Below, in pieces: positions 1-64,000 of a stretch of DNA of 64,000 bases (position 1 is the first letter of the stretch; every line of letters starts with the position of its first letter). The position numbers were made by a program, and so were the translations under genes. The notes under the pieces were generated by a model. It was not told where the DNA came from. It worked only from the letters and a program-made list of their open reading frames with translations, and made no database searches. The DNA is from Salinispirillum sp. LH 10-3-1. Its GTDB lineage: Bacteria > Pseudomonadota > Gammaproteobacteria > Pseudomonadales > Natronospirillaceae. The DNA lies in contig NZ_CP101717.1 in assembly GCF_030643825.1 (NCBI RefSeq), positions 2,046,001 through 2,110,000 on the forward strand, written 5' to 3'.

Positions 1-1769
1 CTGTTGTACTCTTGGTGTAGACTGCGCGTAAAGCTGAGTGCGATGTACTGCACACCAGCGTGAGTCAACGTAACTAGCGACACACCATCCACTTGCGTCT
101 GTAGACAAACTACAGACGCCCCCGGAAGACTCGACCCCCCAGTACCGGCGGATACCAAAAAAAGTCCGGTAGCATTATGGCCACTAGCTCCACGGGAACC
201 GGTAATCATGCCAGCAGTTTTGCCGGTCTGCCCTGCTCTACACAACAGCACATAATGAGTTGCACCATCAGACCCGCGTGAACCCAAGAGTTTGGTTACC
301 GCACTGTCGTGATGACTCGCTAGACTAATATCTAACCCCGGTTGCCAGTACCGACCATCGTGATCACCGCTAGAACGGTGGTCGTTCATCGCCTTCGCTT
401 GTAAAACCGTAGTGGTAGACGACGATGACCGGCTGGCAGTGGTAGCTGGATTCTTCTCAGCACCCGCTTCAATACCATCTAACTTAGCTTTTGCCGCAGA
501 ACCGTTCCACCAGGCTACTATCGCTTGGCGTACTCTTTGAGCAGTCCATTTACGGTTTGTTGTGGCTGCACCCGTTTCTGCTTCCGCTTGAGATACCGTG
601 CTTGCCGTCCATTCGCGACTATTCGAAAGACGGGAGTCTGTGTTTAATGGGTAACGACCGTCATGATCGTCACTGTCAATGTGCTCCTTCATACCGCGAG
701 CGAGGAAAAGATCTACGTTATTCGTTTTGTCGCGGTCGGCGGTCGCTGGGCGTTGGCGTCCTACGCGCTTCCAGTTCGCGGTATCCACTTGATACACGAT
801 CTCGTCGCCGCTATCGAACTCAATCCCGTACAAGAATCCGTCGCCATTTACCGTATAAAACCCATCAATCGGTTGGCCCATGTTCAACGGGACCGGCGGG
901 TTGCCGTCTGTTACGTCCCATACGCCCATGTACTTGAATGCGGTTGACGCTATGGCCGCGAAGTCTTCCGCCTCGTTACGGAACTCTTGGGCCTGGTTAC
1001 GGAAAGCCTGAGCTTCGTTGCGCTTCTGCGTACTGACATCACGCGCCGCTTCCGACGCACCTTGTGCCGAAACCGATGCATCGCGCGCATCTTCCGCCCC
1101 AGTGCGTGCGGTTTCTGCGTCCTCTCGGTTTGTTACTGTGACATCTCGCGCCGTCAGCGTTGTGTCACGCGCAGTGAGAGTCGTATCACGCGCAGATTCC
1201 GTTGCCAGCCGAGCGGCGACCGCTTGATCGCGGCTCAGTCCGGCTTGTGTTTCGGCACTTTGAGCAGCATCGCGCGCGGCTTCCGAATCCGTAGCCCGGA
1301 GATCCGAAATATTCCGTGCATTTTCAGACGCCAACCGGGACTGTTCCGAAGCCGTGGCTGAGTTAGCCGAGTTCGTTGCAGACAACCCCGACTGATCACG
1401 CGCTTGCTCGGATAGGTTCTGCGCTTGCTCTGCTGCTGCGCGGTGTGAACCGGCTTGCTGGTTTAGGTCTGCTGTTTCGTCGCGCAGCAAATGAACGTTG
1501 CTCTGGCGGTCTATAACGTCAGTTTGGCGGTCAGCCACATCGCTTTGTCGATCAATCACATCCGCTTGGCGGGTCGCAACGTCTTGGCGCTTCACTTCGG
1601 TGTTGTTTTCAGCTTGTTCGGCCGCTACGGCTGCAATTTCGGCGCGCTGAGCCAGTGCAGCAGTTGCGCCCGGATCTGCAAATAAAGTGACCTCAATAAC
1701 CTGATCACCCTGCATCACCACTTCAACTTGCTGATAATTGATCTCGGCGTTAATAACAGTGTTGGCCAT
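1..1769 (-). CDS. phage tail fibre protein, partial (3' end beyond window)
   Basis: An uninterrupted minus-strand reading frame of at least 589 codons starts at the ATG at 1769 and runs off the left edge. Residues about 35-270 are Ala/Glu/Arg-rich and helical, with blocks of exact seven-residue spacing such as RQADVID-RQSDVAD-RQTDVID and a doubled RDTTLTA, typical of a trimeric coiled-coil shaft. Further on there is a globular segment (GVWDVTDGNPPVP...) and the motif KLDGIEAGAEKN, which recurs in side and tail fibre proteins. It probably forms the receptor-binding fibre. The C-terminal tip and any chaperone or cleavage domain cannot be seen. Confidence 0.85.
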   Translation of the reverse strand, partial: MANTVINAEINYQQVEVVMQGDQVIEVTLFADPGATAALAQRAEIAAVAAEQAENNTEVKRQDVATRQADVIDRQSDVADRQTDVIDRQSNVHLLRDETADLNQQAGSHRAAAEQAQNLSEQARDQSGLSATNSANSATASEQSRLASENARNISDLRATDSEAARDAAQSAETQAGLSRDQAVAARLATESARDTTLTARDTTLTARDVTVTNREDAETARTGAEDARDASVSAQGASEAARDVSTQKRNEAQAFRNQAQEFRNEAEDFAAIASTAFKYMGVWDVTDGNPPVPLNMGQPIDGFYTVNGDGFLYGIEFDSGDEIVYQVDTANWKRVGRQRPATADRDKTNNVDLFLARGMKEHIDSDDHDGRYPLNTDSRLSNSREWTASTVSQAEAETGAATTNRKWTAQRVRQAIVAWWNGSAAKAKLDGIEAGAEKNPATTASRSSSSTTTVLQAKAMNDHRSSGDHDGRYWQPGLDISLASHHDSAVTKLLGSRGSDGATHYVLLCRAGQTGKTAGMITGSRGASGHNATGLFLVSAGTGGSSLPGASVVCLQTQVDGVSLVTLTHAGVQYIALSFTRSLHQEYN

Positions 1770-1772
1770 TGA

Positions 1773-2156
1773 TCAAAGCTCCCGTGTGCGAGTAATGTCA
1801 GCGTCTACCCGAACACGGCCACGCATTAATGTAGTGATAGTCAATGGATCGGTTACGAGCTGAATGTCATACCAGTATCGAATCGGCTCCAATACCTCCG
1901 TTTGAGCAGCATTGAGAGTGATGTAACCAATTCCATTTTCAGCGTCACTGCCAGACTGAGGAAAACTTGCCTGCAGTTGTGCGGAGTCATCAATTTGGCT
2001 CGGTGATTCCTTGATGGTGAACCACAGTGTTCGTCCTGCCAGGCTTAACGGGCTTCCGTTCTCATCCTTTAAGCGGACTTCAATTGAGTAGTTATCCCCG
2101 CGAACGATAGGGTTGATCTGGTAGTTCAAGCGGCTGTTCTGAATTGGGGTAGTCAT
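1773..2156 (-). CDS. small phage structural protein (baseplate or fibre-associated)
   Basis: A 127-residue protein just upstream of the tail fibre, with a 3-base gap. It is beta-rich, with the patterns IVRGDNYSIEVRLKDENG, LWFTIKE and YWYDIQLV resembling the Ig-like or BppU-type domains used as fibre anchors. There is no signal peptide or membrane helix. Position between the connector genes and the fibre suggests a role in attaching the fibre to the virion. The functional call is inference; I do not recognise a named family. Confidence 0.7.
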   Translation of the reverse strand: MTTPIQNSRLNYQINPIVRGDNYSIEVRLKDENGSPLSLAGRTLWFTIKESPSQIDDSAQLQASFPQSGSDAENGIGYITLNAAQTEVLEPIRYWYDIQLVTDPLTITTLMRGRVRVDADITRTREL

Positions 2157-2173
2157 GGGGCGTCTCGTCGGAT

Positions 2174-2824
2174 TCAGGAAGCGTTAGGGCTGTTCATAAG
2201 GTCAGTCTGGACAGATAAGCCAAGTGATTCTCGGAATGCCTGGCGGTGGACCATGCTGCGGTTCATGTTGCCACCGTCATCACTGTCCTTGGCAAACGAT
2301 CGGTAGAGAATGTAATCCAGCATCACAGGTGCATAAGCGTCATCAATGTTGATGGTTACATTCTCGTCTTCCAGAGCGCTTTCTTCATGGCTAGCCGGAA
2401 CTTTGCTGTAAACAACATCGACTTCAGTTCCGAAAGTCGCGGGCGGGTAAACATAGAAGCGCTTTGGGTCGCGCTCATCAAAGGTAAAATGCTCGATGTT
2501 GTCTTGCTCAGGAAGTCGGTGCCAATCGCGGTCAAACAGGTCTAGGTATTGCCGATCAATCAGGGACACAGCCATCCCTTCAGTATTTCTAACAACATCA
2601 AGCAACCTCAGTCCGTCAGCGGGGATGGATTGTCGCGTTCCATCCACTAGGTCAATACTTGCGCTTGCGGTGTTGGCATCGGGCTTGACCTGCACTATCG
2701 CTTTATAGCTCTCATTCAACCAAGCAAGCAGCTCAACGTTTGTCCAGCGCGTACCTTCTTCGGATACTTCCTGCAAAATCCTTTTTGCATCATCAATCAG
2801 TTCTCGCACGCGAGTGGTTGCCAT
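2174..2824 (-). CDS. phage adaptor/connector protein (SU10 adaptor-like)
   Basis: A 216-residue protein. The N-terminal helical segment with RWTNVELLAWLNESYKAIV and a later ERDPKRFYVYPPA strand match the layout of adaptor proteins found after the portal in short-tailed phages. Such proteins form a ring under the portal and link it to the tail. The C-terminus (YAPVMLDYILYRSFAKDSDDGGN) is the helical part often seen in this group. The next gene upstream ends 6 bases away. Assignment rests on remembered family patterns and gene position. Confidence 0.7.
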   Translation of the reverse strand: MATTRVRELIDDAKRILQEVSEEGTRWTNVELLAWLNESYKAIVQVKPDANTASASIDLVDGTRQSIPADGLRLLDVVRNTEGMAVSLIDRQYLDLFDRDWHRLPEQDNIEHFTFDERDPKRFYVYPPATFGTEVDVVYSKVPASHEESALEDENVTINIDDAYAPVMLDYILYRSFAKDSDDGGNMNRSMVHRQAFRESLGLSVQTDLMNSPNAS

Positions 2825-2830
2825 AGTTTT

Positions 2831-3412
2831 TTACCCAAATCGAGGAATTGTGACTTCGATGATGCCTTGAGAGTGACCGGCCACGACCACTTGCTGCGCA
2901 CGGTTAATTTCTGCGTCTCGCACGCCCATGTGATAGTTCGCCAGTTGTGGGTCAGACCATGGCTGATCTTTCATGGCGTACAGATCAAACAGACAAGCAG
3001 AACGGATACCGTCCTGCCATGTGTCGTACAGGTCATCGGGTAATTCAGCCAGCGTGCGCAGCGGTATAAGCGACATAACTAAATTGACCACTTCATCTTG
3101 CGATGGAATTGGGTCTAAGGTGATCGCCTGCGAGCTTGGCCCCTGAATGTAGCCAGGCAATTTGCGCCCCGTGGTACCCACCGGCATGCGCTTACCCACC
3201 TTCATTACACGGCCAACTTTGGTGTGCTCGGGTGGCTCAATGGTGTAGTGAGCCTCACCGCGCTGAACTGCGAAGTCCGTAACGCTGTGAATCCATGCAT
3301 CAGAGGCACGCATAAACTCACGTAGAGCACGCAGCAGCCGGTCTTTCACCACAAAACGCGGCGCGCCTCCCGCATCGATCAGCAAGTCTTTGACAATATC
3401 GTCGAGATACAC
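2831..3412 (-). CDS. phage virion protein, connector or tail completion type
   Basis: A 193-residue protein that appears to use a GTG start. It begins with helices (MYLDDIVKDLLIDAGGAPRFVVKDRLLRALREFMRAS), followed by a beta-rich middle (HYTIEPPEHTKVGRVMKVGKRMPVG). The C-terminal helical region contains DDLYDTWQDGIRSACLFDLYAM, a pattern shared by connector proteins that sit near the adaptor. It lies between the adaptor and a small SAP-like gene with gaps of 6 bases. The role is inferred from position. Confidence 0.65.
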   Translation of the reverse strand: MYLDDIVKDLLIDAGGAPRFVVKDRLLRALREFMRASDAWIHSVTDFAVQRGEAHYTIEPPEHTKVGRVMKVGKRMPVGTTGRKLPGYIQGPSSQAITLDPIPSQDEVVNLVMSLIPLRTLAELPDDLYDTWQDGIRSACLFDLYAMKDQPWSDPQLANYHMGVRDAEINRAQQVVVAGHSQGIIEVTIPRFG

Positions 3413-3418
3413 AAAGGC

Positions 3419-3871
3419 TTACTCAGTGATGACTTGGAAGTTGAAGCGCGGCACCATTTTGGGTTTCGAATACTTCTGTCCGGTTTTAGGATCTGTTTTG
3501 GTTTCAAACTTCTCAGTTACTGCGTCCCGAAGAACTTGCACCACTTCCGCCGGCACTTCGACTTCTTTACCACGAGGAATTTGATACTGGCGACCGTTCA
3601 CACCAACAAACACGTAATCGGCCTCACCTTCCTGCTCACCAATCAGAATCTTAGTCTTCTTGGATTTAGTGGCTGCTTTGCCGCCGGAGGATTTGGTGGT
3701 GACTTTACCGGTGTCATTGGGCTTCGCGGTTTGAGCTGCTAATACCTGCTCAACCAAAGCACCTTTGTTTTCGTCATCCACGTCGACCTCAATGCCGTGT
3801 TCGTTTTTCAGAATGTCCGCAATCTCTGTCGCGCTCATTGCTTCCAGTTTTGCTTTCGTGAGTTTTGCCAT
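3419..3871 (-). CDS. small phage protein with N-terminal SAP/LEM-like motif
   Basis: 150 residues from the ATG at 3871, chosen because GGTGA lies just upstream; the in-frame ATG at 3883 has no ribosome site. The first 45 residues (KLTKAKLEAMSATEIADIL...) resemble SAP/HeH helix-extension-helix motifs that bind nucleic acid. A Lys/Thr/Ser-rich linker follows and then a beta-rich C-terminal half (YVFVGVNGRQYQIPRGKEVEVP). It follows the capsid gene, a place where head decoration or head-completion proteins are found. Function unproven. Confidence 0.6.
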   Translation of the reverse strand: MAKLTKAKLEAMSATEIADILKNEHGIEVDVDDENKGALVEQVLAAQTAKPNDTGKVTTKSSGGKAATKSKKTKILIGEQEGEADYVFVGVNGRQYQIPRGKEVEVPAEVVQVLRDAVTEKFETKTDPKTGQKYSKPKMVPRFNFQVITE

Positions 3872-3896
3872 GGGGTTCACCATTAATTTAGAGCAT

Positions 3897-3919
3897 AAAA
3901 AAACGGCCCCGAAGAGCCG
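3897..3919 (-). terminator. intrinsic terminator after the major capsid gene
   Basis: On the minus strand a six-pair stem CGGCTC/GGGCCG with a TTCG tetraloop (one G-T pair) is followed by seven T. It lies 27 bases past the capsid stop codon, so it would reduce but probably not abolish expression of the genes downstream. Confidence 0.75.
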
Positions 3920-3945
3920 CTATCGTTTTCCGCACCAATCATCGT

Positions 3946-4935
3946 TTAGATGGTTGCTGCCACCTCGGCACGCACCAACCAAGCATCATTCAAAATGACG
4001 CTGGTTTCGTATCCCTTCCAGCCAGCAGTACCGGTTTGCGCCAACGGGTCACCAGAGTCAGGCTTAGGGTTGCGAATCATCAAGTTGATTGCGCCCTTGC
4101 CTTTCAATGGCACGATTCCGTAAGCGTTTTGCGCAATGAACAAGATGGGGTAAACATCGTTGTTATCGCCGTCGGTACTGAGGTAAGTGCCATCTTCAAC
4201 CGCGCCCGCATCCGGGTATGGGTCGAAGATTGGGCTCACGCAGTAACGCACATTCTCAACCTTCCCAACTTCACCTTCATGCAGTGGCGTACCTGTTGCG
4301 TACTTCTCTACCGGAACGAAGCCATCCATGTCCCGAATGTCGTTCTCAACATCGGTGTGAGTCACGGCGACGAATGCGGCAGCAACGGGCTCAGTTGCGT
4401 AGTTGGGTGAAGCCTTCAACTTCTTGGTGATGAAGTTAGCGTTCTGTGCCTTCAAAGCACGAGTAATGCGGCGCTGCAAAGTACGAGTCATTTTGCCCGC
4501 TACTTGGTTTCGAGCCGTGGCTGCGCCCGCATAGAACACGTTGGTACCCGCTTTCAGCACGCCGAACCGCGCACGCTCATACATCTGCGCCGCTTGCTCA
4601 CCCAAGATTTCGGTAGACTCCATCAAGACAGGGTCTTCATGGGTGTCCAGAACCACATCCGTTAATTCGATGTAGTCACCGCGCTGCACCAGCGTAGCGG
4701 TCACGTCTGTTTTGGTCAGTGACTTACCGGCAGGTTTAACGCCTTCAACCAATGCCGTAGGCGTTGCATCCAATGCTTCATAACGGCGAAAGGTAATGGA
4801 CTTGGTTTCGTTCGGGCCCAAGGGCTTGGATTGGCCCCAATGCTCAAGCATCAGGTGTGGAGTACCGCGTTTCAGCAGCTCTTTCTCAGCTTTGGCTTGA
4901 GTACGCGGGGAAATGTCGCCATAAGTTACAGGCAT
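3946..4935 (-). CDS. major capsid protein, N4-gp56 family
   Basis: A 329-residue protein of the N4-gp56 major capsid family (HK97 fold). Family-like features are the N-terminal TYGDISPRTQAKAEKELLKR, the central KSLTKTDVTATLVQRGDYIELTDVV, and LGEQAAQMYERARFGVLKAGT. Near the C-terminus there is AQNAYGIVPLKGKGA. It builds the icosahedral shell around the scaffold encoded just upstream. Length is slightly shorter than in N4 but usual for the family. An intrinsic terminator follows the gene. Confidence 0.9.
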   Translation of the reverse strand: MPVTYGDISPRTQAKAEKELLKRGTPHLMLEHWGQSKPLGPNETKSITFRRYEALDATPTALVEGVKPAGKSLTKTDVTATLVQRGDYIELTDVVLDTHEDPVLMESTEILGEQAAQMYERARFGVLKAGTNVFYAGAATARNQVAGKMTRTLQRRITRALKAQNANFITKKLKASPNYATEPVAAAFVAVTHTDVENDIRDMDGFVPVEKYATGTPLHEGEVGKVENVRYCVSPIFDPYPDAGAVEDGTYLSTDGDNNDVYPILFIAQNAYGIVPLKGKGAINLMIRNPKPDSGDPLAQTGTAGWKGYETSVILNDAWLVRAEVAATI

Positions 4936-4963
4936 GATTTAGTCCTCACTAAATAGAATCAGA

Positions 4964-5785
4964 TCAATCGTCCTCATCCCATGCCCCGTCATAGTCGTTG
5001 GGATCAGGTTTACCGCGCGGTCTAGCGACCACCGGCGAACTCTTCACCGCCGCCATGGACTGGGCTTGGCGAGTACGGTCTTTGGTTGGGCGTGGGCCCG
5101 TATTGGTTTTCGATGCCTTAAACTGATTGAGCATAGTGACCACTTCGTCAGCGCTACCCTTCTGCATGATGCGTTCGTATTCACGCGCTTCACGGTAAGG
5201 TAAGTCTTCAAGCCACGTATGAATCTCGCCTTCTTCCACCAGATCGTAGGCGTCCGGGTGCACAGACAGAATGCTTTGCTCGTGCAATTCTTTTGCACGT
5301 TTCGCATCCCGCGTCTCCCGTTCGGTGATCTCGTTTTGAAGTCGTTCGCGCTCCTGACGTTCACGGTCTAACCGTTCGTTGGTCTTTTTCAGGTGTTGAG
5401 CCAATTCAGGAAAGTCGTCTTCAACATCGCTGAAGTCATGAGAGTCATCGTTGGACTGTGATTCGGCTGGCGGCTTCTTCGCTTCCAGTTCTGCCTTCTC
5501 ACGTTCCAGTCGTTGACGCTCTTCCGCAATACGGCGCTCTTCTGCCTTAATGCGGCCTTCCCAACTTTTCCGGCGCTGCTCTTCTTTGGGGTCCAGAGGC
5601 TCGTCTTCCTCTGTACTGTCCGCAGACTCACCTTCAGCGGCTAACGCTTCGTCAGCCTCTTCCAGTTTGTCGTCAGCGTCGTCCGACTGCTCATCACCGT
5701 TTAAATCAACAGCTTCGCCCTCACCCCATTCAGCGTCATAGTCAGCATCAAAGGTGTCTTGGTTTTGCTCTTCAGTTCTTGCCAT
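4964..5785 (-). CDS. capsid scaffolding protein
   Basis: A 273-residue, strongly acidic, low-complexity protein between portal and capsid, the usual scaffold position. The ATG at 5785 is preferred because AGGGGAG precedes it; the longer frame to 5842 lacks such a site and overlaps a terminator. Residues about 60-200 are a long charged coiled coil (EERRIAEERQRLEREKAELEAKK). The C-terminus holds a short basic stretch (RPTKDRTRQAQ), as scaffolds use to bind coat protein, then an acidic tail. Function follows from composition and position. Confidence 0.8.
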   Translation of the reverse strand: MARTEEQNQDTFDADYDAEWGEGEAVDLNGDEQSDDADDKLEEADEALAAEGESADSTEEDEPLDPKEEQRRKSWEGRIKAEERRIAEERQRLEREKAELEAKKPPAESQSNDDSHDFSDVEDDFPELAQHLKKTNERLDRERQERERLQNEITERETRDAKRAKELHEQSILSVHPDAYDLVEEGEIHTWLEDLPYREAREYERIMQKGSADEVVTMLNQFKASKTNTGPRPTKDRTRQAQSMAAVKSSPVVARPRGKPDPNDYDGAWDEDD

Positions 5786-5826
5786 CGTTTCTATCTCCCC
5801 TGGGCTGCTGTGCAGTATCCAGTTAC

Positions 5827-5850
5827 AAAAAAACCCGCACATGGCGGGTT
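5827..5850 (-). terminator. intrinsic terminator upstream of the scaffold gene
   Basis: Read on the minus strand, AACCCGC and GCGGGTT pair across a five-base loop and are followed by a run of T. It separates the terminase/portal genes from scaffold and capsid genes. Either it attenuates, or it is read through under late antitermination. Confidence 0.8.
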
Positions 5851-5880
5851 GTGTTTATGACCACAAGGAAGCCTGTCCTG

Positions 5881-6087
5881 TTAATCGGGGGCTTTTTGCG
5901 GATCAATATCGCGGAGCATTTCACGGTATGCCATGACTCTGCCCCGTAATTCTGCAGCGCGGGTACTGTCGCGCTGGGTTTCAAGCTGAACGTGAAGATC
6001 AGCTATGTGTTTGTTGTACGTACGGCGCAGCAAAGCGCCTTCTGTGCTGGCGCCCAACAGCGCCAATGCACGACTATCATCATTCAT
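5881..6087 (-). CDS. small helical phage protein downstream of portal
   Basis: 68 residues from the ATG at 6087, which shares one base with the portal stop codon (TGATG), so translation is probably coupled. A longer frame to 6225 exists but lies wholly inside the portal gene. The protein is one long charged helix (LLRRTYNKHIADLHVQLETQ...). Short helical proteins in this position occur in short-tailed phages. No family recognised. Confidence 0.65.
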   Translation of the reverse strand: MNDDSRALALLGASTEGALLRRTYNKHIADLHVQLETQRDSTRAAELRGRVMAYREMLRDIDPQKAPD

Positions 6088-8024
6088 CAGGCAGTAACCA
6101 TACTGGCATTCTGTTGTGCTTGAGCGATCATGCCACCGGGTATTGGCTGTCCACTCTCGGGGTCTATGCCAACTTGTTCCAGTAGCTGCGCCATGGCCTG
6201 CATTTGTTGCTGCATTTCTTCCCAAGCATCGTATTCGTCTTTCGTCTTGATGACCGAATCCGGCATGTCGGTGGACTTCACATAGTGCTCTAGGATTTCA
6301 TGCGGCTTGCAGTATTTGCCGAACGTTTGGCTTTCAGCCAGATTGGTAAATTGAGCAATCTGGTTAGCCTGAATCTCTTTCGCAACCAAACTTCTCGACC
6401 CTTCGGCGATCACTTCCATATCGCCCTTAATGGCTTCATCTTCTGTAAACTGCATGTTCCAGTGATACAGATCGGTAATTGCTGGCTTGGTGATGTCTAC
6501 ATCGTAATTCGCCACCACGTCTTTTACGGTGATCTGTGCTGCCCCCATAAGCATGGACAAACCTGATGCGGTATCCCCGGCACCACCTATGTTCTCAGTA
6601 TGGCCTTGCAAATAACTTGGAATGGCCGTGGCTTCATCACCGAGCTCTTTGAACAGCCGCGCCAACTGCATGAGCTGAGACACTGCGTTAGGAATCTGGT
6701 GTATGCGTACGGCGGGGGTGTTAGGTTCTCCGGCGGCACCCTCACGAATAATCACCATTCGCGGCCGAATGTTGGCGTACTGGTGCACTTTGTTGCCGAT
6801 CAAATAGCCATCCAACTCAAACACCGGTCCAGCACTCAAGGCGGCGTTGTCCACCACCATACGAATGGACGCATTGAAGAGCGATTGAGTATCACGCATA
6901 AGCTGGGCAATCCCCACGCCCCACAAGGCACCTTCTTGTTTCTCAAAGCGGAAAAACTTGTAAGGTCGGGACTGTTGTTCAGTCGGGTTTAGATCCGCCT
7001 TAATCACCAGATTATCAATCACCCAGATTTGAGCTTCATATTCCATGTTGAGAGCACTGGTGTCTTCAGGATCAATACCCTCAACACCATAGTCGGCTAG
7101 GTCTTGTCCTGACACCAAGCCCCAATACTCCAACACTTCGTAACGGTTTTTACCGTCAGCCACGTTGGTATTACCGGCGATCAGCTTGAGCTCCGTTTCC
7201 CAATTCTGTCGTTTGATATTTCCAGCCGCACCGGACGCCAAATATTCCGTAATCTTTTCCCCATCAAAATCACGCCGTTTAGCCAATTTGCGTAACTTGT
7301 GCTTGGGCATTACGTGCCGCTCAATGATGTATTCACAGTCAGATAGCTGTGTTGCTTCCGGGTCAGGATAAACCGACCAGAGGCTCGTGTGCGCGAAATA
7401 CGGCAGCATGTTCTCTTCGGTCAACATCACATACTGACCATCGACCATTGACCACCGGTTGCGCGTTTTAAAATCGACCATAGGGCCTTTCAAGATGCCC
7501 GTTCCGTATAGGTTGGCTTCATGAACAACATCGGCATTTCGGCTGACATAGTGCCCTTCTTTGAGCTGGTCATTCATCAGCGCACTCATCGCCTCAATGC
7601 GCTCTGCGGCCGTCTTTTGCAAAATGGTTTCCATCTGCTCTTCTGTCGGCTCTTGTCCGGTAACTTCAATCACCTGGGCCTTCAAAGCCGCCACCAAATC
7701 AGGTGTTAAGTCAGGTATGGGGGTGGCGCGAATAGACCAGTTTTTGTCGGAGCCACCTGCTGGAAACAGCAAATCACGTACACGCGCATCAAATGAACGC
7801 ACCTTGCTGCGGGTGAGTCGAATGAAGGCCTTGCATTGGTTTTCGTCAAAGCCACTCGATACATCACTTTCATAGATGCCATGGAACTGACGTAAATCCT
7901 TCAGCCACTCTTCTTCAAACGGCTGGCGAGCGACCTTGGCTGCATGAAATTTTGACTGAATATCATTCGCCAGCTCATCCACCCACTGCTGCTCTGTCGT
8001 GGCGTCGGTGTCTGTATCGCTCAT
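6087..8024 (-). CDS. portal protein (SU10 portal-like)
   Basis: A 645-residue portal, forming the dodecameric ring at the packaging vertex. It shows the portal layout: N-terminal helices (AKVARQPFEEEWLKDLRQFHGIY), a WSIRATPIP segment, a central region around WSVYPDPEATQLSDCEYIIE, and the clip/stem-like RMVVDNAALSAGPVFELDG. The C-terminus is Gln/Met-rich and helical. It overlaps the terminase stop as TGATG and the following 68-residue gene in the same way. Its size and order (terminase, portal, scaffold, capsid) match the SU10/N4-like short-tailed phages that I recall. Confidence 0.88.
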   Translation of the reverse strand: MSDTDTDATTEQQWVDELANDIQSKFHAAKVARQPFEEEWLKDLRQFHGIYESDVSSGFDENQCKAFIRLTRSKVRSFDARVRDLLFPAGGSDKNWSIRATPIPDLTPDLVAALKAQVIEVTGQEPTEEQMETILQKTAAERIEAMSALMNDQLKEGHYVSRNADVVHEANLYGTGILKGPMVDFKTRNRWSMVDGQYVMLTEENMLPYFAHTSLWSVYPDPEATQLSDCEYIIERHVMPKHKLRKLAKRRDFDGEKITEYLASGAAGNIKRQNWETELKLIAGNTNVADGKNRYEVLEYWGLVSGQDLADYGVEGIDPEDTSALNMEYEAQIWVIDNLVIKADLNPTEQQSRPYKFFRFEKQEGALWGVGIAQLMRDTQSLFNASIRMVVDNAALSAGPVFELDGYLIGNKVHQYANIRPRMVIIREGAAGEPNTPAVRIHQIPNAVSQLMQLARLFKELGDEATAIPSYLQGHTENIGGAGDTASGLSMLMGAAQITVKDVVANYDVDITKPAITDLYHWNMQFTEDEAIKGDMEVIAEGSRSLVAKEIQANQIAQFTNLAESQTFGKYCKPHEILEHYVKSTDMPDSVIKTKDEYDAWEEMQQQMQAMAQLLEQVGIDPESGQPIPGGMIAQAQQNASMVTA

Positions 8025-9676
8025 CAGTAACCTGCTGTCTTATCTGAAATATTTGGAAGGTGGATGTCGTCAATCAATTGCTTTGGCATTTGACGCAGCA
8101 TTTCTTGAGCAATCGCATAGCTCATTACTCGGTCATCAAAACAACCAGCATCAGCGCCGAAAGAACCGTTGTCATGCACCACGTACCGGCGGCATTCATC
8201 AACAGTATCTCGACACCGTATGCCGCTCACGCCATCACGGAATAACGCGCCCAACCGATCAATAATCAACGGCTTAGAGCGCGAGCTGGTGAGCCAGCCC
8301 ATCTTACGAACCGACCGCTCACTGACTTTTTCATGATCTTGCTGGAAATACACATTGGTGTAGCCAAGGTCACGGATACGGTACAGCGTGCTCAAGCCGT
8401 GGTTGTTGCGCTCGATACCGACGAAAGCGTTGTTGTATCGCTTGGCAATGGCGACCACGATGTCACCAAGGCGATCAGGTGGAACATGGCCGTGCCATTG
8501 CGCCACCTGTATGCCCGATTCATTCAGCACATCGATGGTACTGAAATCGCCATGGACCAAGCCTTCGGCCACGTCACCGCCGATCACATAGCGCCGCCGT
8601 TTCTTCGGAAGCGCCCACACGCGAAGCTCGCCGTCGTCACGACGAAACCAGTTACCCTCTGAATCAATAGAAAATCGTGCTGTAGGCTCACGACAGTCGG
8701 CAAGGGCCAACTCTGTGTGGTTAGGATCGAATACCGTCCGACCGCTGAACAGAAACGCCTCTTCGATGTAACTGGGGTATTCCTGCTTGAACTTGTCTAG
8801 GCTGTTCAGTTCACGGATTTTTACGCGACGCCAATACAACTGATCGTCGGTAATGTCGTGATTGTACTCTTCACCGTCCGGGTGATTTCGCAGCAGCGCC
8901 GCCAACCTATCTTCAGCCTGACTACGCTTAAACCCATTCGGTTCTTTCTGGCTGTACTCAGACTGCCAGTACCAGGGGATGAAGATCACCTCATACTCAA
9001 ACGCCTGATCTTCTTCAGTGCGCTGGCTTTTGGGTGTCTTTGCCAGCATCACCATTTCGTAGAAGTCACCACGGGCACCATTGGCCGTGCTCTCTAGTAC
9101 GATTTCCGTATCAGGCTCTGAAGCAATGCTGTTCATTAAGCCCGCAAGAATGTCACCAGCGCTGGGCCAGAAAGCCACCTCGGAACCATGGAACAATTGA
9201 GCGGTAAAGCCTCGGCCAGTTTGCCGGTTGCCCGCGGTACCAACTTCATAGCCAGCATCACGTTTGGTGAACTGCAAGCGCTTGGCGCTGTCGTTCTTCT
9301 TGGCTGGCCGAAGCAGTGAGGGCAGCGACTCATAGAACCGCTTAACCATCGCAAACAGGTTATCGGTCGTCTTGTTCTCATGGGTCAGAATGAACGCCGT
9401 CAAGCCTCGACGGAACGCCACGAACTGAAAGAACCGCCAGCCGATATAAGTGCTTATGCCCTGCTGTCGGCCCTTGATGATCAATTGCCGAACATAGCCA
9501 AGCCGCTCTTTCTGCAGTTCCATGCGCCTATGCACGTAGAGCTGCGACTGATTGAGCAGGAACGGGGTTAGCTTGCCGCGCTTATCTTTAATGCGGCCCA
9601 GCTTCATTGCTCCCCAAACAAAGTCCTGAATAGCTTTCCGCAGGATGCGTTTGATCTTCTCCCTGACATCAGTCAT
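8024..9676 (-). CDS. terminase large subunit
   Basis: 550 residues from the ATG at 9676, which overlaps the small subunit gene by 8 bases; the longer frame to 9730 lies inside that gene. The N-terminal ATPase has a Walker A-type GRQQGIST (about residue 70), a SEVAFW Walker B-like segment and the coupling motif ESTANGARGDF. The C-terminal RNase H-like nuclease begins at YVIGGDVAEG with DFSTIDVL. It pumps DNA into the procapsid through the portal and cuts it. Packaging type (cos or pac) cannot be told here. Confidence 0.93.
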   Translation of the reverse strand: MTDVREKIKRILRKAIQDFVWGAMKLGRIKDKRGKLTPFLLNQSQLYVHRRMELQKERLGYVRQLIIKGRQQGISTYIGWRFFQFVAFRRGLTAFILTHENKTTDNLFAMVKRFYESLPSLLRPAKKNDSAKRLQFTKRDAGYEVGTAGNRQTGRGFTAQLFHGSEVAFWPSAGDILAGLMNSIASEPDTEIVLESTANGARGDFYEMVMLAKTPKSQRTEEDQAFEYEVIFIPWYWQSEYSQKEPNGFKRSQAEDRLAALLRNHPDGEEYNHDITDDQLYWRRVKIRELNSLDKFKQEYPSYIEEAFLFSGRTVFDPNHTELALADCREPTARFSIDSEGNWFRRDDGELRVWALPKKRRRYVIGGDVAEGLVHGDFSTIDVLNESGIQVAQWHGHVPPDRLGDIVVAIAKRYNNAFVGIERNNHGLSTLYRIRDLGYTNVYFQQDHEKVSERSVRKMGWLTSSRSKPLIIDRLGALFRDGVSGIRCRDTVDECRRYVVHDNGSFGADAGCFDDRVMSYAIAQEMLRQMPKQLIDDIHLPNISDKTAGY

Positions 9677-10241
9677 CGAGTTCATCCAGCAACTCGTCCA
9701 AGGCGGCGTCAGCCTCAGTGCCACCTTCACCCATCAGGGCGAATCGGGTTTTCTCCAAGCTCTCAATGCGGCGCAACAATCGATCTACCGCGTCTTCAAA
9801 GTCGTAGCGGCGGCGCGTAGTGGTGGTTTCAATGCCGGGCAATGATTCTGCACCTTCATCACCACCAACCTTCAGAACTGTTGTGGTCTTATCCTTCACC
9901 TCTTCAAGCAGCAGATCGTTTTGTTCTGACTGCGTTCGCTGCTCAAACGACATGATGCGGTGCAGACGTATACGACACATCACCAGTTCAGCGTCGACCT
10001 TGCCCAGTTCAATGTGACTGGTCAGCTCCTGTTCTTCTGGTGTCAGGAATTTGCTGTATATCCCATGCTTCAGCGCACCGCTCGGCACACCTTTGGGTGG
10101 TGGTGGCGTTGCACCTCCGTGCATCCGGCACCGGCCATTGGGCATCGGCGGGTTTTTGCACACGCCACCCTTGCGGGTCTTTGCACCGCATATTGGGTTG
10201 CCGTCGTCATCCCGTGCTTTGACCTTTCGATTTTCTGCCAT
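9669..10241 (-). CDS. probable terminase small subunit, HGG-motif protein
   Basis: 190 residues from the ATG at 10241, preceded by GAGTG; the frame can extend to a TTG at 10253 that lacks a ribosome site. The N-terminus carries CGAKTRKGGVCKNPPMPNGRCRMHGG, a Cys/His cluster found in phage proteins just upstream of the large terminase, then GALKHGIY. The C-terminal half is helical and acidic. Position directly before the large subunit with an 8-base overlap supports a DNA-recognition role in packaging, though the family is less well defined. Confidence 0.72.
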   Translation of the reverse strand: MAENRKVKARDDDGNPICGAKTRKGGVCKNPPMPNGRCRMHGGATPPPPKGVPSGALKHGIYSKFLTPEEQELTSHIELGKVDAELVMCRIRLHRIMSFEQRTQSEQNDLLLEEVKDKTTTVLKVGGDEGAESLPGIETTTTRRRYDFEDAVDRLLRRIESLEKTRFALMGEGGTEADAALDELLDELDD

Positions 10242-10360
10242 GGGATCACTCAAATGGTTTGCGGGCCTCGGCTTATCACCTCACCCGCTCGGACTGGATC
10301 ACCTCCCGTCATGGTTATTGGGAACCTCACGGTTTGCCCTGGGCGCTTCTCAGCGTGCCG

Positions 10361-10573
10361 TTATCGACACTGCTCTACTTGCTCGAAGTAGATCAGCAAC
10401 GATTCTATGTGCTCCTCTTGGAGCGTAACTGTGTTATCTGAGCTAACGCCCGGAAGGTTGTTCGGAACGTGCGGAAGGCTGCACTTCGGCGCCGTCTGGC
10501 ACCCGGCCAAAACGCTCAGCCCAAGCACCAGCAGGATCATTTTTGATCTTGTCCACCGCACGTTGATGTTCAC
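10361..10573 (-). CDS. small outer-membrane lipoprotein, Rz1-like o-spanin candidate
   Basis: 70 residues with a lipoprotein signal ending LSVLAGC, so the mature part is about 46 residues, Pro-containing and short, as in Rz1 proteins. The frame opens with GTG at 10573; an ATG at 10540 would also give a workable signal (MILLVLGLSVLAGC). It is largely nested in another frame of the 10,443-10,646 gene, as Rz1 is nested in Rz. It would act with an inner-membrane partner to fuse the envelope membranes at lysis. Confidence 0.65.
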   Translation of the reverse strand: MNINVRWTRSKMILLVLGLSVLAGCQTAPKCSLPHVPNNLPGVSSDNTVTLQEEHIESLLIYFEQVEQCR

Positions 10574-10646
10574 GCCGCTTTGAGTCCGCCAGATACCGAT
10601 CCAGAAGATCCAATATTCGGAGGATTATCGTTGCCCAGTCGGCCAT
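10443..10646 (-). CDS. short amphipathic lysis-cassette protein
   Basis: 67 residues: an amphipathic N-terminal helix (WATIILRILDLLDRYLADSKRR), then NDPAGAWAERFG and a polar tail. It overlaps the holin gene by 77 bases and the lipoprotein gene by over 90. Similar small proteins sit beside holins in Pseudomonas-type phages. It lacks a clear membrane span, so it is not a standard Rz. Role unknown; position points to lysis. Confidence 0.5.
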   Translation of the reverse strand: MADWATIILRILDLLDRYLADSKRREHQRAVDKIKNDPAGAWAERFGRVPDGAEVQPSARSEQPSGR

Positions 10647-10977
10647 AGGTGCGCGCCTCGATCATGTGTTGTAGTCGTTCCGGCGTAATACCAAAGTGCT
10701 TCATAATGCCGGGGAAGTTTTCCGCCACGTAGTTGGCAGCATCTGCAATGAACTGGTGCCGGGTTTCAATAGTCAGTTTCTGGCCGCGCAGCAGCATTTG
10801 GGTTTCAGCCCACTTCAATGCCAGATGCAAGCCGTTGTCCATAGTGCTGGCCAGCTGGCTGTCTTGGTCAATCTTCAGCTTGTCGCGTAAGGCAATCAGT
10901 GCAGGCATGGCCAGCGCCGATACTGCTGTCATCAGCAGCAAAACAAAATATTCAGCAAAAGGGGCAAGGTTAATCAT
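10570..10977 (-). CDS. phage holin, LL-H-like
   Basis: 135 residues from the ATG at 10977, preceded by GAGGA; the longer frame to 11043 lies in the endolysin gene. One N-terminal membrane helix (FVLLLMTAVSALAMPALIAL) is followed by a soluble helical domain (GLHLALKWAETQMLLRGQKL...). This layout matches the LL-H holin type. It would form membrane lesions that release the M15 endolysin encoded immediately upstream. Confidence 0.72.
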   Translation of the reverse strand: MINLAPFAEYFVLLLMTAVSALAMPALIALRDKLKIDQDSQLASTMDNGLHLALKWAETQMLLRGQKLTIETRHQFIADAANYVAENFPGIMKHFGITPERLQHMIEARTYGRLGNDNPPNIGSSGSVSGGLKAA

Positions 10978-10987
10978 GGGTTTTTCC

Positions 10988-11401
10988 TCAGTAAGGGAAC
11001 AGCATGGGTTCAGACCGAGCCGAAAAGTCAGCGCCACGGTCAAGGTGAATAAAATCTTTATGTACGCCTACACTCCATCCCATCAGAAGGGCCGTCTTGA
11101 TAAGACGTGCGCGGTATGCAGGGTCAGTAGTGCCAACGTCAACGGCACAACAACCACCCGTAGGCCAGTAGGGTTCATCGCAAACATGCAGGCTTCTTGG
11201 GTGCCCACCTACATTGGTGTTGTGTGATTTTGAGCGGCAGGCGGAAGTAAGGTTCATTGGCTCATCTAGCTCTAAGCGCAACGCCAGCAATTCATCGGCA
11301 AATCGTGGGGCTAACCGGATGATGCCAGTGCCCTTGCATGCCAACTCTTTCTTGGTGAAGTAGATCCTGCCGTTGTGCTTGATTTCGGTGATGCTGCTCA
11401 T
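10988..11401 (-). CDS. endolysin, M15-type D-Ala-D-Ala peptidase
   Basis: A 137-residue peptidase. The zinc site is visible as the family signature SACRSKSHN...SLH, AVDV and a final HLD, the M15 layout with metal ligands His, Asp, His. It has no signal peptide, so it needs the neighbouring holin for access to the wall. The start at 11401 overlaps the upstream gene's stop (ATGA), implying translational coupling. The peptide bond cut is inferred from the family. Confidence 0.85.
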   Translation of the reverse strand: MSSITEIKHNGRIYFTKKELACKGTGIIRLAPRFADELLALRLELDEPMNLTSACRSKSHNTNVGGHPRSLHVCDEPYWPTGGCCAVDVGTTDPAYRARLIKTALLMGWSVGVHKDFIHLDRGADFSARSEPMLFPY

Positions 11402-11793
11402 GACTTGTCCTTACCCAGCGCCTGAATCAAATGCGTTATGTGGCGGTTCATAAGCTCCACTTTATCGCCAATGTTGTGGACTTCCTTCAGCACCGCGTTT
11501 TCTGTTTTCGTGATCGCTTTTTCCAAGTGATCATTGCGCACATAGTTTTCTGCCATGTGCATTTGCAGTTTCTGTAACCGGTCACCGTTGTTACTGCAAC
11601 GGTCATGTAACGCTTGGTATTGAGATTCGATCTTCTTATCCAGAATCAACCTTGCGGCTTCTAGCTTCTGATCATTTGCCGCCTGGTTGTTCTCAATACG
11701 CGCAGCATTCGAACGACCAAGCCACGTCAGCCCACCCGTGCCCAGTCCGATCAATGCAATGACCAGCATGATGAGGCTAGCGTCTATACCCAA
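11398..11793 (-). CDS. membrane-anchored coiled-coil protein of the lysis cassette
   Basis: About 131 residues if it starts at the TTG at 11793, which has GGGAG seven bases upstream; the longer frame to 11883 would run through a terminator hairpin. The N-terminus is one membrane helix (LIMLVIALIGLGTGGLTWLG), followed by about 100 residues of coiled coil with a single Cys. This is the topology of Rz-type i-spanins, and it would be a natural partner for the lipoprotein at 10,361. A holin accessory role is an alternative. Confidence 0.6.
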   Translation of the reverse strand: MGIDASLIMLVIALIGLGTGGLTWLGRSNAARIENNQAANDQKLEAARLILDKKIESQYQALHDRCSNNGDRLQKLQMHMAENYVRNDHLEKAITKTENAVLKEVHNIGDKVELMNRHITHLIQALGKDKS

Positions 11794-11810
11794 AACCAAA
11801 CTCCCAAAAC

Positions 11811-11841
11811 GAAAAAAGCCCCGGCATTTCTGCGCGGGGCT
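11811..11841 (-). terminator. intrinsic terminator before the late operon (proximal)
   Basis: On the minus strand AGCCCCG and CGGGGCT pair across 11 bases and are followed by six T. It lies 18 bases before the first lysis gene's TTG start and downstream of a leftward promoter. Late genes must therefore be transcribed through it, as at lambda tR'. Confidence 0.85.
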
Positions 11842-11881
11842 TACACGACCAATACTTGCTCTTAGTTTCCGAGGCACCAAC

Positions 11882-11911
11882 AAAAACGCCCCAAACTTTC
11901 GTTCAGGGCGT
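11882..11911 (-). terminator. intrinsic terminator before the late operon (distal)
   Basis: On the minus strand ACGCCC and GGGCGT pair across 14 bases with five T following. It sits 40 bases upstream of the second terminator and about 20 bases downstream of the -10 box of the leftward promoter, so it would give a very short transcript unless read through. Confidence 0.75.
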
Positions 11912-11930
11912 AGTTGCGTATGCTGGGGAA

Positions 11931-11959
11931 ATACTCGCTGAAACTTTTCGCGCTGTCAA
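11931..11959 (-). promoter_or_regulatory. candidate late promoter (PR'-like)
   Basis: On the minus strand a perfect -35 box TTGACA (11959-11954) is followed 17 bases later by GAGTAT (11936-11931), a weak -10. It points toward the lysis, packaging and virion genes, with two terminators between it and the first start codon. The weak -10 means the exact start site is uncertain. Confidence 0.55.
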
Positions 11960-11983
11960 CTGCACTTTACCTGTACGTAAAAA

Positions 11984-12012
11984 TTGACCATCTGTTGAAT
12001 TCATCCTAAATT
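11984..12012 (+). promoter_or_regulatory. promoter of the 12,043 cargo gene
   Basis: TTGACC (11984-11989), a 17-base spacer and TAAATT (12007-12012) form a good sigma-70 promoter 31 bases ahead of the cargo gene's ATG. It is divergent from the candidate late promoter next to it, so the cargo gene can be expressed in the lysogen independently of phage control. Confidence 0.65.
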
Positions 12013-12042
12013 TGAAACATCTTACTAGCTACTTGGAAAATC

Positions 12043-12534
12043 ATGACTATGGATGGTACAAAAAATTCGAAAGCAAAACCCCTTGCTGCTCTGCTTCTCT
12101 TAGTCTTTTTAAGCTCAGCAACAAGCTCGCAGGTTTTTCCTGAACTAAATGGCATTGCTCTTAAGGGTGTGGAAAAAGTTGACGCAAGGTTCGTTGTTTT
12201 GAATTGGCTAAATGTCCAGCTAAATATCGACGATTTCAGAACCAATGGTCAATCAGCGCTTGAGTTGGCGTTGAGAAGAGATGGAGTCGTTGTCGATCCA
12301 TCCGCGCCAAACTATCTTATCTGCTATGTGTTCGCGTCCGAACCTCAGCCCGGTATTGTCAGTTACACAAACCTAATAGAATTCTATGAGTACAGCATAA
12401 CTGATGTACATCGATTGCAATGGAGATCTGGCGGTGCCTCAACGGTTGGCCGAAACGGTTTTGATGCGGGTACGGTTGCAAGAACCTGCTCCGATTCATT
12501 CGTAGGCGAATGGCTAAAACAGAACCCTAAATAA
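12043..12534 (+). CDS. secreted protein, lysogenic cargo (moron)
   Basis: 163 residues; an ATG six bases on (12049) is also possible. A Lys-rich start and hydrophobic segment (LAALLLLVFLSS) form an exported signal, probably cut near SATSS. The mature part has two Cys (CYVF and RTCSDSF) that could pair, and no family I recognise. It is the only plus-strand gene between the late and replication blocks, has its own promoter and terminator, and is AT-richer than its neighbours. These are the marks of a moron, a gene added to a phage and expressed from the prophage. Confidence 0.75.
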   Translation: MTMDGTKNSKAKPLAALLLLVFLSSATSSQVFPELNGIALKGVEKVDARFVVLNWLNVQLNIDDFRTNGQSALELALRRDGVVVDPSAPNYLICYVFASEPQPGIVSYTNLIEFYEYSITDVHRLQWRSGGASTVGRNGFDAGTVARTCSDSFVGEWLKQNPK

Positions 12535-12550
12535 AATTTAAGAGTATTAT

Positions 12551-12575
12551 GACTGCCTCCTTAGGCAGTCTTTCT
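12551..12575 (+). terminator. terminator of the cargo gene
   Basis: GACTGCCTCC and its near-perfect complement TTAGGCAGTC form a hairpin (GACTGCC/GGCAGTC) followed by TTTCTC, 14 bases after the cargo stop. The hairpin overlaps the 3' end of the convergent gene at 12,561. Confidence 0.75.
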
Positions 12576-13133
12576 CAATTCCGTCTGATCATACACCAAC
12601 TCAGCCACCGGCCCCAATGCTTGCCGATCTAGCCGATCAATGGCATTCCACACAGCCTCGTACACCCGCCGATGGTTCGCGGTCCAGTCTCCCAAGTCAT
12701 AGTGTAGTTCATCCATCAACCAGCGTTTTATTGTCCTGCCGTTCTTGCGCTTAACGTCTGTGCCCTGCACTACCCGCGCGTATTCGTACATCGTGGCGGT
12801 GATCAATGGCATCCAGTCGCCGGGCGCTACCAGCTGTTGAAGATCAGCTTCACGGGCCACAATGGCAGCAGCTAGGTTCAGCTTCTTGGCTCGTTCCTCT
12901 GCAGTGAACGGCGCATACAACCAATGTCCAAGGCTTTGCAGGTGCTGTGGCAACTTGCTGATGACGTTCTGCACCATGCCCGCTTCGACTTGGTGCATGG
13001 CGTTATCATACTCACGGTTACCGCCTTGCACCGCTGCACCCAAGTTGGCCATGTCGATAGCAACGGCCATCACCGATGGTCGGCCATTGAAAAACGCATC
13101 GTGCCAACACTGTCTTGCTGATTGCCATTTCAT
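12561..13133 (-). CDS. conserved phage protein after RusA, candidate late regulator
   Basis: 190 residues from the ATG at 13133, which overlaps the rusA stop as ATGA; the longer frame lies inside rusA. The protein is helical, with DAFFNGRPSVMAVAIDMA near the start and ALGPVAELVYDQTELRK at the end. Proteins of this kind follow RusA in Pseudomonas-type prophages. In lambdoid phages the last gene of the early leftward operon is often the late antiterminator, and the promoter-terminator region it would act on lies just downstream. I see no zinc finger, so the regulator role is inference only. Confidence 0.6.
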   Translation of the reverse strand: MKWQSARQCWHDAFFNGRPSVMAVAIDMANLGAAVQGGNREYDNAMHQVEAGMVQNVISKLPQHLQSLGHWLYAPFTAEERAKKLNLAAAIVAREADLQQLVAPGDWMPLITATMYEYARVVQGTDVKRKNGRTIKRWLMDELHYDLGDWTANHRRVYEAVWNAIDRLDRQALGPVAELVYDQTELRKTA

Positions 13134-13519
13134 GCTGCCACCTCCAAGCCCACGTCTGGCGTGTCGATGATGATCTGGCCGGACTCGCCCCACACCTTAG
13201 TGATTCGTACATCCCAAATGCCGCTGTCTTCTTCGTGGATAGCATCACACAAGGCTTTCAGCATGTTGTCAGCGTCTGGCCGCTGGGTGTGTGGCTTGCC
13301 GTTCATCGCCTGTTTCTTCTTCGCTGACCAACTCTTTGGCATGGGCAGCACAAAGGTAACGTGGGTACCGGATGGCGGTAATTGGGCCTTGAGCAAGCGT
13401 ATGTGATCGCAGAATGCTCGGTAGCGCATGACCGCTGGGCGTTTCTGCCAACGGTCGCGCTGAGTCATACGAGGTTTAGGGACTGGAACGAGGGAAAGCG
13501 TTTGTCTGGTCATGTGCAT
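13130..13519 (-). CDS. rusA: Holliday junction resolvase RusA
   Basis: 129 residues (start at 13519 or 13513). It carries the RusA core: RPDADNMLKALCDAI with the catalytic Asp residues and Lys, then EEDSGIWDVRITKVW with the third Asp. RusA dimers cut four-way DNA junctions made during phage recombination and before packaging. The C-terminus overlaps the next gene by four bases. Length is close to the 120 residues usual for the family. Confidence 0.88.
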   Translation of the reverse strand: MHMTRQTLSLVPVPKPRMTQRDRWQKRPAVMRYRAFCDHIRLLKAQLPPSGTHVTFVLPMPKSWSAKKKQAMNGKPHTQRPDADNMLKALCDAIHEEDSGIWDVRITKVWGESGQIIIDTPDVGLEVAA

Positions 13520-13566
13520 GGGGCCAATTGCGCATTTCCGGGATCATCGCAGGGTTTGGGCGTATG

Positions 13567-14436
13567 TCAACTAACAACATCCTTCATCAACAACCGATAA
13601 TCAACTCCCTGATATTCAAGCAACTTTTCCCAGGTACTTTGAGAATACAGCATAATTATTTTTAGCTGCTTTAGTGACACCTTATGCGGCTCATCGCTGT
13701 AATCATAGAATTTTACATGGCCGCTAGTATTAACACTTAGCCCATGAATGTTTATTCCGATAGACTCAAATAAGTAAGTGAACTCTTTTCGATACACCTT
13801 CAGGGATAGTGTTTTTTGTTCTATGTTGTCGGTTTCTGACTCCAAAATTTCTGTGCAAAAATTAAATATTTTTCTAGAAAATTCAACTAATTCGATTACT
13901 TTGTCTTCAGAACATTTAATACCACCATCCTCTCTAGACCTAGGCCAAAGAATAAAATATGAAGCCAACGCATGTTGATTTTTAAAAAAGTTAGAATCGA
14001 AAAGATCCCTATCAAATTTAGACCACTTTATCTTTTCGCTTTTAACGACCTTTTCAAAAAAATCTTCAAACTCTTCCTTATGCTTATAATAATTATTCAG
14101 TGTGTTAATTTTCCGGCTCTCTGACAATTGTTCATCTGTCTGATGTGATCTATGCAGTGCAGCCACAATACCAAGAACAGGAATGGACAGAGCAAGCACG
14201 TACATTGGCACACCCAGCATGTCTACAAAAAGCACCCGAAATCCCGCTCCAGTAAAGTCAAAGCACCTGCCATTAACTATATACTCTGCAATAAGAATGG
14301 GAATGGCCATGAATGCAGCTAATAACAGAAAACAAAAAAACCAATTCCATAAAACCTTTGATAGACTCTGCTTATAATCAAGTCGTTCTTTGACGAAATC
14401 CAAAATCTTACGAAAACCAATTCTTAACTTACTCAT
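13567..14436 (-). CDS. AT-rich two-helix membrane protein, candidate phage exclusion or abortive-infection factor
   Basis: 289 residues with a strong AAGGAGG ribosome site. Two membrane helices lie at about residues 29-53 (WNWFFCFLLLAAFMAIPILIA) and 67-92 (FVDMLGVPMYVLALSIPVLGIV). A cytoplasmic, highly charged helical domain of about 190 residues follows (ALHRSHQTDEQLSESRKIN, NYYKHKEEFEDFF). The gene is far richer in A and T than its neighbours and interrupts the rusA and YbcO-like pair, so it was probably inserted. Two-helix proteins with a charged soluble domain are a common shape of anti-phage membrane effectors. I do not recognise the family; the role is inference. Confidence 0.72.
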   Translation of the reverse strand: MSKLRIGFRKILDFVKERLDYKQSLSKVLWNWFFCFLLLAAFMAIPILIAEYIVNGRCFDFTGAGFRVLFVDMLGVPMYVLALSIPVLGIVAALHRSHQTDEQLSESRKINTLNNYYKHKEEFEDFFEKVVKSEKIKWSKFDRDLFDSNFFKNQHALASYFILWPRSREDGGIKCSEDKVIELVEFSRKIFNFCTEILESETDNIEQKTLSLKVYRKEFTYLFESIGINIHGLSVNTSGHVKFYDYSDEPHKVSLKQLKIIMLYSQSTWEKLLEYQGVDYRLLMKDVVS

Positions 14437-14544
14437 TTTATTAAACCTCCTTGTTACTTTATTGAAATAAAATTATTACAAGTAATTCTTGAAAACATCA
14501 TATTCATATAACATGCCTCTAGGTGTTAGTTATTTATTCCTGAT

Positions 14545-14850
14545 TTACTTAATCAGTAATAACTTTGACTCCACCCAAACTCTCCATGTTCGAACCATCG
14601 CCCTGCGCATGTACCATTCGGTATCCTGCAAAGCCATCTTGCCGCCCGCTCTACCGTCTATGTAGTCATGGCAGGCACTGCACGCGAAGCACGCGCTTAT
14701 GTCATCGGCCTTGGTGCCCATACCTTTAGATTCGTCCGGCAAGTGGGCCAGCACCACCGTTTCAGGGTTGTAATTGCAAACCCCGGCGATGTTGAGTGTG
14801 CAGTCTTGCCCGCGTGCTGAGTTGCGCAACTTCTTGGATACGATCTTCAC
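14545..14850 (-). CDS. YbcO-like (DUF1364) endonuclease
   Basis: A 101-residue protein with the DUF1364 signature ARGQDCTLNIAGVCNYNPETV, the histidine in VLAHL, and CFACSACHDYIDGR with paired Cys and a C-terminal His. YbcO from an E. coli prophage is a zinc-containing nuclease of the same family. It lies in the recombination/replication cluster, overlapping the DUF1367 gene by four bases (ATGA). A role in trimming recombination intermediates is inferred. Confidence 0.82.
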   Translation of the reverse strand: MKIVSKKLRNSARGQDCTLNIAGVCNYNPETVVLAHLPDESKGMGTKADDISACFACSACHDYIDGRAGGKMALQDTEWYMRRAMVRTWRVWVESKLLLIK

Positions 14851-15323
14851 CGGCTGAACTCCAGTATAGCCCGCTCAAGGTCGGGGCGCTCGTAGTTGGT
14901 CATCACATGCTTCAGCAGCACGTCGACGGCCGCATTGAATAGCTGGCTGAATTCACTTTCGTCCATCTTGCTGAACTTGATCGACTTAGCGCGAATCCGC
15001 ACGCTGCCGTCCGGGTACCCTGTCACTGTGTAGAAGCCTGACAGAACCGTCACCCAGGCACGGAACTCGTCAAAGTTCTTTTCAGGTGTGATCACCCTGC
15101 CCTGGTACTCAATGGGCTGAGGCTCCCAGTGGTCAAACCCGATATTCAACAACGCAAAGAATCGGCGGTGGTTCTCTCCGCTGCGCTCTTTGATCAATGG
15201 CATCTTGACGAACCCCATCAGTTTTAGGGTTCGCATCCACTCCCTTGCTTCAGCCGTCGCCGGTACTAGGCAGTCTTGCGTGATTTTCTGGAACAACAAA
15301 TCAGCGGCCACAGTTATACCCAA
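14847..15323 (-). CDS. DUF1367 family phage protein
   Basis: About 158 residues, beginning at a TTG at 15323 or a GTG at 15311 (the start is unsettled). It contains the family pattern GENHRRFFALLNIGFDHWEP and a later FDEFRAWVTVLSGFY. DUF1367 proteins are common in the replication region of lambdoid phages next to NinB/YbcO-type genes, with no settled function. It overlaps its neighbours at both ends. Confidence 0.72.
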   Translation of the reverse strand: MGITVAADLLFQKITQDCLVPATAEAREWMRTLKLMGFVKMPLIKERSGENHRRFFALLNIGFDHWEPQPIEYQGRVITPEKNFDEFRAWVTVLSGFYTVTGYPDGSVRIRAKSIKFSKMDESEFSQLFNAAVDVLLKHVMTNYERPDLERAILEFSR

Positions 15324-15697
15324 GCCTGCATCAGCATTTTGTTTGCAGCGGTATGTTGGGCGCCCATGGGTACCGCCATGGTATCCAGTGCCTCCACATC
15401 AAGGCCGTCCGCATCGAGGCGGGCAATCGTTCTTGGCTGCAGGCGCTTCACTGGTACCAGTCCCTTAACTGGAACAGACTGAACCCGTTCGCTGGCCTTG
15501 ATCGTTCTGGCTGGCTTCGCGTCTTCCGGCAAGCCCTTCCAAATCCGATAGATATTCCAGTAATTTTTGCCGCTGCGAATTTTCAAAATGGCCGATCGGC
15601 CAAGGTTGTACTTTTCAGCCATCACACCGGCTGATTCCGGGCTGTTCAGAATGTCCAATACCTGGTCGACGGATAAACCACGCTGTCTTGGTTTCAT
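15314..15697 (-). CDS. small phage protein with helix-turn-helix-like N-terminus
   Basis: 127 residues. The first 45 (SVDQVLDILNSPESAGVMAE, KYNLGRSAILKIRSGKNY) look like a helix-turn-helix of the type found beside HNH nucleases. The rest is basic and probably unstructured, with a conserved-looking end (TAANKMLMQAWV). It starts on an ATGA overlap with the P-like gene, so it belongs to the same operon. A DNA-binding role is inference. Confidence 0.62.
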   Translation of the reverse strand: MKPRQRGLSVDQVLDILNSPESAGVMAEKYNLGRSAILKIRSGKNYWNIYRIWKGLPEDAKPARTIKASERVQSVPVKGLVPVKRLQPRTIARLDADGLDVEALDTMAVPMGAQHTAANKMLMQAWV

Positions 15698-16188
15698 TGT
15701 TGCACCCCGTTGATCGTGTTCATCAAGCTCGCAATGGTTGAGCGCCCCTTAGCGCGACTCTCCGCCGTAACCTGCGTATTCATGATCGCAATGCGTTCAG
15801 CCATTGCGCCGCGGTCACTCTGCTCCAACAGCAAGTGCTGAGGCTCATGGCGTGCTGGCTTTTCGCTTGCCCCTGTGTCGCCTTCGCACATGGCACGGAA
15901 CTGCGGTGCACTCGGTGGCCACTCAGCACCGCTCTGCGCCAACAGGTTCATGCCGCGCTTGATCTGCTCAGGCGTGACACCGCGCAAACAGGCTTGCCAA
16001 ATTTTGTCCGGGTCAATCTCGGTGCCGTAGCTACTGGTCCAACGGTGGCCATACATCGACGACATCATTGCCCACAAAGTCTGAATTTTGTTCCGGTCTG
16101 AAACGTTGCTGTTCGGCTGCACGTTCTCGGGCAACGTTGGCGCGGACCCGGCCTGCTGCGCTGGTATCAACTGGTTGATGTGCTGCAT
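15694..16188 (-). CDS. replication protein P-like helicase loader
   Basis: 164 residues from the ATG at 16188, which has a perfect AGGAGG; the longer frame to 16263 lacks one. It shows the P-family core LWAMMSSMYGHRWTSSYG, IWQACLRGVTPEQIKRGMNL and AEWPPSAPQFRAMCEG. Lambda P brings host DnaB to the origin by binding the initiator O. Here its first 52 codons overlap the end of the O-like gene in another frame. Position and motifs agree. Confidence 0.82.
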   Translation of the reverse strand: MQHINQLIPAQQAGSAPTLPENVQPNSNVSDRNKIQTLWAMMSSMYGHRWTSSYGTEIDPDKIWQACLRGVTPEQIKRGMNLLAQSGAEWPPSAPQFRAMCEGDTGASEKPARHEPQHLLLEQSDRGAMAERIAIMNTQVTAESRAKGRSTIASLMNTINGVQQ

Positions 16189-16912
16189 GGAAACCTCCTG
16201 CGGACCCATAGTTCGGTTTGGTGAATTCAACGGCGTTCGTGTACCACGTAGTCCACGCCGCATCCCAGTTCGCCATGGTTTTACCGTTGGCGCGGTGGTG
16301 ATTCGTGAACTTGTGAAATTCAGTTTCGGGTTTTAGATCAGGTCGCCCATGGCCCTGCCAGTACGACAGGGCGCGCGTTCGTCGTTCGACGGTCAGCGCA
16401 AAGTCTTCCGGCAGTCGGGTTTTCCGGCTGGATGGTTTTTTGGGTTTATCGGGTTTTGTTCCGGTCAGCGGCAAAATTTCCTGCTGATCGGTTTCTTCAG
16501 GCGTTGGCTCCCCCTGGGGGGATAAAGGGGGGTTTTTAATATCTGTATCTGATTCTGTATCTGTATCTGGTGGCGTTACTGTAACGTTACATGCTCGTTT
16601 CTTTCTCGCTCGATACGCCGCAACCCGCTCTGCGCTTGAGTCTGAGACAAACTGGCGCTTATTCCATGCAGTCGGCATTGCGTCATCATCAATCAGGTTT
16701 TTAGCGATCAGCGTGTCCTTGGTAGCCGACCAATCTTCGTTACTGATGCGCAACTGAAACGCTATTTCGTCATCCTGTAACGTTACACCATCGTTACTAC
16801 AACGAAGGCATAACAACATAATGAAACGTCTTTGATCTGCTTCACTCAGCATCTGCACTTTGGGATCAGTCGCAAACTCCGCATAAAGACGAAGCCATGG
16901 ATTTGCAGCCAT
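16031..16912 (-). CDS. replication initiator O-like protein with DnaT-like C-terminal domain
   Basis: 293 residues from the ATG at 16912. An N-terminal winged-helix-like domain (NPWLRLYAEFATDPKVQMLS, RFIMLLCLRCSNDG) is followed by a polar linker (about 110-165). Then comes a DnaT-like segment with LPEDFALTVERRTRALSYWQ, FHKFTNHHRANGKTMANWDAAW. The linker DNA holds repeats and palindromes that may be the origin, as in lambda O. The C-terminus overlaps the P-like gene by 158 bases. It would open the origin and recruit the P-DnaB complex. Confidence 0.8.
   Translation of the reverse strand: MAANPWLRLYAEFATDPKVQMLSEADQRRFIMLLCLRCSNDGVTLQDDEIAFQLRISNEDWSATKDTLIAKNLIDDDAMPTAWNKRQFVSDSSAERVAAYRARKKRACNVTVTPPDTDTESDTDIKNPPLSPQGEPTPEETDQQEILPLTGTKPDKPKKPSSRKTRLPEDFALTVERRTRALSYWQGHGRPDLKPETEFHKFTNHHRANGKTMANWDAAWTTWYTNAVEFTKPNYGSAGGFHAAHQPVDTSAAGRVRANVARERAAEQQRFRPEQNSDFVGNDVVDVWPPLDQ
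16540..16591. other. candidate replication origin inside the O-like gene
   Basis: Five tandem hexamers, four TATCTG and one ATTCTG, fill 16540-16569. The 12-bp palindrome TGTAACGTTACA follows at 16580-16591, and an identical copy lies at 16776-16787. The two palindromes are read in different codon frames of the O-like gene, so protein coding does not explain both. Lambda carries its origin iterons in the same place. Not proven to be an origin. Confidence 0.45.
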
Positions 16913-17094
16913 CACTCTACCCCTGCGCACGCTTGGCGAGTGAAGTCTGAACCCGCTGGCGGGCACTTGTGAATCTTGCCACCCTTGGACAAGTATTCAG
17001 CAATGCCCCGTTCCAAATCGCTTTTGGCACGCTTGCCAGTCTTGCGGGACTTGATAGGGCTACGGAACAATTGGTTTTGAGCAGTCGTGGTCAT
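16912..17094 (-). CDS. small basic phage protein upstream of O
   Basis: 60 residues with an AGGTGA ribosome site. Its stop shares a base with the start of the O-like gene (TGATG), so the two are coupled. The sequence is Lys/Arg-rich (SPIKSRKTGKRAKSDLERGI) with a Cys near the end of each half, and may bind nucleic acid. No family recognised. Confidence 0.6.
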   Translation of the reverse strand: MTTTAQNQLFRSPIKSRKTGKRAKSDLERGIAEYLSKGGKIHKCPPAGSDFTRQACAGVE

Positions 17095-17196
17095 AAATCA
17101 CCTGTAGAAATTTGCATACATTGGGCTAGGCGAAATGTTGATTTTTACTTGAAGAGCGGGCCGGAAGTACCCAGCCCCATTTCGCTAGCACAAATG

Positions 17197-17751
17197 TTAA
17201 TAACCCTGAACAGCATCAGGGTCTGATGCCTGTAGAGACTGCTGCTCAACCAAAGCGAGTCCGCGTTGATCAGGTTCAGGCTCTGGCGGTGGTTCATCAG
17301 CACCGAACTCAGAAGGGTCCATCAAGAGAAGCACTACGTTGAAGCCTTCTCTGTCAGCAAGTTCATGGCGACCTTGGGCATGCGGTGCAATTTTCAGAAC
17401 ACATTTGATTCCGTCCTTGAAAACCACTTGCTCAACAAGGGCACCAACACTTTGGTAGCTGCCAGAAAATGCAGCTAGAATTGCTTTGCTTGCTGCGTCG
17501 TTGCAGCGCTGATGAACTCGGTCAATGACGTGGCTCTGTTGGTCTTCGGTCATTTTTTGCCACACCCGTGGTGCGTGTTTTATTTCATCTAAGACAATTC
17601 GCACCAGGTCACCATAAAGCGTCTCGGCGGCAACAATTGAAGACGTGCTGTCGTCATCATCAAGCGACTCTTCATCCGGCGGCATGTCATCAAAAGCATG
17701 ATTTAGGTCTTCCTGCTCGAAATCATCCGAAAAATCTGTGCTAGCTTTCAT
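17197..17751 (-). CDS. acidic phage early protein, unknown function
   Basis: 184 residues. The first 35 are Asp/Glu-rich and likely unstructured; the middle is helical (AAETLYGDLVRIVLDEIKHA, DQQSHVIDRVHQRCNDA), then a beta-rich part (VVFKDGIKCVLKIAP, FNVVLLLMDPSEFGAD) and a Pro/Glu-rich tail. It stands in the early leftward operon between cro-side regulators and replication genes. A 102-base gap without genes follows before the next gene. Confidence 0.65.
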   Translation of the reverse strand: MKASTDFSDDFEQEDLNHAFDDMPPDEESLDDDDSTSSIVAAETLYGDLVRIVLDEIKHAPRVWQKMTEDQQSHVIDRVHQRCNDAASKAILAAFSGSYQSVGALVEQVVFKDGIKCVLKIAPHAQGRHELADREGFNVVLLLMDPSEFGADEPPPEPEPDQRGLALVEQQSLQASDPDAVQGY

Positions 17752-17828
17752 TTGGTTACCTCTCTGCCCTGCTCTCGGGACTCAACCCACACGCATAGGG
17801 ACTTAATCAGTTCGTTAAAAAGGGGCAC
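17748..17828 (-). CDS. possible 26-residue coupled ORF
   Basis: A short GTG-started frame (VPLFNELIKSLCVWVESREQ...) ends on an ATGA overlap with the following 184-residue gene. The overlap suggests a coupled leader peptide, but the ribosome site is weak and the ORF is short. It could be chance: the longer version to 17936 runs back into a better gene. Confidence 0.25.
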   Translation of the reverse strand: MPLFNELIKSLCVWVESREQGREVTK

Positions 17829-17847
17829 GCTGGCCCCAGTTGGTTTG

Positions 17848-18087
17848 CTACGCCGCCTTTTGGTTGGCGTAAATGTCACGCTCTTGGTTGATGCGTGCCG
17901 CCTGTTCCAGCAACGCGGGGTCTTTCTCGGCTTCACGCAAAAAGCCTAAGAACACACGGCGAGCCAATACGTTCACTGGCGTTCGTGTGCGGTTGGCAAG
18001 TTTGCGCATTGCGTCATAGTCCGATTTGCGGAATCGGGGCCGTAGGTCAAATTCGATGCGTTCTGCATCGGAAACGGGAGCTGGCAT
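17848..18087 (-). CDS. small DNA-binding-like protein in the CII position
   Basis: 79 residues from the ATG at 18087, chosen for the strong AGGAGG eight bases upstream. The core RIEFDLRPRFRKSDYDAMRK, LANRTRTPVNVLARR has a strand-helix-helix pattern like ribbon-helix-helix regulators. It follows the Cro-like gene, where lambda has cII. A regulatory role is inferred from shape and place. Confidence 0.62.
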   Translation of the reverse strand: MPAPVSDAERIEFDLRPRFRKSDYDAMRKLANRTRTPVNVLARRVFLGFLREAEKDPALLEQAARINQERDIYANQKAA

Positions 18088-18112
18088 TGGTCGTGCCTCC
18101 TGTTGGTTGGGG

Positions 18113-18376
18113 TCATGCAGCCGAACGGCTGCTAGGTAGTTTTCTCCGCTTTCGATCACGGAGAAGGTCGAACACAGAAACCTCTTTGTTCAAGGCTTCT
18201 GATATTTCGAGAATCCAGTCTGCTGGGGCTTGTTGCTGGCGCTTTACCCACATTTGGACCATGACACCTGTGATTGGCTCACCGTCCACGCGGTCATTTA
18301 TCAGCTTGGCGAGAGCAGCAAACCCGCCAGCGAGATCAACTGCTCGCTCAATGGCGAGCTTTTCATCAGGAATCAT
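18113..18376 (-). CDS. Cro/YdaS-like transcriptional regulator
   Basis: 87 residues, divergent from the CI-type repressor. The pattern AIERAVDLAGGFAALAKLIN, GEPITGVMVQMWVKRQQQAP, LNKEVSVFDLL matches the short helix-turn-helix Cro/YdaS group. It is the first gene of the leftward early operon and its promoter carries the operator repeats at 18,385-18,455. It should act as the lytic-side repressor of cI. Confidence 0.8.
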   Translation of the reverse strand: MIPDEKLAIERAVDLAGGFAALAKLINDRVDGEPITGVMVQMWVKRQQQAPADWILEISEALNKEVSVFDLLRDRKRRKLPSSRSAA

Positions 18377-18384
18377 CGTCTAAA

Positions 18385-18455
18385 GCTCCACTATGTATTC
18401 TCTATAAAAATACATTATGGATTCTTAAATCAGGCAAAGCAATACAAAATGTTAG
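18385..18455. promoter_or_regulatory. left operator cluster and cro promoter (OR/PR-like)
   Basis: Two 15-bp sites match AATACA-N3-TGTATT: 18409-18423 (AATACATTATGGATT) and 18441-18455 (AATACAAAATGTTAG), with a weaker half-match ending TGTATT at 18399. Arms ATGTATT/AATACAT also form a perfect 7-bp dyad at 18393-18415. On the minus strand TTGCTT (18442-18437), 17 bases and CATAAT (18419-18414) give the cro promoter, so the two good sites cover its -35 and -10. Confidence 0.65.
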
Positions 18456-18490
18456 TTTCTGAGGCTATACCGTTTTGTCATACTAACCGC

Positions 18491-19093
18491 ATGAAAACAT
18501 GGCAAGATCGAATAAAAGAGATGATGCGGAAATCTGGGCATACTCAGTATGACCTAGCGGACGCGCTTGGCCTTTCGCAAGGTGGCGTGGGCCATAAGCT
18601 GAATGGGCGGCGTGACTTATCGACTGAAGAGCTGGTAAAGCTGGCACAGTTTTTTGGTGTGTCTGTTGACTACATTCTTCTGGGCACCGGCTCTTCCTCT
18701 TCAGAACAGCGATCCGCCTTTAGGGTGCCGCTATTGACGTCTCAGGAAATTGAAAGCAACAGCTTAGATGCAACTGCAATGAGTTACTTACACTCTCCTG
18801 TTCGCATCGGCCTTAGAGGTTTCGCATTCAAATTACGGGATAGCTCGATGGAAAACCCTTCTGGCTCCCCGTCATACCCAGAAGGTTGCATTGTTTTTGC
18901 TGACCCAGATCTTGCCCCTTCACCAGGGCGAAGAGTGATTGCCATCGTGAACGGCAAGGCCGCAATGAAAGAGCTGATCGAAGACATGGGCGTGTATCAA
19001 CTGCGCAGCTTGAACCCGGCTTATGGACGCACCATTGATGTGACGCTGGATCAGGTGGTTGCAACGGTCGTAGGGAAGTTCGAGGGGGAGTGA
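18491..19093 (+). CDS. CI-type phage repressor, HTH plus S24 peptidase domain
   Basis: 200 residues from the ATG at 18491 (the frame is open further upstream). The N-terminal helix-turn-helix spans about residues 5-60 (GHTQYDLADALGLSQGGVGH). The C-terminal S24 domain keeps the LexA/CI layout: DSSMENPSGSPSYPEG with the nucleophile Ser, then MKELI with the general-base Lys, and VVGKF at the end. No Ala-Gly or Cys-Gly dipeptide is present in the linker where self-cleavage normally occurs. It has no clear ribosome site. It should hold both early operons off through the shared operators. Confidence 0.85.
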   Translation: MKTWQDRIKEMMRKSGHTQYDLADALGLSQGGVGHKLNGRRDLSTEELVKLAQFFGVSVDYILLGTGSSSSEQRSAFRVPLLTSQEIESNSLDATAMSYLHSPVRIGLRGFAFKLRDSSMENPSGSPSYPEGCIVFADPDLAPSPGRRVIAIVNGKAAMKELIEDMGVYQLRSLNPAYGRTIDVTLDQVVATVVGKFEGE

Positions 19094-19130
19094 GTGCGTC
19101 ACAGCCTGAGAATAGAATTGTAAATTTCAG

Positions 19131-19156
19131 TTGAAAACTTGAATTTCTGCCATAAT
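19131..19156 (+). promoter_or_regulatory. possible promoter of the repressor-linked cargo
   Basis: TTGAAA (19131-19136) and CATAAT (19151-19156) with TGC ahead of the latter (extended -10) lie 38 bases before the first cargo gene. The 14-base spacer is short, so an extended -10 promoter or read-through from cI are both possible. Confidence 0.35.
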
Positions 19157-19193
19157 CGAGTAGCGGTAAAGCACTTTTGGCTAGGAGATTATC

Positions 19194-19379
19194 ATGACCA
19201 CCAACACTGTAAAAAAATCAAAAGAAGAGTACGCAGCTGAGTTGTTGAGTTTTGAGAGTGGCCAACAAGTATTGAACGTTGACTGCCTAAATAAGTCTGG
19301 CGCTTCAAAGTACATCCTCAAAGTTGCTGCGAAGGTAAATTTTCCCAAGCAGAAAGAAAAAACGGCCAATGCTTCTTAG
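19194..19379 (+). CDS. small soluble protein, first gene of the repressor-linked cargo
   Basis: 61 residues with a good AGGAG site eight bases ahead. Charged and soluble (KKSKEEYAAELLSFESGQQV, KVAAKVNFPKQKEK), with no membrane segment. It overlaps the next gene by 11 bases, so the two are translated together. I see no known domain. Its size and charge would suit a regulator or inhibitor of the membrane protein that follows, but that is speculation. Confidence 0.6.
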   Translation: MTTNTVKKSKEEYAAELLSFESGQQVLNVDCLNKSGASKYILKVAAKVNFPKQKEKTANAS

Positions 19380-20136
19380 TGTTACAGAATTTTTGTTTGT
19401 ATCTTTCGCTTCCGGCTATTTCTTTATTCACTTTTACAAACCTTGGGCCCTTACGAAGCAGTATTTGAAGGGTAGCCATTTTTACTATAGGGCACTCATT
19501 GTTGGGGTGCCTTTTTATTTGGTGTCCATGCTTGTACTGGTGCTTACTTTTCACTGGATGAAAAGCTTCGCTTGGCTTTTAGAGCTGAACAGTAGAGCTG
19601 CCGCTATATATCCGGCGCAATGGTTTCAACTGAGATCGTTTGGTTTCACATTCGCCGTAAGCTCAATGATGTCGATATTGTTGGCTCTAGCCTTAACTCG
19701 CTTGGTCATAAAATACAAACCAGACTGGGAAGCTGCCATTGTATATAGCTACGGCACAGGCCTGCAAAAGATGCTTTTGGAGTGTCAGCAAACCTACCGA
19801 AGAGTCATAACATCCAAAGACACGGATAACCCTGAAACCATCTTTTTTGTAGAAGTGGTTCTCTCGTCTGGGAAAAGTTACATTGGCCTGCCACTGGGTA
19901 GCTTAATGCCTGACGAGCTGAACGCGCGCGATTACATTGAGATTTTGCCTATTTTTAGTGGGTATAGAAAGAAGGACACGCATGAATTGGTGCCATCCAT
20001 TAATTACACGCAAATGTACTTCGTGCATTACGAAGGAGATTTGAGTGAAGACGTCAAAGTGACCATTGACCTAGACAAGATAGATTACGCGCGCTGGTAC
20101 AGGCCGGAGTTGTCACAATATTTTGAAAGCAACTAA
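19369..20136 (+). CDS. membrane protein of the repressor-linked cargo
   Basis: 255 residues with three predicted membrane helices (about 4-20, 41-64 and 95-112) and a cytoplasmic C-terminal domain of about 140 residues. That domain contains VVLSSGKSYIGLPLGSLMP, YIEILPIFSGYRKKDTHEL, the look of a small beta domain (SGK-x-YIG) seen in uncharacterised bacterial membrane proteins. It follows the 61-residue gene with an 11-base overlap and precedes a lipoprotein. The three genes lie downstream of the repressor on the same strand, as rexA/rexB lie with cI in lambda. Function unknown; exclusion of other phages is a hypothesis. Confidence 0.7.
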   Translation: MLLSVTEFLFVSFASGYFFIHFYKPWALTKQYLKGSHFYYRALIVGVPFYLVSMLVLVLTFHWMKSFAWLLELNSRAAAIYPAQWFQLRSFGFTFAVSSMMSILLALALTRLVIKYKPDWEAAIVYSYGTGLQKMLLECQQTYRRVITSKDTDNPETIFFVEVVLSSGKSYIGLPLGSLMPDELNARDYIEILPIFSGYRKKDTHELVPSINYTQMYFVHYEGDLSEDVKVTIDLDKIDYARWYRPELSQYFESN

Positions 20137-20245
20137 AAAGTCATACCATGCTCTAAGCTCCCATATCGAAACAATAAAAGCCCCCGAAGAGGTGCCCCAC
20201 CCTGCCACTGCGATCAAGGCCGACCCTTACCTTCAAGGAGATGAT

Positions 20246-21397
20246 ATGAAGAAGATACTTTCCTGCACTTTGTTCATTACGCTTTCAGGTTGTGCTTCAA
20301 CTATGGTTTGGCATCACCCAGACATGGCTTCACAGAATTTCTACTCGGATAGAGCCCACTGCAATTCTATTGCAGGACCTGGCAATCACCAAATTCAGAC
20401 ACAGAACAACCAGCCTCAAAACTTTTCATCCGGATTCACTCAAGGATGGAACAATGCAGCGGCAGCATCTGCTGTACAGCGACAATCTCAAATTTTTAAT
20501 GACTGCATGCGTGGAAAGGGGTACTACTTGGCACCTGAAAACACTGCGCCGGAAAACCCTGCCCCCGTGAAAACGTCGTCATTAGATAATGCAAAAGATC
20601 GGTTTTGGGATGACATTGAAGAAGCGATTCCATATTGGCAAGACCTTCAAAGTACTGATGCAGGGCAGCGTTGGCTTCTTGGAAACGATCCGCTTTCCGG
20701 GCGCCAGCGCAATGAAATTTTATTGGATGCAGCGGATCAACTCGACTCTCAACGAGTAATTGCGATCTTCCGGCAGTTGGAGCGAGATATTGGATATCAA
20801 CCACAGGCGTCATTGGGTCCAGACAATATTGTAGCTGAGCTAAATAGTTACGGCGCACCGACTCTTGGCTTTTTGCTGGTGCAAGAAGTCTCAAATGATC
20901 ACGACATTGACGTTCTTCACGGTTTTGACATTCTATCAATAGAGCGAGTTGGTTCATCAGCAAACATCACCAAGGCAACAAGAATGGCATATCACCAGCC
21001 GACTAACAGTGAACCAATCGAAATTCGTACGACATTTGAGCTGGATTGTAACGACTTTTACTTCAGGGCAACTCTTAGGGAGTTTACTTACTATAAAACA
21101 GAGATAGACCCCTACAGTGAAGTGAACCTAAGGCAAGATTGGAATCCATTCACGTCACAAACGCCTAATGGCGTGCTCTTCACCATGGTATGCCAAGACG
21201 TAGCTGTAGCAAAAATAATTGATGCTCACTGGGCTGGGCATGGAATGCAGCTTCTAAAAATAGTGCCCTCTTTGGTTAGCCCACTGGAATTGGTAGTGCT
21301 TTCCGATAGAAATGACATTGACAGTGAACTGGTCCCTTCTGGACTTTCGATGTTTCTTGCAAACAACAACCCAAACTTTAGACACCTTCTAAACTAA
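20246..21397 (+). CDS. lipoprotein of the repressor-linked cargo
   Basis: 383 residues from the ATG at 20246, chosen because AAGGAG precedes it and a lipoprotein signal starts there (lipobox LSGC, Cys 16). The longer frame to 20123 has neither. The mature part begins with a Gln/Asn-rich stretch holding Cys residues (HCNSIAGPGNHQ, NDCMRGKGYY), typical of small envelope lipoproteins, then a larger domain (AIPYWQDLQSTDAGQRWLLG; ELDCNDFYFRATLREFTYY). I do not recognise it. It ends at a strong terminator and is probably expressed in the lysogen. Confidence 0.7.
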   Translation: MKKILSCTLFITLSGCASTMVWHHPDMASQNFYSDRAHCNSIAGPGNHQIQTQNNQPQNFSSGFTQGWNNAAAASAVQRQSQIFNDCMRGKGYYLAPENTAPENPAPVKTSSLDNAKDRFWDDIEEAIPYWQDLQSTDAGQRWLLGNDPLSGRQRNEILLDAADQLDSQRVIAIFRQLERDIGYQPQASLGPDNIVAELNSYGAPTLGFLLVQEVSNDHDIDVLHGFDILSIERVGSSANITKATRMAYHQPTNSEPIEIRTTFELDCNDFYFRATLREFTYYKTEIDPYSEVNLRQDWNPFTSQTPNGVLFTMVCQDVAVAKIIDAHWAGHGMQLLKIVPSLVSPLELVVLSDRNDIDSELVPSGLSMFLANNNPNFRHLLN

Positions 21398-21419
21398 GGA
21401 ACACACAACGCTCTTAGAC

Positions 21420-21443
21420 GCCCGCCTCAAGCGGGCTTTTTTT
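21420..21443 (+). terminator. terminator of the cI-cargo unit
   Basis: GCCCGC and GCGGGC pair perfectly across the loop CTCAA and are followed by seven T. It insulates the repressor/cargo transcript from the rightward early promoter 30 bases downstream. Confidence 0.92.
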
Positions 21444-21458
21444 GCCTGATCAAAATTT

Positions 21459-21522
21459 AATACATTTTGTATTGACACAATACATTTTGTAGCATAGCCT
21501 TCCAATAAATACGTTTTGTATT
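21459..21522. promoter_or_regulatory. right operator cluster and early promoter (OL/PL-like)
   Basis: Three 15-bp sites share AATACA-N3-TGTATT: 21459-21473 is a perfect palindrome around TTT, 21479-21493 and 21508-21522 differ by two and one bases. TTGACA (21472-21477) with TAGCCT (21495-21500) 17 bases on forms a rightward promoter lying among the sites. The same motif controls the cro side, so one repressor should shut both early operons. Confidence 0.8.
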
Positions 21523-21539
21523 GTTTGAGGAAGGCACCT

Positions 21540-21965
21540 ATGACCAAGCAACTGACCATCAGCAGCGGCATCACCATCGCGGATGTGCGCGCCATTCGTT
21601 CCAGCACCAGCTACCAACAGCGTATGGCCGCAGCCGCGTCATACATTCCATCTGAAGGTGAAATCAAAGCCATCAGCATGCGCCTGTTCCGCGAATTGAC
21701 GTGCGGCCGCATGATCAACAACGGCGAAGGTGTTCAAGTAAGCCTTGCTGATGTATTGGACGACGAAGACGGCTATGAAAGCCTGGTAGCGTTTTATCGC
21801 GGTACTGGTTCGAAAGAAGAAATCTCAAACCTCGTGATGAAGGCCTGTCTTCGAATGACCACCCCCGTCATTCGTGAAGAGCTGCGTCAACGCATAGAGA
21901 GTGAGGAAATCGCCAAGCACCAGCGGCTGAAATCCATTGCCAAGATTGGTGAGGTGGCCGCATGA
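21540..21965 (+). CDS. first gene of the rightward early operon, unknown function
   Basis: 141 residues from the ATG at 21540 with GAGGAAGG upstream; codons further upstream lie in the operator DNA. The protein is mostly helical (SGITIADVRAIRSSTSYQQR, EIKAISMRLFRELTCGRM), with a charged end. It overlaps the RecE-like gene by four bases (ATGA). I recognise no family; its place resembles that of small recombination accessory proteins. Confidence 0.65.
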   Translation: MTKQLTISSGITIADVRAIRSSTSYQQRMAAAASYIPSEGEIKAISMRLFRELTCGRMINNGEGVQVSLADVLDDEDGYESLVAFYRGTGSKEEISNLVMKACLRMTTPVIREELRQRIESEEIAKHQRLKSIAKIGEVAA

Positions 21966-22846
21966 CTGCCCAGCCAATCAACCCATTCTTCGCGGTACCT
22001 GCTGCTGAAGAACCCATTCAAAAAGTCGACAAGCCTGTTTTGACTCCGGGTTTCTGGAAAGGTGTGAGCAACGAGGCTTACCACGCCGCCGCCGGTATTT
22101 CCAAAAGCGGTTTGGACCATGTAGCGCACTCCCCTTCTACGTTCGAATGGGCACGCACTGCGCCAGTCGATGAAGACAAAACCGTTGCGTTTGATATGGG
22201 TACCGCCCTGCACACCCTTTTACTCGAACCTGAATTGTTCGAAAAACAGTTCATCATCGCCCCGGATTTCAACCGCCGCACGAATCAGGGCAAGGCCGAC
22301 GAAGCCGCCTTTCTGGCAGAAGTGGAAAGCCAAGGCAAAATCATCATGTCTGCCGAAGAAGGCCGCAAGCTGCCGATCATGCGCGAAAGCGTCATGGCTC
22401 ACCCGGTGGCCCGCTGGATCTTCGAGCGCGACGGCATCAACGAATCCACCATCGTCTGGAAAGACAGCATCACCGGCGAACTGTGCCGCTGCCGCCCCGA
22501 CCGTATTCTAACGGGCAATCACCCCGTCATTGTGGACGTGAAAAAAGTAGACGGCCTTGAGCGTTTTGAAAAACACGTTGAGGAATTCCGGTACCACGTC
22601 CAAGACGCCATGTACACGGACGGCTATGAACAACACTTCGGCGCTCGCCCCACCTTCTTGTTTCTGGCCGTCAGCAGCACGGTAAGTGCAGGCCGCTATG
22701 CGGTGGATGTGGTTGAGCTGCCCGACGACTGGAAAGCCGCCGGTTACGACCTGTACCGGCGCGACCTTCATACCTACCACGCTTGCCGTGAGGCAGACGA
22801 CTGGATGCACATTCGCACCCTGCAACGCCCCCGCTGGGCAAACTGA
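21962..22846 (+). CDS. RecE-like PD-(D/E)XK exonuclease
   Basis: 294 residues with the exonuclease VIII C-terminal (DUF3799) pattern: GVSNEAYHAAAGISKSGL, FDMGTALHTLLLEPE, CRCRPDRI, then IVDVKKVDG and YHVQDAMYTDGY, which supply the Asp, the D-x-K and the Tyr/Gln of the active site. It resects double-stranded DNA from 5' ends to give substrates for the RecT-like protein encoded next. Together they form a RecET-type recombination pair. Confidence 0.88.
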   Translation: MTAQPINPFFAVPAAEEPIQKVDKPVLTPGFWKGVSNEAYHAAAGISKSGLDHVAHSPSTFEWARTAPVDEDKTVAFDMGTALHTLLLEPELFEKQFIIAPDFNRRTNQGKADEAAFLAEVESQGKIIMSAEEGRKLPIMRESVMAHPVARWIFERDGINESTIVWKDSITGELCRCRPDRILTGNHPVIVDVKKVDGLERFEKHVEEFRYHVQDAMYTDGYEQHFGARPTFLFLAVSSTVSAGRYAVDVVELPDDWKAAGYDLYRRDLHTYHACREADDWMHIRTLQRPRWAN

Positions 22847-22868
22847 ATTCATTCCGAGGAACCACACC

Positions 22869-23870
22869 ATGACCGTACAACAAATCAACCCGAACAATGA
22901 AATGGCCGTGCAGAGTAGCCACGAACTCGAGTACATGCTGTTCAACGACAAAGCCATGGAGCAGATGTACAAAGTGGCTGAAATCATGGCCAGCGGAAAA
23001 GCAACGGTTCCAGCGCACCTGCAGGGCAACACTGCCGACTGTTTGGCCATTGTTATGCAGGCCGCGCAGTGGCGCATGAACCCGTTCCCAGTGGCGCAGA
23101 AGACGCACGTAGTCAGTGGCACCCTAGGTTATGAAGCGCAGTTGGTGAACGCCGTCATAACCACAATGGCCCCCACGAAAGACCGGTTGCACTTTGAGTG
23201 GTTTGGCGCCTGGGAAAAAGTGGTTGGAAAGTTCGTTGAGAAGCAAGGCCAAAAAGGCACCTACAAAGCCCCTGCGTGGACAGCCAAAGATGAAGAAGGC
23301 CTTGGTGTTCGTGTATGGGCAACCCTGAAAGGAGAAGACGAACCCCGCTTTCTGGATTTACTACTGACACAAGCTCAAGTGCGCAATTCAACCTTATGGG
23401 CTGGCGACCCAAAACAGCAACTTGCTTACCTCGCCATCAAGCGTTGGTCACGCCTGTACTGCCCGGACGTGATCATGGGTGTGTACACACCGGATGAACT
23501 GCAAGAGATCCCTGAACGCGAAATCAACCCAATGCCTTCCCAGTCGGCGGCACCGAAGAAGCACCGTGTCTTTGAAGAAGCTGAAGCGGTTGAAGCCGAA
23601 CAGGCAGAAACCAACAGCCAGGCTACAGAGCAGCAGCCTGAACAAAAAACCCAAGCCGAAACCAACCCTTTCATGCAGGCAGAGCCCGAGCAGGAACCAA
23701 CACCGTTGCCGGTATTGCTCGAAGCACTGGGCAACTGCCGCTCACGTGAATCTCTTGACGAGTGGAAAGCATTGGCGAGTGCGTGGCCGGAAGGCACGCC
23801 GGTTCACGGAAAGCTCATGCAGGCCTATCAGGCGCACATTGCCACCCTGAAAACCAAAGCCGCTGAATAA
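22869..23870 (+). CDS. recT: RecT-like single-strand annealing protein
   Basis: 333 residues from the ATG at 22869; the longer frame to 22686 is inside the nuclease gene. The RecT core includes NTADCLAIVMQAAQWRMNPF, TLGYEAQLVNAVI, and NSTLWAGDPKQQLAYLAIKRWSRLY. The C-terminal third is a long Glu/Gln/Pro-rich tail and a short helical end, possibly a contact site for host SSB or partner proteins. It anneals complementary strands. Confidence 0.88.
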   Translation: MTVQQINPNNEMAVQSSHELEYMLFNDKAMEQMYKVAEIMASGKATVPAHLQGNTADCLAIVMQAAQWRMNPFPVAQKTHVVSGTLGYEAQLVNAVITTMAPTKDRLHFEWFGAWEKVVGKFVEKQGQKGTYKAPAWTAKDEEGLGVRVWATLKGEDEPRFLDLLLTQAQVRNSTLWAGDPKQQLAYLAIKRWSRLYCPDVIMGVYTPDELQEIPEREINPMPSQSAAPKKHRVFEEAEAVEAEQAETNSQATEQQPEQKTQAETNPFMQAEPEQEPTPLPVLLEALGNCRSRESLDEWKALASAWPEGTPVHGKLMQAYQAHIATLKTKAAE

Positions 23871-23904
23871 GCGGCCTCACCTGAATTCTACTGAGGACAC
23901 GACC

Positions 23905-25194
23905 ATGACCGCACAACCCAAACTGGTAGAAACCGAAGCTGCAACAACTGAGTTGGTAGTTCAATCGAAACCCGCCTTGCTGAATGCCAACTTCGACGCA
24001 GTGACAGAGCGCCTTGAGCGCGAGCTGGAAAAATACGATGTATTGGTGACCGTCGACACCCTAGCGGATGCCAAGAAGCTGGCGACCGAACTGAACAAAA
24101 CCGCAACTGAATTTAAGACCCGCCGGAAAGCGGTAGTTGATGAAGTGTCAGCACCCATCAAAGACTTTGAAGCAAAGGTGAAAGAGTTGGTCGATAAGTG
24201 CTTGGCCGGGCGTCAAAAACTACTGGACCAGATCAAGAAGTTTGAAGACAAGACCCGCGACCAAGCCGAAAACCTGCTGGCGGAGCACCTTGTTTCATTG
24301 AATGAAGAACACGGTGTCCACCCAGAAAACCAAACGGCCGAATACCATGACCTGATAAAGGTCACCGCTGTAACCGCCAAGGGCAATCTCACCAAGGCAG
24401 TTAAGGACACCCTGGCTCAACGAGTGCGCGATGACAAAGCGGTTCAAGACCGCACAGATAAACGCTTACTGATGCTGGAAAACGCCAGCTATAAAGCAGG
24501 CTTAAAAGCCCCGCTCACCCGCGCCCACGTTGAAACCTTTCTGTTTGTCGATGACGCAACCTATGAGCAACGCCTTAACACCATGATGCAGTCAGAACTT
24601 CAGCGCGAGAAAGTGGCTGAAGAAAAAATGCGCGAAAGCATCCAGAAGGAAAACGACGCCAAAGCTGCACAAGAAGCCAAGGAAAAAGCTGCCGCACAAA
24701 CTGCAGTCGTTCAAACGGAACCAGTTGCGCAACCTGAGCCAGCAGCCGAATCGGGATTGAGTGAAGCCGACAAACTGCGCCAACGTGCCCGTGAAATCGA
24801 CCAAGCAGCCAACTACACCGATGACGCCGCCGCGTATCGCCGCGAGAAAGCCGAAGCAGCCGAGCTGGTACGCCAAGCCAATGCGCTCGATGCGCAGCAA
24901 TCAGAGCCGGTTGTGAAGTCCGAAGAGCCAGTGCAGTACAACGCCACGCCTGATCGCACAGGTGTTTGGGGAAGCCCTATGGGAGCAAAGCCAAGCATTG
25001 ACCTGATCGTCGGTGTATACGACCAACCAGACACCCACCGCAAAGCAACGGCCACACTGGAACAAGGCGCTGAATTCGCCAAAGCCATGACCGCCGACCA
25101 GCCGAACACGGTATACGCCATGTGGGTGAACAGCATCGCCAATAGCCCTGCTGCCCTCTTTCTGAACGGCCAAACCTACTTGATGGAAGCCTAA
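23905..25194 (+). CDS. DUF1351-like coiled-coil phage protein
   Basis: 429 residues. The N-terminal 260 are charged, helical coiled coil (VDTLADAKKLATELNKTATE, DFEAKVKELVDKCLAGRQ), matching DUF1351 proteins that accompany phage recombination genes. A Gln/Ala/Glu linker follows, and a C-terminal domain (PSIDLIVGVYDQPDTHRK, TVYAMWVNSIANSPAALFLN) that I do not recognise. Between recT and a DnaQ-like exonuclease, it may hold recombination proteins together. Confidence 0.68.
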   Translation: MTAQPKLVETEAATTELVVQSKPALLNANFDAVTERLERELEKYDVLVTVDTLADAKKLATELNKTATEFKTRRKAVVDEVSAPIKDFEAKVKELVDKCLAGRQKLLDQIKKFEDKTRDQAENLLAEHLVSLNEEHGVHPENQTAEYHDLIKVTAVTAKGNLTKAVKDTLAQRVRDDKAVQDRTDKRLLMLENASYKAGLKAPLTRAHVETFLFVDDATYEQRLNTMMQSELQREKVAEEKMRESIQKENDAKAAQEAKEKAAAQTAVVQTEPVAQPEPAAESGLSEADKLRQRAREIDQAANYTDDAAAYRREKAEAAELVRQANALDAQQSEPVVKSEEPVQYNATPDRTGVWGSPMGAKPSIDLIVGVYDQPDTHRKATATLEQGAEFAKAMTADQPNTVYAMWVNSIANSPAALFLNGQTYLMEA

Positions 25195-25227
25195 CGGCTT
25201 CCTAACCCAACAATCGAGGAACCGACC

Positions 25228-25845
25228 ATGAATCTGATTCTTGCTTACGACACCGAAACCACCGGCTTGCCACTCTGGAAAGACCCTTCAGACCACCCAG
25301 ACCAGCCGCATTTGGTGCAACTTGCCGCGTGCGTAGTGGATACTGACGCCCGCGAAATCGTGCAAAGCATGGATGTCATCATTCGCCCGGAAGGCTGGGA
25401 AATTCCCGACGAAGTAGCTGCCATTCACGGCATCAATACGGATTTGGCAGCAGCCGTTGGCGTCCCTGAAAAGGTAGCCGTCGATATGTTCCTCAGCCTG
25501 TGGCGTGGCCGCACCCGCATGGCCCACAACGAACAATTCGACGCGCGCATCATGCGCATTGCAAGCATGCGCCACATGGGTGAATTGGTAGCCGATCGCT
25601 GGAAAGATACCGGCGAAAGCATTTGCACTGCTCGGTTATCAACGCCGGTGTGTGCATTGCCCCCCACCGACAAAATGAAAGCCGCGAAGCGTTTCCACCA
25701 CAAAACACCCAACCTCACCGAAGCCTACGAAACCCTTACAGGTAAAACCATGGTGAACGCGCATACGGCCATGGCCGATGTACTGGCTTGCATCGAAGTG
25801 TACTGGGCGATCTTGGACGCGACCAACGCACCGGAGGCAGCATGA
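25228..25845 (+). CDS. DnaQ-like 3'-5' exonuclease (DEDDh)
   Basis: 205 residues. The DEDDh motifs are complete: DTETTGLP near the start, AHNEQFDARI in the middle, and AHTAMADVLAC with the final His and Asp. The Leu/Val-rich QLAACVVD segment fits exonuclease I motifs. It would trim 3' ends during recombination or repair. The stop overlaps the following start codon (ATGA). Confidence 0.85.
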   Translation: MNLILAYDTETTGLPLWKDPSDHPDQPHLVQLAACVVDTDAREIVQSMDVIIRPEGWEIPDEVAAIHGINTDLAAAVGVPEKVAVDMFLSLWRGRTRMAHNEQFDARIMRIASMRHMGELVADRWKDTGESICTARLSTPVCALPPTDKMKAAKRFHHKTPNLTEAYETLTGKTMVNAHTAMADVLACIEVYWAILDATNAPEAA

Positions 25846-26204
25846 TCGAATTTCTTCACTCACCTGGTAATCTGACGGCGAAAACTATTCAGGCCGATGG
25901 CACCGTGGCAGCAGTCCATGCACAACTAGGCCAACCAGAATATGACGTGCTGTTGGCCGCCATGCAGCAAATCGACGAACTGCGCGAAGAGCGGGACCAG
26001 TTTGCTATGGCGTTGGATGTCGAGAACACCAGTACATCAGGCTTAGTGCGATGTTATCAGCAGGTTATAGCAGACCTTAATAACTACACCCGTGCCAGCG
26101 TGCACGGCGGCAAGGAAATGCCCTTCTACAACGAAGCGTGCGTGTTACTGCGCCGGATGGCGGAGATTGATCGCACTGGCCGGACAGGGAGGAAGGTAGC
26201 GTGA
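25842..26204 (+). CDS. small helical phage protein
   Basis: 120 residues starting on the overlap with the exonuclease. Helical and charged, with QIDELREERDQFAMALDVEN as a coiled-coil stretch. Phage proteins of this size between recombination and methylation genes are common and uncharacterised. It overlaps the methyltransferase by four bases. Confidence 0.65.
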   Translation: MIEFLHSPGNLTAKTIQADGTVAAVHAQLGQPEYDVLLAAMQQIDELREERDQFAMALDVENTSTSGLVRCYQQVIADLNNYTRASVHGGKEMPFYNEACVLLRRMAEIDRTGRTGRKVA

Positions 26205-27868
26205 ACCAATACCGCACCACACCTCAAATGGGCCTATACGTCGATGAATTATTGGTTGATAACTTCGCCGGCGGCGGTGGTGCCAGCACCGGCATTGAGG
26301 CCGCTTTAGGTCGCCCGGTAGATATCGCAATCAATCACGACCTTGATGCCGTCAGCATGCACACGGTAAACCACCCTCACACTCGCCACTATTGTGAGTC
26401 CGTATGGGAAGTGAACCCGCGTGAAATCACCTACGGCCTACCTGTTGGCTTGGCTTGGTTTTCGCCCGACTGCAAGCACTTCAGCAAGGCAAAAGGCGGC
26501 ACACCAGTAAGCAAAGAGATTCGCGGCCTTGCATGGGTTGCCGTACGTTGGGCTGCGACCGTACGCCCACGCGTCATCATGTTAGAGAACGTTGAAGAGT
26601 TCATGACATGGGGGCCAATCGTAGACGGCAAACCGTGCAAACGACGCAAGGGGCAAACATTCAATGCCTTCATAAACGCACTCAAGCGACTAGGTTACGC
26701 CGTAGAAACTCGCGTGCTGCGTGCCAGCGACTTCGGCGCACCCACAATTCGCAAACGCCTGTTTCTGGTGGCACGTTGCGACGGCCAGCCGATTGTATGG
26801 CCAGAACCCACCCACGGTGACCCAGCGGCCAAAGGATTCAAACAGTCTGGCTTAAAGCCATGGCAAACAGCGGCGGATATTATCGACTGGTCGATTCCCT
26901 GCCCTTCAATCTTTGGCCGTAAAAAGCCATTGGCAGAAAACACGCTGCGCAGAATCGCACGCGGCATTCAGCGGTTCGTATTCGACAATCCAAAACCTTA
27001 TATCGTGCGCATAGGCCAACAGGGTTTTGGTGGCGATGGCATGCAGTACAGCATTGATAGCCCACTGACCACGATTACAACCAAAGCAGAACACTGCTTA
27101 GTAGTTCCCCACATCACCAAGTTCCGCAATGGCAGCACCGGAACATCCATGGATGAACCACTACATACCATTACTGCGGGCGGAGACATGGGCCGTCCGG
27201 GAACGCCCACGACAATGGGGCTGGTAACTGCCCTTCTGGCCAAGCACTACGGCGGCGGCTACACCGGTGCTGGTTCAGAGCTTACCGACCCACTGCATAC
27301 CGTCACCACGACCGATCACAACGCCCTTGTGGCAGCAAGCATGGTTAAGCTTCGTGGTACAAACATTGGCAGTGAACTGGATTCGCCCTTGCATACCGTT
27401 TCGGCGGGCGGCACCCACCATGCGTTAGTCACAAGCCATATCGTCAAAATGAAGAATAATCAGGATGCGCAGTCAGTAACGGAGCCTTTACCGACGCTGA
27501 CCATGCGTGACCACGTTGGCGAAGTACGCGCGTTCCTGATCAAGTACTACGGCACCAATGTTGGCCACTCCCTCAATGAGCCTTTGCAGACAGTCACCAC
27601 CAAGGATCGCTTTGGTTTGGTCGTCGTTAAAGGCGAGCTCTACCAGATCGTAGACATTGGCATGCGAATGCTGGAGCCGCACGAACTCTTTGCTGCTCAA
27701 GGCTTTCCGGCTGATTACATCATCGACCGCAACGCCGAAGGCAAGCCACGCCCGAAATACCAACAAGTTGCGCGGTGCGGAAACTCAGTATGCCCACCGG
27801 TTGCGGCGGCGCTGGTGCAGGCAAACATGGTGAGCGAACAATCCAACAAACGGAGGGCTGTTGCATGA
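26201..27868 (+). CDS. C5 cytosine DNA methyltransferase with repeat-rich target-recognition region
   Basis: 555 residues. Motif I is VDNFAGGGGASTGIEAAL. Motif IV reads SPDCKHFSKAKGG, with Asp before the catalytic Cys in place of the usual Pro. Motif VI is MLENVEEF and motif VIII TIRKRLFLVAR. Motifs IX and X are near the C-terminus (FAAQGFPADYI, CGNSVCPPVAAAL). Residues 284-468 hold six copies of a roughly 32-residue unit built around PLxTxT. No restriction endonuclease is next to it, so it is probably an orphan that protects phage DNA from host cutting. The target sequence cannot be read off. Confidence 0.9.
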   Translation: MNQYRTTPQMGLYVDELLVDNFAGGGGASTGIEAALGRPVDIAINHDLDAVSMHTVNHPHTRHYCESVWEVNPREITYGLPVGLAWFSPDCKHFSKAKGGTPVSKEIRGLAWVAVRWAATVRPRVIMLENVEEFMTWGPIVDGKPCKRRKGQTFNAFINALKRLGYAVETRVLRASDFGAPTIRKRLFLVARCDGQPIVWPEPTHGDPAAKGFKQSGLKPWQTAADIIDWSIPCPSIFGRKKPLAENTLRRIARGIQRFVFDNPKPYIVRIGQQGFGGDGMQYSIDSPLTTITTKAEHCLVVPHITKFRNGSTGTSMDEPLHTITAGGDMGRPGTPTTMGLVTALLAKHYGGGYTGAGSELTDPLHTVTTTDHNALVAASMVKLRGTNIGSELDSPLHTVSAGGTHHALVTSHIVKMKNNQDAQSVTEPLPTLTMRDHVGEVRAFLIKYYGTNVGHSLNEPLQTVTTKDRFGLVVVKGELYQIVDIGMRMLEPHELFAAQGFPADYIIDRNAEGKPRPKYQQVARCGNSVCPPVAAALVQANMVSEQSNKRRAVA

Positions 27869-28110
27869 ACTGGAACCCAACGGACACAGCACCACGTGAC
27901 GGCACACTGCTGCGCCTGTTGGTGCAATACGAAGAACACCCACTTGATGATGACAATACCCAGCCGCAAGAAACTATCGGCTTCAATACGCTCGATCAGA
28001 GCGGTATTGATGATTGGCATTTTGCCGGGTGGGATTGGAGTCACGACAGCTTTGCCCAGGGTATTGGAGAAGTGGTCGGCTGGTTGCCAATGGGGAGCAA
28101 AAACGAATGA
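27865..28110 (+). CDS. DUF551-like small phage protein
   Basis: 81 residues starting on an ATGA overlap with the methyltransferase. It begins MNWNPTDTAPRDGTLLRLLV, a pattern shared by short phage proteins that also carry a closing GWLPM. Trp-rich (DDWHFAGWDWSHDSF). Function unknown in this family. Confidence 0.7.
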   Translation: MNWNPTDTAPRDGTLLRLLVQYEEHPLDDDNTQPQETIGFNTLDQSGIDDWHFAGWDWSHDSFAQGIGEVVGWLPMGSKNE

Positions 28111-28481
28111 ACTCACTACTCTTTATAGGCAGAGACATAAACGGCAAGCCTGTTCGATTAGGGCAAACCGTTGAGCTGGTAGGCAGTTACGTGGCAGAGC
28201 GATCACTGTATACGCGGCACAAAGTGCTTGCGCGTGTTTTTCCCCCTGCCCTTCACCGCCTGTGGTTTGCAGTTCATGGCCTTACTGGTCCAGTCGTGAA
28301 GTTGAGCAATGGAACAATGATGTTCCTCTCTCAGTGCAGGGTTATAGAAGAGCCGGAAAAGGAAGAAAGTGACAGCGCTTCATGGGGCAAAGTTTTAGAA
28401 ATCATCGGTTGGGCACCAAGCCATGTATTGGCCAAGTCCCTTCACAACAATAGCGCCACCATTCAGGATCGACGGAGGTAG
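28107..28481 (+). CDS. small phage protein with beta-barrel-like N-terminus
   Basis: 124 residues starting on an ATGA overlap with the preceding gene. The first half (GKPVRLGQTVELVGSYVAER) looks like a short SH3-like barrel; the second half is polar. No family recognised. It ends two bases before the excisionase-like gene. Confidence 0.6.
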   Translation: MNSLLFIGRDINGKPVRLGQTVELVGSYVAERSLYTRHKVLARVFPPALHRLWFAVHGLTGPVVKLSNGTMMFLSQCRVIEEPEKEESDSASWGKVLEIIGWAPSHVLAKSLHNNSATIQDRRR

Positions 28482-28483
28482 GT

Positions 28484-28714
28484 ATGGCCATTGAAGTGCA
28501 GTACATAAAAATCACCGACTTTATGAACACCTATTTCAAGCCGGGCCAAGCCCCTGCACGAAACACGGTGATCAACATGATCGAACGGAAGGAGATACCC
28601 GGAAAAAGATTCGGCAAGGTGTACTACATCAACCGACATGAATGGGAAAAGCGCTTAGACGCTGAGACTGAGAACGACATAGACCCGCTGGTTAAAATGG
28701 TGATGAACGGATAA
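28484..28714 (+). CDS. excisionase-like DNA-binding protein
   Basis: 76 residues with the winged-helix pattern ITDFMNTYFK, ARNTVINMIERKEIPGKRF, YYINRHEWEKRL typical of Xis/AlpA proteins. It lies just before the integrase with a one-base stop/start overlap (TAATG), so the two are made together. It would bend attachment DNA and favour excision. Confidence 0.75.
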   Translation: MAIEVQYIKITDFMNTYFKPGQAPARNTVINMIERKEIPGKRFGKVYYINRHEWEKRLDAETENDIDPLVKMVMNG

Positions 28715-29835
28715 TGGCGCCGAGAAGACGAAGCCGGAACACGGCAAACTTGCCACCCAACCTCTATATAGTGGCTGGCAAGTATTACCAGTATCGACGA
28801 CCAACAGACGGCAAGCGCTTTGGCATGGGAACGGACAAAGCACGCGCAGTTGCTGCAGCCCAGCAACTGAACTCTATGCTGGTCAGCTTGCCCGGCGCTG
28901 AAAGTGCTGTTGAGCGCGCAACACGTCCAGACACTTTGCTCATGCGTGACTTCATCAAGCACTACTACGAAAAGCTGCTTCCAAAACGGAAGCTGGCAGA
29001 GAAGTCGCAGAAGATGCACCACTGGAAGCGGAAGTACATTGCGGAAGCGCTTGGTAACTACTCGGTCGATGAAATTGACGTGCGGGACGTGGCTAAATTC
29101 TTAGGCGGCTACCCACCCACCACCAGTAACCAGTACCGGGCTCTGCTGGTCGATATTTTCCGCCATGCGGTCGCCGAAGGTTATTGCCGTGAAAATCCTG
29201 CTGAACTCACCATTCCGCAGATCGGTGAGAAGCGGCGCAAGCGGATGACGGTTGAACAGTACCAGGCCATTCATGCAGCGTCGGCACTATGGCTACAGAA
29301 CGCCATGGACTTAGCATTACTGACACTGCAACGGCGCGGTGACGTGGTGGCCATGCGCTGGGAGAATGTTCGGGAAGGTGCGCTGTACGTGATTCAGGAA
29401 AAGACGAAAAAGCATGATACTGGGTATCTGCGCATCATCATTGGCCCAGAGCTGGATGCAGTCATCAAGCGTTGCCGCGATAGTGTGCCATCACCTTTTC
29501 TGGTTCACCGGCGCCCCATTACCCAACACAAAGCACAACGCGATGCACTGGAACACTGGACGCAAGTACGTGGGGATTTTCTACAAAAAGCGTTCGCAAA
29601 AGTTCGTGACAGCCTGCCGGAACTTGCCAACATGACCGCCGAAGAACGTCCCACTTTTCATGAAATTAGAGCGCTAGGCATTAAGCTTTACCGGGACGCC
29701 GGGCAGAATCCGCAGCACTTGGCGGGGCACGCGCAAGAGCGCATGACGAAGAACTACGAAGCAGGACACGACGAGATTCGGTGGGTTGAAGCGGTGGCTT
29801 CCGGGCTGACATTGCCGCTCAAAACTACTGTATAG
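28714..29835 (+). CDS. int: tyrosine-type phage integrase
   Basis: 373 residues. The N-terminal arm-binding domain includes KYYQYRRPTDGKRFGMG, the core-binding domain follows (FIKHYYEKLLPKRK), and the catalytic domain shows LQRRGDVVAMRW (first Arg), KTKKHDTGYL (Lys), TFHEIRALG (His-x-x-Arg) and LAGHAQERMTKNYEAG (His and the Tyr nucleophile). The gene ends 94 bases from the 3' end of a tRNA-Ala gene, so it most likely integrates there. Confidence 0.93.
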   Translation: MAPRRRSRNTANLPPNLYIVAGKYYQYRRPTDGKRFGMGTDKARAVAAAQQLNSMLVSLPGAESAVERATRPDTLLMRDFIKHYYEKLLPKRKLAEKSQKMHHWKRKYIAEALGNYSVDEIDVRDVAKFLGGYPPTTSNQYRALLVDIFRHAVAEGYCRENPAELTIPQIGEKRRKRMTVEQYQAIHAASALWLQNAMDLALLTLQRRGDVVAMRWENVREGALYVIQEKTKKHDTGYLRIIIGPELDAVIKRCRDSVPSPFLVHRRPITQHKAQRDALEHWTQVRGDFLQKAFAKVRDSLPELANMTAEERPTFHEIRALGIKLYRDAGQNPQHLAGHAQERMTKNYEAGHDEIRWVEAVASGLTLPLKTTV

Positions 29836-29843
29836 AAGTTTCG

Positions 29844-29876
29844 TTTTACTAAAGTATTACTAGGGTTTTACTAAAG
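29844..29876. repeat. three tandem 11-bp repeats beside the attachment site
   Basis: Units TTTTACTAAAG, TATTACTAGGG and TTTTACTAAAG follow one another without gaps; the first and third are identical. A further TACTAAAG lies inverted at 29920-29927 next to the tRNA. One turn of DNA per unit fits binding sites for the integrase arm domain or the excisionase. Confidence 0.6.
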
Positions 29877-29887
29877 CAGAAATGAAA

Positions 29888-29923
29888 AAAGGCAAACCAA
29901 CCGTAAGTGATTGATTTGCCTTT
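29888..29923. terminator. bidirectional terminator between integrase and tRNA-Ala
   Basis: AAAGGCAAA and TTTGCCTTT pair across 18 bases; a run of A precedes and T-rich sequence follows. It can end integrase transcription on the plus strand and tRNA transcription on the minus strand. Confidence 0.6.
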
Positions 29924-29929
29924 AGTATT

Positions 29930-29960
29930 TGGTGGAGCTAAGCGGGATCGAACCGCTGAC
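29930..29960. other. probable attachment-site junction (attL or attR) in the tRNA 3' end
   Basis: Phage DNA with the integrase ends against the intact 3' end of tRNA-Ala, and host genes lie on the other side. Integrases of this type commonly use the 3' part of a tRNA and restore it with phage DNA. The other junction is outside the window, so the shared core cannot be measured. Confidence 0.55.
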
Positions 29961-30005
29961 CTCCTGCATGCCATGCAGGCGCTCTCCCAGCTGAGCTATA
30001 GCCCC
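29930..30005 (-). tRNA. tRNA-Ala(GGC)
   Basis: On the minus strand the 76 bases fold as a full tRNA: GGGGCTA acceptor arm paired at the other end, a D arm (GCTCAGCTGGGAGAGC), an anticodon stem CCTGC/GCAGG with loop ATGGCAT (anticodon GGC), a TTCGATC T loop, and an encoded CCA. The prophage integrase lies at its 3' end, and the gene is kept whole. Confidence 0.95.
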
Positions 30006-30125
30006 GTAAACTTGGGATGGCGCGTATATTAGGGTGGAGTCCGCTGTCTGTCAACAACTTTTTCTTGTTAATTCAACAGCTTGCGCCAATCTAATCACCA
30101 CCAAAAAGAGGGTTTTAGTTGTTCC

Positions 30126-30581
30126 CTACAGCTTCCAGCTTTGTACCGTATCTAGGCCATACTCACTGATCCAGCTGTCCAACTCACGCGGGTTACGCTT
30201 GATCTTCTCAACAGTCTCACCGGAATGCGGGTTACGGTATGAACCAACTTCCAGTTTAGGGCCCGTGGACTTTGCAGCAGGCTTCTTGCTGGCAGTGCCT
30301 TCGCGGGCGATAACGCGCGCAAAATAGCTTTTAAGGTCGTTGTATACCTCAGGACGGTTGCTGTGCTTACTGAGTGACTTAACCCACTCCAGCAGCTCGT
30401 CGCCTTTAGACAGGTACAATTCTTCACGACTAACGTGGAATTCTGCACTCACTTTCTGGATGGCCGCTTCGAACGCATCAAAGCCTTCAATCTTTTTAGC
30501 CTGCGCTTTGCGCTCTGCTTCCAGTGCTTCAATACGCGCTTTATAGTCTTCTATCTGCTTATCGATATCTTGTACGAACAT
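30126..30581 (-). CDS. MvaT/H-NS-family nucleoid protein
   Basis: 151 residues. The N-terminal coiled coil (DYKARIEALEAERKAQAKKI) dimerises; the linker is Lys/Ala/Ser-rich (ASKKPAAKSTGPK), and the C-terminal domain (YRNPHSGETVEKIKRNPREL, SEYGLDTVQSW) has the MvaT/MvaU-like DNA-binding end. Such proteins silence AT-rich foreign DNA. It lies outside the prophage, beyond the tRNA. About 120 bases between the tRNA and this gene hold nothing clear. Confidence 0.8.
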   Translation of the reverse strand: MFVQDIDKQIEDYKARIEALEAERKAQAKKIEGFDAFEAAIQKVSAEFHVSREELYLSKGDELLEWVKSLSKHSNRPEVYNDLKSYFARVIAREGTASKKPAAKSTGPKLEVGSYRNPHSGETVEKIKRNPRELDSWISEYGLDTVQSWKL

Positions 30582-30736
30582 AGTATTCCCCTTTCTAGGT
30601 TTAAGTATTTGAAAAAATCAAATCATAGACCAACGAATGCCCAGGTGCTTTATGAGTAGCAGGTATACTGAGGCAAGGATGCAGATAAAACAACAGACTT
30701 ACAAAATAATTAATATAATTTTGCAAGTTACTACTA

Positions 30737-30771
30737 AAAAACCCCTAATGCATAAATGCAATAGGGGTTTT
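30737..30771 (-). terminator. terminator of the prfB-lysS unit
   Basis: AAAACCCCTA and TAGGGGTTTT pair across 14 bases, with T-rich sequence on both sides, 31 bases past the lysS stop. It can also act on the plus strand. The remaining bases up to the MvaT-like gene show no feature. Confidence 0.85.
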
Positions 30772-30801
30772 CGATAGCTAGCCGTAGACTCCCACTAAAG
30801 G

Positions 30802-32313
30802 TTATTGCGGTTTCATATGTGGAAACAAAATAACGTCTTTAATGGAGGGTGAATCGGTAAAGAACATCACCAGACGGTCAATACCAATACCCTCACCTGC
30901 GGTCGGTGGCAAGCCGTATTCCAGGGCACGAACGTAATCAGCATCATAAAACATCGCTTCATCGTCACCGGATTCTTTTTCTGCTACTTGGTCACGGAAA
31001 CGCTCTGCTTGGTCCACTGGGTCATTAAGCTCGGAGAAGCCATTAGCCACTTCACGCCCACCCAAGAAGAATTCAAAGCGGTCTGTCACTTCGGGGTTGT
31101 GGTCATTTCGGCGCGCCAACGGCGATACCTCTGCTGGGTATTCTGTAATAAACACCGGGCCGCGCAGCTTTTCTTCTACGGTGGCTTCAAACACTTCTGT
31201 TAACACCTTACCGGCACCCCAGTTAGGCTTAACATCAATATGCAACGACTTAGCCAAGGTCGTTAACGACTCTATCGTATCGAGCTGCTCGGCTGAAATA
31301 TTGTCGTTATATTTCAATACTGAATCGCGCATTGAAATGCGTTCAAATGGCTGACTGAGATCATAGGCTTCACCTTGATAGGTCAGCTCAGTTGAACCCA
31401 GCACCTCGATTGCTAGCGTGCGCAACAGGTCTTCAGTGAGATCCATCAGGTCATTGTAGTCCGCATAGGCCTGATAAAATTCCAACATGGTAAATTCAGG
31501 GTTGTGCCGCGTTGACACTCCTTCATTACGGAAGTTACGGTTTATTTCAAATACCCGTTCAAAACCACCTACCACTAAACGCTTCAAATACAACTCAGGC
31601 GCGATACGTAAGTACATATCGATATCCATGGCATTGTGGTGCGTAGTGAACGGACGCGCTGAAGCACCACCGGGAATCACCTGCAGCATTGGCGTTTCTG
31701 CTTCGATAAACCGACGTTCACCCAGGTAACGACGAATAACTTCGATCATTTTAGCGCGGATAGCAAAGGTACGACGCGTATCCTCATTGACGATCAGATC
31801 CACGTAACGCTGCCGATACTTCATTTCCTGATCGGCCAAACCTTTGTGTTTTTCCGGCAACGGCTGCATTGTTTTATTCAATAAACGCGGGGTCTGCATA
31901 TCCACATACAGATCGCCTTTACCAGACTTCTGCAAAGTACCACGGGCACCTACGATGTCGCCCATATCCCACTTTTTGAGACCATCCAACACTTCTGGTG
32001 CGAGCTCTTTGCGGTTCACGTACAGCTGAATGCGGCCCGTCATGTCTTGCATGACCATAAAGGCACCACGATTCAACATAATACGACCAGCCACCGACAC
32101 TTCAATATTCAGTTCAGCCAACTCCTCTTTGGTCTTGTCGCCATACTGCGCCTGCAAATCCGCGGCATATTGCTCACGACGAAAATCACTCGGATAGGCA
32201 TTACCCTGTGCTTTTAGAACGTTAAGCTTTTCAAGGCGCTGCGTAACAATACGATTGTGTTCCGCGCGCAGCTCTTCGGTGGTCTGTTGGGTGTCGTTTA
32301 ACTGGTCTGTCAT
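30802..32313 (-). CDS. lysS: lysyl-tRNA synthetase, class II
   Basis: 503 residues, the usual length. The N-terminal OB fold binds the anticodon ([20 protein letters not shown]). Class II motif 2 is [20 protein letters not shown] and motif 3 [13 protein letters not shown]. It charges tRNA-Lys in the cytoplasm. The gene starts 13 bases after prfB, the standard prfB-lysS pair, so they share a transcript. Confidence 0.97.
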
Positions 32314-32326
32314 TGCGAATTCCTAC

Positions 32327-33422
32327 TTACAGCCCTTTTTTCAGGGATGCTTGGATAAATGGATTCAAGCCACCATCGAGTACGGCTTGTGTATTTCGAG
32401 TTTCAACGCCGGTGCGCAAATCTTTGATGCGCGCGTCGTCCAATACGTATGAACGAATCTGGCTGCCCCAACCGATATCGGATTTAGAGTCCTCCAGTTG
32501 TTGCGCCGCTTCGTTGCGCTTCTTGAGTTCCAATTCATAAAGCTTGGCTTTCAGCATCTTCATGGCGACGTCTTTGTTCTTGTGCTGCGAGCGGTCGTTC
32601 TGACACTGCGTCACCACATTAGTCGGCAAGTGAGTAATACGTACGGCCGATTCCGTACGGTTTACGTGCTGACCACCTGCGCCAGACGCGCGGTACACGT
32701 CGATACGTAGGTCGGCTGGATTGATCTCGATATCAATGTCGTCGTCAACCTCAGGTGAAACGAACACTGAGGAGAAGGACGTATGGCGGCGATTGCCGGA
32801 GTCGAACGGCGATTTACGCACCAAGCGGTGCACACCCGTTTCAGTGCGCAGCCAACCAAAGGCGTAGTCACCTTGAACATGAATCGTCGCGCTCTTGATA
32901 CCGGCTACTTCGCCTGCCGATACTTCGATCAAATCCGCTTTAAAGCCGTTTGCCTCGCTCCAACGCAAATACATGCGCAGCAGCATTTCGGCCCAATCTT
33001 GTGCTTCTGTGCCGCCGCTGCCCGCTTGGATATCCAAGTAGGCGTTGTTCATGTCCATTTCGCCGCTGAACATGCGACGGAATTCGAGGTCTTCCAGTGC
33101 TTTAACCAGCTTTTCGACGTCGTTCTCGACTTCCGTCAAGGTGTCTTGGTCGTCTTCTTCCACGGCCAGTTCGAGGAGGTCTTGGACATCCGCTACGCCT
33201 TGGTCGAGTTGGTCTATGGTGCCAACGGTGTGTTCCAGAGCACTACGCTCTTGGCCGAGCTTTTGGGCGTATTCTGGTTTGTCCCAGATTTTGGCATCAC
33301 CCAGTTCCAGCTCTACTTCTTGTAAGCGCTCTTTCTTTTCAGCGTAGTCAAAGATACCCCCTGAGCACGTCAGTACGTACTCGGATATCCTTGAGAGATT
33401 CTTTAATCGCGTTGACTTCCAC
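32327..33422 (-). CDS. prfB: peptide chain release factor 2, with programmed +1 frameshift
   Basis: 364 residues made by joining two frames: a GTG start at 33422 (AGGAG eight bases upstream), 24 codons, then a +1 shift at CTT-TGA (TGA at 33350-33348). AGGGGG just before it is the internal Shine-Dalgarno-like element. The rest continues in frame from 33349. Visible motifs are [13 protein letters not shown] (stop codon recognition, SPF) and GAGGQHVN (GGQ for peptide release). RF2 reads UGA/UAA, and low RF2 favours the frameshift, an autoregulatory loop known from E. coli. Not a pseudogene. Confidence 0.96.
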
Positions 33423-33760
33423 CGGCCAAACTCCTAACTCAACAAATTATCGGACGCCCACAAGAGCGGGCGCGAATTCTAACAAATTACGCCACAGAGA
33501 GCACATTTAATAACCGAAGTTTCGGGGGGCTATCGAATCCGAATCCTCCGCGACAGCTACCTGTGATGCCTCCGCGGGGTCGGCGTAAATCCCTATCAGC
33601 CCCATCCATAGGGCTGACCCTTCGGGCTCGCTGCGCTCGTGCCAAAACGCTCCCGGCGTTTTGGTCCATGGAGCCTAGGCCGCAGCTATCCTGCTGCGGA
33701 CTCCCCCGCTGAGGCATCACAGGTAGCAGCCGCTCACACTCTAAGAGACCCAAAATCAGA
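33423..33760. repeat. intergenic region with a 172-bp inverted-repeat element
   Basis: This 338-base gap between prfB and recJ has no credible gene. At 33556-33727 lies an element bounded by 23-bp inverted ends (GCTACCTGTGATGCCTC...GCGGG, one mismatch). Inside are three hairpins: CAGCCC/GGGCTG, CCAAAACGC/GGCGTTTTGG and CCGCAGC/GCTGCGG. The rest near prfB includes a small hairpin (GCCC/GGGC) close to 33,450. The element may be a mobile palindromic repeat or a structured RNA. Confidence 0.75.
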
Positions 33761-35548
33761 TTAAAAAGCGGACTCGAAAACGGACGGCGTCAGCTCGGTA
33801 CGCACCATCAACTGCAGAGAACGTGCGCCGCGAAATTCGTTGACCGCCAACTCATACGCCAGAATGATCTGCTGACTGGGTAGGGTATCTGCCGGTAACG
33901 GACAGAAAAACCAGATGGCGTCGACGGGGTCAGAGCCTGCTTCGAGTTGCACCTGCAATTTGAGATGCTTACCACCCAACCAACGATGATTGATAACCTG
34001 AAAGCGATTGACGAACAACGGCACCGGACACCCCTGCCCCCAAGGCCCGAGGGTGCTGAGTTCCTCTGCGCGTGCCAAAGTCATGTCGGACGCATTCAAT
34101 TCACCGTCCACCACCAATTCTGGCACCAAAACGTCGGGGTCGACCAAAGCCTGCATGGCTTCTTGTAGAGCGCTGCGCAAAGCGTCTAATTGATCACTGT
34201 GCACGGTCAGGCCCGCCGCCATGGCATGCCCTCCGAAACGTACGATCATGCCAGGATAGCGCGCATCGACCCAGGCAAGCACATCCCGAATGTGCACACC
34301 GGGAATGGATCGCGCACTGCCTTTAAAAACCTCTACACCTACCTCTTCACTGCTACCGGGGCAGAGAGCCAAAACCGGCTTGTGCCACCGCTCTTTTAGG
34401 CGTCCGGCAACCAATCCCACAACGCCTTCATGCCATGCAGTGTCCCACAGTACCAGCGCACTCTGATCGTCGCTTTCTTGCCCCAAGTGCTCAGCACCTT
34501 GGAGCATCTGATCCGTCGCTTGTTCGACCATTTTGTTCTGCACGTGTTTACGCGCCTGATTATGATCTTCCAAGATGGCCGCCAGCTCGCCCGCCTCACC
34601 TGCATCCGTCGCCAGCAAGCAGGCAACGCCTACGGTCATATCGTCCATTCGCCCGGCAGCGTTCAGCCGAGGCCCGATGACGAAACCAAAATCCTGACTG
34701 GTGATCTGGCGGTGATCCCGCCCGGCGGCTTGCAATAAGGCTAAGATACCGGGCCGTGCATAGCCTGACCGAACCCGGCGTAACCCCTGCTCTACCAAAA
34801 TGCGATTATTGCCGTCTAAAGGCACCACATCGGCGACGGTGGCCAAGGCGACCAAATCCAGATAGTCACCCATGCGCACTGCGGTCCAACCTTGGTCGGC
34901 GACCCAGTCTGCCGAGACACGGCGCAACACAGTCAACAAATAAAACGCAACGGTGCAGCCACAGGCGGACTTACTCGGAAAGTCACATTCTTCTTGGTTA
35001 GGATTCACCACGGCATCGGCGGGACAGGCTTGTGTTCCGGGTAGGTGATGATCGGTCACCAGTACGCGCATACCCAGAGCTTGCGCCGCCAAGATGCCGT
35101 CGGCACTGGCAATGCCGTTGTCGACGGTAATCAATAACGCAGGCAGCTCATCGGGCTGGGCGGCAATGTCGCGCACGATAGCGGTCGACAGGCCATAGCC
35201 ATGGACAAACCGATTGGGGATAAAGTAGTCGACGTCAGCACCGTAGTGACGCCGCAGACAGTCCACCATCATGGCGGTGGCGGTTGCCCCATCCACATCG
35301 TAGTCGCCCACGATGAGGATACGCCGGCCAGACTTTAGCGTTTCGAACAACAGGTCGGCAGCTGCCTGTACGCCTTTGAGCGCATCGGGAGGTATCAGAT
35401 TATCGAGCGTCAGAGTCGATGCAGGGCCGCTCAGCCCACGTACCGACAGCACACGCTGGGCGAGCAAGGAAAGGCCGCCATGGGCGGCACTCACCTCAAA
35501 ACTGGAGCGAGCTTCACGCTGACGCAAGCGCTGAATCAACATCAGCAT
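33761..35548 (-). CDS. recJ: single-stranded-DNA-specific exonuclease RecJ
   Basis: 595 residues. The DHH phosphoesterase core is visible: LIVGDYDVDGATATAMMVD, ITVDNGIAS, VTDHHLPG, VVNPNQEECDFPSKSACGC. The C-terminal part has RFGGHAMAAGLTV (DHHA1) and an OB fold. It degrades single-stranded DNA 5' to 3' in RecF-path recombination and repair. It precedes thrC with 23 bases between in the reverse direction, so it may share that transcript. Confidence 0.95.
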   Translation of the reverse strand: MLMLIQRLRQREARSSFEVSAAHGGLSLLAQRVLSVRGLSGPASTLTLDNLIPPDALKGVQAAADLLFETLKSGRRILIVGDYDVDGATATAMMVDCLRRHYGADVDYFIPNRFVHGYGLSTAIVRDIAAQPDELPALLITVDNGIASADGILAAQALGMRVLVTDHHLPGTQACPADAVVNPNQEECDFPSKSACGCTVAFYLLTVLRRVSADWVADQGWTAVRMGDYLDLVALATVADVVPLDGNNRILVEQGLRRVRSGYARPGILALLQAAGRDHRQITSQDFGFVIGPRLNAAGRMDDMTVGVACLLATDAGEAGELAAILEDHNQARKHVQNKMVEQATDQMLQGAEHLGQESDDQSALVLWDTAWHEGVVGLVAGRLKERWHKPVLALCPGSSEEVGVEVFKGSARSIPGVHIRDVLAWVDARYPGMIVRFGGHAMAAGLTVHSDQLDALRSALQEAMQALVDPDVLVPELVVDGELNASDMTLARAEELSTLGPWGQGCPVPLFVNRFQVINHRWLGGKHLKLQVQLEAGSDPVDAIWFFCPLPADTLPSQQIILAYELAVNEFRGARSLQLMVRTELTPSVFESAF

Positions 35549-35571
35549 GAAACTCCCTAGGTTACGCAGGC

Positions 35572-36966
35572 TTACTGAAAGACTTCATTCACCATGAAGT
35601 CATGGACCGTCTTGCGGTCATTTGCTAACACGGTGTAGCGCTCTTCACGCTGCATCAGGTCGCTCAAGTGCAATGGCAGCTCGGGCGAGGCCAAACCAGA
35701 CTTACTGACGGCTTCGGCAAACTTCACCGGATGCGCCGTACCTAAGGTCACCATTGGCACGTTCGTGTGACGACGAGTAGCACGGGCCGCCTTCACGCCA
35801 ATGGCGGTATGCGGGTCCAGCAGGTAGCCGGTCTGCGCGTGTACGTCGCGAATGGTTGCGCAGGTTTCTTCGTCACTGGCGCAATCGCTGTCAAACACCG
35901 CACGGGCTTTATCGAGCTTCGACGCATCAACCGTTGCACTGCCGGTGCTCATGGCGGTCATTAGGTCCGCAATGGCTGGGCCGTTTCGATCGTACAGATC
36001 AAACAACAAACGCTCGAAGTTGGACGACACTACGATATCCATACTTGGAGACAAGGTGTGCTCTAACGGCAGGGCTTCGTACTTGTTTTGGCTCATCAAA
36101 CGGTGCAGTACGTCGTTCTTGTTGGTAGCAATCACCAACTGATCGATCGGCAGACCCATTTGCATGGCCAAATAGCCGGCAAAGATATCGCCAAAGTTAC
36201 CGGTGGGCACAGAGAAAGCAATTTTGCGATCCGGGCCACCCAGATTCAAAGCGGCATAAAAGTAGTAGACGATCTGCGCCATAATGCGCGCCCAGTTGAT
36301 CGAATTGACTGCGACCAGACGACGCTCACCGCGCAGGAAGCTCTGATCCGCAAAGCTCTCTTTCACCATGCGCTGACAATCATCGAAGTTACCTTCGATA
36401 GCGATGTTGTGGATGTTATCGCCCAGCACGGTGGTCATTTGGCGGCGCTGTACATCTGACACACGGTTGTGCGGATGCAAAATAAAGATGTCGATGTTCT
36501 CGCAGCGGCGGCAGCCTTCAATGGCCGCAGAACCGGTATCACCCGAGGTCGCGCCCATAATCACGGCTTTCTCGCCACGTTTTTGCAACGAATGGTCAAG
36601 CAGGCGCCCCAACAACTGCAGAGCAAAATCTTTAAACGCCAGAGTCGGCCCGTGAAACAGCTCCATCACATATTCGTTGTGATCGATCTGCTGCAAGGGA
36701 ACCACGGCTTTATGAGCAAATGCGGCGTAGGTATCGCTCAACATGGCACGCAGCTCATCACCGTCAATGAAGTCGGACACGAAAGGCTGAATGATCTTAT
36801 AGGCCAGTTGATCGTAAGGCAGTTCGCGCCAGCTACGAATCTCATCCAATGAATAGGTGGGCAATTTTTCCGGCACGTACAAACCGCCATCGGTGGCCAG
36901 GCCGGTCAGAAGTACTTCTTCAAACCCCAATACCGGAGCCTTTCCACGGGTGCTGATGTATTTCAC
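35572..36966 (-). CDS. thrC: threonine synthase
   Basis: 464 residues. PLP-binding Lys lies in FHGPTLAFKDFALQLL; the phosphate loop is GATSGDTGSAAIEG; and the N-terminus MKYISTRGKAPVLGFEEVL is typical of the long gammaproteobacterial form. It makes threonine from O-phosphohomoserine. It follows hom with 82 bases between. Confidence 0.96.
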   Translation of the reverse strand: MKYISTRGKAPVLGFEEVLLTGLATDGGLYVPEKLPTYSLDEIRSWRELPYDQLAYKIIQPFVSDFIDGDELRAMLSDTYAAFAHKAVVPLQQIDHNEYVMELFHGPTLAFKDFALQLLGRLLDHSLQKRGEKAVIMGATSGDTGSAAIEGCRRCENIDIFILHPHNRVSDVQRRQMTTVLGDNIHNIAIEGNFDDCQRMVKESFADQSFLRGERRLVAVNSINWARIMAQIVYYFYAALNLGGPDRKIAFSVPTGNFGDIFAGYLAMQMGLPIDQLVIATNKNDVLHRLMSQNKYEALPLEHTLSPSMDIVVSSNFERLLFDLYDRNGPAIADLMTAMSTGSATVDASKLDKARAVFDSDCASDEETCATIRDVHAQTGYLLDPHTAIGVKAARATRRHTNVPMVTLGTAHPVKFAEAVSKSGLASPELPLHLSDLMQREERYTVLANDRKTVHDFMVNEVFQ

Positions 36967-37048
36967 GATGAGCTCTCTTAGCTAAAATCTGATGGGTGCA
37001 TCTTTAATTATGTGGGGCGGCATTATAAGCAATACCGCCCGAGGCATA

Positions 37049-38347
37049 CTAGCCGTCGAGTTGTTCGACGCGAATGCGCGTGACTTGACCAATCACCGCC
37101 GTCTGCTCTTCCAACTGACCAATGGCACGGTTCATTTCTTGCTCTTTCACACGCTGTGTCAACAAGATCAAAGGCACGGTATCGTCACCGGGCTGTGGCT
37201 CTTTTTGAATGATGGCTTCGATGTTGATGCCATTGTCACTCAGAATATTGGCAATGCGCGCCATGACGCCCACTTCGTCGGTAACCTGCATGCGCAGATA
37301 GTAGCTGGTCACCACTTCCGACATCGGCACCACGTTTACGCCATCTGCCCAGCGGTGATACCCAAGGTGCGGGACGGGATGCGCCAAATCAACTTCGCGC
37401 GCCACATCAACGATGTCCGCAATGACCGAACTGGCGGTGGCTTCAGAACCGGCACCCGGGCCGTAGTACATGGTAGGCCCTACCGCATCTCCGTGGACCA
37501 GAATCGCGTTCAGTACACCGTTGACGTTAGCCAGCAAGCGCTGTTCAGGCACTAGTGTTGGGTGTACACGCATTTCAACGCCGTCTTTACCGCGCTTGGC
37601 GATGCCCAGGTGCTTAATACGGTAGCCCAGCTCTTCGGCGTATTGCACGTCTTCTTGGGTGATCTGCGTGATGCCTTCTGTGAACACACTCTCGAACTGC
37701 AAGGGTACGCCGTAGGCGATAGAAGCAAGAATGGTCAGCTTATGTGCCGCATCGATGCCTTCAACATCGAAGGTCGGGTCGGCCTCGGCGTAACCCAGCT
37801 CTTGGGCTTCAGCGAGCACATCATAAAAATTACGGCCCTTTTCGCGCATCTCGGTCAGGATGAAGTTGCCCGTACCATTGATGATACCGGCCAACCAATC
37901 GACTTCGTTGGCCACCAAGCCTTCGCGCAGCGCTTTGATGATAGGAATACCGCCCGCGACGGCGGCTTCAAAGGCCACCGTCACGCCTTTGGCCTCTGCT
38001 GCTTGAAAGATTTCATTGCCGTGCAGTGCGATCAAAGCCTTGTTGGCCGTCACCACGTGCTTGCCAGAGGCAATGGCTTCGAGCACCAAGTCTTTAGCGA
38101 CCGTCGTGCCGCCAATCAACTCAACTACAATTTGCACGTCAGGGTCACGTACCACATCAAAGATATCACGCGACACCTTGTAACCAGCGGTGTGGCTGGC
38201 AGGATTGTCGCGACGCGTTCCAATATGGGTAATCTGAATATCACGGCCCGCACGGCGACTAATCGTCTCCTGATTGCGAGTTAATACATTGAATGTACCG
38301 CTGCCAACAGTACCCAGACCGCATATTCCGATATTAACGCGTTTCAA
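37049..38347 (-). CDS. hom: homoserine dehydrogenase
   Basis: 432 residues. NAD-binding GICGLGTVGSGTFNV at the N-terminus, catalytic domain with GIINGTGNFILTEM and YAEADPTFDVEGIDAAHKL, and a C-terminal ACT domain from about residue 350 (RMQVTDEVGVMARIANIL), where threonine feedback acts. It reduces aspartate semialdehyde to homoserine, and its product feeds thrC downstream and, after activation, metZ elsewhere in this window. Confidence 0.96.
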   Translation of the reverse strand: MKRVNIGICGLGTVGSGTFNVLTRNQETISRRAGRDIQITHIGTRRDNPASHTAGYKVSRDIFDVVRDPDVQIVVELIGGTTVAKDLVLEAIASGKHVVTANKALIALHGNEIFQAAEAKGVTVAFEAAVAGGIPIIKALREGLVANEVDWLAGIINGTGNFILTEMREKGRNFYDVLAEAQELGYAEADPTFDVEGIDAAHKLTILASIAYGVPLQFESVFTEGITQITQEDVQYAEELGYRIKHLGIAKRGKDGVEMRVHPTLVPEQRLLANVNGVLNAILVHGDAVGPTMYYGPGAGSEATASSVIADIVDVAREVDLAHPVPHLGYHRWADGVNVVPMSEVVTSYYLRMQVTDEVGVMARIANILSDNGINIEAIIQKEPQPGDDTVPLILLTQRVKEQEMNRAIGQLEEQTAVIGQVTRIRVEQLDG

Positions 38348-38571
38348 GGGAGAGAATCCTCTTACTGTGAGTGTGCTTTGATGTCAAAGCATGAGACAAA
38401 AAATCGAGCCGAAAACATACGTGTTTCGTGGCTTGCTGTCAATCTGAGTGGACATCCAAGATGGCGGCCGCCGCACGGCCAGCGAATTGGGTTGTGCCTC
38501 CGGCGCTCCACGGCAGGCCGGGGAGCGCCGAAGACCTACTCCCTAGTCCCTTGCCTTTCTGCCAAATAAAA
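38348..38571. other. intergenic region with a perfect 9-bp dyad
   Basis: Between hom and the rplS terminator there is no credible gene. CGGCGCTCC (38501-38509) and GGAGCGCCG (38522-38530) pair perfectly around 12 bases, in a G/C-rich stretch that also holds GGCGGCCGCCGC. The dyad has no T run and is not a terminator. Confidence 0.6.
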
Positions 38572-38598
38572 AAAGGCGACCGAAGTCGCCTTTTTAAG
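38572..38598 (-). terminator. terminator of the rpsP-rimM-trmD-rplS operon
   Basis: AAAGGCGAC and GTCGCCTTT pair around CGAA, with A and T runs on both sides, 19 bases after the rplS stop. It is a strong bidirectional-type hairpin in the place expected for this operon. Confidence 0.92.
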
Positions 38599-38616
38599 TC
38601 AAACTGGATTAATGAA

Positions 38617-38973
38617 TTAACCCAACTTTTCCTTGATGCGCGCGCTCTTACCAGAACGCTCACGCAGATAGTACAGCTTCGCTTTACGCACATCACCGCG
38701 GCGAATAACCTGGATGCTATCAACAACCGGGCTAAAAGTCTGGAATGAACGTTCAACGCCAACACCGTGAGAAATTTTACGCACAGTGAACGCTGAGTTC
38801 AGGCCGCGGTTACGCTTGCCAATCACTACGCCTTCATATGCCTGCAAACGCTCACGCGTACCTTCAACTACTTTTACCTGTACGACAACGGTATCACCCG
38901 CGCCGAACTCAGGAATTTCTTTACTCATCTGTTCAGCTTCGATCTGCTGAATGATCAAATTTTTGTTGCTCAT
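38617..38973 (-). CDS. rplS: 50S ribosomal protein L19
   Basis: 118 residues, the standard length, with family segments [40 protein letters not shown] and [14 protein letters not shown]. It sits at the 30S-50S interface. Last gene of the rpsP-rimM-trmD-rplS operon. Confidence 0.98.
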
Positions 38974-38984
38974 CTTAATGGCTC

Positions 38985-39743
38985 CTATGGCTTGGTGACG
39001 TTCTCGGCGTGTTCACGCTGGAACTCACCCAACAAGGTTGTTTCTTCCGGAGTTAAAGGTCTGGCCTCTAACAAGTCCGGACGTTTTAACCAAGTTCTAC
39101 CGAGCGCTTCTTTGAGTCGCCAGCGTCGAATCAACTCGTGATTCCCGCTCAACAACACTTCCGGCACTCGAATTCCATTGATCTCTTCAGGACGCGTATA
39201 ATGAGGGCAGTCCAACAAACCCTGTGTAAAGGAATCTTCCACCGCTGACAATTCGTGTCCAAGAGCCCCGGGAACCAAACGGATCACCGAATCAATCATG
39301 GCCATGGCTGCCAGTTCACCGCCGCTTAGCACAAAATCTCCAACCGACCACTCCTCGTCTACTTCAGACTGAATGATCCGCTCGTCGATCCCCTCATACC
39401 GGCCACAGACCAATATGAGCTTCTCGCGTTGTGCTAATAACTCCACACCTGACTGAGTCAGCGGTCGCCCTTGCGGTGACAGGTAGATGGTAGTAGCACC
39501 TTCTCCTGCTGCCTGCTTAGCGGCCTGTATGGCGTCGCGCAGCGGCTGGAATTTCATCAGCATACCGGGGCCACCACCAAAAGGTCGGTCGTCTACGGTA
39601 CGATGCCGGTCCGTTGTGTAATCACGCGGGTCCCAGAAATCCAGTGTAATCAGTTCTTTCTTAACCGCCCTGCTGGTCACACCGTGTTCGGTGATGGCCC
39701 GGAACATCTCGGGGAAAAGACTGATTATTCCTATCCACTTCAT
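38985..39743 (-). CDS. trmD: tRNA (guanine-N1)-methyltransferase TrmD
   Basis: 252 residues from the ATG at 39743 ([14 protein letters not shown]), the family's usual start; the longer frame overlaps rimM further. The trefoil knot shows [27 protein letters not shown] and [15 protein letters not shown], which bind S-adenosylmethionine. It methylates G37 of tRNAs and so prevents frameshifting. It overlaps the rimM end slightly. Confidence 0.96.
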
Positions 39744-39751
39744 GAACCCAG

Positions 39752-40288
39752 TTAAAACTCCGGGTCCCAATCAACCGTGATCAATTCACGGTCAAGGTCT
39801 ATCGACTTCACAACTTCATCCCAAATATAGGGAAGCAGTCGCTCTTGCTGGCTGTCGTCTGGCCGTTCGCTATGAACCACCATGACGTCGTTGGCTTTGC
39901 CAGCGCTCATCATATGATGCACACGACCCAGATTTACCCCATCCACTGTTTCCACAGTGAGCCCTTCCAACTGCCACCAGTAATAATCGCCGTCTTCCAG
40001 CTCTGGTAACATGCCACGTTCAATTTTGATCTCGAACCCAGCTAAGGCTTCGGCGCCCTCACGATCATCCACACCTTGAATGTGTGCAATCATGCCTTTG
40101 CCATGGGATTTACCCCGGTCTACATTCACCCAACGCTTTTCGCCATCACGCTCAATAAACCAGCGCTCGTAATCGAGAATCTGATCCATGGGATCGGTAT
40201 GAGAAAAGATCTTCACCCATCCGCGCACACCGTAAACCGATGTAATTTTGCCCAGAGTAATGAGGTCTGTTGGTTTATGTTGCATCAC
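39752..40288 (-). CDS. rimM: ribosome maturation factor RimM
   Basis: 178 residues. N-terminal RimM domain ([20 protein letters not shown]) and a PRC-like C-terminal barrel ([35 protein letters not shown]). It assists 30S head assembly around protein S19. Standard place between rpsP and trmD. Confidence 0.95.
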
Positions 40289-40312
40289 TTACTACGCCCC
40301 GCATTCAGCAGA

Positions 40313-40561
40313 TCATGCGGATTTTTTGAACTCTTTTATGAGTTGACTAACACGCTCAGTCGGCTGAGCGCCTTTACCTACCCAATAGTCGACGCGATCA
40401 AGGGCGATGCGCAAGCGCTCTTCCTGGCCACGGGCGATTGGGTTGAAGAAACCAATTTGCTCGATATGACGTCCATCACGTGGACGACGGCTATCTGCAA
40501 CGGTCAAGTGGTAAAATGGGCGCTTTTTAGAACCGCCTCGTGCTAAACGTATAACTACCAT
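40313..40561 (-). CDS. rpsP: 30S ribosomal protein S16
   Basis: 82 residues, standard length and start ([20 protein letters not shown]), with [14 protein letters not shown] and [20 protein letters not shown]. First gene of the rpsP operon. The region upstream (40562-40728) holds its promoter. Confidence 0.98.
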
Positions 40562-40704
40562 CGCGTCCTCCTATCAGGGGTAGGCTTTGAAATCACCTAC
40601 CGTTCTAGCTGCCGGGGTTAAGATACCCGAACCCTAAAACCGGATTATAAAAACACTGTGTTCTCAGCCATTAACAATGGCAAGGGCACAGCACGGGAGC
40701 GGCG

Positions 40705-40732
40705 ATTATACGGTTTCAGCGAGGGAAATCAA
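40705..40732 (-). promoter_or_regulatory. rpsP operon promoter
   Basis: On the minus strand TTGATT (40732-40727), 16 bases and a perfect TATAAT (40710-40705) lie about 145 bases upstream of rpsP. The -35 box overlaps the stop codon of the GGDEF/EAL gene behind it. The leader between promoter and rpsP carries no obvious terminator. Confidence 0.7.
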
Positions 40733-42258
40733 GACACGTTGACGGTGGCTTCCATAAGTGCAGGTTGAGCGACGAAGGCGGCAAGTTCTCGCAGCGGCAT
40801 CGGGCGTGCAAAGAGATACCCTTGAAATTCATTGCAAGCATGGTTCACCAAGAACGTTGCTTGCTGCTCTGTTTCAACGCCTTCGGCCACTACCCGCAAA
40901 CCCAAAGCATGTGCCATAGCAATAATCGTACGTACAATCATACAGTCACTACTGCTGCCTGGAATGTCGCTGATAAAGGATTGATCAATTTTCAATTCTT
41001 GCACCGGCAGACTGCGCAACATGCTCAGCGACGAATAGCCGGTACCAAAGTCATCCACGGAAACCTGAAACCCGAGTTCGCGCAGTCCATTTAAGCACAG
41101 CAATGAGTTTTCCAGATTGTCCATGACCGCGGTTTCGGTGATTTCCAGCTGTACCCATTCGGGATGCACTTCATGACTAGAGAACAGCCCAGCGAGATGA
41201 CTGACAGCGTAGTCACCCGCGACATCATTAGCAGACAAGTTCAAGGACATACGCGGTACCGATTGACCCAGCAAACCAGCACTCATTAATTCTTGCGAGG
41301 CACGTCGACAAACGAACTGAGTGACTTCACCAATCAGTCCCTGCTGCTCTGCCAAAGGAATAAAGACATCAGGCCTAACCGCTTGCCCGTCCTCCCTAAC
41401 CCAACGAACCAGCACCTCCACACCGCTAATTCGTCGTGTTTTCGCGTCGAATTGTGGCTGATAAACCACACTCAATGCGTCGTCGGCCAAGGCCGTTTTA
41501 AAATCCAGCATCAGTTGCAGGCGCGAATGAACATCATCACCGTAATTTTGATTGTAGAGTCGAAACTGCCCTACCCCGGCGTGCTTGGCTTCATCAAGAG
41601 CAAGTGCAGCGGCCGCAATCAACGTTTTACCGTGTAAACCGTCCAACGGAAAGTGAGCAACCCCAACACTGGCACTTAGACCAACAGCGGGATGGTCAGG
41701 CAAACGAATCGCCCTGATCGCTGTGACCAGCTCGGTGATTAAGGGCACTAATTCGCTATCCCAATCAATATCGCGCAGCGAAACCGAAAATTCATCACCA
41801 GCAATACGCCCGATCACCGCCCGCGTATCAAACAAGTCACGCAAGGTATCCGCTGTGCGACGCAGGAGATCATCACCCACCGCATGGCCTGCTGAATTAT
41901 TGATCTGCCGAAAGCCATCCAAATTAATATGCAGCAACGCAAGGTGCTCCCCTCCCTGCACAGCCAAACGCAATTCATTCTCCAGTTCGCGACGAAACAT
42001 GTGACGATTTAACAACTGGGTTAAGACATCTCGCTCAGAGAGCGCCTTCTCACGCAGTATTGCCGAGCGCGCCAAAAAGAAGAACAAAACGCCCGTCATG
42101 ACGACGAAAAACCAGCCTTTATAGGTTTGCAGGCGCGACAATGCCTCTGCGCTATCAACAACGCGCTCCAACGCTTGATCAGAGAATAGGATCCACAGAA
42201 CGCCCAAGATGATATAAATCAGTGCAAGACGCAATGCGGTGATATTGACAGTAGGCAT
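40729..42258 (-). CDS. membrane GGDEF/EAL protein, probable c-di-GMP phosphodiesterase
   Basis: 509 residues. Two N-terminal membrane helices (ALIYIILGVLWILFS, WFFVVMTGVLFFFLA) are followed by a GGDEF domain whose signature reads AGDEF, so cyclase activity is doubtful. The EAL domain is complete: EVLVRW, LNLSAND, LEITETAVM, VDDFGTGYSSL, LKIDQSFI and AEGVETEQQ, which hold the metal and catalytic residues. It probably degrades c-di-GMP, with the GGDEF part as a regulator. Start at 42258 follows without a clear partner gene. Confidence 0.9.
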   Translation of the reverse strand: MPTVNITALRLALIYIILGVLWILFSDQALERVVDSAEALSRLQTYKGWFFVVMTGVLFFFLARSAILREKALSERDVLTQLLNRHMFRRELENELRLAVQGGEHLALLHINLDGFRQINNSAGHAVGDDLLRRTADTLRDLFDTRAVIGRIAGDEFSVSLRDIDWDSELVPLITELVTAIRAIRLPDHPAVGLSASVGVAHFPLDGLHGKTLIAAAALALDEAKHAGVGQFRLYNQNYGDDVHSRLQLMLDFKTALADDALSVVYQPQFDAKTRRISGVEVLVRWVREDGQAVRPDVFIPLAEQQGLIGEVTQFVCRRASQELMSAGLLGQSVPRMSLNLSANDVAGDYAVSHLAGLFSSHEVHPEWVQLEITETAVMDNLENSLLCLNGLRELGFQVSVDDFGTGYSSLSMLRSLPVQELKIDQSFISDIPGSSSDCMIVRTIIAMAHALGLRVVAEGVETEQQATFLVNHACNEFQGYLFARPMPLRELAAFVAQPALMEATVNVS

Positions 42259-42345
42259 AATGAACCATGAGGCTACGAGGAGTGTCCTTATACCTACAAG
42301 GTAGCAGAGAATTCGAACAGTGGCACTTTAATGCGGGCGAAAAAA

Positions 42346-42375
42346 ACCTCCGCGCCAATCGGCTACGGAGGCTTT
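42346..42375 (-). terminator. gltX terminator
   Basis: CCTCCG (42347-42352) and CGGAGG (42366-42371) pair across 13 bases and are followed on the minus strand by a run of T, about 20 bases after the gltX stop. Confidence 0.8.
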
Positions 42376-42392
42376 AAGTTCTCACACGTTGA

Positions 42393-43889
42393 TCAGTCCA
42401 TAAATTGACCGATGGTCGCAAACTCGTCTTCCAACGCCTTCAACTCTTTCTTGCTGTAGACATCAAACAACGACAACGCATGGCGTAACCGCGCACGAAC
42501 CATATCTGGGCCCAGAATCACCATGGCGTCCAGCACCGATACAGAGCGTGGAGAGCCTGTAATGGCCACGAAGAAGGGGAATAATACATCTTTCAATTTG
42601 ACGCCCAGATGCTCACCAATGCCTTTTACGTCGGCCATGATGTGCTCTTTGTCCCAATGGCGCTCGGTTTCCAACTTCCACAGGCTGAGCTGCAGTATCT
42701 TACGCGTCAGCTCTGAATCGATTTTCTTGTGCTCAAAGTCGGAGGCCGAGATAGTCGGCATGCCGGCAAAGAAAAACGACGCCAAGGGCGCGACATCACT
42801 CAAGCGCTCAACGCGCTCACGCACCAGCGGCAGGAACTGCATGATGTAATCTTGGTTATAAGCCCATTGCATCAGGCGCTGCGCGAACTCTTCGTCGCTC
42901 AGGCTTTCTCGCAGATAGCGTCCGTTCAGCCAGTCTAGTTTTTCGGTATCGAATACCGGACCACCTAAGGACACACGACTGATGTCGAAGTTCTTGATCA
43001 TCTCGTCGAGGGTGAATTTCTCCTCACCATCCGGCATGGTCCAACCCATCATACCCAGATAGTTCAGCAAGGCTTCTGGCAAGATACCCAGGCGACGGTA
43101 GTAGTCGATTGACGTCGGGTTCTTGCGCTTCGACAATTTGGACTTGTCGGCGTTACGCAGCAACGGCATGTGGAAAAACTGCGGCGCTTCCCAGCCGAAG
43201 TACTGGTACAACAAAATGTGTTTCGGCGTTGAAGAAATCCACTCCTCACCACGGATAACGTGGGTGATCTCCATGAGGTGGTCGTCTACCACGTTTGCCA
43301 AGTGATAGCTTGGCAGGCCGTCTGACTTCAGCAACACCTGCATGTCGACCTGTTTCCATTCGATTTCAATGGGGTCACGCAACATGTCGCGTACTTCACA
43401 GGTGCCTTCACGTGGTACGTCCATGCGAACTACAGACTTTTCGCCCGCCGCATGGCGTTCAGCTACTTGTTCTTTGGACAAACCCTTACAACGGCCATCG
43501 TAACCCGGCGGTTGACCGTTAAGACGCTGTTCGCGACGCATCGCATCAAGGCGTTCTGACGTACAGAAGCAATGGAAGGCATGGCCTTCATCAACCAACT
43601 GATCGGCGTATTTGCGGTAGATTTCCGACCGGTCACTTTGGCGATACGGACCGTGTGGGCCACCTTTGTCCGGACCTTCATCCCAGCTCAAACCCATCCA
43701 GTTCAGGGCGTTCAGTATGGCCTGTTCAGATTCTGGCGTGCTGCGTTGCTGATCGGTGTCTTCGATGCGCAAGATAAACTCACCGCCCTGGCTTTTCGCA
43801 AAAGCACGATTAAACAGCGCGATATAAGCGGTACCGACATGGGGATCACCGGTGGGTGACGGCGCGACGCGGGTGCGAACTTTAGCCAT
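42393..43889 (-). CDS. gltX: glutamyl-tRNA synthetase
   Basis: 498 residues. Class I signatures are [18 protein letters not shown] (HIGH-type) at the N-terminus and [10 protein letters not shown] (KMSKS-type) at about residue 255. The C-terminal helical domain ([20 protein letters not shown]) binds the anticodon. It charges tRNA-Glu. The gene stands alone, with its own terminator. The HIGH element reads HVGT. Confidence 0.96.
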
Positions 43890-44030
43890 GGATCCTCTTT
43901 ACTCCGATCAGGTTGAGTAAGCACGGCCACACAGGCAGTGCTTACGAGTGTAATTTAAGACCAGGCATTATAAGGAAGCTGCCGCGTTAAAGCGAGGGTA
44001 GCGTTGCTCTGTATGGGCGGGTACAAACCC

Positions 44031-45458
44031 CTACGCCGTATAGAGCACAACAGCCTGCTCACCTAACAAAACCTGCTCAGCAGCGGATTCAGGAACCACG
44101 CCAGATAACAAGGCACGACTGAGTGGCTGGTCAGTTCGGTTGTAAACTACCCAAGCCTGCTGATCGCCCAGCACCCGTGTCGCCAGCAAGACATCATCGT
44201 TGAGCGCCGATAGAGCAACATTTCCCCGCCGAAGTATGGGCCACTGATGACGAGCGTGGCACAGCAGAGTGACCTGTTCCCTCATACTGACATCCATGAC
44301 TTCCGGCTGGTGCCACGGAAAGGCTTCGCGGCAATCCGGGTCGTTACCGCCGGTCATGCCCACTTCGGTGCCGTAGTAAATGCACGGCGCGCCCGGCATG
44401 GTCAACACAAAGGCCAACGCCTGCATCAGAGCCGTTTTATCGCCTTGGACCAACCACAAGGCGCGTGGCATGTCGTGACTATCGAGCATATTGAGTTGCA
44501 CCTGGGTTACCGGCCAGCTGTACCACTCCAACACCGTCGACGCTCGCTTAGCCATGGAAGGTGCGGTTTCCGGGGTATAGTCCAAGTGATTCTGTTTATA
44601 GTCGAGACGTAACGAGTCAGCACCAAAAAACGACAATGCGGCGGTGCCCAACGGGTAATTCATAACTGCGTCGTATTGATCACCTTGCAACCAATGATCG
44701 GCCTTGTCCCAAATTTCACCCACGATATAAGCTTCTGGGTTGATAGCCTTTACCCGTTGGCGGAACTCACGCCAGAAGCTGTCGTCTTCAATCTCGTGTG
44801 GCACATCCAACCGCCAGCCATCAATGCCTTGACGAACCCAGTACTCAGCCACCTCAAACAAGTAGGCCCGTACGCCGGGATTGTCGGTATTAAACTTGGG
44901 TAACGCAGGTAGATCCCACCAACCATGATAGTTCAGCTCCTCCTCCCCGTGCCTAGGATAAGGATTAAGTGGCCAGTCCTTAATGTGGAACCAGTCTACA
45001 TAAGGTGAGTCGGGACCATTTTCGAGTATGTGGTGAAACGCCCAAAACCCACGACTGGCATGATTAAATACGCCATCCAACACCACCTTGATGTCGCGTT
45101 GATGAGCCTCAGCCAGTAACTCGGTAAAGGCCTCATTACCACCCAACAAGGGATCAACCTGAAAGTAATCAAAAGTATGGTAGCGATGGTTGCTTGCAGA
45201 ACTGAAGATGGGGTTGAGATACAAGGCGTTAATGCCTAGGGCTTTTAAGTAGTCGAGCTGATCAATTATGCCGTAAAGGTCGCCACCTTGATACCCTTGC
45301 TCAGCGGCGGGCGTGCCCCAGGGTTTAAATTGAATACCCGGCAGTTCGGGCGCGCGCGAACTACGTGCAAAGCGATCGGGAAAAATCTGATAAAAGATGG
45401 CGTCTTTTACCCACTCTGGGGTGATGATTTCGGGGGTTGCACTGGTCTTCGTCGACAT
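44031..45458 (-). CDS. GH13 alpha-glucan hydrolase (neopullulanase/cyclomaltodextrinase-like)
   Basis: 475 residues with the GH13 barrel. Conserved regions: LGINALYLNPIFSSASNHRY, VVLDGVFNHAS, DGWRLDVPHEI (nucleophile Asp), IVGEIWDKADHWL (acid Glu), and NMLDSHDMPRAL (third Asp). A short beta domain ends the protein. There is no signal peptide, so it works in the cytoplasm on maltodextrins taken up. The gap behind it has no clear partner. Exact bond specificity is unsettled. Confidence 0.88.
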   Translation of the reverse strand: MSTKTSATPEIITPEWVKDAIFYQIFPDRFARSSRAPELPGIQFKPWGTPAAEQGYQGGDLYGIIDQLDYLKALGINALYLNPIFSSASNHRYHTFDYFQVDPLLGGNEAFTELLAEAHQRDIKVVLDGVFNHASRGFWAFHHILENGPDSPYVDWFHIKDWPLNPYPRHGEEELNYHGWWDLPALPKFNTDNPGVRAYLFEVAEYWVRQGIDGWRLDVPHEIEDDSFWREFRQRVKAINPEAYIVGEIWDKADHWLQGDQYDAVMNYPLGTAALSFFGADSLRLDYKQNHLDYTPETAPSMAKRASTVLEWYSWPVTQVQLNMLDSHDMPRALWLVQGDKTALMQALAFVLTMPGAPCIYYGTEVGMTGGNDPDCREAFPWHQPEVMDVSMREQVTLLCHARHQWPILRRGNVALSALNDDVLLATRVLGDQQAWVVYNRTDQPLSRALLSGVVPESAAEQVLLGEQAVVLYTA

Positions 45459-45549
45459 ACCTGACTCCTATCATCTATAGAGGCATTCTGCCAGTGCCTA
45501 TTGGCGAAATGGAGTTGGAATGCCTCAGGGGTTGGACTTAAACAACCCC

Positions 45550-47166
45550 TTAGCTGGCCAGTTCAATACGCGATCGTCCATTTTCCTTGGCCGTGTAAAG
45601 CGCTTCGTCGGCACGAACCGACAATGAGGACACCGCTTCACCACTCAGCAATTCCGCCACACCCACACTGAAACTGCAATTGATATCGCCCTCTCCAACG
45701 GGATGGCGCACTTCAATAAAGGCTTGCAGCATGTCCTGCATGACCAAGGCGGCATCGGTGCCCGGGGTTTCGGGCATGATCACCACGAATTCCTCACCAC
45801 CGTAACGCCCAATGATGTCAGTCTTGCGCAGTCGTTGCCGCAATAAGAGCGACAGACTTTTCAGCACCCTATCGCCTACTGGGTGACCATAGGTGTCGTT
45901 CACTGTCTTGAATTTATCCAAGTCGATCATGACAAAGGACAACGGCGATTTTTGGCGTTCGGCTTTTTGTACTTCGACCTGTAAGCGTTGCAGTATATGA
46001 CTGTGGTCATACAAACCCGTTAGGCTGTCGCGTTCCATCCAGGTGCGAATGGCGCGATTGCGTTTGCAACGATGTTGCACTGTGGCAACCAGTATCTCAG
46101 GACGTACCGGCTTAGTCAGAAAGTCATCCCCGCCTTCCGCCAAGGCGGCCATTTGCTTCGCCACATCCTCTTCGGCGGACAAGAATATAATGGGCAGTCG
46201 ATCATATTGTGGTTGTTGGCGTAGCACGGTCGCCAGCTCTACGCCATTGCATTGCGGCATATACATGTCCATCAAAATCATATCTGGGCGGAACTCATCG
46301 ATATGTTCGAACAGCGTCATGGGGTCGAGCACCGCTTGCGTGATGATACCCACAGCATTCAATGTGTGTCCGGCATGCATCGACTGCGTTTTCGAATCGT
46401 CGACAATCAATACGCGATACGGGTCCGGTACGATGGTGTGAGCGTCGCGCTCCAAACGTTCCACCACTCGCATCAACGAGAGGTCGTTATCAATGAAGCC
46501 TTTGCCTCCGACGCGCATGGCTTGCAGGCGCTGCATGATAGACGGCACTTCCTTATGATAAAAAATAACCGGAATCTTATGCGCTTGATCGTGCTGTAAC
46601 TCACGGATTAAGTTGAAACCGCCGTCTACGCCATGAAAATTCATATCAATCAGAATTGCCAACGGTCGTCGGTAAGCACGCGCCTTTTGCAAACTCTCAG
46701 GGTCTGGGGTCAATTCCGCTTGAATACCAAAGGACAGCAACTGCTGCACCACGGCTTGAGCCATTTCAGGCTGCTCAATGGCCACATAAACGTCTTGACG
46801 AATGAACGCCGCCTTACCAGGTACTTTACTATCGCTATGACGTGCCGCTAACTGTGTCAATTGGCTGATATAATCGGCCAATTCGGCAATCACATTACTT
46901 TGCGGCGCTCGACTGGCTGAACAATTGTTAACCAAACCACGCACCGCAGCGGCCAACACAGCAATATCCGGTTGGTCATAACGTTGTGCTGATTTTTCCA
47001 AGCGCAACAGTCGACTGCAAAATACAGTGAACCAATCTTCCTGCCATTGTTGCGTGCGCAGACCATACCACTGGTCCACCAAACCGCGGGCATCACTGAT
47101 CACACGTCGGCCGAAGTGACGCTGCAGTTCTTTTACCATTTGTTTTTCGTTGCGCAACTCAGTCAT
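45550..47166 (-). CDS. response regulator with GGDEF domain, diguanylate cyclase
   Basis: 538 residues. After a helical N-terminus a first, degenerate receiver-like part (IDMNFHGVDGGFNLIREL) precedes a complete receiver domain (VLIVDDSKTQ, LMDMYMPQCNGVEL, FLSAEEDV, TKPV). A GGDEF domain ends the protein with RYGGEEFVV, and an RKTD inhibitory site five residues ahead. It should make c-di-GMP when the receiver is phosphorylated. The start overlaps the transglutaminase gene (ATGA). Double receiver arrangement resembles PleD. Confidence 0.92.
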   Translation of the reverse strand: MTELRNEKQMVKELQRHFGRRVISDARGLVDQWYGLRTQQWQEDWFTVFCSRLLRLEKSAQRYDQPDIAVLAAAVRGLVNNCSASRAPQSNVIAELADYISQLTQLAARHSDSKVPGKAAFIRQDVYVAIEQPEMAQAVVQQLLSFGIQAELTPDPESLQKARAYRRPLAILIDMNFHGVDGGFNLIRELQHDQAHKIPVIFYHKEVPSIMQRLQAMRVGGKGFIDNDLSLMRVVERLERDAHTIVPDPYRVLIVDDSKTQSMHAGHTLNAVGIITQAVLDPMTLFEHIDEFRPDMILMDMYMPQCNGVELATVLRQQPQYDRLPIIFLSAEEDVAKQMAALAEGGDDFLTKPVRPEILVATVQHRCKRNRAIRTWMERDSLTGLYDHSHILQRLQVEVQKAERQKSPLSFVMIDLDKFKTVNDTYGHPVGDRVLKSLSLLLRQRLRKTDIIGRYGGEEFVVIMPETPGTDAALVMQDMLQAFIEVRHPVGEGDINCSFSVGVAELLSGEAVSSLSVRADEALYTAKENGRSRIELAS

Positions 47167-49175
47167 CGTCTTGTGATTCGCTCTAAATGCTGCAAATGAA
47201 ATCGTGCCAAACGCTGAAGCTCGGGATCGCCTGATTTTTTACCATAAACTAACGGCAGGTAGGCGGCGGCAAATAACGACAATGCCGCAGCCAGTTCGGG
47301 ATCTTGCGCCTCAAGACGCGCAACCCATAATTTGAACCCCTGATGATCCGGCAAATTAGGTGCTCTACGCTGACAATACTTGCGGGCTCGATACTCCAGA
47401 CCACGAACTCCAAACTTATACTTATTTTTATCCACTAGCAGAACAATATACCAACTTCCAAACAGTGCCAGGAAGATAAAAAGTGTAACAACCGCTACCG
47501 ACGTCACACTCTGGTGAGTTAGCCAGCGCTGCCAGATACCGGCTTGATCCTGATCGGAAAAATTCAGTACCCAACGTTGCCAGTTGTATTGCACTCCATC
47601 CCAATGCCAATAAAGTTGTTGTATCCAAGGCGATCGGTCTTCACTGAACCAATTGTTGCGCAGCAATGCACCCGCTTCGGCAACGGAACTGTCCAGTTGG
47701 AATTCAATACGATCTGGTGCCACCATGGCCGTGGGATCGAAACGCTGCCAGGCGTCATCCAACCACACCTCCGCCCAAGCATGCGCTTCGCGCTGGCGAA
47801 CACGTAAATAACTTCCGTCGGCGCTGCGCTGTCCTCCTAAGTACCCTACAACAACACGTGCTGGTATGCCTGCGGCGCGCAACATAAAAACAAAGGCCTC
47901 AGCGTAATGCGCACAAAACCCTGCTTGTTGGGTAAAAATAAAATCGTCAATGCTGTCATTGCCCGCCATAGCAGTCGGTTGCAAGGTATAGCGAAAGTCT
48001 TCCCCGGCAAACAACCGCATCACCTGCCATGCGAAGTCATGATCATCCGCGCTGGCACGATGCATTTCTTGAGCCAGAGCACGGACTCTGGGGTTTCCGG
48101 TATCCGGTAAGTGCAGTGCGCTTTGTCGTTGCGACGACTGGTCTGGCCACACAACGGCATCCGCTGCCTCCGCGGTCAGACGGTCAGCACGCTTTAAATC
48201 TTCTCGCCATACCAAGCGCTGGTCACCCGTGCGCACAGCATTGGCACTGTAGCCTGCCAGCAGATGCTCCAGCGTTGGTATCCAGCGTTGCCCAGTTGGC
48301 GCAAGCGTCAACTCATAAGTCCACCGTTCAGCGTCCTGGGCCGCCACCAAAGCACTTGAAGACTGCAAATTCTGGCGACCGGGCAAGTCGCCTCGCTCCG
48401 CCGACTGATACCACCGTCTACCACTGTAGTAATCAAGCGTCATGACGCGCCAATACAGTGCCGATGGTGGCGGCATATCTCCCACAAACTGCGCCCGGAA
48501 AACCAACTCATCAGACTGTACTAACTGTGATATCTCACCTGGCGACATGGTACTGGAAATGCCCGTACGTGCCACATCAGAAGACAAAGGCATGCGCCAA
48601 AGTGGCTCTAAACGCGGAAACAGCAAAAACAGCGCCACCATGAAAGGAGCTGTAATCAATAACGCTTGCGCCGTCATTCGCCACCCATCCAACAACCGCA
48701 AACCCACAGGGGCATGCATTGCCGCCAACGCCAACAAACAAACACTGGAGCCGAGCGCGGCATAAAGCGCGTAGCCCATCCCTTGATCCAATAAGAAAAA
48801 GCAAGCCAACAAGAAAATGGCCATCAGCACCACGAGCAAAGCATCACGGTAGGTCTTCATTTCCAACAGTTTCAAGGCGCCACCGATGTAGGCCACTGCA
48901 ATATAGAACTCCAGAGATGTAGGCCTAAAGCCAGCAAGTACCAACAAGACCGGTAGGACCAGTATTACCAACAGCTTCGACCACACCGACCAGGTACGCA
49001 AGCGTCCGCGCAGCACTCCCCATTGCCAAAAACTACTGACTAAGGGAACCGCCACTACCCAGAATGGCAATAGCAGGAAGGCTGGCACGGCCAGCATCAC
49101 CTGCACACCCTGCAACAACAGCAAAACTTTCTGCCATTGCACGGTGCTGAGTTTGACCGTCGTGACGTCAGACAT
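47163..49175 (-). CDS. TgpA-type membrane transglutaminase-like protein
   Basis: 670 residues from the ATG at 49175, which overlaps the DUF58 gene by 8 bases; the longer frame is inside that gene. Five or six N-terminal membrane helices are followed by a periplasmic transglutaminase-like domain: QAGFCAHYAEAFVFMLRAAG (Cys), REAHAWAEVWLDDAWQRFD (His, Asp). One more membrane helix (VVTLFIFLALFGSWYIVLL) and a DUF4129-like cytoplasmic tail follow. With MoxR and DUF58 it forms a conserved operon whose job in most bacteria is unclear. Confidence 0.9.
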   Translation of the reverse strand: MSDVTTVKLSTVQWQKVLLLLQGVQVMLAVPAFLLLPFWVVAVPLVSSFWQWGVLRGRLRTWSVWSKLLVILVLPVLLVLAGFRPTSLEFYIAVAYIGGALKLLEMKTYRDALLVVLMAIFLLACFFLLDQGMGYALYAALGSSVCLLALAAMHAPVGLRLLDGWRMTAQALLITAPFMVALFLLFPRLEPLWRMPLSSDVARTGISSTMSPGEISQLVQSDELVFRAQFVGDMPPPSALYWRVMTLDYYSGRRWYQSAERGDLPGRQNLQSSSALVAAQDAERWTYELTLAPTGQRWIPTLEHLLAGYSANAVRTGDQRLVWREDLKRADRLTAEAADAVVWPDQSSQRQSALHLPDTGNPRVRALAQEMHRASADDHDFAWQVMRLFAGEDFRYTLQPTAMAGNDSIDDFIFTQQAGFCAHYAEAFVFMLRAAGIPARVVVGYLGGQRSADGSYLRVRQREAHAWAEVWLDDAWQRFDPTAMVAPDRIEFQLDSSVAEAGALLRNNWFSEDRSPWIQQLYWHWDGVQYNWQRWVLNFSDQDQAGIWQRWLTHQSVTSVAVVTLFIFLALFGSWYIVLLVDKNKYKFGVRGLEYRARKYCQRRAPNLPDHQGFKLWVARLEAQDPELAAALSLFAAAYLPLVYGKKSGDPELQRLARFHLQHLERITRR

Positions 49176-50127
49176 CGTCTTGTTCACCCATGATCGCCAA
49201 CCGGGAGAGGCAGTTATGGAGGTGCTCAACACCAGAAGATAACGGTATAATTTCATTGCCTAGCTGTAATGACCACGCCTGATCTGCCGTCAGTGCTTCC
49301 GTCATCCAAAAGCTCAGTTGTTCGAGGCCACGCTCTATCGGCAAGTGTTCAACCTGTTGTAACGAGAACGCTTGCGTTGTCACACCCTCAGGCGGCGCAG
49401 TCTTGACCATCATGACGCCACGCCGCGCATAGTGTCGCCAAAGGACACGCCGAGGCGCATCCCCTACCTGATAGGGCCTTGAATGGTCCAAATCTGCGCT
49501 ACCGGGTGGCCGCTGCAGCGCTGATGTCTCGCCGTCCCCACTCTCTACACTAGGGATAGCTTGATGATCGATCGGCAGAGGCCAGACAATGGCTTGCTGG
49601 TCAGGTTGAAACCAGGTCCAAGCCGTAACCCATCCGAAGGGAAAGCGTGTTTCGACGCGCAGACGCGGCGCAGCGTGGCGGCCACGGCGCTGATAAATCA
49701 CACCCGTCACAACCTCGCCAACAAAAGATGGTCCTACCCGTTCCAGAAAAGTCACTTCATCCGCATTCAATACACGCACTCCATAGTGGGTATGTTGCCC
49801 CTCTACACTCCAGTGATGCTCTATGCGCTGGCCCACAAAATCCCGTCCGCTGACACCCGCTCGCAGCAGTACACCCGACAAGTTTTGGAAGGTCATCAGA
49901 ATCGACAACACAAAGATCGCCGCTAGCCAAAATGCGAAGGCCAGCATGAGGTTATTTTGATAATTCGTCCCCAGCACAAAAATCAGCAACACCAGCGCCA
50001 AGAAGCTCAGGCCATAACGATTGGGCATGATGAATATCTGCCGCTGCCCCAGTTTTACCTGACGTGCGGCGGGTGTACGGCGTTGTATGCTGGTCTCGAT
50101 GTATTGCTGCAAGAAAGCGATAAACAT
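49168..50127 (-). CDS. DUF58 membrane protein of the MoxR operon
   Basis: 319 residues. Two adjoining membrane helices at about 39-82 (LSFLALVLLIFVLGTN, LMLAFAFWLAAIFVLSIL) and the DUF58 core SRPYQVGDAPRRVLWRHYAR near residue 230. It lies between moxR and the transglutaminase gene, with a five-base gap after moxR and overlap on the other side. DUF58 proteins are thought to work with MoxR ATPases on membrane or periplasmic clients. Confidence 0.88.
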   Translation of the reverse strand: MFIAFLQQYIETSIQRRTPAARQVKLGQRQIFIMPNRYGLSFLALVLLIFVLGTNYQNNLMLAFAFWLAAIFVLSILMTFQNLSGVLLRAGVSGRDFVGQRIEHHWSVEGQHTHYGVRVLNADEVTFLERVGPSFVGEVVTGVIYQRRGRHAAPRLRVETRFPFGWVTAWTWFQPDQQAIVWPLPIDHQAIPSVESGDGETSALQRPPGSADLDHSRPYQVGDAPRRVLWRHYARRGVMMVKTAPPEGVTTQAFSLQQVEHLPIERGLEQLSFWMTEALTADQAWSLQLGNEIIPLSSGVEHLHNCLSRLAIMGEQDDV

Positions 50128-50132
50128 AATGG

Positions 50133-51056
50133 TTAAAGCGGCGTGTCAGCAAGAATGGCCTTTGCCAAGCGTTCGCCACTGTCACCTTGCCGAGTTTGCA
50201 GCCGGTGTCGTGCCACACTGACAAACACCGCTTGGATATCATCCGGCTGCACGTAGTCACGGTCGTCCAATAGCGCCCACGCTTGCGCACACCGCACCAA
50301 GCCAAGTGCCGCACGGGGTGAAAGACCGAGGGTAATGTCGGCATGGTGGCGCGTCGCATCAATAAGACGCTGTACGTAGTCGAGCAGTGGTTCACTGAGA
50401 TGGACATTACTGACTTGCTGTTGCAGCACCTGCAGACGCTCGGGGTTCAACACTGCCTGTACATCACGCCAAGAGGTATGGCTAGATTGACCAGAAAGCA
50501 AACTGCGTTCAACTTTGGGGTCAGGATAGCCGAGGCTGGTTGAGACCAGAAAGCGATCTAACTGAGATTCAGGTAAGGCCTGTGTGCCGGCCATATCTAA
50601 GGGGTTCTGTGTCGCAATCACCACAAAAGGCTGAGGCAACGGGAAGGTCTCACCTTCGAGACTCACTTGCCCCTCTTCCATCGCCTCTAACAACGCAGAC
50701 TGGGCCTTTGGCGAGGCTCGATTCAATTCGTCCGCCAACAATACATTGGTGAATACCGGGCCTTTGATCACGCTGAAAGTTTGCGTATCAGGGCGAAAAA
50801 CCGCGCCACCCAGAATGTCGGCAGGGACTAAATCTGAGGTAAATTGGATGCGACGAAAGTTCAAGCCTAGGGCGCCGGCGAGGGCATGACTCAGGGTGGT
50901 TTTTCCGACCCCCGGCACATCCTCGATTAATAAGTGGCCACGTGCCAAGACGGTCGCCACGGCGAGACGAATTTGCTGTGGCTTACCTTGCACGGCACGA
51001 GCGACTTCATCCAGGGTTTCCTGCAACAGAGACAATCCAAACTCCTTCAAGGGCAT
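50133..51056 (-). CDS. MoxR-family AAA ATPase
   Basis: 307 residues. Walker A is DVPGVGKTTLSHAL; Walker B is LLADELNRASPKAQSALLEAME; sensor 1 is VVIATQNPLDMAGTQALPE; and a lid domain ends it (LSPRAALGLVRCAQAWALL). MoxR proteins act as chaperones for metal or complex insertion. First gene of the MoxR-DUF58-TgpA-GGDEF group. Confidence 0.93.
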   Translation of the reverse strand: MPLKEFGLSLLQETLDEVARAVQGKPQQIRLAVATVLARGHLLIEDVPGVGKTTLSHALAGALGLNFRRIQFTSDLVPADILGGAVFRPDTQTFSVIKGPVFTNVLLADELNRASPKAQSALLEAMEEGQVSLEGETFPLPQPFVVIATQNPLDMAGTQALPESQLDRFLVSTSLGYPDPKVERSLLSGQSSHTSWRDVQAVLNPERLQVLQQQVSNVHLSEPLLDYVQRLIDATRHHADITLGLSPRAALGLVRCAQAWALLDDRDYVQPDDIQAVFVSVARHRLQTRQGDSGERLAKAILADTPL

Positions 51057-51107
51057 CAGTAACCAAGGTACGCGGCGCCGGAGTGTATTGGATGCTTTCT
51101 CTGATGT

Positions 51108-52298
51108 TTAGATCAAGGCATCCAGTCCGCGCGCCAAGTCCGCCTTGATATCATTGATATCTTCCAAACCAACAGACACTCGAATCAAACCGGGCACAAT
51201 ACCTGCCCGCGCTTTTTCTTCGTCACTCACGCGGGCGTGTGTGGTCGTTGCTGGATGCGTAATGGTGCTCTTAGCATCACCTAAATTAGCCGTAATGGAC
51301 AGGAACTCGGTCGCATTGATGACGTGCCATGCGTTTTCTTTACCTTTGTCGCCACCCTTCACCACAAAGGCCAGCACGCCACCAAAGCCGCGTTGTTGTC
51401 GCTTCGCCAATTCGTGGCCAGGGTGGGAAGGTAGGCCGCAGTAGTGCACGCGCTCGACGGCCGGATGCGCATCCAGCCATTCAGCCAACTGCTGTGCGCT
51501 CTCACAGTGCGCTTTCATGCGCAGACTGAGCGTCTCTAAGCCCTTGAGAAATATCCATGCATTAAACGGACTCATTGATGGTCCCGCAGAACGCAGAAAA
51601 CCGACAACTTCATCGATCAAAGCACGGGGGCCACACACTGCGCCACCCAGGGCTCGACCTTGCCCGTCGATGTACTTGGTTGTGGTATGAACCACCAAGT
51701 CTGCGCCCAAAGCCGCCGGGTTTTGCAAGGCCGGAGAGCAGAAGCAATTATCAACAGCCAACCACGCGTCGTGTCCGTGGGCCAGTTCAGCCAAGGCGGC
51801 AATATCCGCCACGTCATTGAGTGGATTGGATGGTGTTTCGGCAAAGAACAAACGAGTGTTAGGACGAATGGCCTTAGCCCAATCATCGAGGTTGGTCAGT
51901 GAGACATAAGTAATTTCTACGCCAAACTTCGCTAGGTACTTATTAAACAAGACGGTCGTCGAACCGAAGATGCTGCGGGACGCCACAATATGATCGCCTG
52001 ACTGCAACAGCCCCATACAGACAGACAGGATTGCCGCCATTCCGGACGCCACACCAACGGCCGCCTCGGTACCTTCCATCGTGGCCAAGCGCTCTTCAAA
52101 CATGGCAACGGTTGGGTTGGTGTAGCGACTGTAGACGTTACCTTCTGCTTCACCGGAAAAACAGTCTGCTGCATGCTCGGCGGAATCAAAAAGGAAGCTG
52201 GCAGTCATATAGAGCGCTTCCGAATGTTCACGCTCCGCTGAACGGCGCTGTCCTGCCCGCACGGCTTGTGTGGCCTGCCCTTTCTTCGACCAATCCAT
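51108..52298 (-). CDS. metZ: O-succinylhomoserine sulfhydrylase
   Basis: 396 residues of the Cys/Met metabolism PLP fold. The Schiff-base Lys lies in VVHTTTKYIDGQGRALGG, and PLP-binding GVASGMAAILSVCMGLLQSGD comes earlier. It makes homocysteine from O-succinylhomoserine and sulphide. It follows purF, the order also found in Pseudomonas. The family has several close activities, so the substrate is likely rather than certain. Confidence 0.88.
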   Translation of the reverse strand: MDWSKKGQATQAVRAGQRRSAEREHSEALYMTASFLFDSAEHAADCFSGEAEGNVYSRYTNPTVAMFEERLATMEGTEAAVGVASGMAAILSVCMGLLQSGDHIVASRSIFGSTTVLFNKYLAKFGVEITYVSLTNLDDWAKAIRPNTRLFFAETPSNPLNDVADIAALAELAHGHDAWLAVDNCFCSPALQNPAALGADLVVHTTTKYIDGQGRALGGAVCGPRALIDEVVGFLRSAGPSMSPFNAWIFLKGLETLSLRMKAHCESAQQLAEWLDAHPAVERVHYCGLPSHPGHELAKRQQRGFGGVLAFVVKGGDKGKENAWHVINATEFLSITANLGDAKSTITHPATTTHARVSDEEKARAGIVPGLIRVSVGLEDINDIKADLARGLDALI

Positions 52299-52369
52299 CT
52301 TTAAAACCTCATATTGACGTATTGCCCCGGAGCAGCGCCGTCGCGTTCCACCAACGAATGAGCAAAACG

Positions 52370-53899
52370 CTACTCCTCGTTATCATCATTGTGTAAATCT
52401 ATCAAAGCACTGTCGTCGGTACCATCCGTCTTCGTCGTTTTAGCCGAATCATTGCGCCGCTGCTGCAACGCTTGCAGGTATTCTGGCGTAATATCACCAG
52501 TGACGTATTCGCCGTTGAATACCGAGCACTCGAAATCTACCACAGAAGATTTACGCGTACGCGTAGCCAGTATCAAATCCTCCAGGTCTTGGTAGATCAA
52601 CTTGTCGGCGCCGATTTCCTGTTGTATTTCTTCCACTGTGCGGCCGTGCGCAATCAATTCAGAGGTAGCCGGCATATCGATGCCGTAGACATTGGGAAAC
52701 CGAATAGCAGGCGCGGCAGAGGCGAAATAAACCTTCGCAGCACCGGCATCGCGGGCCATTTCAATGATCTGCTCACAGGTGGTACCGCGCACAATGGAGT
52801 CATCAACGAGCAATACGTTTTTGCCTTTAAACTCCAATGAAATGGGGTTGAGCTTCTGCTTCACTGACTTACGGCGCTGTTGCTGACCGGGCATGATGAA
52901 GGTGCGGCCGATGTAGCGGTTTTTAATAAAACCTTCGCGGAATTTCACGCCAAGCTGGTGCGCCAACTGCAGGGCCGACGTACGGCTCGTGTCGGGAATG
53001 GGTATTACCACGTCAATGTCATGATCAGGCCATTCCCGCTGAATTTTACCCGCCAAGGTTTCACCCATGCGCAAACGCGATTTATAAACCGAAATACCAT
53101 CAATAATCGAGTCAGGACGCGCGAAATATACGTGCTCAAAAATGCAGGGCGTGAACTTCTCTACAGCATGACATTGGTGTTGATGCAGGACGCCATCCGC
53201 GTCAATGTAAACGGCTTCGCCCGGTTTTATGTCAGCGATCAACTCGAATCCCTGTGCATCCAGCGCCACACTCTCGGAAGCAATCATGTACTCAATGCGC
53301 CCATCAGCCAACACGCGCTGACCATAAACGGCCGGACGAATGCCATGCGGATCGCGGAACGCCAACATGCCATGCCCGGAGATCATAGCAACCGCCGCAT
53401 AGGCACCCTCACAACGCGTCATTACACCGGCTACAGAAGCAAAGATATCATCCGGTGTGGGCGTCAATTTACCACGCTGCTGCAACTCGTGAGCGAGTGC
53501 GTTCAACAGCACTTCTGAGTCAGAGGTGGTATTGATGTGACGCAAATCACTCTTATACAAACCGGGAGTCAAATCATCGGCATTGGTCAAATTACCGTTG
53601 TGAGCGAGCACGATGCCGTAGGGAGAGTTAACGTAGAAGGGCTGGCTTTCGGAGGAGCTAGAAGAGCCAGCAGTAGGATAACGCACATGACCAATGCCCT
53701 GCGTCCCGACCAAACGCTGCATATGACGGGTACGGAACACATCACGCACCATACCATTACTTTTGCGTAAAAAGAATTTACCGCCCTGCTCCGTGACTAT
53801 ACCTGCGGCATCCTGTCCCCGGTGTTGCAACACCGTCAATGCATCATACAAAGACTGGTTGACGGGTGAGTACCCGTAAATACCTACTATACCGCACAT
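52370..53899 (-). CDS. purF: amidophosphoribosyltransferase
   Basis: 509 residues. The N-terminal Cys nucleophile is exposed after Met removal ([15 protein letters not shown]). The glutaminase domain has [10 protein letters not shown], and the phosphoribosyl domain has [18 protein letters not shown] and [12 protein letters not shown]. It starts purine synthesis by making phosphoribosylamine. Upstream is cvpA, as in many gammaproteobacteria. Confidence 0.97.
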
Positions 53900-53919
53900 A
53901 GTTCTATCTCACTTTCGAT

Positions 53920-54408
53920 TTATCGGCTGAGCTCAATCACTTTTTCGGACGCACTTTGCACGTACTGTCCGGTCCAACTGATCAAGGGGTCTATCCAGGG
54001 AACAAATAATGAGGTGTGCCAGAGTGTATCCAGCGCAAACAGCTTAGCGACTGCCAACAAAGCAACCACGATCAAAAATCCACGCAATAACCCAAATACG
54101 ATGCCTAAGGTGCGATCTAGACCGGACAAACCCGTCATGCGCACCAACTCACCTACTAGGTGGTTAATCATGGCACCGACGATCAGAGTAACAATGAACA
54201 AGATCGCGAACGCTGCCGCCAGACGCCAGCTGTCGGTGGCAATCATGCCAGTCATCAGCCCTGCCAGCCGCTCGCTGAATAAGCTGGCCACGATCAGTGC
54301 AGCCGCCCAAGACAGCAGGCTGAGCAACTCTTTTACAAATCCACGTTTAAGACTGACTAAGGCCGACACCACGACGATAACAACAATGATCCAATCGATG
54401 ACCGCCAT
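53920..54408 (-). CDS. cvpA: CvpA family membrane protein
   Basis: 162 residues with four membrane helices (DWIIVVIVVVSALVSLKRGF start; LLSWAAALIVASLF; AAAFAILFIVTLIVGAMIN; FGLLRGFLIVVALLAVAKL). The start pattern is conserved. It is needed for colicin V production in E. coli and linked to envelope stress. It lies just before purF. Confidence 0.93.
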   Translation of the reverse strand: MAVIDWIIVVIVVVSALVSLKRGFVKELLSLLSWAAALIVASLFSERLAGLMTGMIATDSWRLAAAFAILFIVTLIVGAMINHLVGELVRMTGLSGLDRTLGIVFGLLRGFLIVVALLAVAKLFALDTLWHTSLFVPWIDPLISWTGQYVQSASEKVIELSR

Positions 54409-54417
54409 GATTACTCC

Positions 54418-54990
54418 TTAAGGCTGGAACCGAACCACCAAGGTCGGCAGGTTAAACTCTTCCGACAGAATATCTTTCTTAAGCCGTACACGATCATGAT
54501 CCGGATCGGGCCCGACCATAACCTGAGTCAACAAGCTGCCGTCGGACAGTACGGTTTCTTTGGTATAAGCCTCATAGCCAGCGGTGCGCAGCTCGTCAAG
54601 CAAACGACGCGCGTTATCAGCTTGCCTAAAACTGCCCATCTGTACCGACCAAGCGCTGATCTCGCCTGTACTTTCCTGCGTGTAAGCCAGCTGACGCGGC
54701 GCGGAATCTGATGCCGCTGGCGTCGGTGGTGGCGCCTCTGCGCGTTGCTCCGGTGTCGGATCGGCGTTAATGAGCTGATCAACCCGTTGCGTCAACTCGG
54801 CAACGGCGACAGGGGCATCATGATCTACATCAATAGGTCGGGTGACTGAGAGCTCTGGAGGGGGAGGTATGTCGGTAATGCGGGCTTCAGGCAAGCGGCC
54901 CTGCCCCGTAAACAGCACAGGCAAGGCAAGTAACAGGAAGACACTCAACACAAGAGCGCCAACCAGTCGTTTTTTTTGCGTATTATCCAT
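54418..54990 (-). CDS. DedD-like SPOR-domain protein
   Basis: 190 residues: one membrane helix at about 9-27 (RLVGALVLSVFLLLALPVLF), a Pro/Ala-rich linker and a C-terminal SPOR domain (WSVQMGSFRQADNARRLLDE, LLTQVMVGPDPDHDRVRLKK). SPOR domains bind denuded peptidoglycan at the division site. It overlaps folC by 8 bases and sits between folC and cvpA, as dedD does. Confidence 0.9.
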   Translation of the reverse strand: MDNTQKKRLVGALVLSVFLLLALPVLFTGQGRLPEARITDIPPPPELSVTRPIDVDHDAPVAVAELTQRVDQLINADPTPEQRAEAPPPTPAASDSAPRQLAYTQESTGEISAWSVQMGSFRQADNARRLLDELRTAGYEAYTKETVLSDGSLLTQVMVGPDPDHDRVRLKKDILSEEFNLPTLVVRFQP

Positions 54991-56221
54991 GCTGATTGTT
55001 TGGCATATGATTCAGTGCATCGGCTACGGTGTGAAAGGAACCGCAAACCAATACAGGTTGCTGACGATTCGGCTCTAGTGCGTCTAAAGCAGCGGCAACG
55101 GAATGATGACAAACCACATCCATTAAACCCGTCCGCTCGGCCAGTTCTTTCGCTTGCTGACCGCGGCTACCTGTCAAAGTCACCAAGTGCCAGTCCGGCT
55201 CCAAACGCGCGAGCGATTGTACTACACCGCTGGCGTCTTTGTCCTTTAGCATTCCTAAAATTATTGTCCACTGTGCACTAACATGCTGCAACTGACGAAC
55301 AACATAGTCGGCTGCATGGGGATTATGTGCCACATCAAGCCAAATCTCGTTGCCGTGCCATGCAAGCCGCTGCAATCGGCCAGGCATACTGGTGTTCTGC
55401 AACACCGCAGTCACCTTCTCACGCTGCAAGGCAATACCCAGCAATTCCAGGGCGCGCAACGCCAACAAGGCACTGGGATAGGGTAAGAGCGGCCATGGTA
55501 AATCGTCCAGCTGCTGGTGCGACCCAACAAAACGCCAGGCTCCGGGCTCCCTAGGCAACTGTGTATCAACGAACGTCAGCTGACAGCCATTAATCAGTGC
55601 CACTTGAACAAAGGCTTCCGGGCAATCGGTACGCCCCACCAACAACGGCTTGCCCGGTCGGGCAATCCCCGCTTTCTCACGCGCGATACCTGCGATGTCA
55701 TCACCCAGCCAATCGACATGATCAAGCCCGATTGAGGTCACAATAGCGCAGTCGGTATCCAGCGCATTGACGGCATCCAAACGCCCGCCGAGCCCAACTT
55801 CCAACACCATGTAATCCAACGCCGCATCGGCGAACAACCTGAAGGCTGCCAGTGTGGTGAATTCGAAATAGGTCAGGGAGGTATCACCACGGGCTTTTTC
55901 CACCGCCGCCAAGGCTTGCACCATAGCCTCTTCCGTCACCGGTGTACCCTGAACGGCTACACGCTCGGTGAAATGGAGAAAATGAGGCGAGGTATAGAGA
56001 CCAACACGATAACCATGTGCTTGCAGCAAAGATGCCGTTAGCGTTGCCGTTGAGCCTTTACCGTTGGTACCGGCCACGGTAATGATCTTGCACGCGCCAA
56101 AATCAAGAGCCATGCGCTGCTGCACGGCCATTTGACGGTCGAGACCCAAATCAATTTCAGAAGGATGTAGGCTCTCCAACCAAGAGAGCCATTCCGCGAG
56201 ACTGCTGTGCGGCGAGGGCAT
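54983..56221 (-). CDS. folC: folylpolyglutamate/dihydrofolate synthase
   Basis: 412 residues. P-loop VAGTNGKGSTATLTASLL, then LTYFEFTTLAAFRLFADAAL and EVGLGGRLDAVNALD, which close the ATP/folate site. C-terminal Rossmann-like domain ends VLVCGSFHTVADAL. It makes dihydrofolate and adds glutamates. It starts three bases after accD. Confidence 0.96.
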   Translation of the reverse strand: MPSPHSSLAEWLSWLESLHPSEIDLGLDRQMAVQQRMALDFGACKIITVAGTNGKGSTATLTASLLQAHGYRVGLYTSPHFLHFTERVAVQGTPVTEEAMVQALAAVEKARGDTSLTYFEFTTLAAFRLFADAALDYMVLEVGLGGRLDAVNALDTDCAIVTSIGLDHVDWLGDDIAGIAREKAGIARPGKPLLVGRTDCPEAFVQVALINGCQLTFVDTQLPREPGAWRFVGSHQQLDDLPWPLLPYPSALLALRALELLGIALQREKVTAVLQNTSMPGRLQRLAWHGNEIWLDVAHNPHAADYVVRQLQHVSAQWTIILGMLKDKDASGVVQSLARLEPDWHLVTLTGSRGQQAKELAERTGLMDVVCHHSVAAALDALEPNRQQPVLVCGSFHTVADALNHMPNNQHG

Positions 56222-56223
56222 GA

Positions 56224-57087
56224 TCAGGCTGCAGCGAGGTGCATCATCTTGCGAATCTGACGGGCAATGACCGGACGCAAGTCTTTACGAGCGACAACCA
56301 TATCCAAGGCACCATGCTCCATCAGGAACTCGCTACGCTGAAAGCCCTCAGGCAGTTTTTCACGTACGGTTTGCTCGATTACACGCGGGCCGGCGAAACC
56401 GATTCGCGCACCGGGTTCTCCGATATTGAGGTCACCCAGCATCGCCAGGCTGGCCGACACACCACCGTAACAGGGGTCAACCAGTACAGAAATGTACGGT
56501 AAACCTGCTTTTTTCATTTTCTCAATGGCCGCAGAGGTTTTGGCCATCTGCATCAGAGAGAACAAGGCCTCCTGCATCCGTGCGCCGCCCGATGTAGGGA
56601 AACACACCAACGGTAACTTGTGCTCCAAGCAGACATTAACCGCGCGCACGAATTTCTCGCCGACCACCGAACCCATAGAGCCGCCCAAGAATGTGAAATC
56701 AAACGCCGCCACGACAACGGGCACACCCTCAACCTTACCCTTATAAACCACCAAAGCATCACGATTGCCGGTTGCTTTTTGAGCAGCCAACAAGCGGTCT
56801 TTGTATTTTTTGGAATCTTTGAATTTCAAACGGTCAACCGGCTCTACATCAGAGGCGATCTCTACCCTGCCGTCTTCATCCAGGAAAGTACTGATACGAC
56901 GATTGCCCGAAAGAATCATATGATGATCACATTTTGGGCAAACGTTCAGATTTTTTTCCAATTCAGGACGGTATAACACAGATTGACAGCTGGGACATTT
57001 TTCCCACAACCCTTCTGGCACATTCGCTTTGTCGCGACTGTCGGAACGGATAATGGACGGTACAAGTTTGTCCAACCAGCTGCTCAT
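56224..57087 (-). CDS. accD: acetyl-CoA carboxylase carboxyltransferase beta subunit
   Basis: 287 residues. An N-terminal four-Cys zinc ribbon ([20 protein letters not shown]) precedes the crotonase fold with [20 protein letters not shown] and [20 protein letters not shown]. With AccA it transfers the carboxyl group to acetyl-CoA in fatty acid synthesis. The gap upstream to trpA is 101 bases. Confidence 0.97.
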
Positions 57088-57188
57088 TCTATACTCCTAA
57101 TCTGTTAACCATGGCTGTTAAGGCACATTTTAATGCCATCATAGCGACTGTTCCCGGTAAAACCAATGTCGGCTCTATATTAACGAAA

Positions 57189-57998
57189 TTATGCGTGATC
57201 CATCGCCTGCCTCATATCGGCAATTATGGCAGACACTTGTGATGAAATTTCAACAGCTCCAGCCGTTTGCAGATCCGCCACCACCGAGACCAAAGCAGAC
57301 CCTACGATCACCCCTTCCGCTACGCGACTCACCGCTGCCGCATCCGCCGGCGTCTTGATACCAAAACCAACCGCCAACGGTAAGTCGGTGAACTGCCGCA
57401 ATCGATTCAGCTGCTGCGCCACATGATCGACGTCAAGCGTGCTCGCGCCAGTCACCCCCTTAATGGAGACGTAGTACACATAGCCAGAGCTTTGCGCACA
57501 GATTGTTTTCGCCCGGCTTTCAGATGTGGTCGGGGTCAGCAGGAAAATAGTATCCAACTCTTTAGCGTGCAACTTGTCCGTCAGCTCTTGGCACTCTTCT
57601 GGTGGCATATCGACCACCAGTACACCATCGACACCCGCTGCAACCGCAGAGTCCACAAAACGATCATAACCCATGAATTCAACGGGGTTCATATAGCCCA
57701 TCAACACCACCGGGGTAGCAGTATCGGTTTCACGAAAGCGACCCACCAGCGCCAAGACATCATTGAGCCCCACACCCTGGCGCAAGGCCCGCTCATAAGC
57801 CAATTGAATCGTGGGGCCGTCAGCCATAGGGTCGGAAAACGGTACCCCCAGTTCAATGATATCAGCACCTTTAGCGACCAGTTCATGCATCAGCATCAGT
57901 GTGGTATCAAGGTCTGGATCGCCCGCCGTGATGTAGGGAATCAGCGCCTTGCGCCCTGCGGTTTTCAAGTCCGCAAATACTTGTTGAATACGACTCAT
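57189..57998 (-). CDS. trpA: tryptophan synthase alpha subunit
   Basis: 269 residues. Catalytic Glu in [17 protein letters not shown] and Asp in [12 protein letters not shown]; phosphate-binding [13 protein letters not shown]. It splits indole-glycerol phosphate and passes indole to TrpB, encoded 14 bases upstream. Confidence 0.97.
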
Positions 57999-58012
57999 GT
58001 TCGACTCTCCGT

Positions 58013-59224
58013 TTAAACCTGCATGCCATCTAAGGCGGCGACTGTATGAACGTCTTTGTCACCGCGACCAGACAGATTCACAATGATGCGCTTGCCCTTG
58101 CCCATTTCCTTTGCCAACTTCTTGGCATACGCAATAGCGTGCGCAGACTCAAGCGCAGGCATAATACCTTCCACACGAGTGAGTTCATGAAAAGCGGCCA
58201 AGGCCTCTGTATCGGTGACCGACACATAGTTAGCACGCCCTTCATCTTTTAACCAACTGTGTTCTGGTCCCACACCCGGATAATCCAAACCGGCAGATAC
58301 CGAGTGTGTTCCCATGATTTGACCGTTCTCGTCGGCCATAATGTAGGTGCGGTTGCCGTGCAGAATACCCGGGCGGCCAGCGCTCAGCGGCGCGGCATGA
58401 CGACCTGTTTCTACACCGTCTCCGCCTGCCTCTACACCGTATATGGCGACACTCTCATCATTTAAAAATTCATGGAACAAGCCAATCGCGTTGGAACCAC
58501 CACCTACACAGGCAACCAGGGCGTCAGGCAAACAACCCGCTTGCTCCTGCAGTTGACGCTTGGCTTCCCGGCCAATAATGGCGTGAAAGTCGCGCACCAA
58601 CATGGGGTATGGATGCGGGCCCGCTACAGTGCCAATGATGTAGTAAGTGTCGTCAACATTGGTTACCCAATCACGCATGGCTTCATTCAACGCATCTTTC
58701 AACGTGCGTGTACCTGAGGTAACTGGCACCACGGTGGCACCCAGCAACCGCATGCGGTACACGTTGAGCTTCTGTCGCTCGACGTCATCAACACCCATGT
58801 AAACAACGCATTCGAGACCCAGGCGCGCCGCAACAGTGGCAGTAGCCACACCGTGCTGACCAGCGCCGGTTTCGGCGATAACCCGCTTCTTGCCTACGTG
58901 CTTAGCCAGCAAGGCTTGGCCAATGGCGTTGTTGATTTTGTGTGAACCCGTGTGATTAAGGTCTTCGCGTTTCAAATAGACGTCTGCACCACCCCACTCA
59001 CGACTGAGGCGCTCAGCCAAATAGAGTGGGGACGGGCGACCTACATAGTGTGCCAAGTCACGATCAAAGTCCGCTTGAAACGCAGCGTCGTTTTTTAGCT
59101 CATTATAAATGCGCTCTAGATCATCCAACGCTGCCATTAAGGTTTCCGAGGCAAAGCGTCCGCCATGCATACCGAAGTGACCGCGGGCATCAGGCATTTG
59201 GAAGTAGTCTTTACGTTCAGTCAT
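58013..59224 (-). CDS. trpB: tryptophan synthase beta subunit
   Basis: 403 residues from the ATG at 59224 ([20 protein letters not shown]); the frame opens further upstream but only inside trpF. The PLP-binding Lys is in [18 protein letters not shown], and [13 protein letters not shown] binds the phosphate. It makes tryptophan from indole and serine. It overlaps trpF by 8 bases. Confidence 0.97.
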
Positions 59225-59882
59225 GGTGCTTATCCTCTTGTCTAACAGCGGCAATAAATGCCTGAATTCTTTGTGTACTCTTAACGCCTTTGCTGGCTTC
59301 CACCCCACCACTGACATCCACAGCATAGGGATGCAAAGTACGAATGGCTGTCGCGACGTTGTCGGGGGCCAACCCACCGGCCAATATAATGCGGCTACGC
59401 CAGCGCTCTGGAATCCTCGACCAGTCGAATTGCTCGCCCGTACCGCCGGGTAAATCCGGATGCCATGCATCCAGCAACAAGCCACGCGCACTGGGCCACT
59501 GCTCGAGCGTGGCCTCAATATCAAGACCTGGCGCCATGCGAATGGCTTTTATAAAGGGGCGTCCGAACTGACGACAAAAGGCATCATCTTCATCGCCATG
59601 AAACTGCAACAGGTCAATATTGCATTCGTTCAACAACTGCTCAACCAACTCGGGTTGCGGATTAACCACCAACCCGACACTGGTCACAAAGGGTGGTATC
59701 CCGGCGATCAACTCCGCGGCCTCGGCTGGAGAGACAGCGCGCGGGCTGGGTGGGTAAAACACAAAACCCAAAGCATCAGCACCCGCGTGCACGGCGGCTA
59801 AGACATGCTCGTGTTCGCGTAAACCACAAATTTTAATGCGCGTACGCATTGGAGCGCCTGACTCAAGTACTTGCTCTACCAT
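59217..59882 (-). CDS. trpF: phosphoribosylanthranilate isomerase
   Basis: 221 residues. The start at 59882 is chosen because AGGAG lies eight bases upstream; [10 protein letters not shown] at 59849 is the more usual family start. The catalytic Cys is in [10 protein letters not shown] and the Asp in [16 protein letters not shown]. It is the third step of tryptophan synthesis after anthranilate. It overlaps truA by seven bases and trpB by eight. Confidence 0.95.
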
Positions 59883-60724
59883 AAATGCTCTCCTAAGAAT
59901 GCCGGGCCCAACGAGGGCTCAGGCAACTCAAATGCGGTGGCGTATTCCGCGCGCACGAAATACAAACCATCCGGTCTCGCAGTGACCCCGCCCTCGCGGC
60001 GCGAACGCCCTGCCAGCACCTCCGCAGCCCATTCAACGGAGGCCTCACCGCTGCCAATGCTCAGCAAGACACCGGCAATATTGCGCACCATGTGATGCAA
60101 GAACGCATTGGCACGTACATCAATGATCACCAACCTACCCTGCCTAACCACGCGGCAGTGATAAAGTGTCTTCACTGGGCTATGTGCTTGACATGCCGCT
60201 GCCCGAAAGGCTGAAAAATCATGTTCACCAACGAAGCTGTTTGCCGCCAATTGCATCCGTGAAACGGACAAGGGGCGCTTCTCCCATGTCATCCCATTGC
60301 GCAGTACCGCCGATGGAATCGGGTGGTTGTAGATCACATACCGATAACGCCTGGCTTGCGCCATAAACCGCGCGTGAAACGTCTGCGGCATGGGTTTAAT
60401 CCATTGCACACTGATGTCACTGGGCAAATTCGAATTAGCACCCAGCATCCACCCATACGGCGACCGATGAGCAGAGGTATCAAAGTGGGCCACCTGCCCG
60501 GTGGCATGTACACCTGCATCGGTACGCCCAGCACAAAATAATCGCACAGGGTGCGCCGCAACCTTCGACAACGCGGCTTCCAACGTATCCTGCACCGTGC
60601 GCGCACTGCCCGATTGCGACTGCCAACCGGAGTACTCAGAGCCCATATATTCCACCCCAAGCGCGATGCGTTGGTGATGATCTACATGATCAGGTGCAAA
60701 GACTTCCGTCAGGTGTTCCGCCAT
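59876..60724 (-). CDS. truA: tRNA pseudouridine synthase A
   Basis: 282 residues. The catalytic Asp is in FCAGRTDAGVHATGQVAHFD. Also FRAAACQAHSPVKTLYHCRV and NAFLHHMVRNIAGVLLSIGSG, family signatures. It makes pseudouridine at 38-40 of tRNA anticodon arms. It lies between fimV and trpF, as in Pseudomonas. Confidence 0.96.
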   Translation of the reverse strand: MAEHLTEVFAPDHVDHHQRIALGVEYMGSEYSGWQSQSGSARTVQDTLEAALSKVAAHPVRLFCAGRTDAGVHATGQVAHFDTSAHRSPYGWMLGANSNLPSDISVQWIKPMPQTFHARFMAQARRYRYVIYNHPIPSAVLRNGMTWEKRPLSVSRMQLAANSFVGEHDFSAFRAAACQAHSPVKTLYHCRVVRQGRLVIIDVRANAFLHHMVRNIAGVLLSIGSGEASVEWAAEVLAGRSRREGGVTARPDGLYFVRAEYATAFELPEPSLGPAFLGEHLW

Positions 60725-60832
60725 AGATACCTCTCAAAGCGATAAAGCAAAGTTAACACAATCGTTTAGTTTGATGCAACAGGGAGATTCAGCACAATGG
60801 CTAAGGAATTTCTGAAGTGTTTTAGACACACA

Positions 60833-60881
60833 AAAGCCGACTCAGTTTGCCTGCTGTTGCAGGATCACCGATGTCGGCTTT
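60833..60881 (-). terminator. terminator after fimV
   Basis: AAAGCCGAC and GTCGGCTTT pair perfectly at the ends of a 49-base hairpin whose inner part folds again (CTGC/GCAG). On the minus strand T-rich sequence follows. It lies about 55 bases after the fimV stop and before truA. Confidence 0.7.
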
Positions 60882-60935
60882 AATTTGAGCTACATTTTCA
60901 CGCCACTAGAGCGAGCGCTGTAGTTTTTTAGTCTC

Positions 60936-63692
60936 CTACAGTTTGCGGACTAAGGCCTCTGCCTCCGCTTTCTGCTCAGCACTGCCTTCTTCCATAACCT
61001 CGGCTAGGATATCGCGTGCACCTTCAGCGTCGTCCATATCAATGTAGGCACGCGCCAAATCAAGTTTCGTGGACACTTCATCCGATCCTGCCAAGAAGTC
61101 AAAATCGTCGTCCCAGTCATCACTGGATTCGATGTCGGCTTTTGCTGTTTGTTCAGTAAACTCGTCATCAGCAGCACTGAACGTCATATCGTCAGCCAAA
61201 TCAAAATCTTCTAATCCACCATCCGTTAATGCCGTATCACCGGTCGTGCGGTCGAAGTCACCAAGATCGGACAAATCACCCAGATCAGCAAAGTCATCGG
61301 CGTCGAGTGACGCTTCAGGTTCTTCATCCGACAACTGATCTAAAGTATCAGACAATGAACGCGTGAAATCGTCGTCCATCTTGAGCTCAGGAATCTCTGT
61401 ATCCGACTCGCCTTTGTCCATGTCCAGTGAAGGCAATTCATCAGGCTCGTCATCCAAAGACGATAGGTCAAAGTCCATATCCAAGCTGAGATCTTCCGCT
61501 TCACGCTCTGCCGAAGTGCCCGCTGAAGACTCCTCTGGCACCGCCCAGTCACCCAAATCAAAATCCATACTGTTGTCGTCAGCCGCTGACTTGACTGGCG
61601 CATCTGCCAACACGTCGGCTTCGTCATTCAGTTCGGGTAAGTCGATATCAAGACTCAATTCATCTTCCAAACCGGCATCCAGCTCGGGCAGACTGTCCGA
61701 AGCGCTGGTATCTAATCGCTCGGTCTCGTCAATGAAGTCAAGGGACAAGTCCTCATCTGATTCGGCCAAGGACGGAGAAGAGGCATCCCACTCATCGCCC
61801 ACATCCAAATCAAGGTCTAAATCGAGATCAGCAAAGTCATCGTCGGAATCTGCTGCATTGCTTCCCGCCGCCTTACTCACGGCAGGCGCTGCTGCTGACA
61901 GTTGGGCGCGTAAACGTGCAACAGCGTCTTGCTCGGCATTACCCACCTTGGCAGCCAATGCTTCAAATGCATCTGCCTGACCAGACTCAGCATACAACTC
62001 CAGCAACTTGAGCTGCAACGCTGCATGTCCAGGTTCATCACTCAGTGCTTGTTTAAGTACGGACTCGGCTTCATCGAAGCGCTGAAAAGCGATATAGAGT
62101 TCAGCATTTTCTATCGCTTCGGCACTGGCCCCACTGTTCTGTTGAAAGGTAGTACTGGCAGGAGGTGCATAACTCTGCTGCTCGGGATCATCATCACCCG
62201 ACAACTCCAAGTCGTCATCAAAGCCGTCGAACGCACCACTGTCGCTCTCACCAGCCACCTCAGCAGAAAAGTCTTCTTCCTCCTGTTTCCGGCGTCGAGC
62301 AATGGCACCCATAGCAATAACGACAAACAGCGCTAACGCAACAATAGCCGCGTTGATGGGTTGCGATACCCACTTAATCATTCGATCGAGCCAACCCATC
62401 ACTTGATCCATCAGCGTTGGCGGTGGTGCCATAGGCTCTAGCACGATAGTTGGTGGCGTAGTATCGGGTGTTGCAGACATGCTCGGCTGATCTGAGGCGG
62501 CCGGGGTCTCCGGCACCATGGTCTGGTCTTGCTCTACTTCCTCAGCCAAGGCTCGAGCGGCAGCCTGCAAGTCAGCGGCTGATGCGCTTTGCAACTCCAT
62601 CATTTGAGAAAGCAACGCTACCTGCTCTTCCAACTCATTCAGGCGGGACAATTGATCTTGGTTCTGGCGTCGTAGCTCGTCGTTCAATTCTTGTTGAATT
62701 GCCAGATCATTTTGCACGCGCGCCAACTCCGCACGACTGGCTTCACCTTCCGCACCACCCACATCAGAATCTGTCGGCGTACCTACCAGTTCAAGGAAAC
62801 CATCAGGATCACGTTGCGCAGGAGCACCTGTAGCGGAGGCGGCATCGCCCGTGGCTGAAATCTGGCTCTGCCCAATCGGTGGTAAACCGCGCAATGCACG
62901 GTTCTGGTTGTCTACCTCTGTCACCGCCTGCGCGCGACTGCGCACTACGATTTGCTCACCACTAGGCAGAGTCAGCAAACTTCCGGCCTTTACTCGGTTA
63001 ATGTTGCCACCAATAAAGGCATCCGGGTTAAGGTCCTGAATAGCCAACATTATTTGTTGCGGCGACTGACTGGGATTCTGACGGGCCCGCAAGGCGATTT
63101 CCCACAGGGTATCATTATTCTCAACTCGGTACTGATTGTCGGCCAACTGCTCCTGACGCGGGGTTACTGGCGCAGGTGTGGGACGCGCGGGTTGCGGTGC
63201 TGGCGTAACAGTAGCCGTTGGAGGCGTTGCCGGTGCTGCAGACTGGAAAGAAGGCTCTTGAGCAGGAAAAACCTGAATCTGGCCACTCTCACCTTCGGCG
63301 AAAACAGGTGGATCTAACAGCAAGGTGTATTCGCGCAACAAACGCCCACCGGGCCAGGTCAACTCGACCAAAAAGTCGAGAAAGGGTTCTTCTACGGTAT
63401 CTGTCGTGCTCAAATCTACGACAATGGCAGAGCCAACTTGACGCAGAGAAAAGTCAATCTGGGTAAGGAAGAAGGGCCTTTCTATCCCAGCCCGACTGAA
63501 GTCTGTGGCGGAGGCCAGGCGCACATTTAAGTCCTGCACCGAGAAGTCGCCGGGACTGGTGATTCGAATTTCTGCTTCCAAGGGTTCTGTTAAAGCAGAC
63601 CGAAGAGTAATCTCTCCCAATCCAACCGCTGAAGCAAACCCGGCAACACAAAACAATGTGATTGCACTGACTACCGCAAACAAGCGCGTCAT
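60936..63692 (-). CDS. fimV: FimV-type peptidoglycan-binding protein
   Basis: 918 residues from the ATG at 63692, preceded by AAAGGA and starting a signal peptide (MTRLFAVVSAITLFCVAGFASA). A FimV N-terminal domain (GLGEITLRSALTEPLEAEIR) is followed by a LysM motif (YRVENNDTLWEIALRARQNP), a coiled coil around residues 330-390, and a membrane helix (INAAIVALALFVVIAMGAIA). Then comes a long, very acidic Asp/Ser/Leu repeat region and a C-terminal FimV domain (TKLDLARAYIDMDDAEGARD). It supports type IV pilus assembly and polar signalling. Confidence 0.95.
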   Translation of the reverse strand: MTRLFAVVSAITLFCVAGFASAVGLGEITLRSALTEPLEAEIRITSPGDFSVQDLNVRLASATDFSRAGIERPFFLTQIDFSLRQVGSAIVVDLSTTDTVEEPFLDFLVELTWPGGRLLREYTLLLDPPVFAEGESGQIQVFPAQEPSFQSAAPATPPTATVTPAPQPARPTPAPVTPRQEQLADNQYRVENNDTLWEIALRARQNPSQSPQQIMLAIQDLNPDAFIGGNINRVKAGSLLTLPSGEQIVVRSRAQAVTEVDNQNRALRGLPPIGQSQISATGDAASATGAPAQRDPDGFLELVGTPTDSDVGGAEGEASRAELARVQNDLAIQQELNDELRRQNQDQLSRLNELEEQVALLSQMMELQSASAADLQAAARALAEEVEQDQTMVPETPAASDQPSMSATPDTTPPTIVLEPMAPPPTLMDQVMGWLDRMIKWVSQPINAAIVALALFVVIAMGAIARRRKQEEEDFSAEVAGESDSGAFDGFDDDLELSGDDDPEQQSYAPPASTTFQQNSGASAEAIENAELYIAFQRFDEAESVLKQALSDEPGHAALQLKLLELYAESGQADAFEALAAKVGNAEQDAVARLRAQLSAAAPAVSKAAGSNAADSDDDFADLDLDLDLDVGDEWDASSPSLAESDEDLSLDFIDETERLDTSASDSLPELDAGLEDELSLDIDLPELNDEADVLADAPVKSAADDNSMDFDLGDWAVPEESSAGTSAEREAEDLSLDMDFDLSSLDDEPDELPSLDMDKGESDTEIPELKMDDDFTRSLSDTLDQLSDEEPEASLDADDFADLGDLSDLGDFDRTTGDTALTDGGLEDFDLADDMTFSAADDEFTEQTAKADIESSDDWDDDFDFLAGSDEVSTKLDLARAYIDMDDAEGARDILAEVMEEGSAEQKAEAEALVRKL

Positions 63693-63746
63693 ATACCCTG
63701 TTCCTTTAACTACTGTACGACTATGTCTTCGCGCTAATGTACCCAA

Positions 63747-64000
63747 AGACGCTACCTAACAGTACCGCTTTTGTTTTAAAAAGCGGTACTTTTCACATTT
63801 CCGTACAGATATTCTTCTTGTTAATGACATAACTGAATTTAATATTCCGCCAAGTATTGAATATATGGCGGCTGTACGCAAGCTACCTGCAACCAGCGTG
63901 CCATCAATTTGCGCCATTATTCTGACATAACCTCCGCGATTAACAGGCAAACATCGACTAGGGTAGAGGAAAATCGCTCAGAACAGTGCAGAGCGAAATA
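63747..64000. other. intergenic DNA upstream of fimV with a 12-bp dyad
   Basis: No credible gene is present here. AGTACCGCTTTT (63761-63772) and AAAAGCGGTACT (63779-63790) pair perfectly around six bases and are followed on the plus strand by TTTT; no plus-strand gene ends here. A smaller dyad, CCGCCA/TGGCGG, lies at 63847-63871. The fimV promoter must lie here but was not fixed. Confidence 0.55.

Follow-up and report, generated by a model that had tools for sequence, protein, structure and literature searches.

Lambda rexAB and CarolAnn gp43/44 are exclusion pairs of a soluble and a membrane protein that are cotranscribed with the repressor (PMC6426606), and Sbash gp30/31 and Butters gp30/31 are related two-gene exclusion systems (PMC7542560). 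In P2-like phages, the slot between gpA and gpQ is a hotspot of anti-phage systems (PMC9122126). A repressor-linked gene block was explored here in a stretch of 64,000 nucleotides from Salinispirillum sp. LH 10-3-1 (the window), in which three genes, ORF1, ORF2 and ORF3, follow a CI-type repressor. ORF1–ORF2 resembled the lambda RexAB, CarolAnn, Sbash and Butters systems as a soluble-plus-membrane pair, and it was located in the same slot as RexAB, which extends from cI to the second operator cluster. Lambda RexAB acts against superinfecting phages by depolarising the membrane. However, RexB is a membrane protein with four helices, whereas three helices and a cytoplasmic C-terminal barrel are predicted for ORF2, and RexA/DUF4747 is a large soluble protein, whereas ORF1 has 61 residues. 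No sequence relation was found between ORF1–ORF2 and the RexAB, CarolAnn, Sbash or Butters pairs. Because the helix number, the partner and the sequence differ, ORF1–ORF2 would work like RexAB without being a member of that system.

The prophage and its repressor-linked gene block

The block is carried by a prophage of about 51 kb, which is bounded by a perfect repeat of about 46 bp from the 3' end of tRNA-Ala(GGC). The two copies of the repeat are about 51 kb apart, one at 29929-29974 (the right end, in the window) and the other about 21 kb to the left of the window. These repeats are likely the att sites, in which case the prophage starts outside the window. The prophage genes include head, portal, terminase, RecE/RecT and integrase genes, and the prophage is apparently intact and complete. 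A phage DNA methyltransferase (phrog_116, E 6e-101) was observed in the rightward operon at 26201-27868 on the plus strand. Furthermore, a protein of 289 aa, with a membrane-like stretch at its N-terminus, is encoded at 13567-14436 on the minus strand, among late and replication genes; it matched phrog_17460, whose function is unknown, and is possibly another cargo gene. The features of the block are as follows.

18409-18455, no strand: operator-like sites near the cI promoter (OR-like), with AATACATTATGGATT at 18409-18423 and a site with three mismatches at 18441-18455, as consensus matches only
18491-19093, plus strand: CI-type repressor with HTH and S24 peptidase domains (Pfam HTH_3 1e-11, Peptidase_S24 3e-11; phrog_4 repressor, E 1.9e-31)
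19194-19379, plus strand: ORF1, a 61-aa soluble protein in the small-partner position, with an AGGAG Shine-Dalgarno sequence before its ATG
19369-20136, plus strand: ORF2, a 255-aa phrog_3630 member (profile, BLASTP, alignments), predicted as a three-helix inner-membrane protein with a C-terminal cytoplasmic small beta-barrel
20246-21397, plus strand: ORF3, a 383-aa orphan lipoprotein, with AAGGAG before its ATG and the lipobox MKKILSCTLFITLSGC
21420-21443, plus strand: intrinsic terminator 3' of ORF3 (hairpin at 21420-21436, GCCCGC-CTCAA-GCGGGC, then T7)
21459-21522, no strand: three operator-like sites (21459, 21479 and 21508) 5' of the RecE/RecT operon (OL-like), from the pattern scan

All three ORFs were open and on the same strand, in the order ORF1–ORF2–ORF3 downstream of CI. 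ORF1 and ORF2 overlap by 11 nt, and a gap of 109 nt separates ORF2 from ORF3. According to the terminator scan, no terminator-like site was present in the interval between CI and ORF1, and none was found between the three genes; the single clear terminator followed ORF3. The operator-like motif AATACATTTTGTATT flanked the cI–ORF1–ORF2–ORF3 block on both sides. When up to three mismatches were allowed over the whole window, this motif had 8 matches against 1.5 expected, and 0 of 100 shuffles reached 8. The first-pass annotation had described a soluble protein, a three-helix membrane protein and a lipoprotein after CI and before a strong terminator, placed between two operator clusters in a rex-like slot. 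These points were all borne out, with the genes standing in line 3' of cI and before the second operator cluster.

The leftward side of cI carried a YdaS/Cro-like gene and a replication-type operon, and RecE/RecT was located beyond the right operator cluster. The YdaS-like gene (PF15943, E 1.5e-8; 18113-18376, minus strand) occupied the cro position, divergent from CI. The arrangement is thus the lambda layout, with three genes occupying the rex slot. The GC contents of ORF1, ORF2 and ORF3 were 41-45%, compared with 51-57% in the neighbouring genes. Transcription of ORF1, ORF2 and ORF3 together with the cI repressor is plausible.

ORF2 and its small partners

The phrog_3630 profile matched ORF2 over its full length (E 1.7e-11; residues 10-254, profile positions 7-250 of 274). 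ORF2 was also related by BLASTP to P0008, a family member from another genome (E 6e-14), and its own locus was recovered when the class genomes were searched with the family profile. ORF2 is a divergent member of phrog_3630, with about 17-28% identity. In the alignment, conserved family columns were found in its C-terminal part, namely K-x-Y-x-G (169-173), SGYR (197-200) and Y213. Nothing in Pfam, NCBIfam or PADLOC exceeded the threshold for ORF2. Close relatives of ORF2 were absent from IMG/VR, the plasmids, GTDB and its own taxonomic family, and the family was reached only by profile and remote searches.

The hydropathy of ORF2 peaked at residues 2-20, 43-61 and 91-109, which corresponds to three helices. 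The AlphaFold model, which was of middling confidence (pLDDT 63.5, pTM 0.43), had three long helices at the N-terminus, together with linker helices and a barrel of six strands. The two parts of the protein are encoded as follows.

19372-19716, plus strand: membrane part of ORF2, with model helices at residues 2-23, 36-72 and 83-116 (AlphaFold model; hydropathy)
19837-20100, plus strand: putative cytoplasmic barrel of ORF2, residues 157-244, Sm/LSm-like (Foldseek; VIA; conserved columns)

In the Foldseek comparison of the barrel with the PDB, nearly all of the top matches listed were Sm/LSm proteins with a probability of about 1.0, but with E values of 0.025 and worse. The VIA Z scores against Sm/LSm reached 6.5, a middling level that is also reached by chance, and the PDB sequence search gave no match. 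Any likeness to the Sm/LSm proteins concerns residues 157-244, and ORF2 differs from them in being membrane-anchored. By our reading of the positive-inside rule, the barrel faces the cytoplasm. Alignment of the ORF2 family with DUF6338 (PF19865) by hhalign gave a probability of 81.6 and an E value of 1.1e-5 over 84 columns, and the Pfam match of ORF2 itself (10.1 bits, E 0.61) was below the 26.5-bit gathering cut-off. Both start with membrane helices and continue into a similar beta stretch, and the alignment suggests a distant relation; the function of DUF6338 is itself unknown. An MscS-like channel, which combines three helices with an Sm-like barrel, was considered for ORF2 and is kept as a thought; no Pfam MS_channel match was obtained, and MscS was not among the Foldseek and VIA matches listed.

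The relatives of phrog_3630 recur as a two-gene module of a small ORF and a membrane gene. The small upstream ORFs, which measure 55-100 aa when the first start codon is used, either overlapped the start of the membrane gene or ended only a few bases from it. A small ORF of this kind overlapped or abutted the 5' end of the membrane gene in 36 of the 36 copies in phages and viral contigs with upstream sequence, which represent about three sequence groups because many are near-identical. The same arrangement was found in distant genomic copies (L006, L009, L012, L013, L116-L118, L120, L121, L142, L143, L146, L148 and L150), and a few other distant copies had no small ORF by the simple ORF filter. 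A weak core pattern was common to most of the small partner proteins. ORF1 scored 2.4 bits with the leave-one-out HMM of the small partners, for which shuffles reached up to 8.9. Moreover, ORF1 matched neither of the small-partner families, phrog_9843 and phrog_35771, in the PHROG and Pfam searches; its PHROG match was limited to phrog_12852 (E 0.038), and no Pfam match was obtained up to E 5. Since ORF1 has no detectable similarity to the small partners, it is assigned the partner role by its position, its size and the overlap. In summary, the window pair shares with phrog_3630 the full-length match of ORF2 and the order of a small ORF and then a membrane protein; it differs in that ORF1 falls outside phrog_9843 and phrog_35771, and in that ORF2 is located in the putative cI transcript instead of the gpA-gpQ slot.

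Genomic settings and the proposed role of the pair

The phage records of the phrog_3630 family were SEN4/5, ST15-OXA48phi14.1, phiES15 and vB_Pae_U5/U6. The family was also found in 50 viral contigs and, by weak DNA similarity, in 59 E. coli genomes (three inspected); an IMG/VR scan seeded with P0023 gave no matches. Its presence in genomes was sporadic, with 13/369 of the class (the weakest of the 13 being marginal), 9/194 of the order and 12/398 of the phylum.

In P2-like phages, the pair was located in the gpA-gpQ hotspot, flanked by the replication gene and the portal gene. It was the only evident cargo at this site in L036, L037, L038, L055, L059 and L076/L077. The second cargo at the other copies varied and included bSEFIR, SIR2 (ThsA/LmuA-like), PtuA (Septu), a defence RT (retron RT), HEC-06 and PDC-S59, and at one copy a protein annotated as superinfection-exclusion-B family. 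Outside this hotspot, the phiES15 copy adjoined the integrase and attP, the L143 copy was between the tail genes and the integrase, and the L118 copy was in a Mu-like prophage between gpG and the I protease. One further copy was in a lambdoid prophage, and the L120 copy was in a P2-like prophage, at most about 1 kb from an S24 repressor. A 228-aa membrane-like protein was also noted in this prophage directly 3' of the S24 repressor (L120:7718-8404); it occupies a rex-like slot, converges with the ORF2-family pair and had no Pfam match.

According to PADLOC, which also called SIR2, HEC-06, PtuA, the defence RT and bSEFIR as defence, the neighbours of the family in defence islands were BrxA/B/C (BREX), type I R-M and SoFic at L116, Vsr, a type II REase and an MTase at L117, and type I R-M at L148. 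At L123, a 1464-aa protein is encoded beside the family pair and near an rpoD-like gene (L123:10073-14467). This protein was NTPase-like by eye and had no Pfam or PADLOC match, and it is a possible unrecognised defence gene. The copies at L122, L124, L125, L145-L147, L149 and L150 were scattered over chromosomes without defence neighbours, and their flanks differed each time. Among them, L145-L147, L149 and L150 belong to one taxonomic family and carry closely similar ORF2 relatives at differing chromosomal sites with different housekeeping neighbours, a spread that suggests that they moved recently, although no mobile element is evident. Hence, the sporadic presence, the varying neighbours and the repeated phage cargo sites indicate a mobile and probably defensive cargo instead of a housekeeping gene.

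Family copies with a small partner keep turning up in prophage defence hotspots and in defence islands, which lends solid support to the rex-like position and to an exclusion role for the pair. ORF1–ORF2 would be a two-gene phage-exclusion cassette that acts by superinfection exclusion or abortive infection, and the probability of this reading is put at roughly 0.55. A location in a hotspot is guilt by association and not proof, and some of the genes there are not defensive. We infer expression with cI, contact between ORF1 and ORF2, an exclusion activity and a membrane mechanism, which may be combined in the following manner. The lysogen would keep the pair expressed through the cI transcript. 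ORF2 would be inserted in the inner membrane by its three helices, with the small Sm-like barrel in the cytoplasm, and ORF1, from the overlapping upstream frame, may be a small cytoplasmic partner that keeps ORF2 inactive or relays an infection signal. Infection by another phage would trigger the pair, and ORF2 may then disturb the membrane, by a pore or by a block of entry or assembly, such that the superinfecting phage fails. That this step is specifically Rex-like, as an analogy with lambda would have it, is a tentative and somewhat doubtful refinement.

The small gene 5' of the membrane gene and overlapping it, as well as the copies on various mobile elements and at scattered chromosomal sites, would also fit a toxin–antitoxin-like module for addiction or lysis control, in which ORF2 is the membrane toxin and ORF1 the antitoxin, and the prophage is stabilised without protection from phages. 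However, the association is specifically with defence hotspots, and no toxin–antitoxin family was matched in NCBIfam or Pfam, so that such a module is considered unlikely. The two explanations overlap, because a toxin–antitoxin pair can itself act in defence.

ORF3 and the meaning of the block

The signal peptide of ORF3 ended in LSGC with Ala at +2, and the lipobox MKKILSCTLFITLSGC was identified by direct reading of the sequence. On the basis of the lipobox and the +2 Ala, ORF3 is probably an outer-membrane lipoprotein. The GC3 of ORF3 was 42%, and its single-sequence structure model was uninformative (pLDDT 31). No relatives of ORF3 were found in phages, plasmids, IMG/VR, GTDB (pattern-seeded), its own family, 274 class genomes or the PDB. 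phrog_13189 was tried as a relative (E 0.0036) and rejected. The C-x(3)-DW-x-x-I/L-G-x-x-DG pattern of its members is absent from ORF3, so the match mainly reflects the signal peptide. One further weak resemblance was recorded.

20924-21196, plus strand: residues 227-317 of ORF3, weakly similar to Adhesin_E (PF16747; E 0.017), which include the Cys of FELDC and that of MVC

Receptor-blocking lipoproteins encoded by phages are well established, with phage T5 Llp as an example. Together with the Adhesin_E-like stretch, this precedent is consistent with ORF3 being an independent lysogenic-conversion lipoprotein of the surface, which would mask or change a receptor or surface property and be the source of most of any exclusion phenotype, with ORF1–ORF2 serving another purpose. 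The Adhesin_E match (15.8 bits, E 0.017, profile positions 15-109) was, however, below the 23.7-bit gathering cut-off, ORF3 had no homologues, and no Adhesin_E match at E<=0.001 was obtained in the genome of the window or in 27 related genomes. Moreover, the defence association was stronger for ORF1–ORF2. ORF3 is thus rather unlikely to account for most of any such phenotype; it is perhaps a surface-modifying conversion gene.

It was also asked whether the three genes together make up a single exclusion system that spans the envelope, in which ORF3 would act at the outer membrane, for example as a receptor shield. The same strand, the single terminator after ORF3, the higher AT content of all three genes relative to their neighbours and the probable outer-membrane location of ORF3 agree with such a system. 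However, the relatives of ORF2 in the inspected loci were paired and had no obvious accompanying lipoprotein, ORF3 had no relative in any collection searched, and the ORF2–ORF3 gap of 109 nt differs from the 11-nt overlap of ORF1 and ORF2; a single three-gene system is therefore quite improbable. Since ORF3 is an orphan in all collections searched, the three genes are not conserved together, and ORF3 is best taken as separate cargo on the same transcript. Least probable is a cellular role of ORF2, such as an RNA- or stress-related one, as a membrane protein captured from bacteria and unconnected with phage exclusion. Single chromosomal copies (e.g., L122, L124, L125 and L145-L150) and a moderate Sm-like resemblance that could hint at RNA binding can be cited for this reading, but it fits poorly with the sporadic occurrence, the differing neighbours and the repeated use of phage cargo sites, all unlike a housekeeping gene.

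In the exclusion reading of ORF1–ORF2, ORF3 would be a separate lipoprotein cargo, encoded downstream in the same transcription unit. The superinfection-exclusion role proposed in the first-pass annotation is accordingly kept for ORF1–ORF2, whose family pair occurs in defence hotspots and islands, and is not supported for the trio. The proposed set spanning the cytoplasm, inner membrane and outer membrane was likewise not supported: pairs of the ORF1–ORF2 type recur, and the full trio is not conserved. That none of the three proteins was recognisable still holds for the orphan ORF3 and for ORF1, which has no significant family match, and no longer for ORF2, which belongs to phrog_3630. This family is unnamed, sporadic and differs in its neighbours between copies.

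For ORF1, ORF2 and ORF3, PADLOC-DB 2.0.0 (2023) gave 0 matching families at E values of up to 5. When PADLOC was applied to the relatives, the pair itself was unmatched, and the only hit was a weak Cas2 match (E 0.0027) for one small protein. A literature search by accession, PHROG number and description gave nothing on the pair, which may be listed unnamed among the 169 curated P2-hotspot systems of PMC9122126. Quite possibly, at a little under even odds, phrog_3630 and its small partner make up an anti-phage system of two genes that is widespread in Gammaproteobacteria and their phages and has so far gone unnamed, in which the effector is the membrane protein with its Sm-like barrel in the cytoplasm; the window version would then have moved to the rex slot of a lambda-like prophage. 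An anonymous hypothetical pair of P2-like, lambdoid, Mu-like and Cronobacter/Pseudomonas phages and of BREX/R-M islands would thereby become a testable defence candidate, and since E. coli prophages carry copies (e.g., L025, L026 and L027), the candidate could easily be tested directly in laboratory strains of this species. For the prophage itself, the block would be a further case of unrelated proteins occupying the slot of lambda rexAB.
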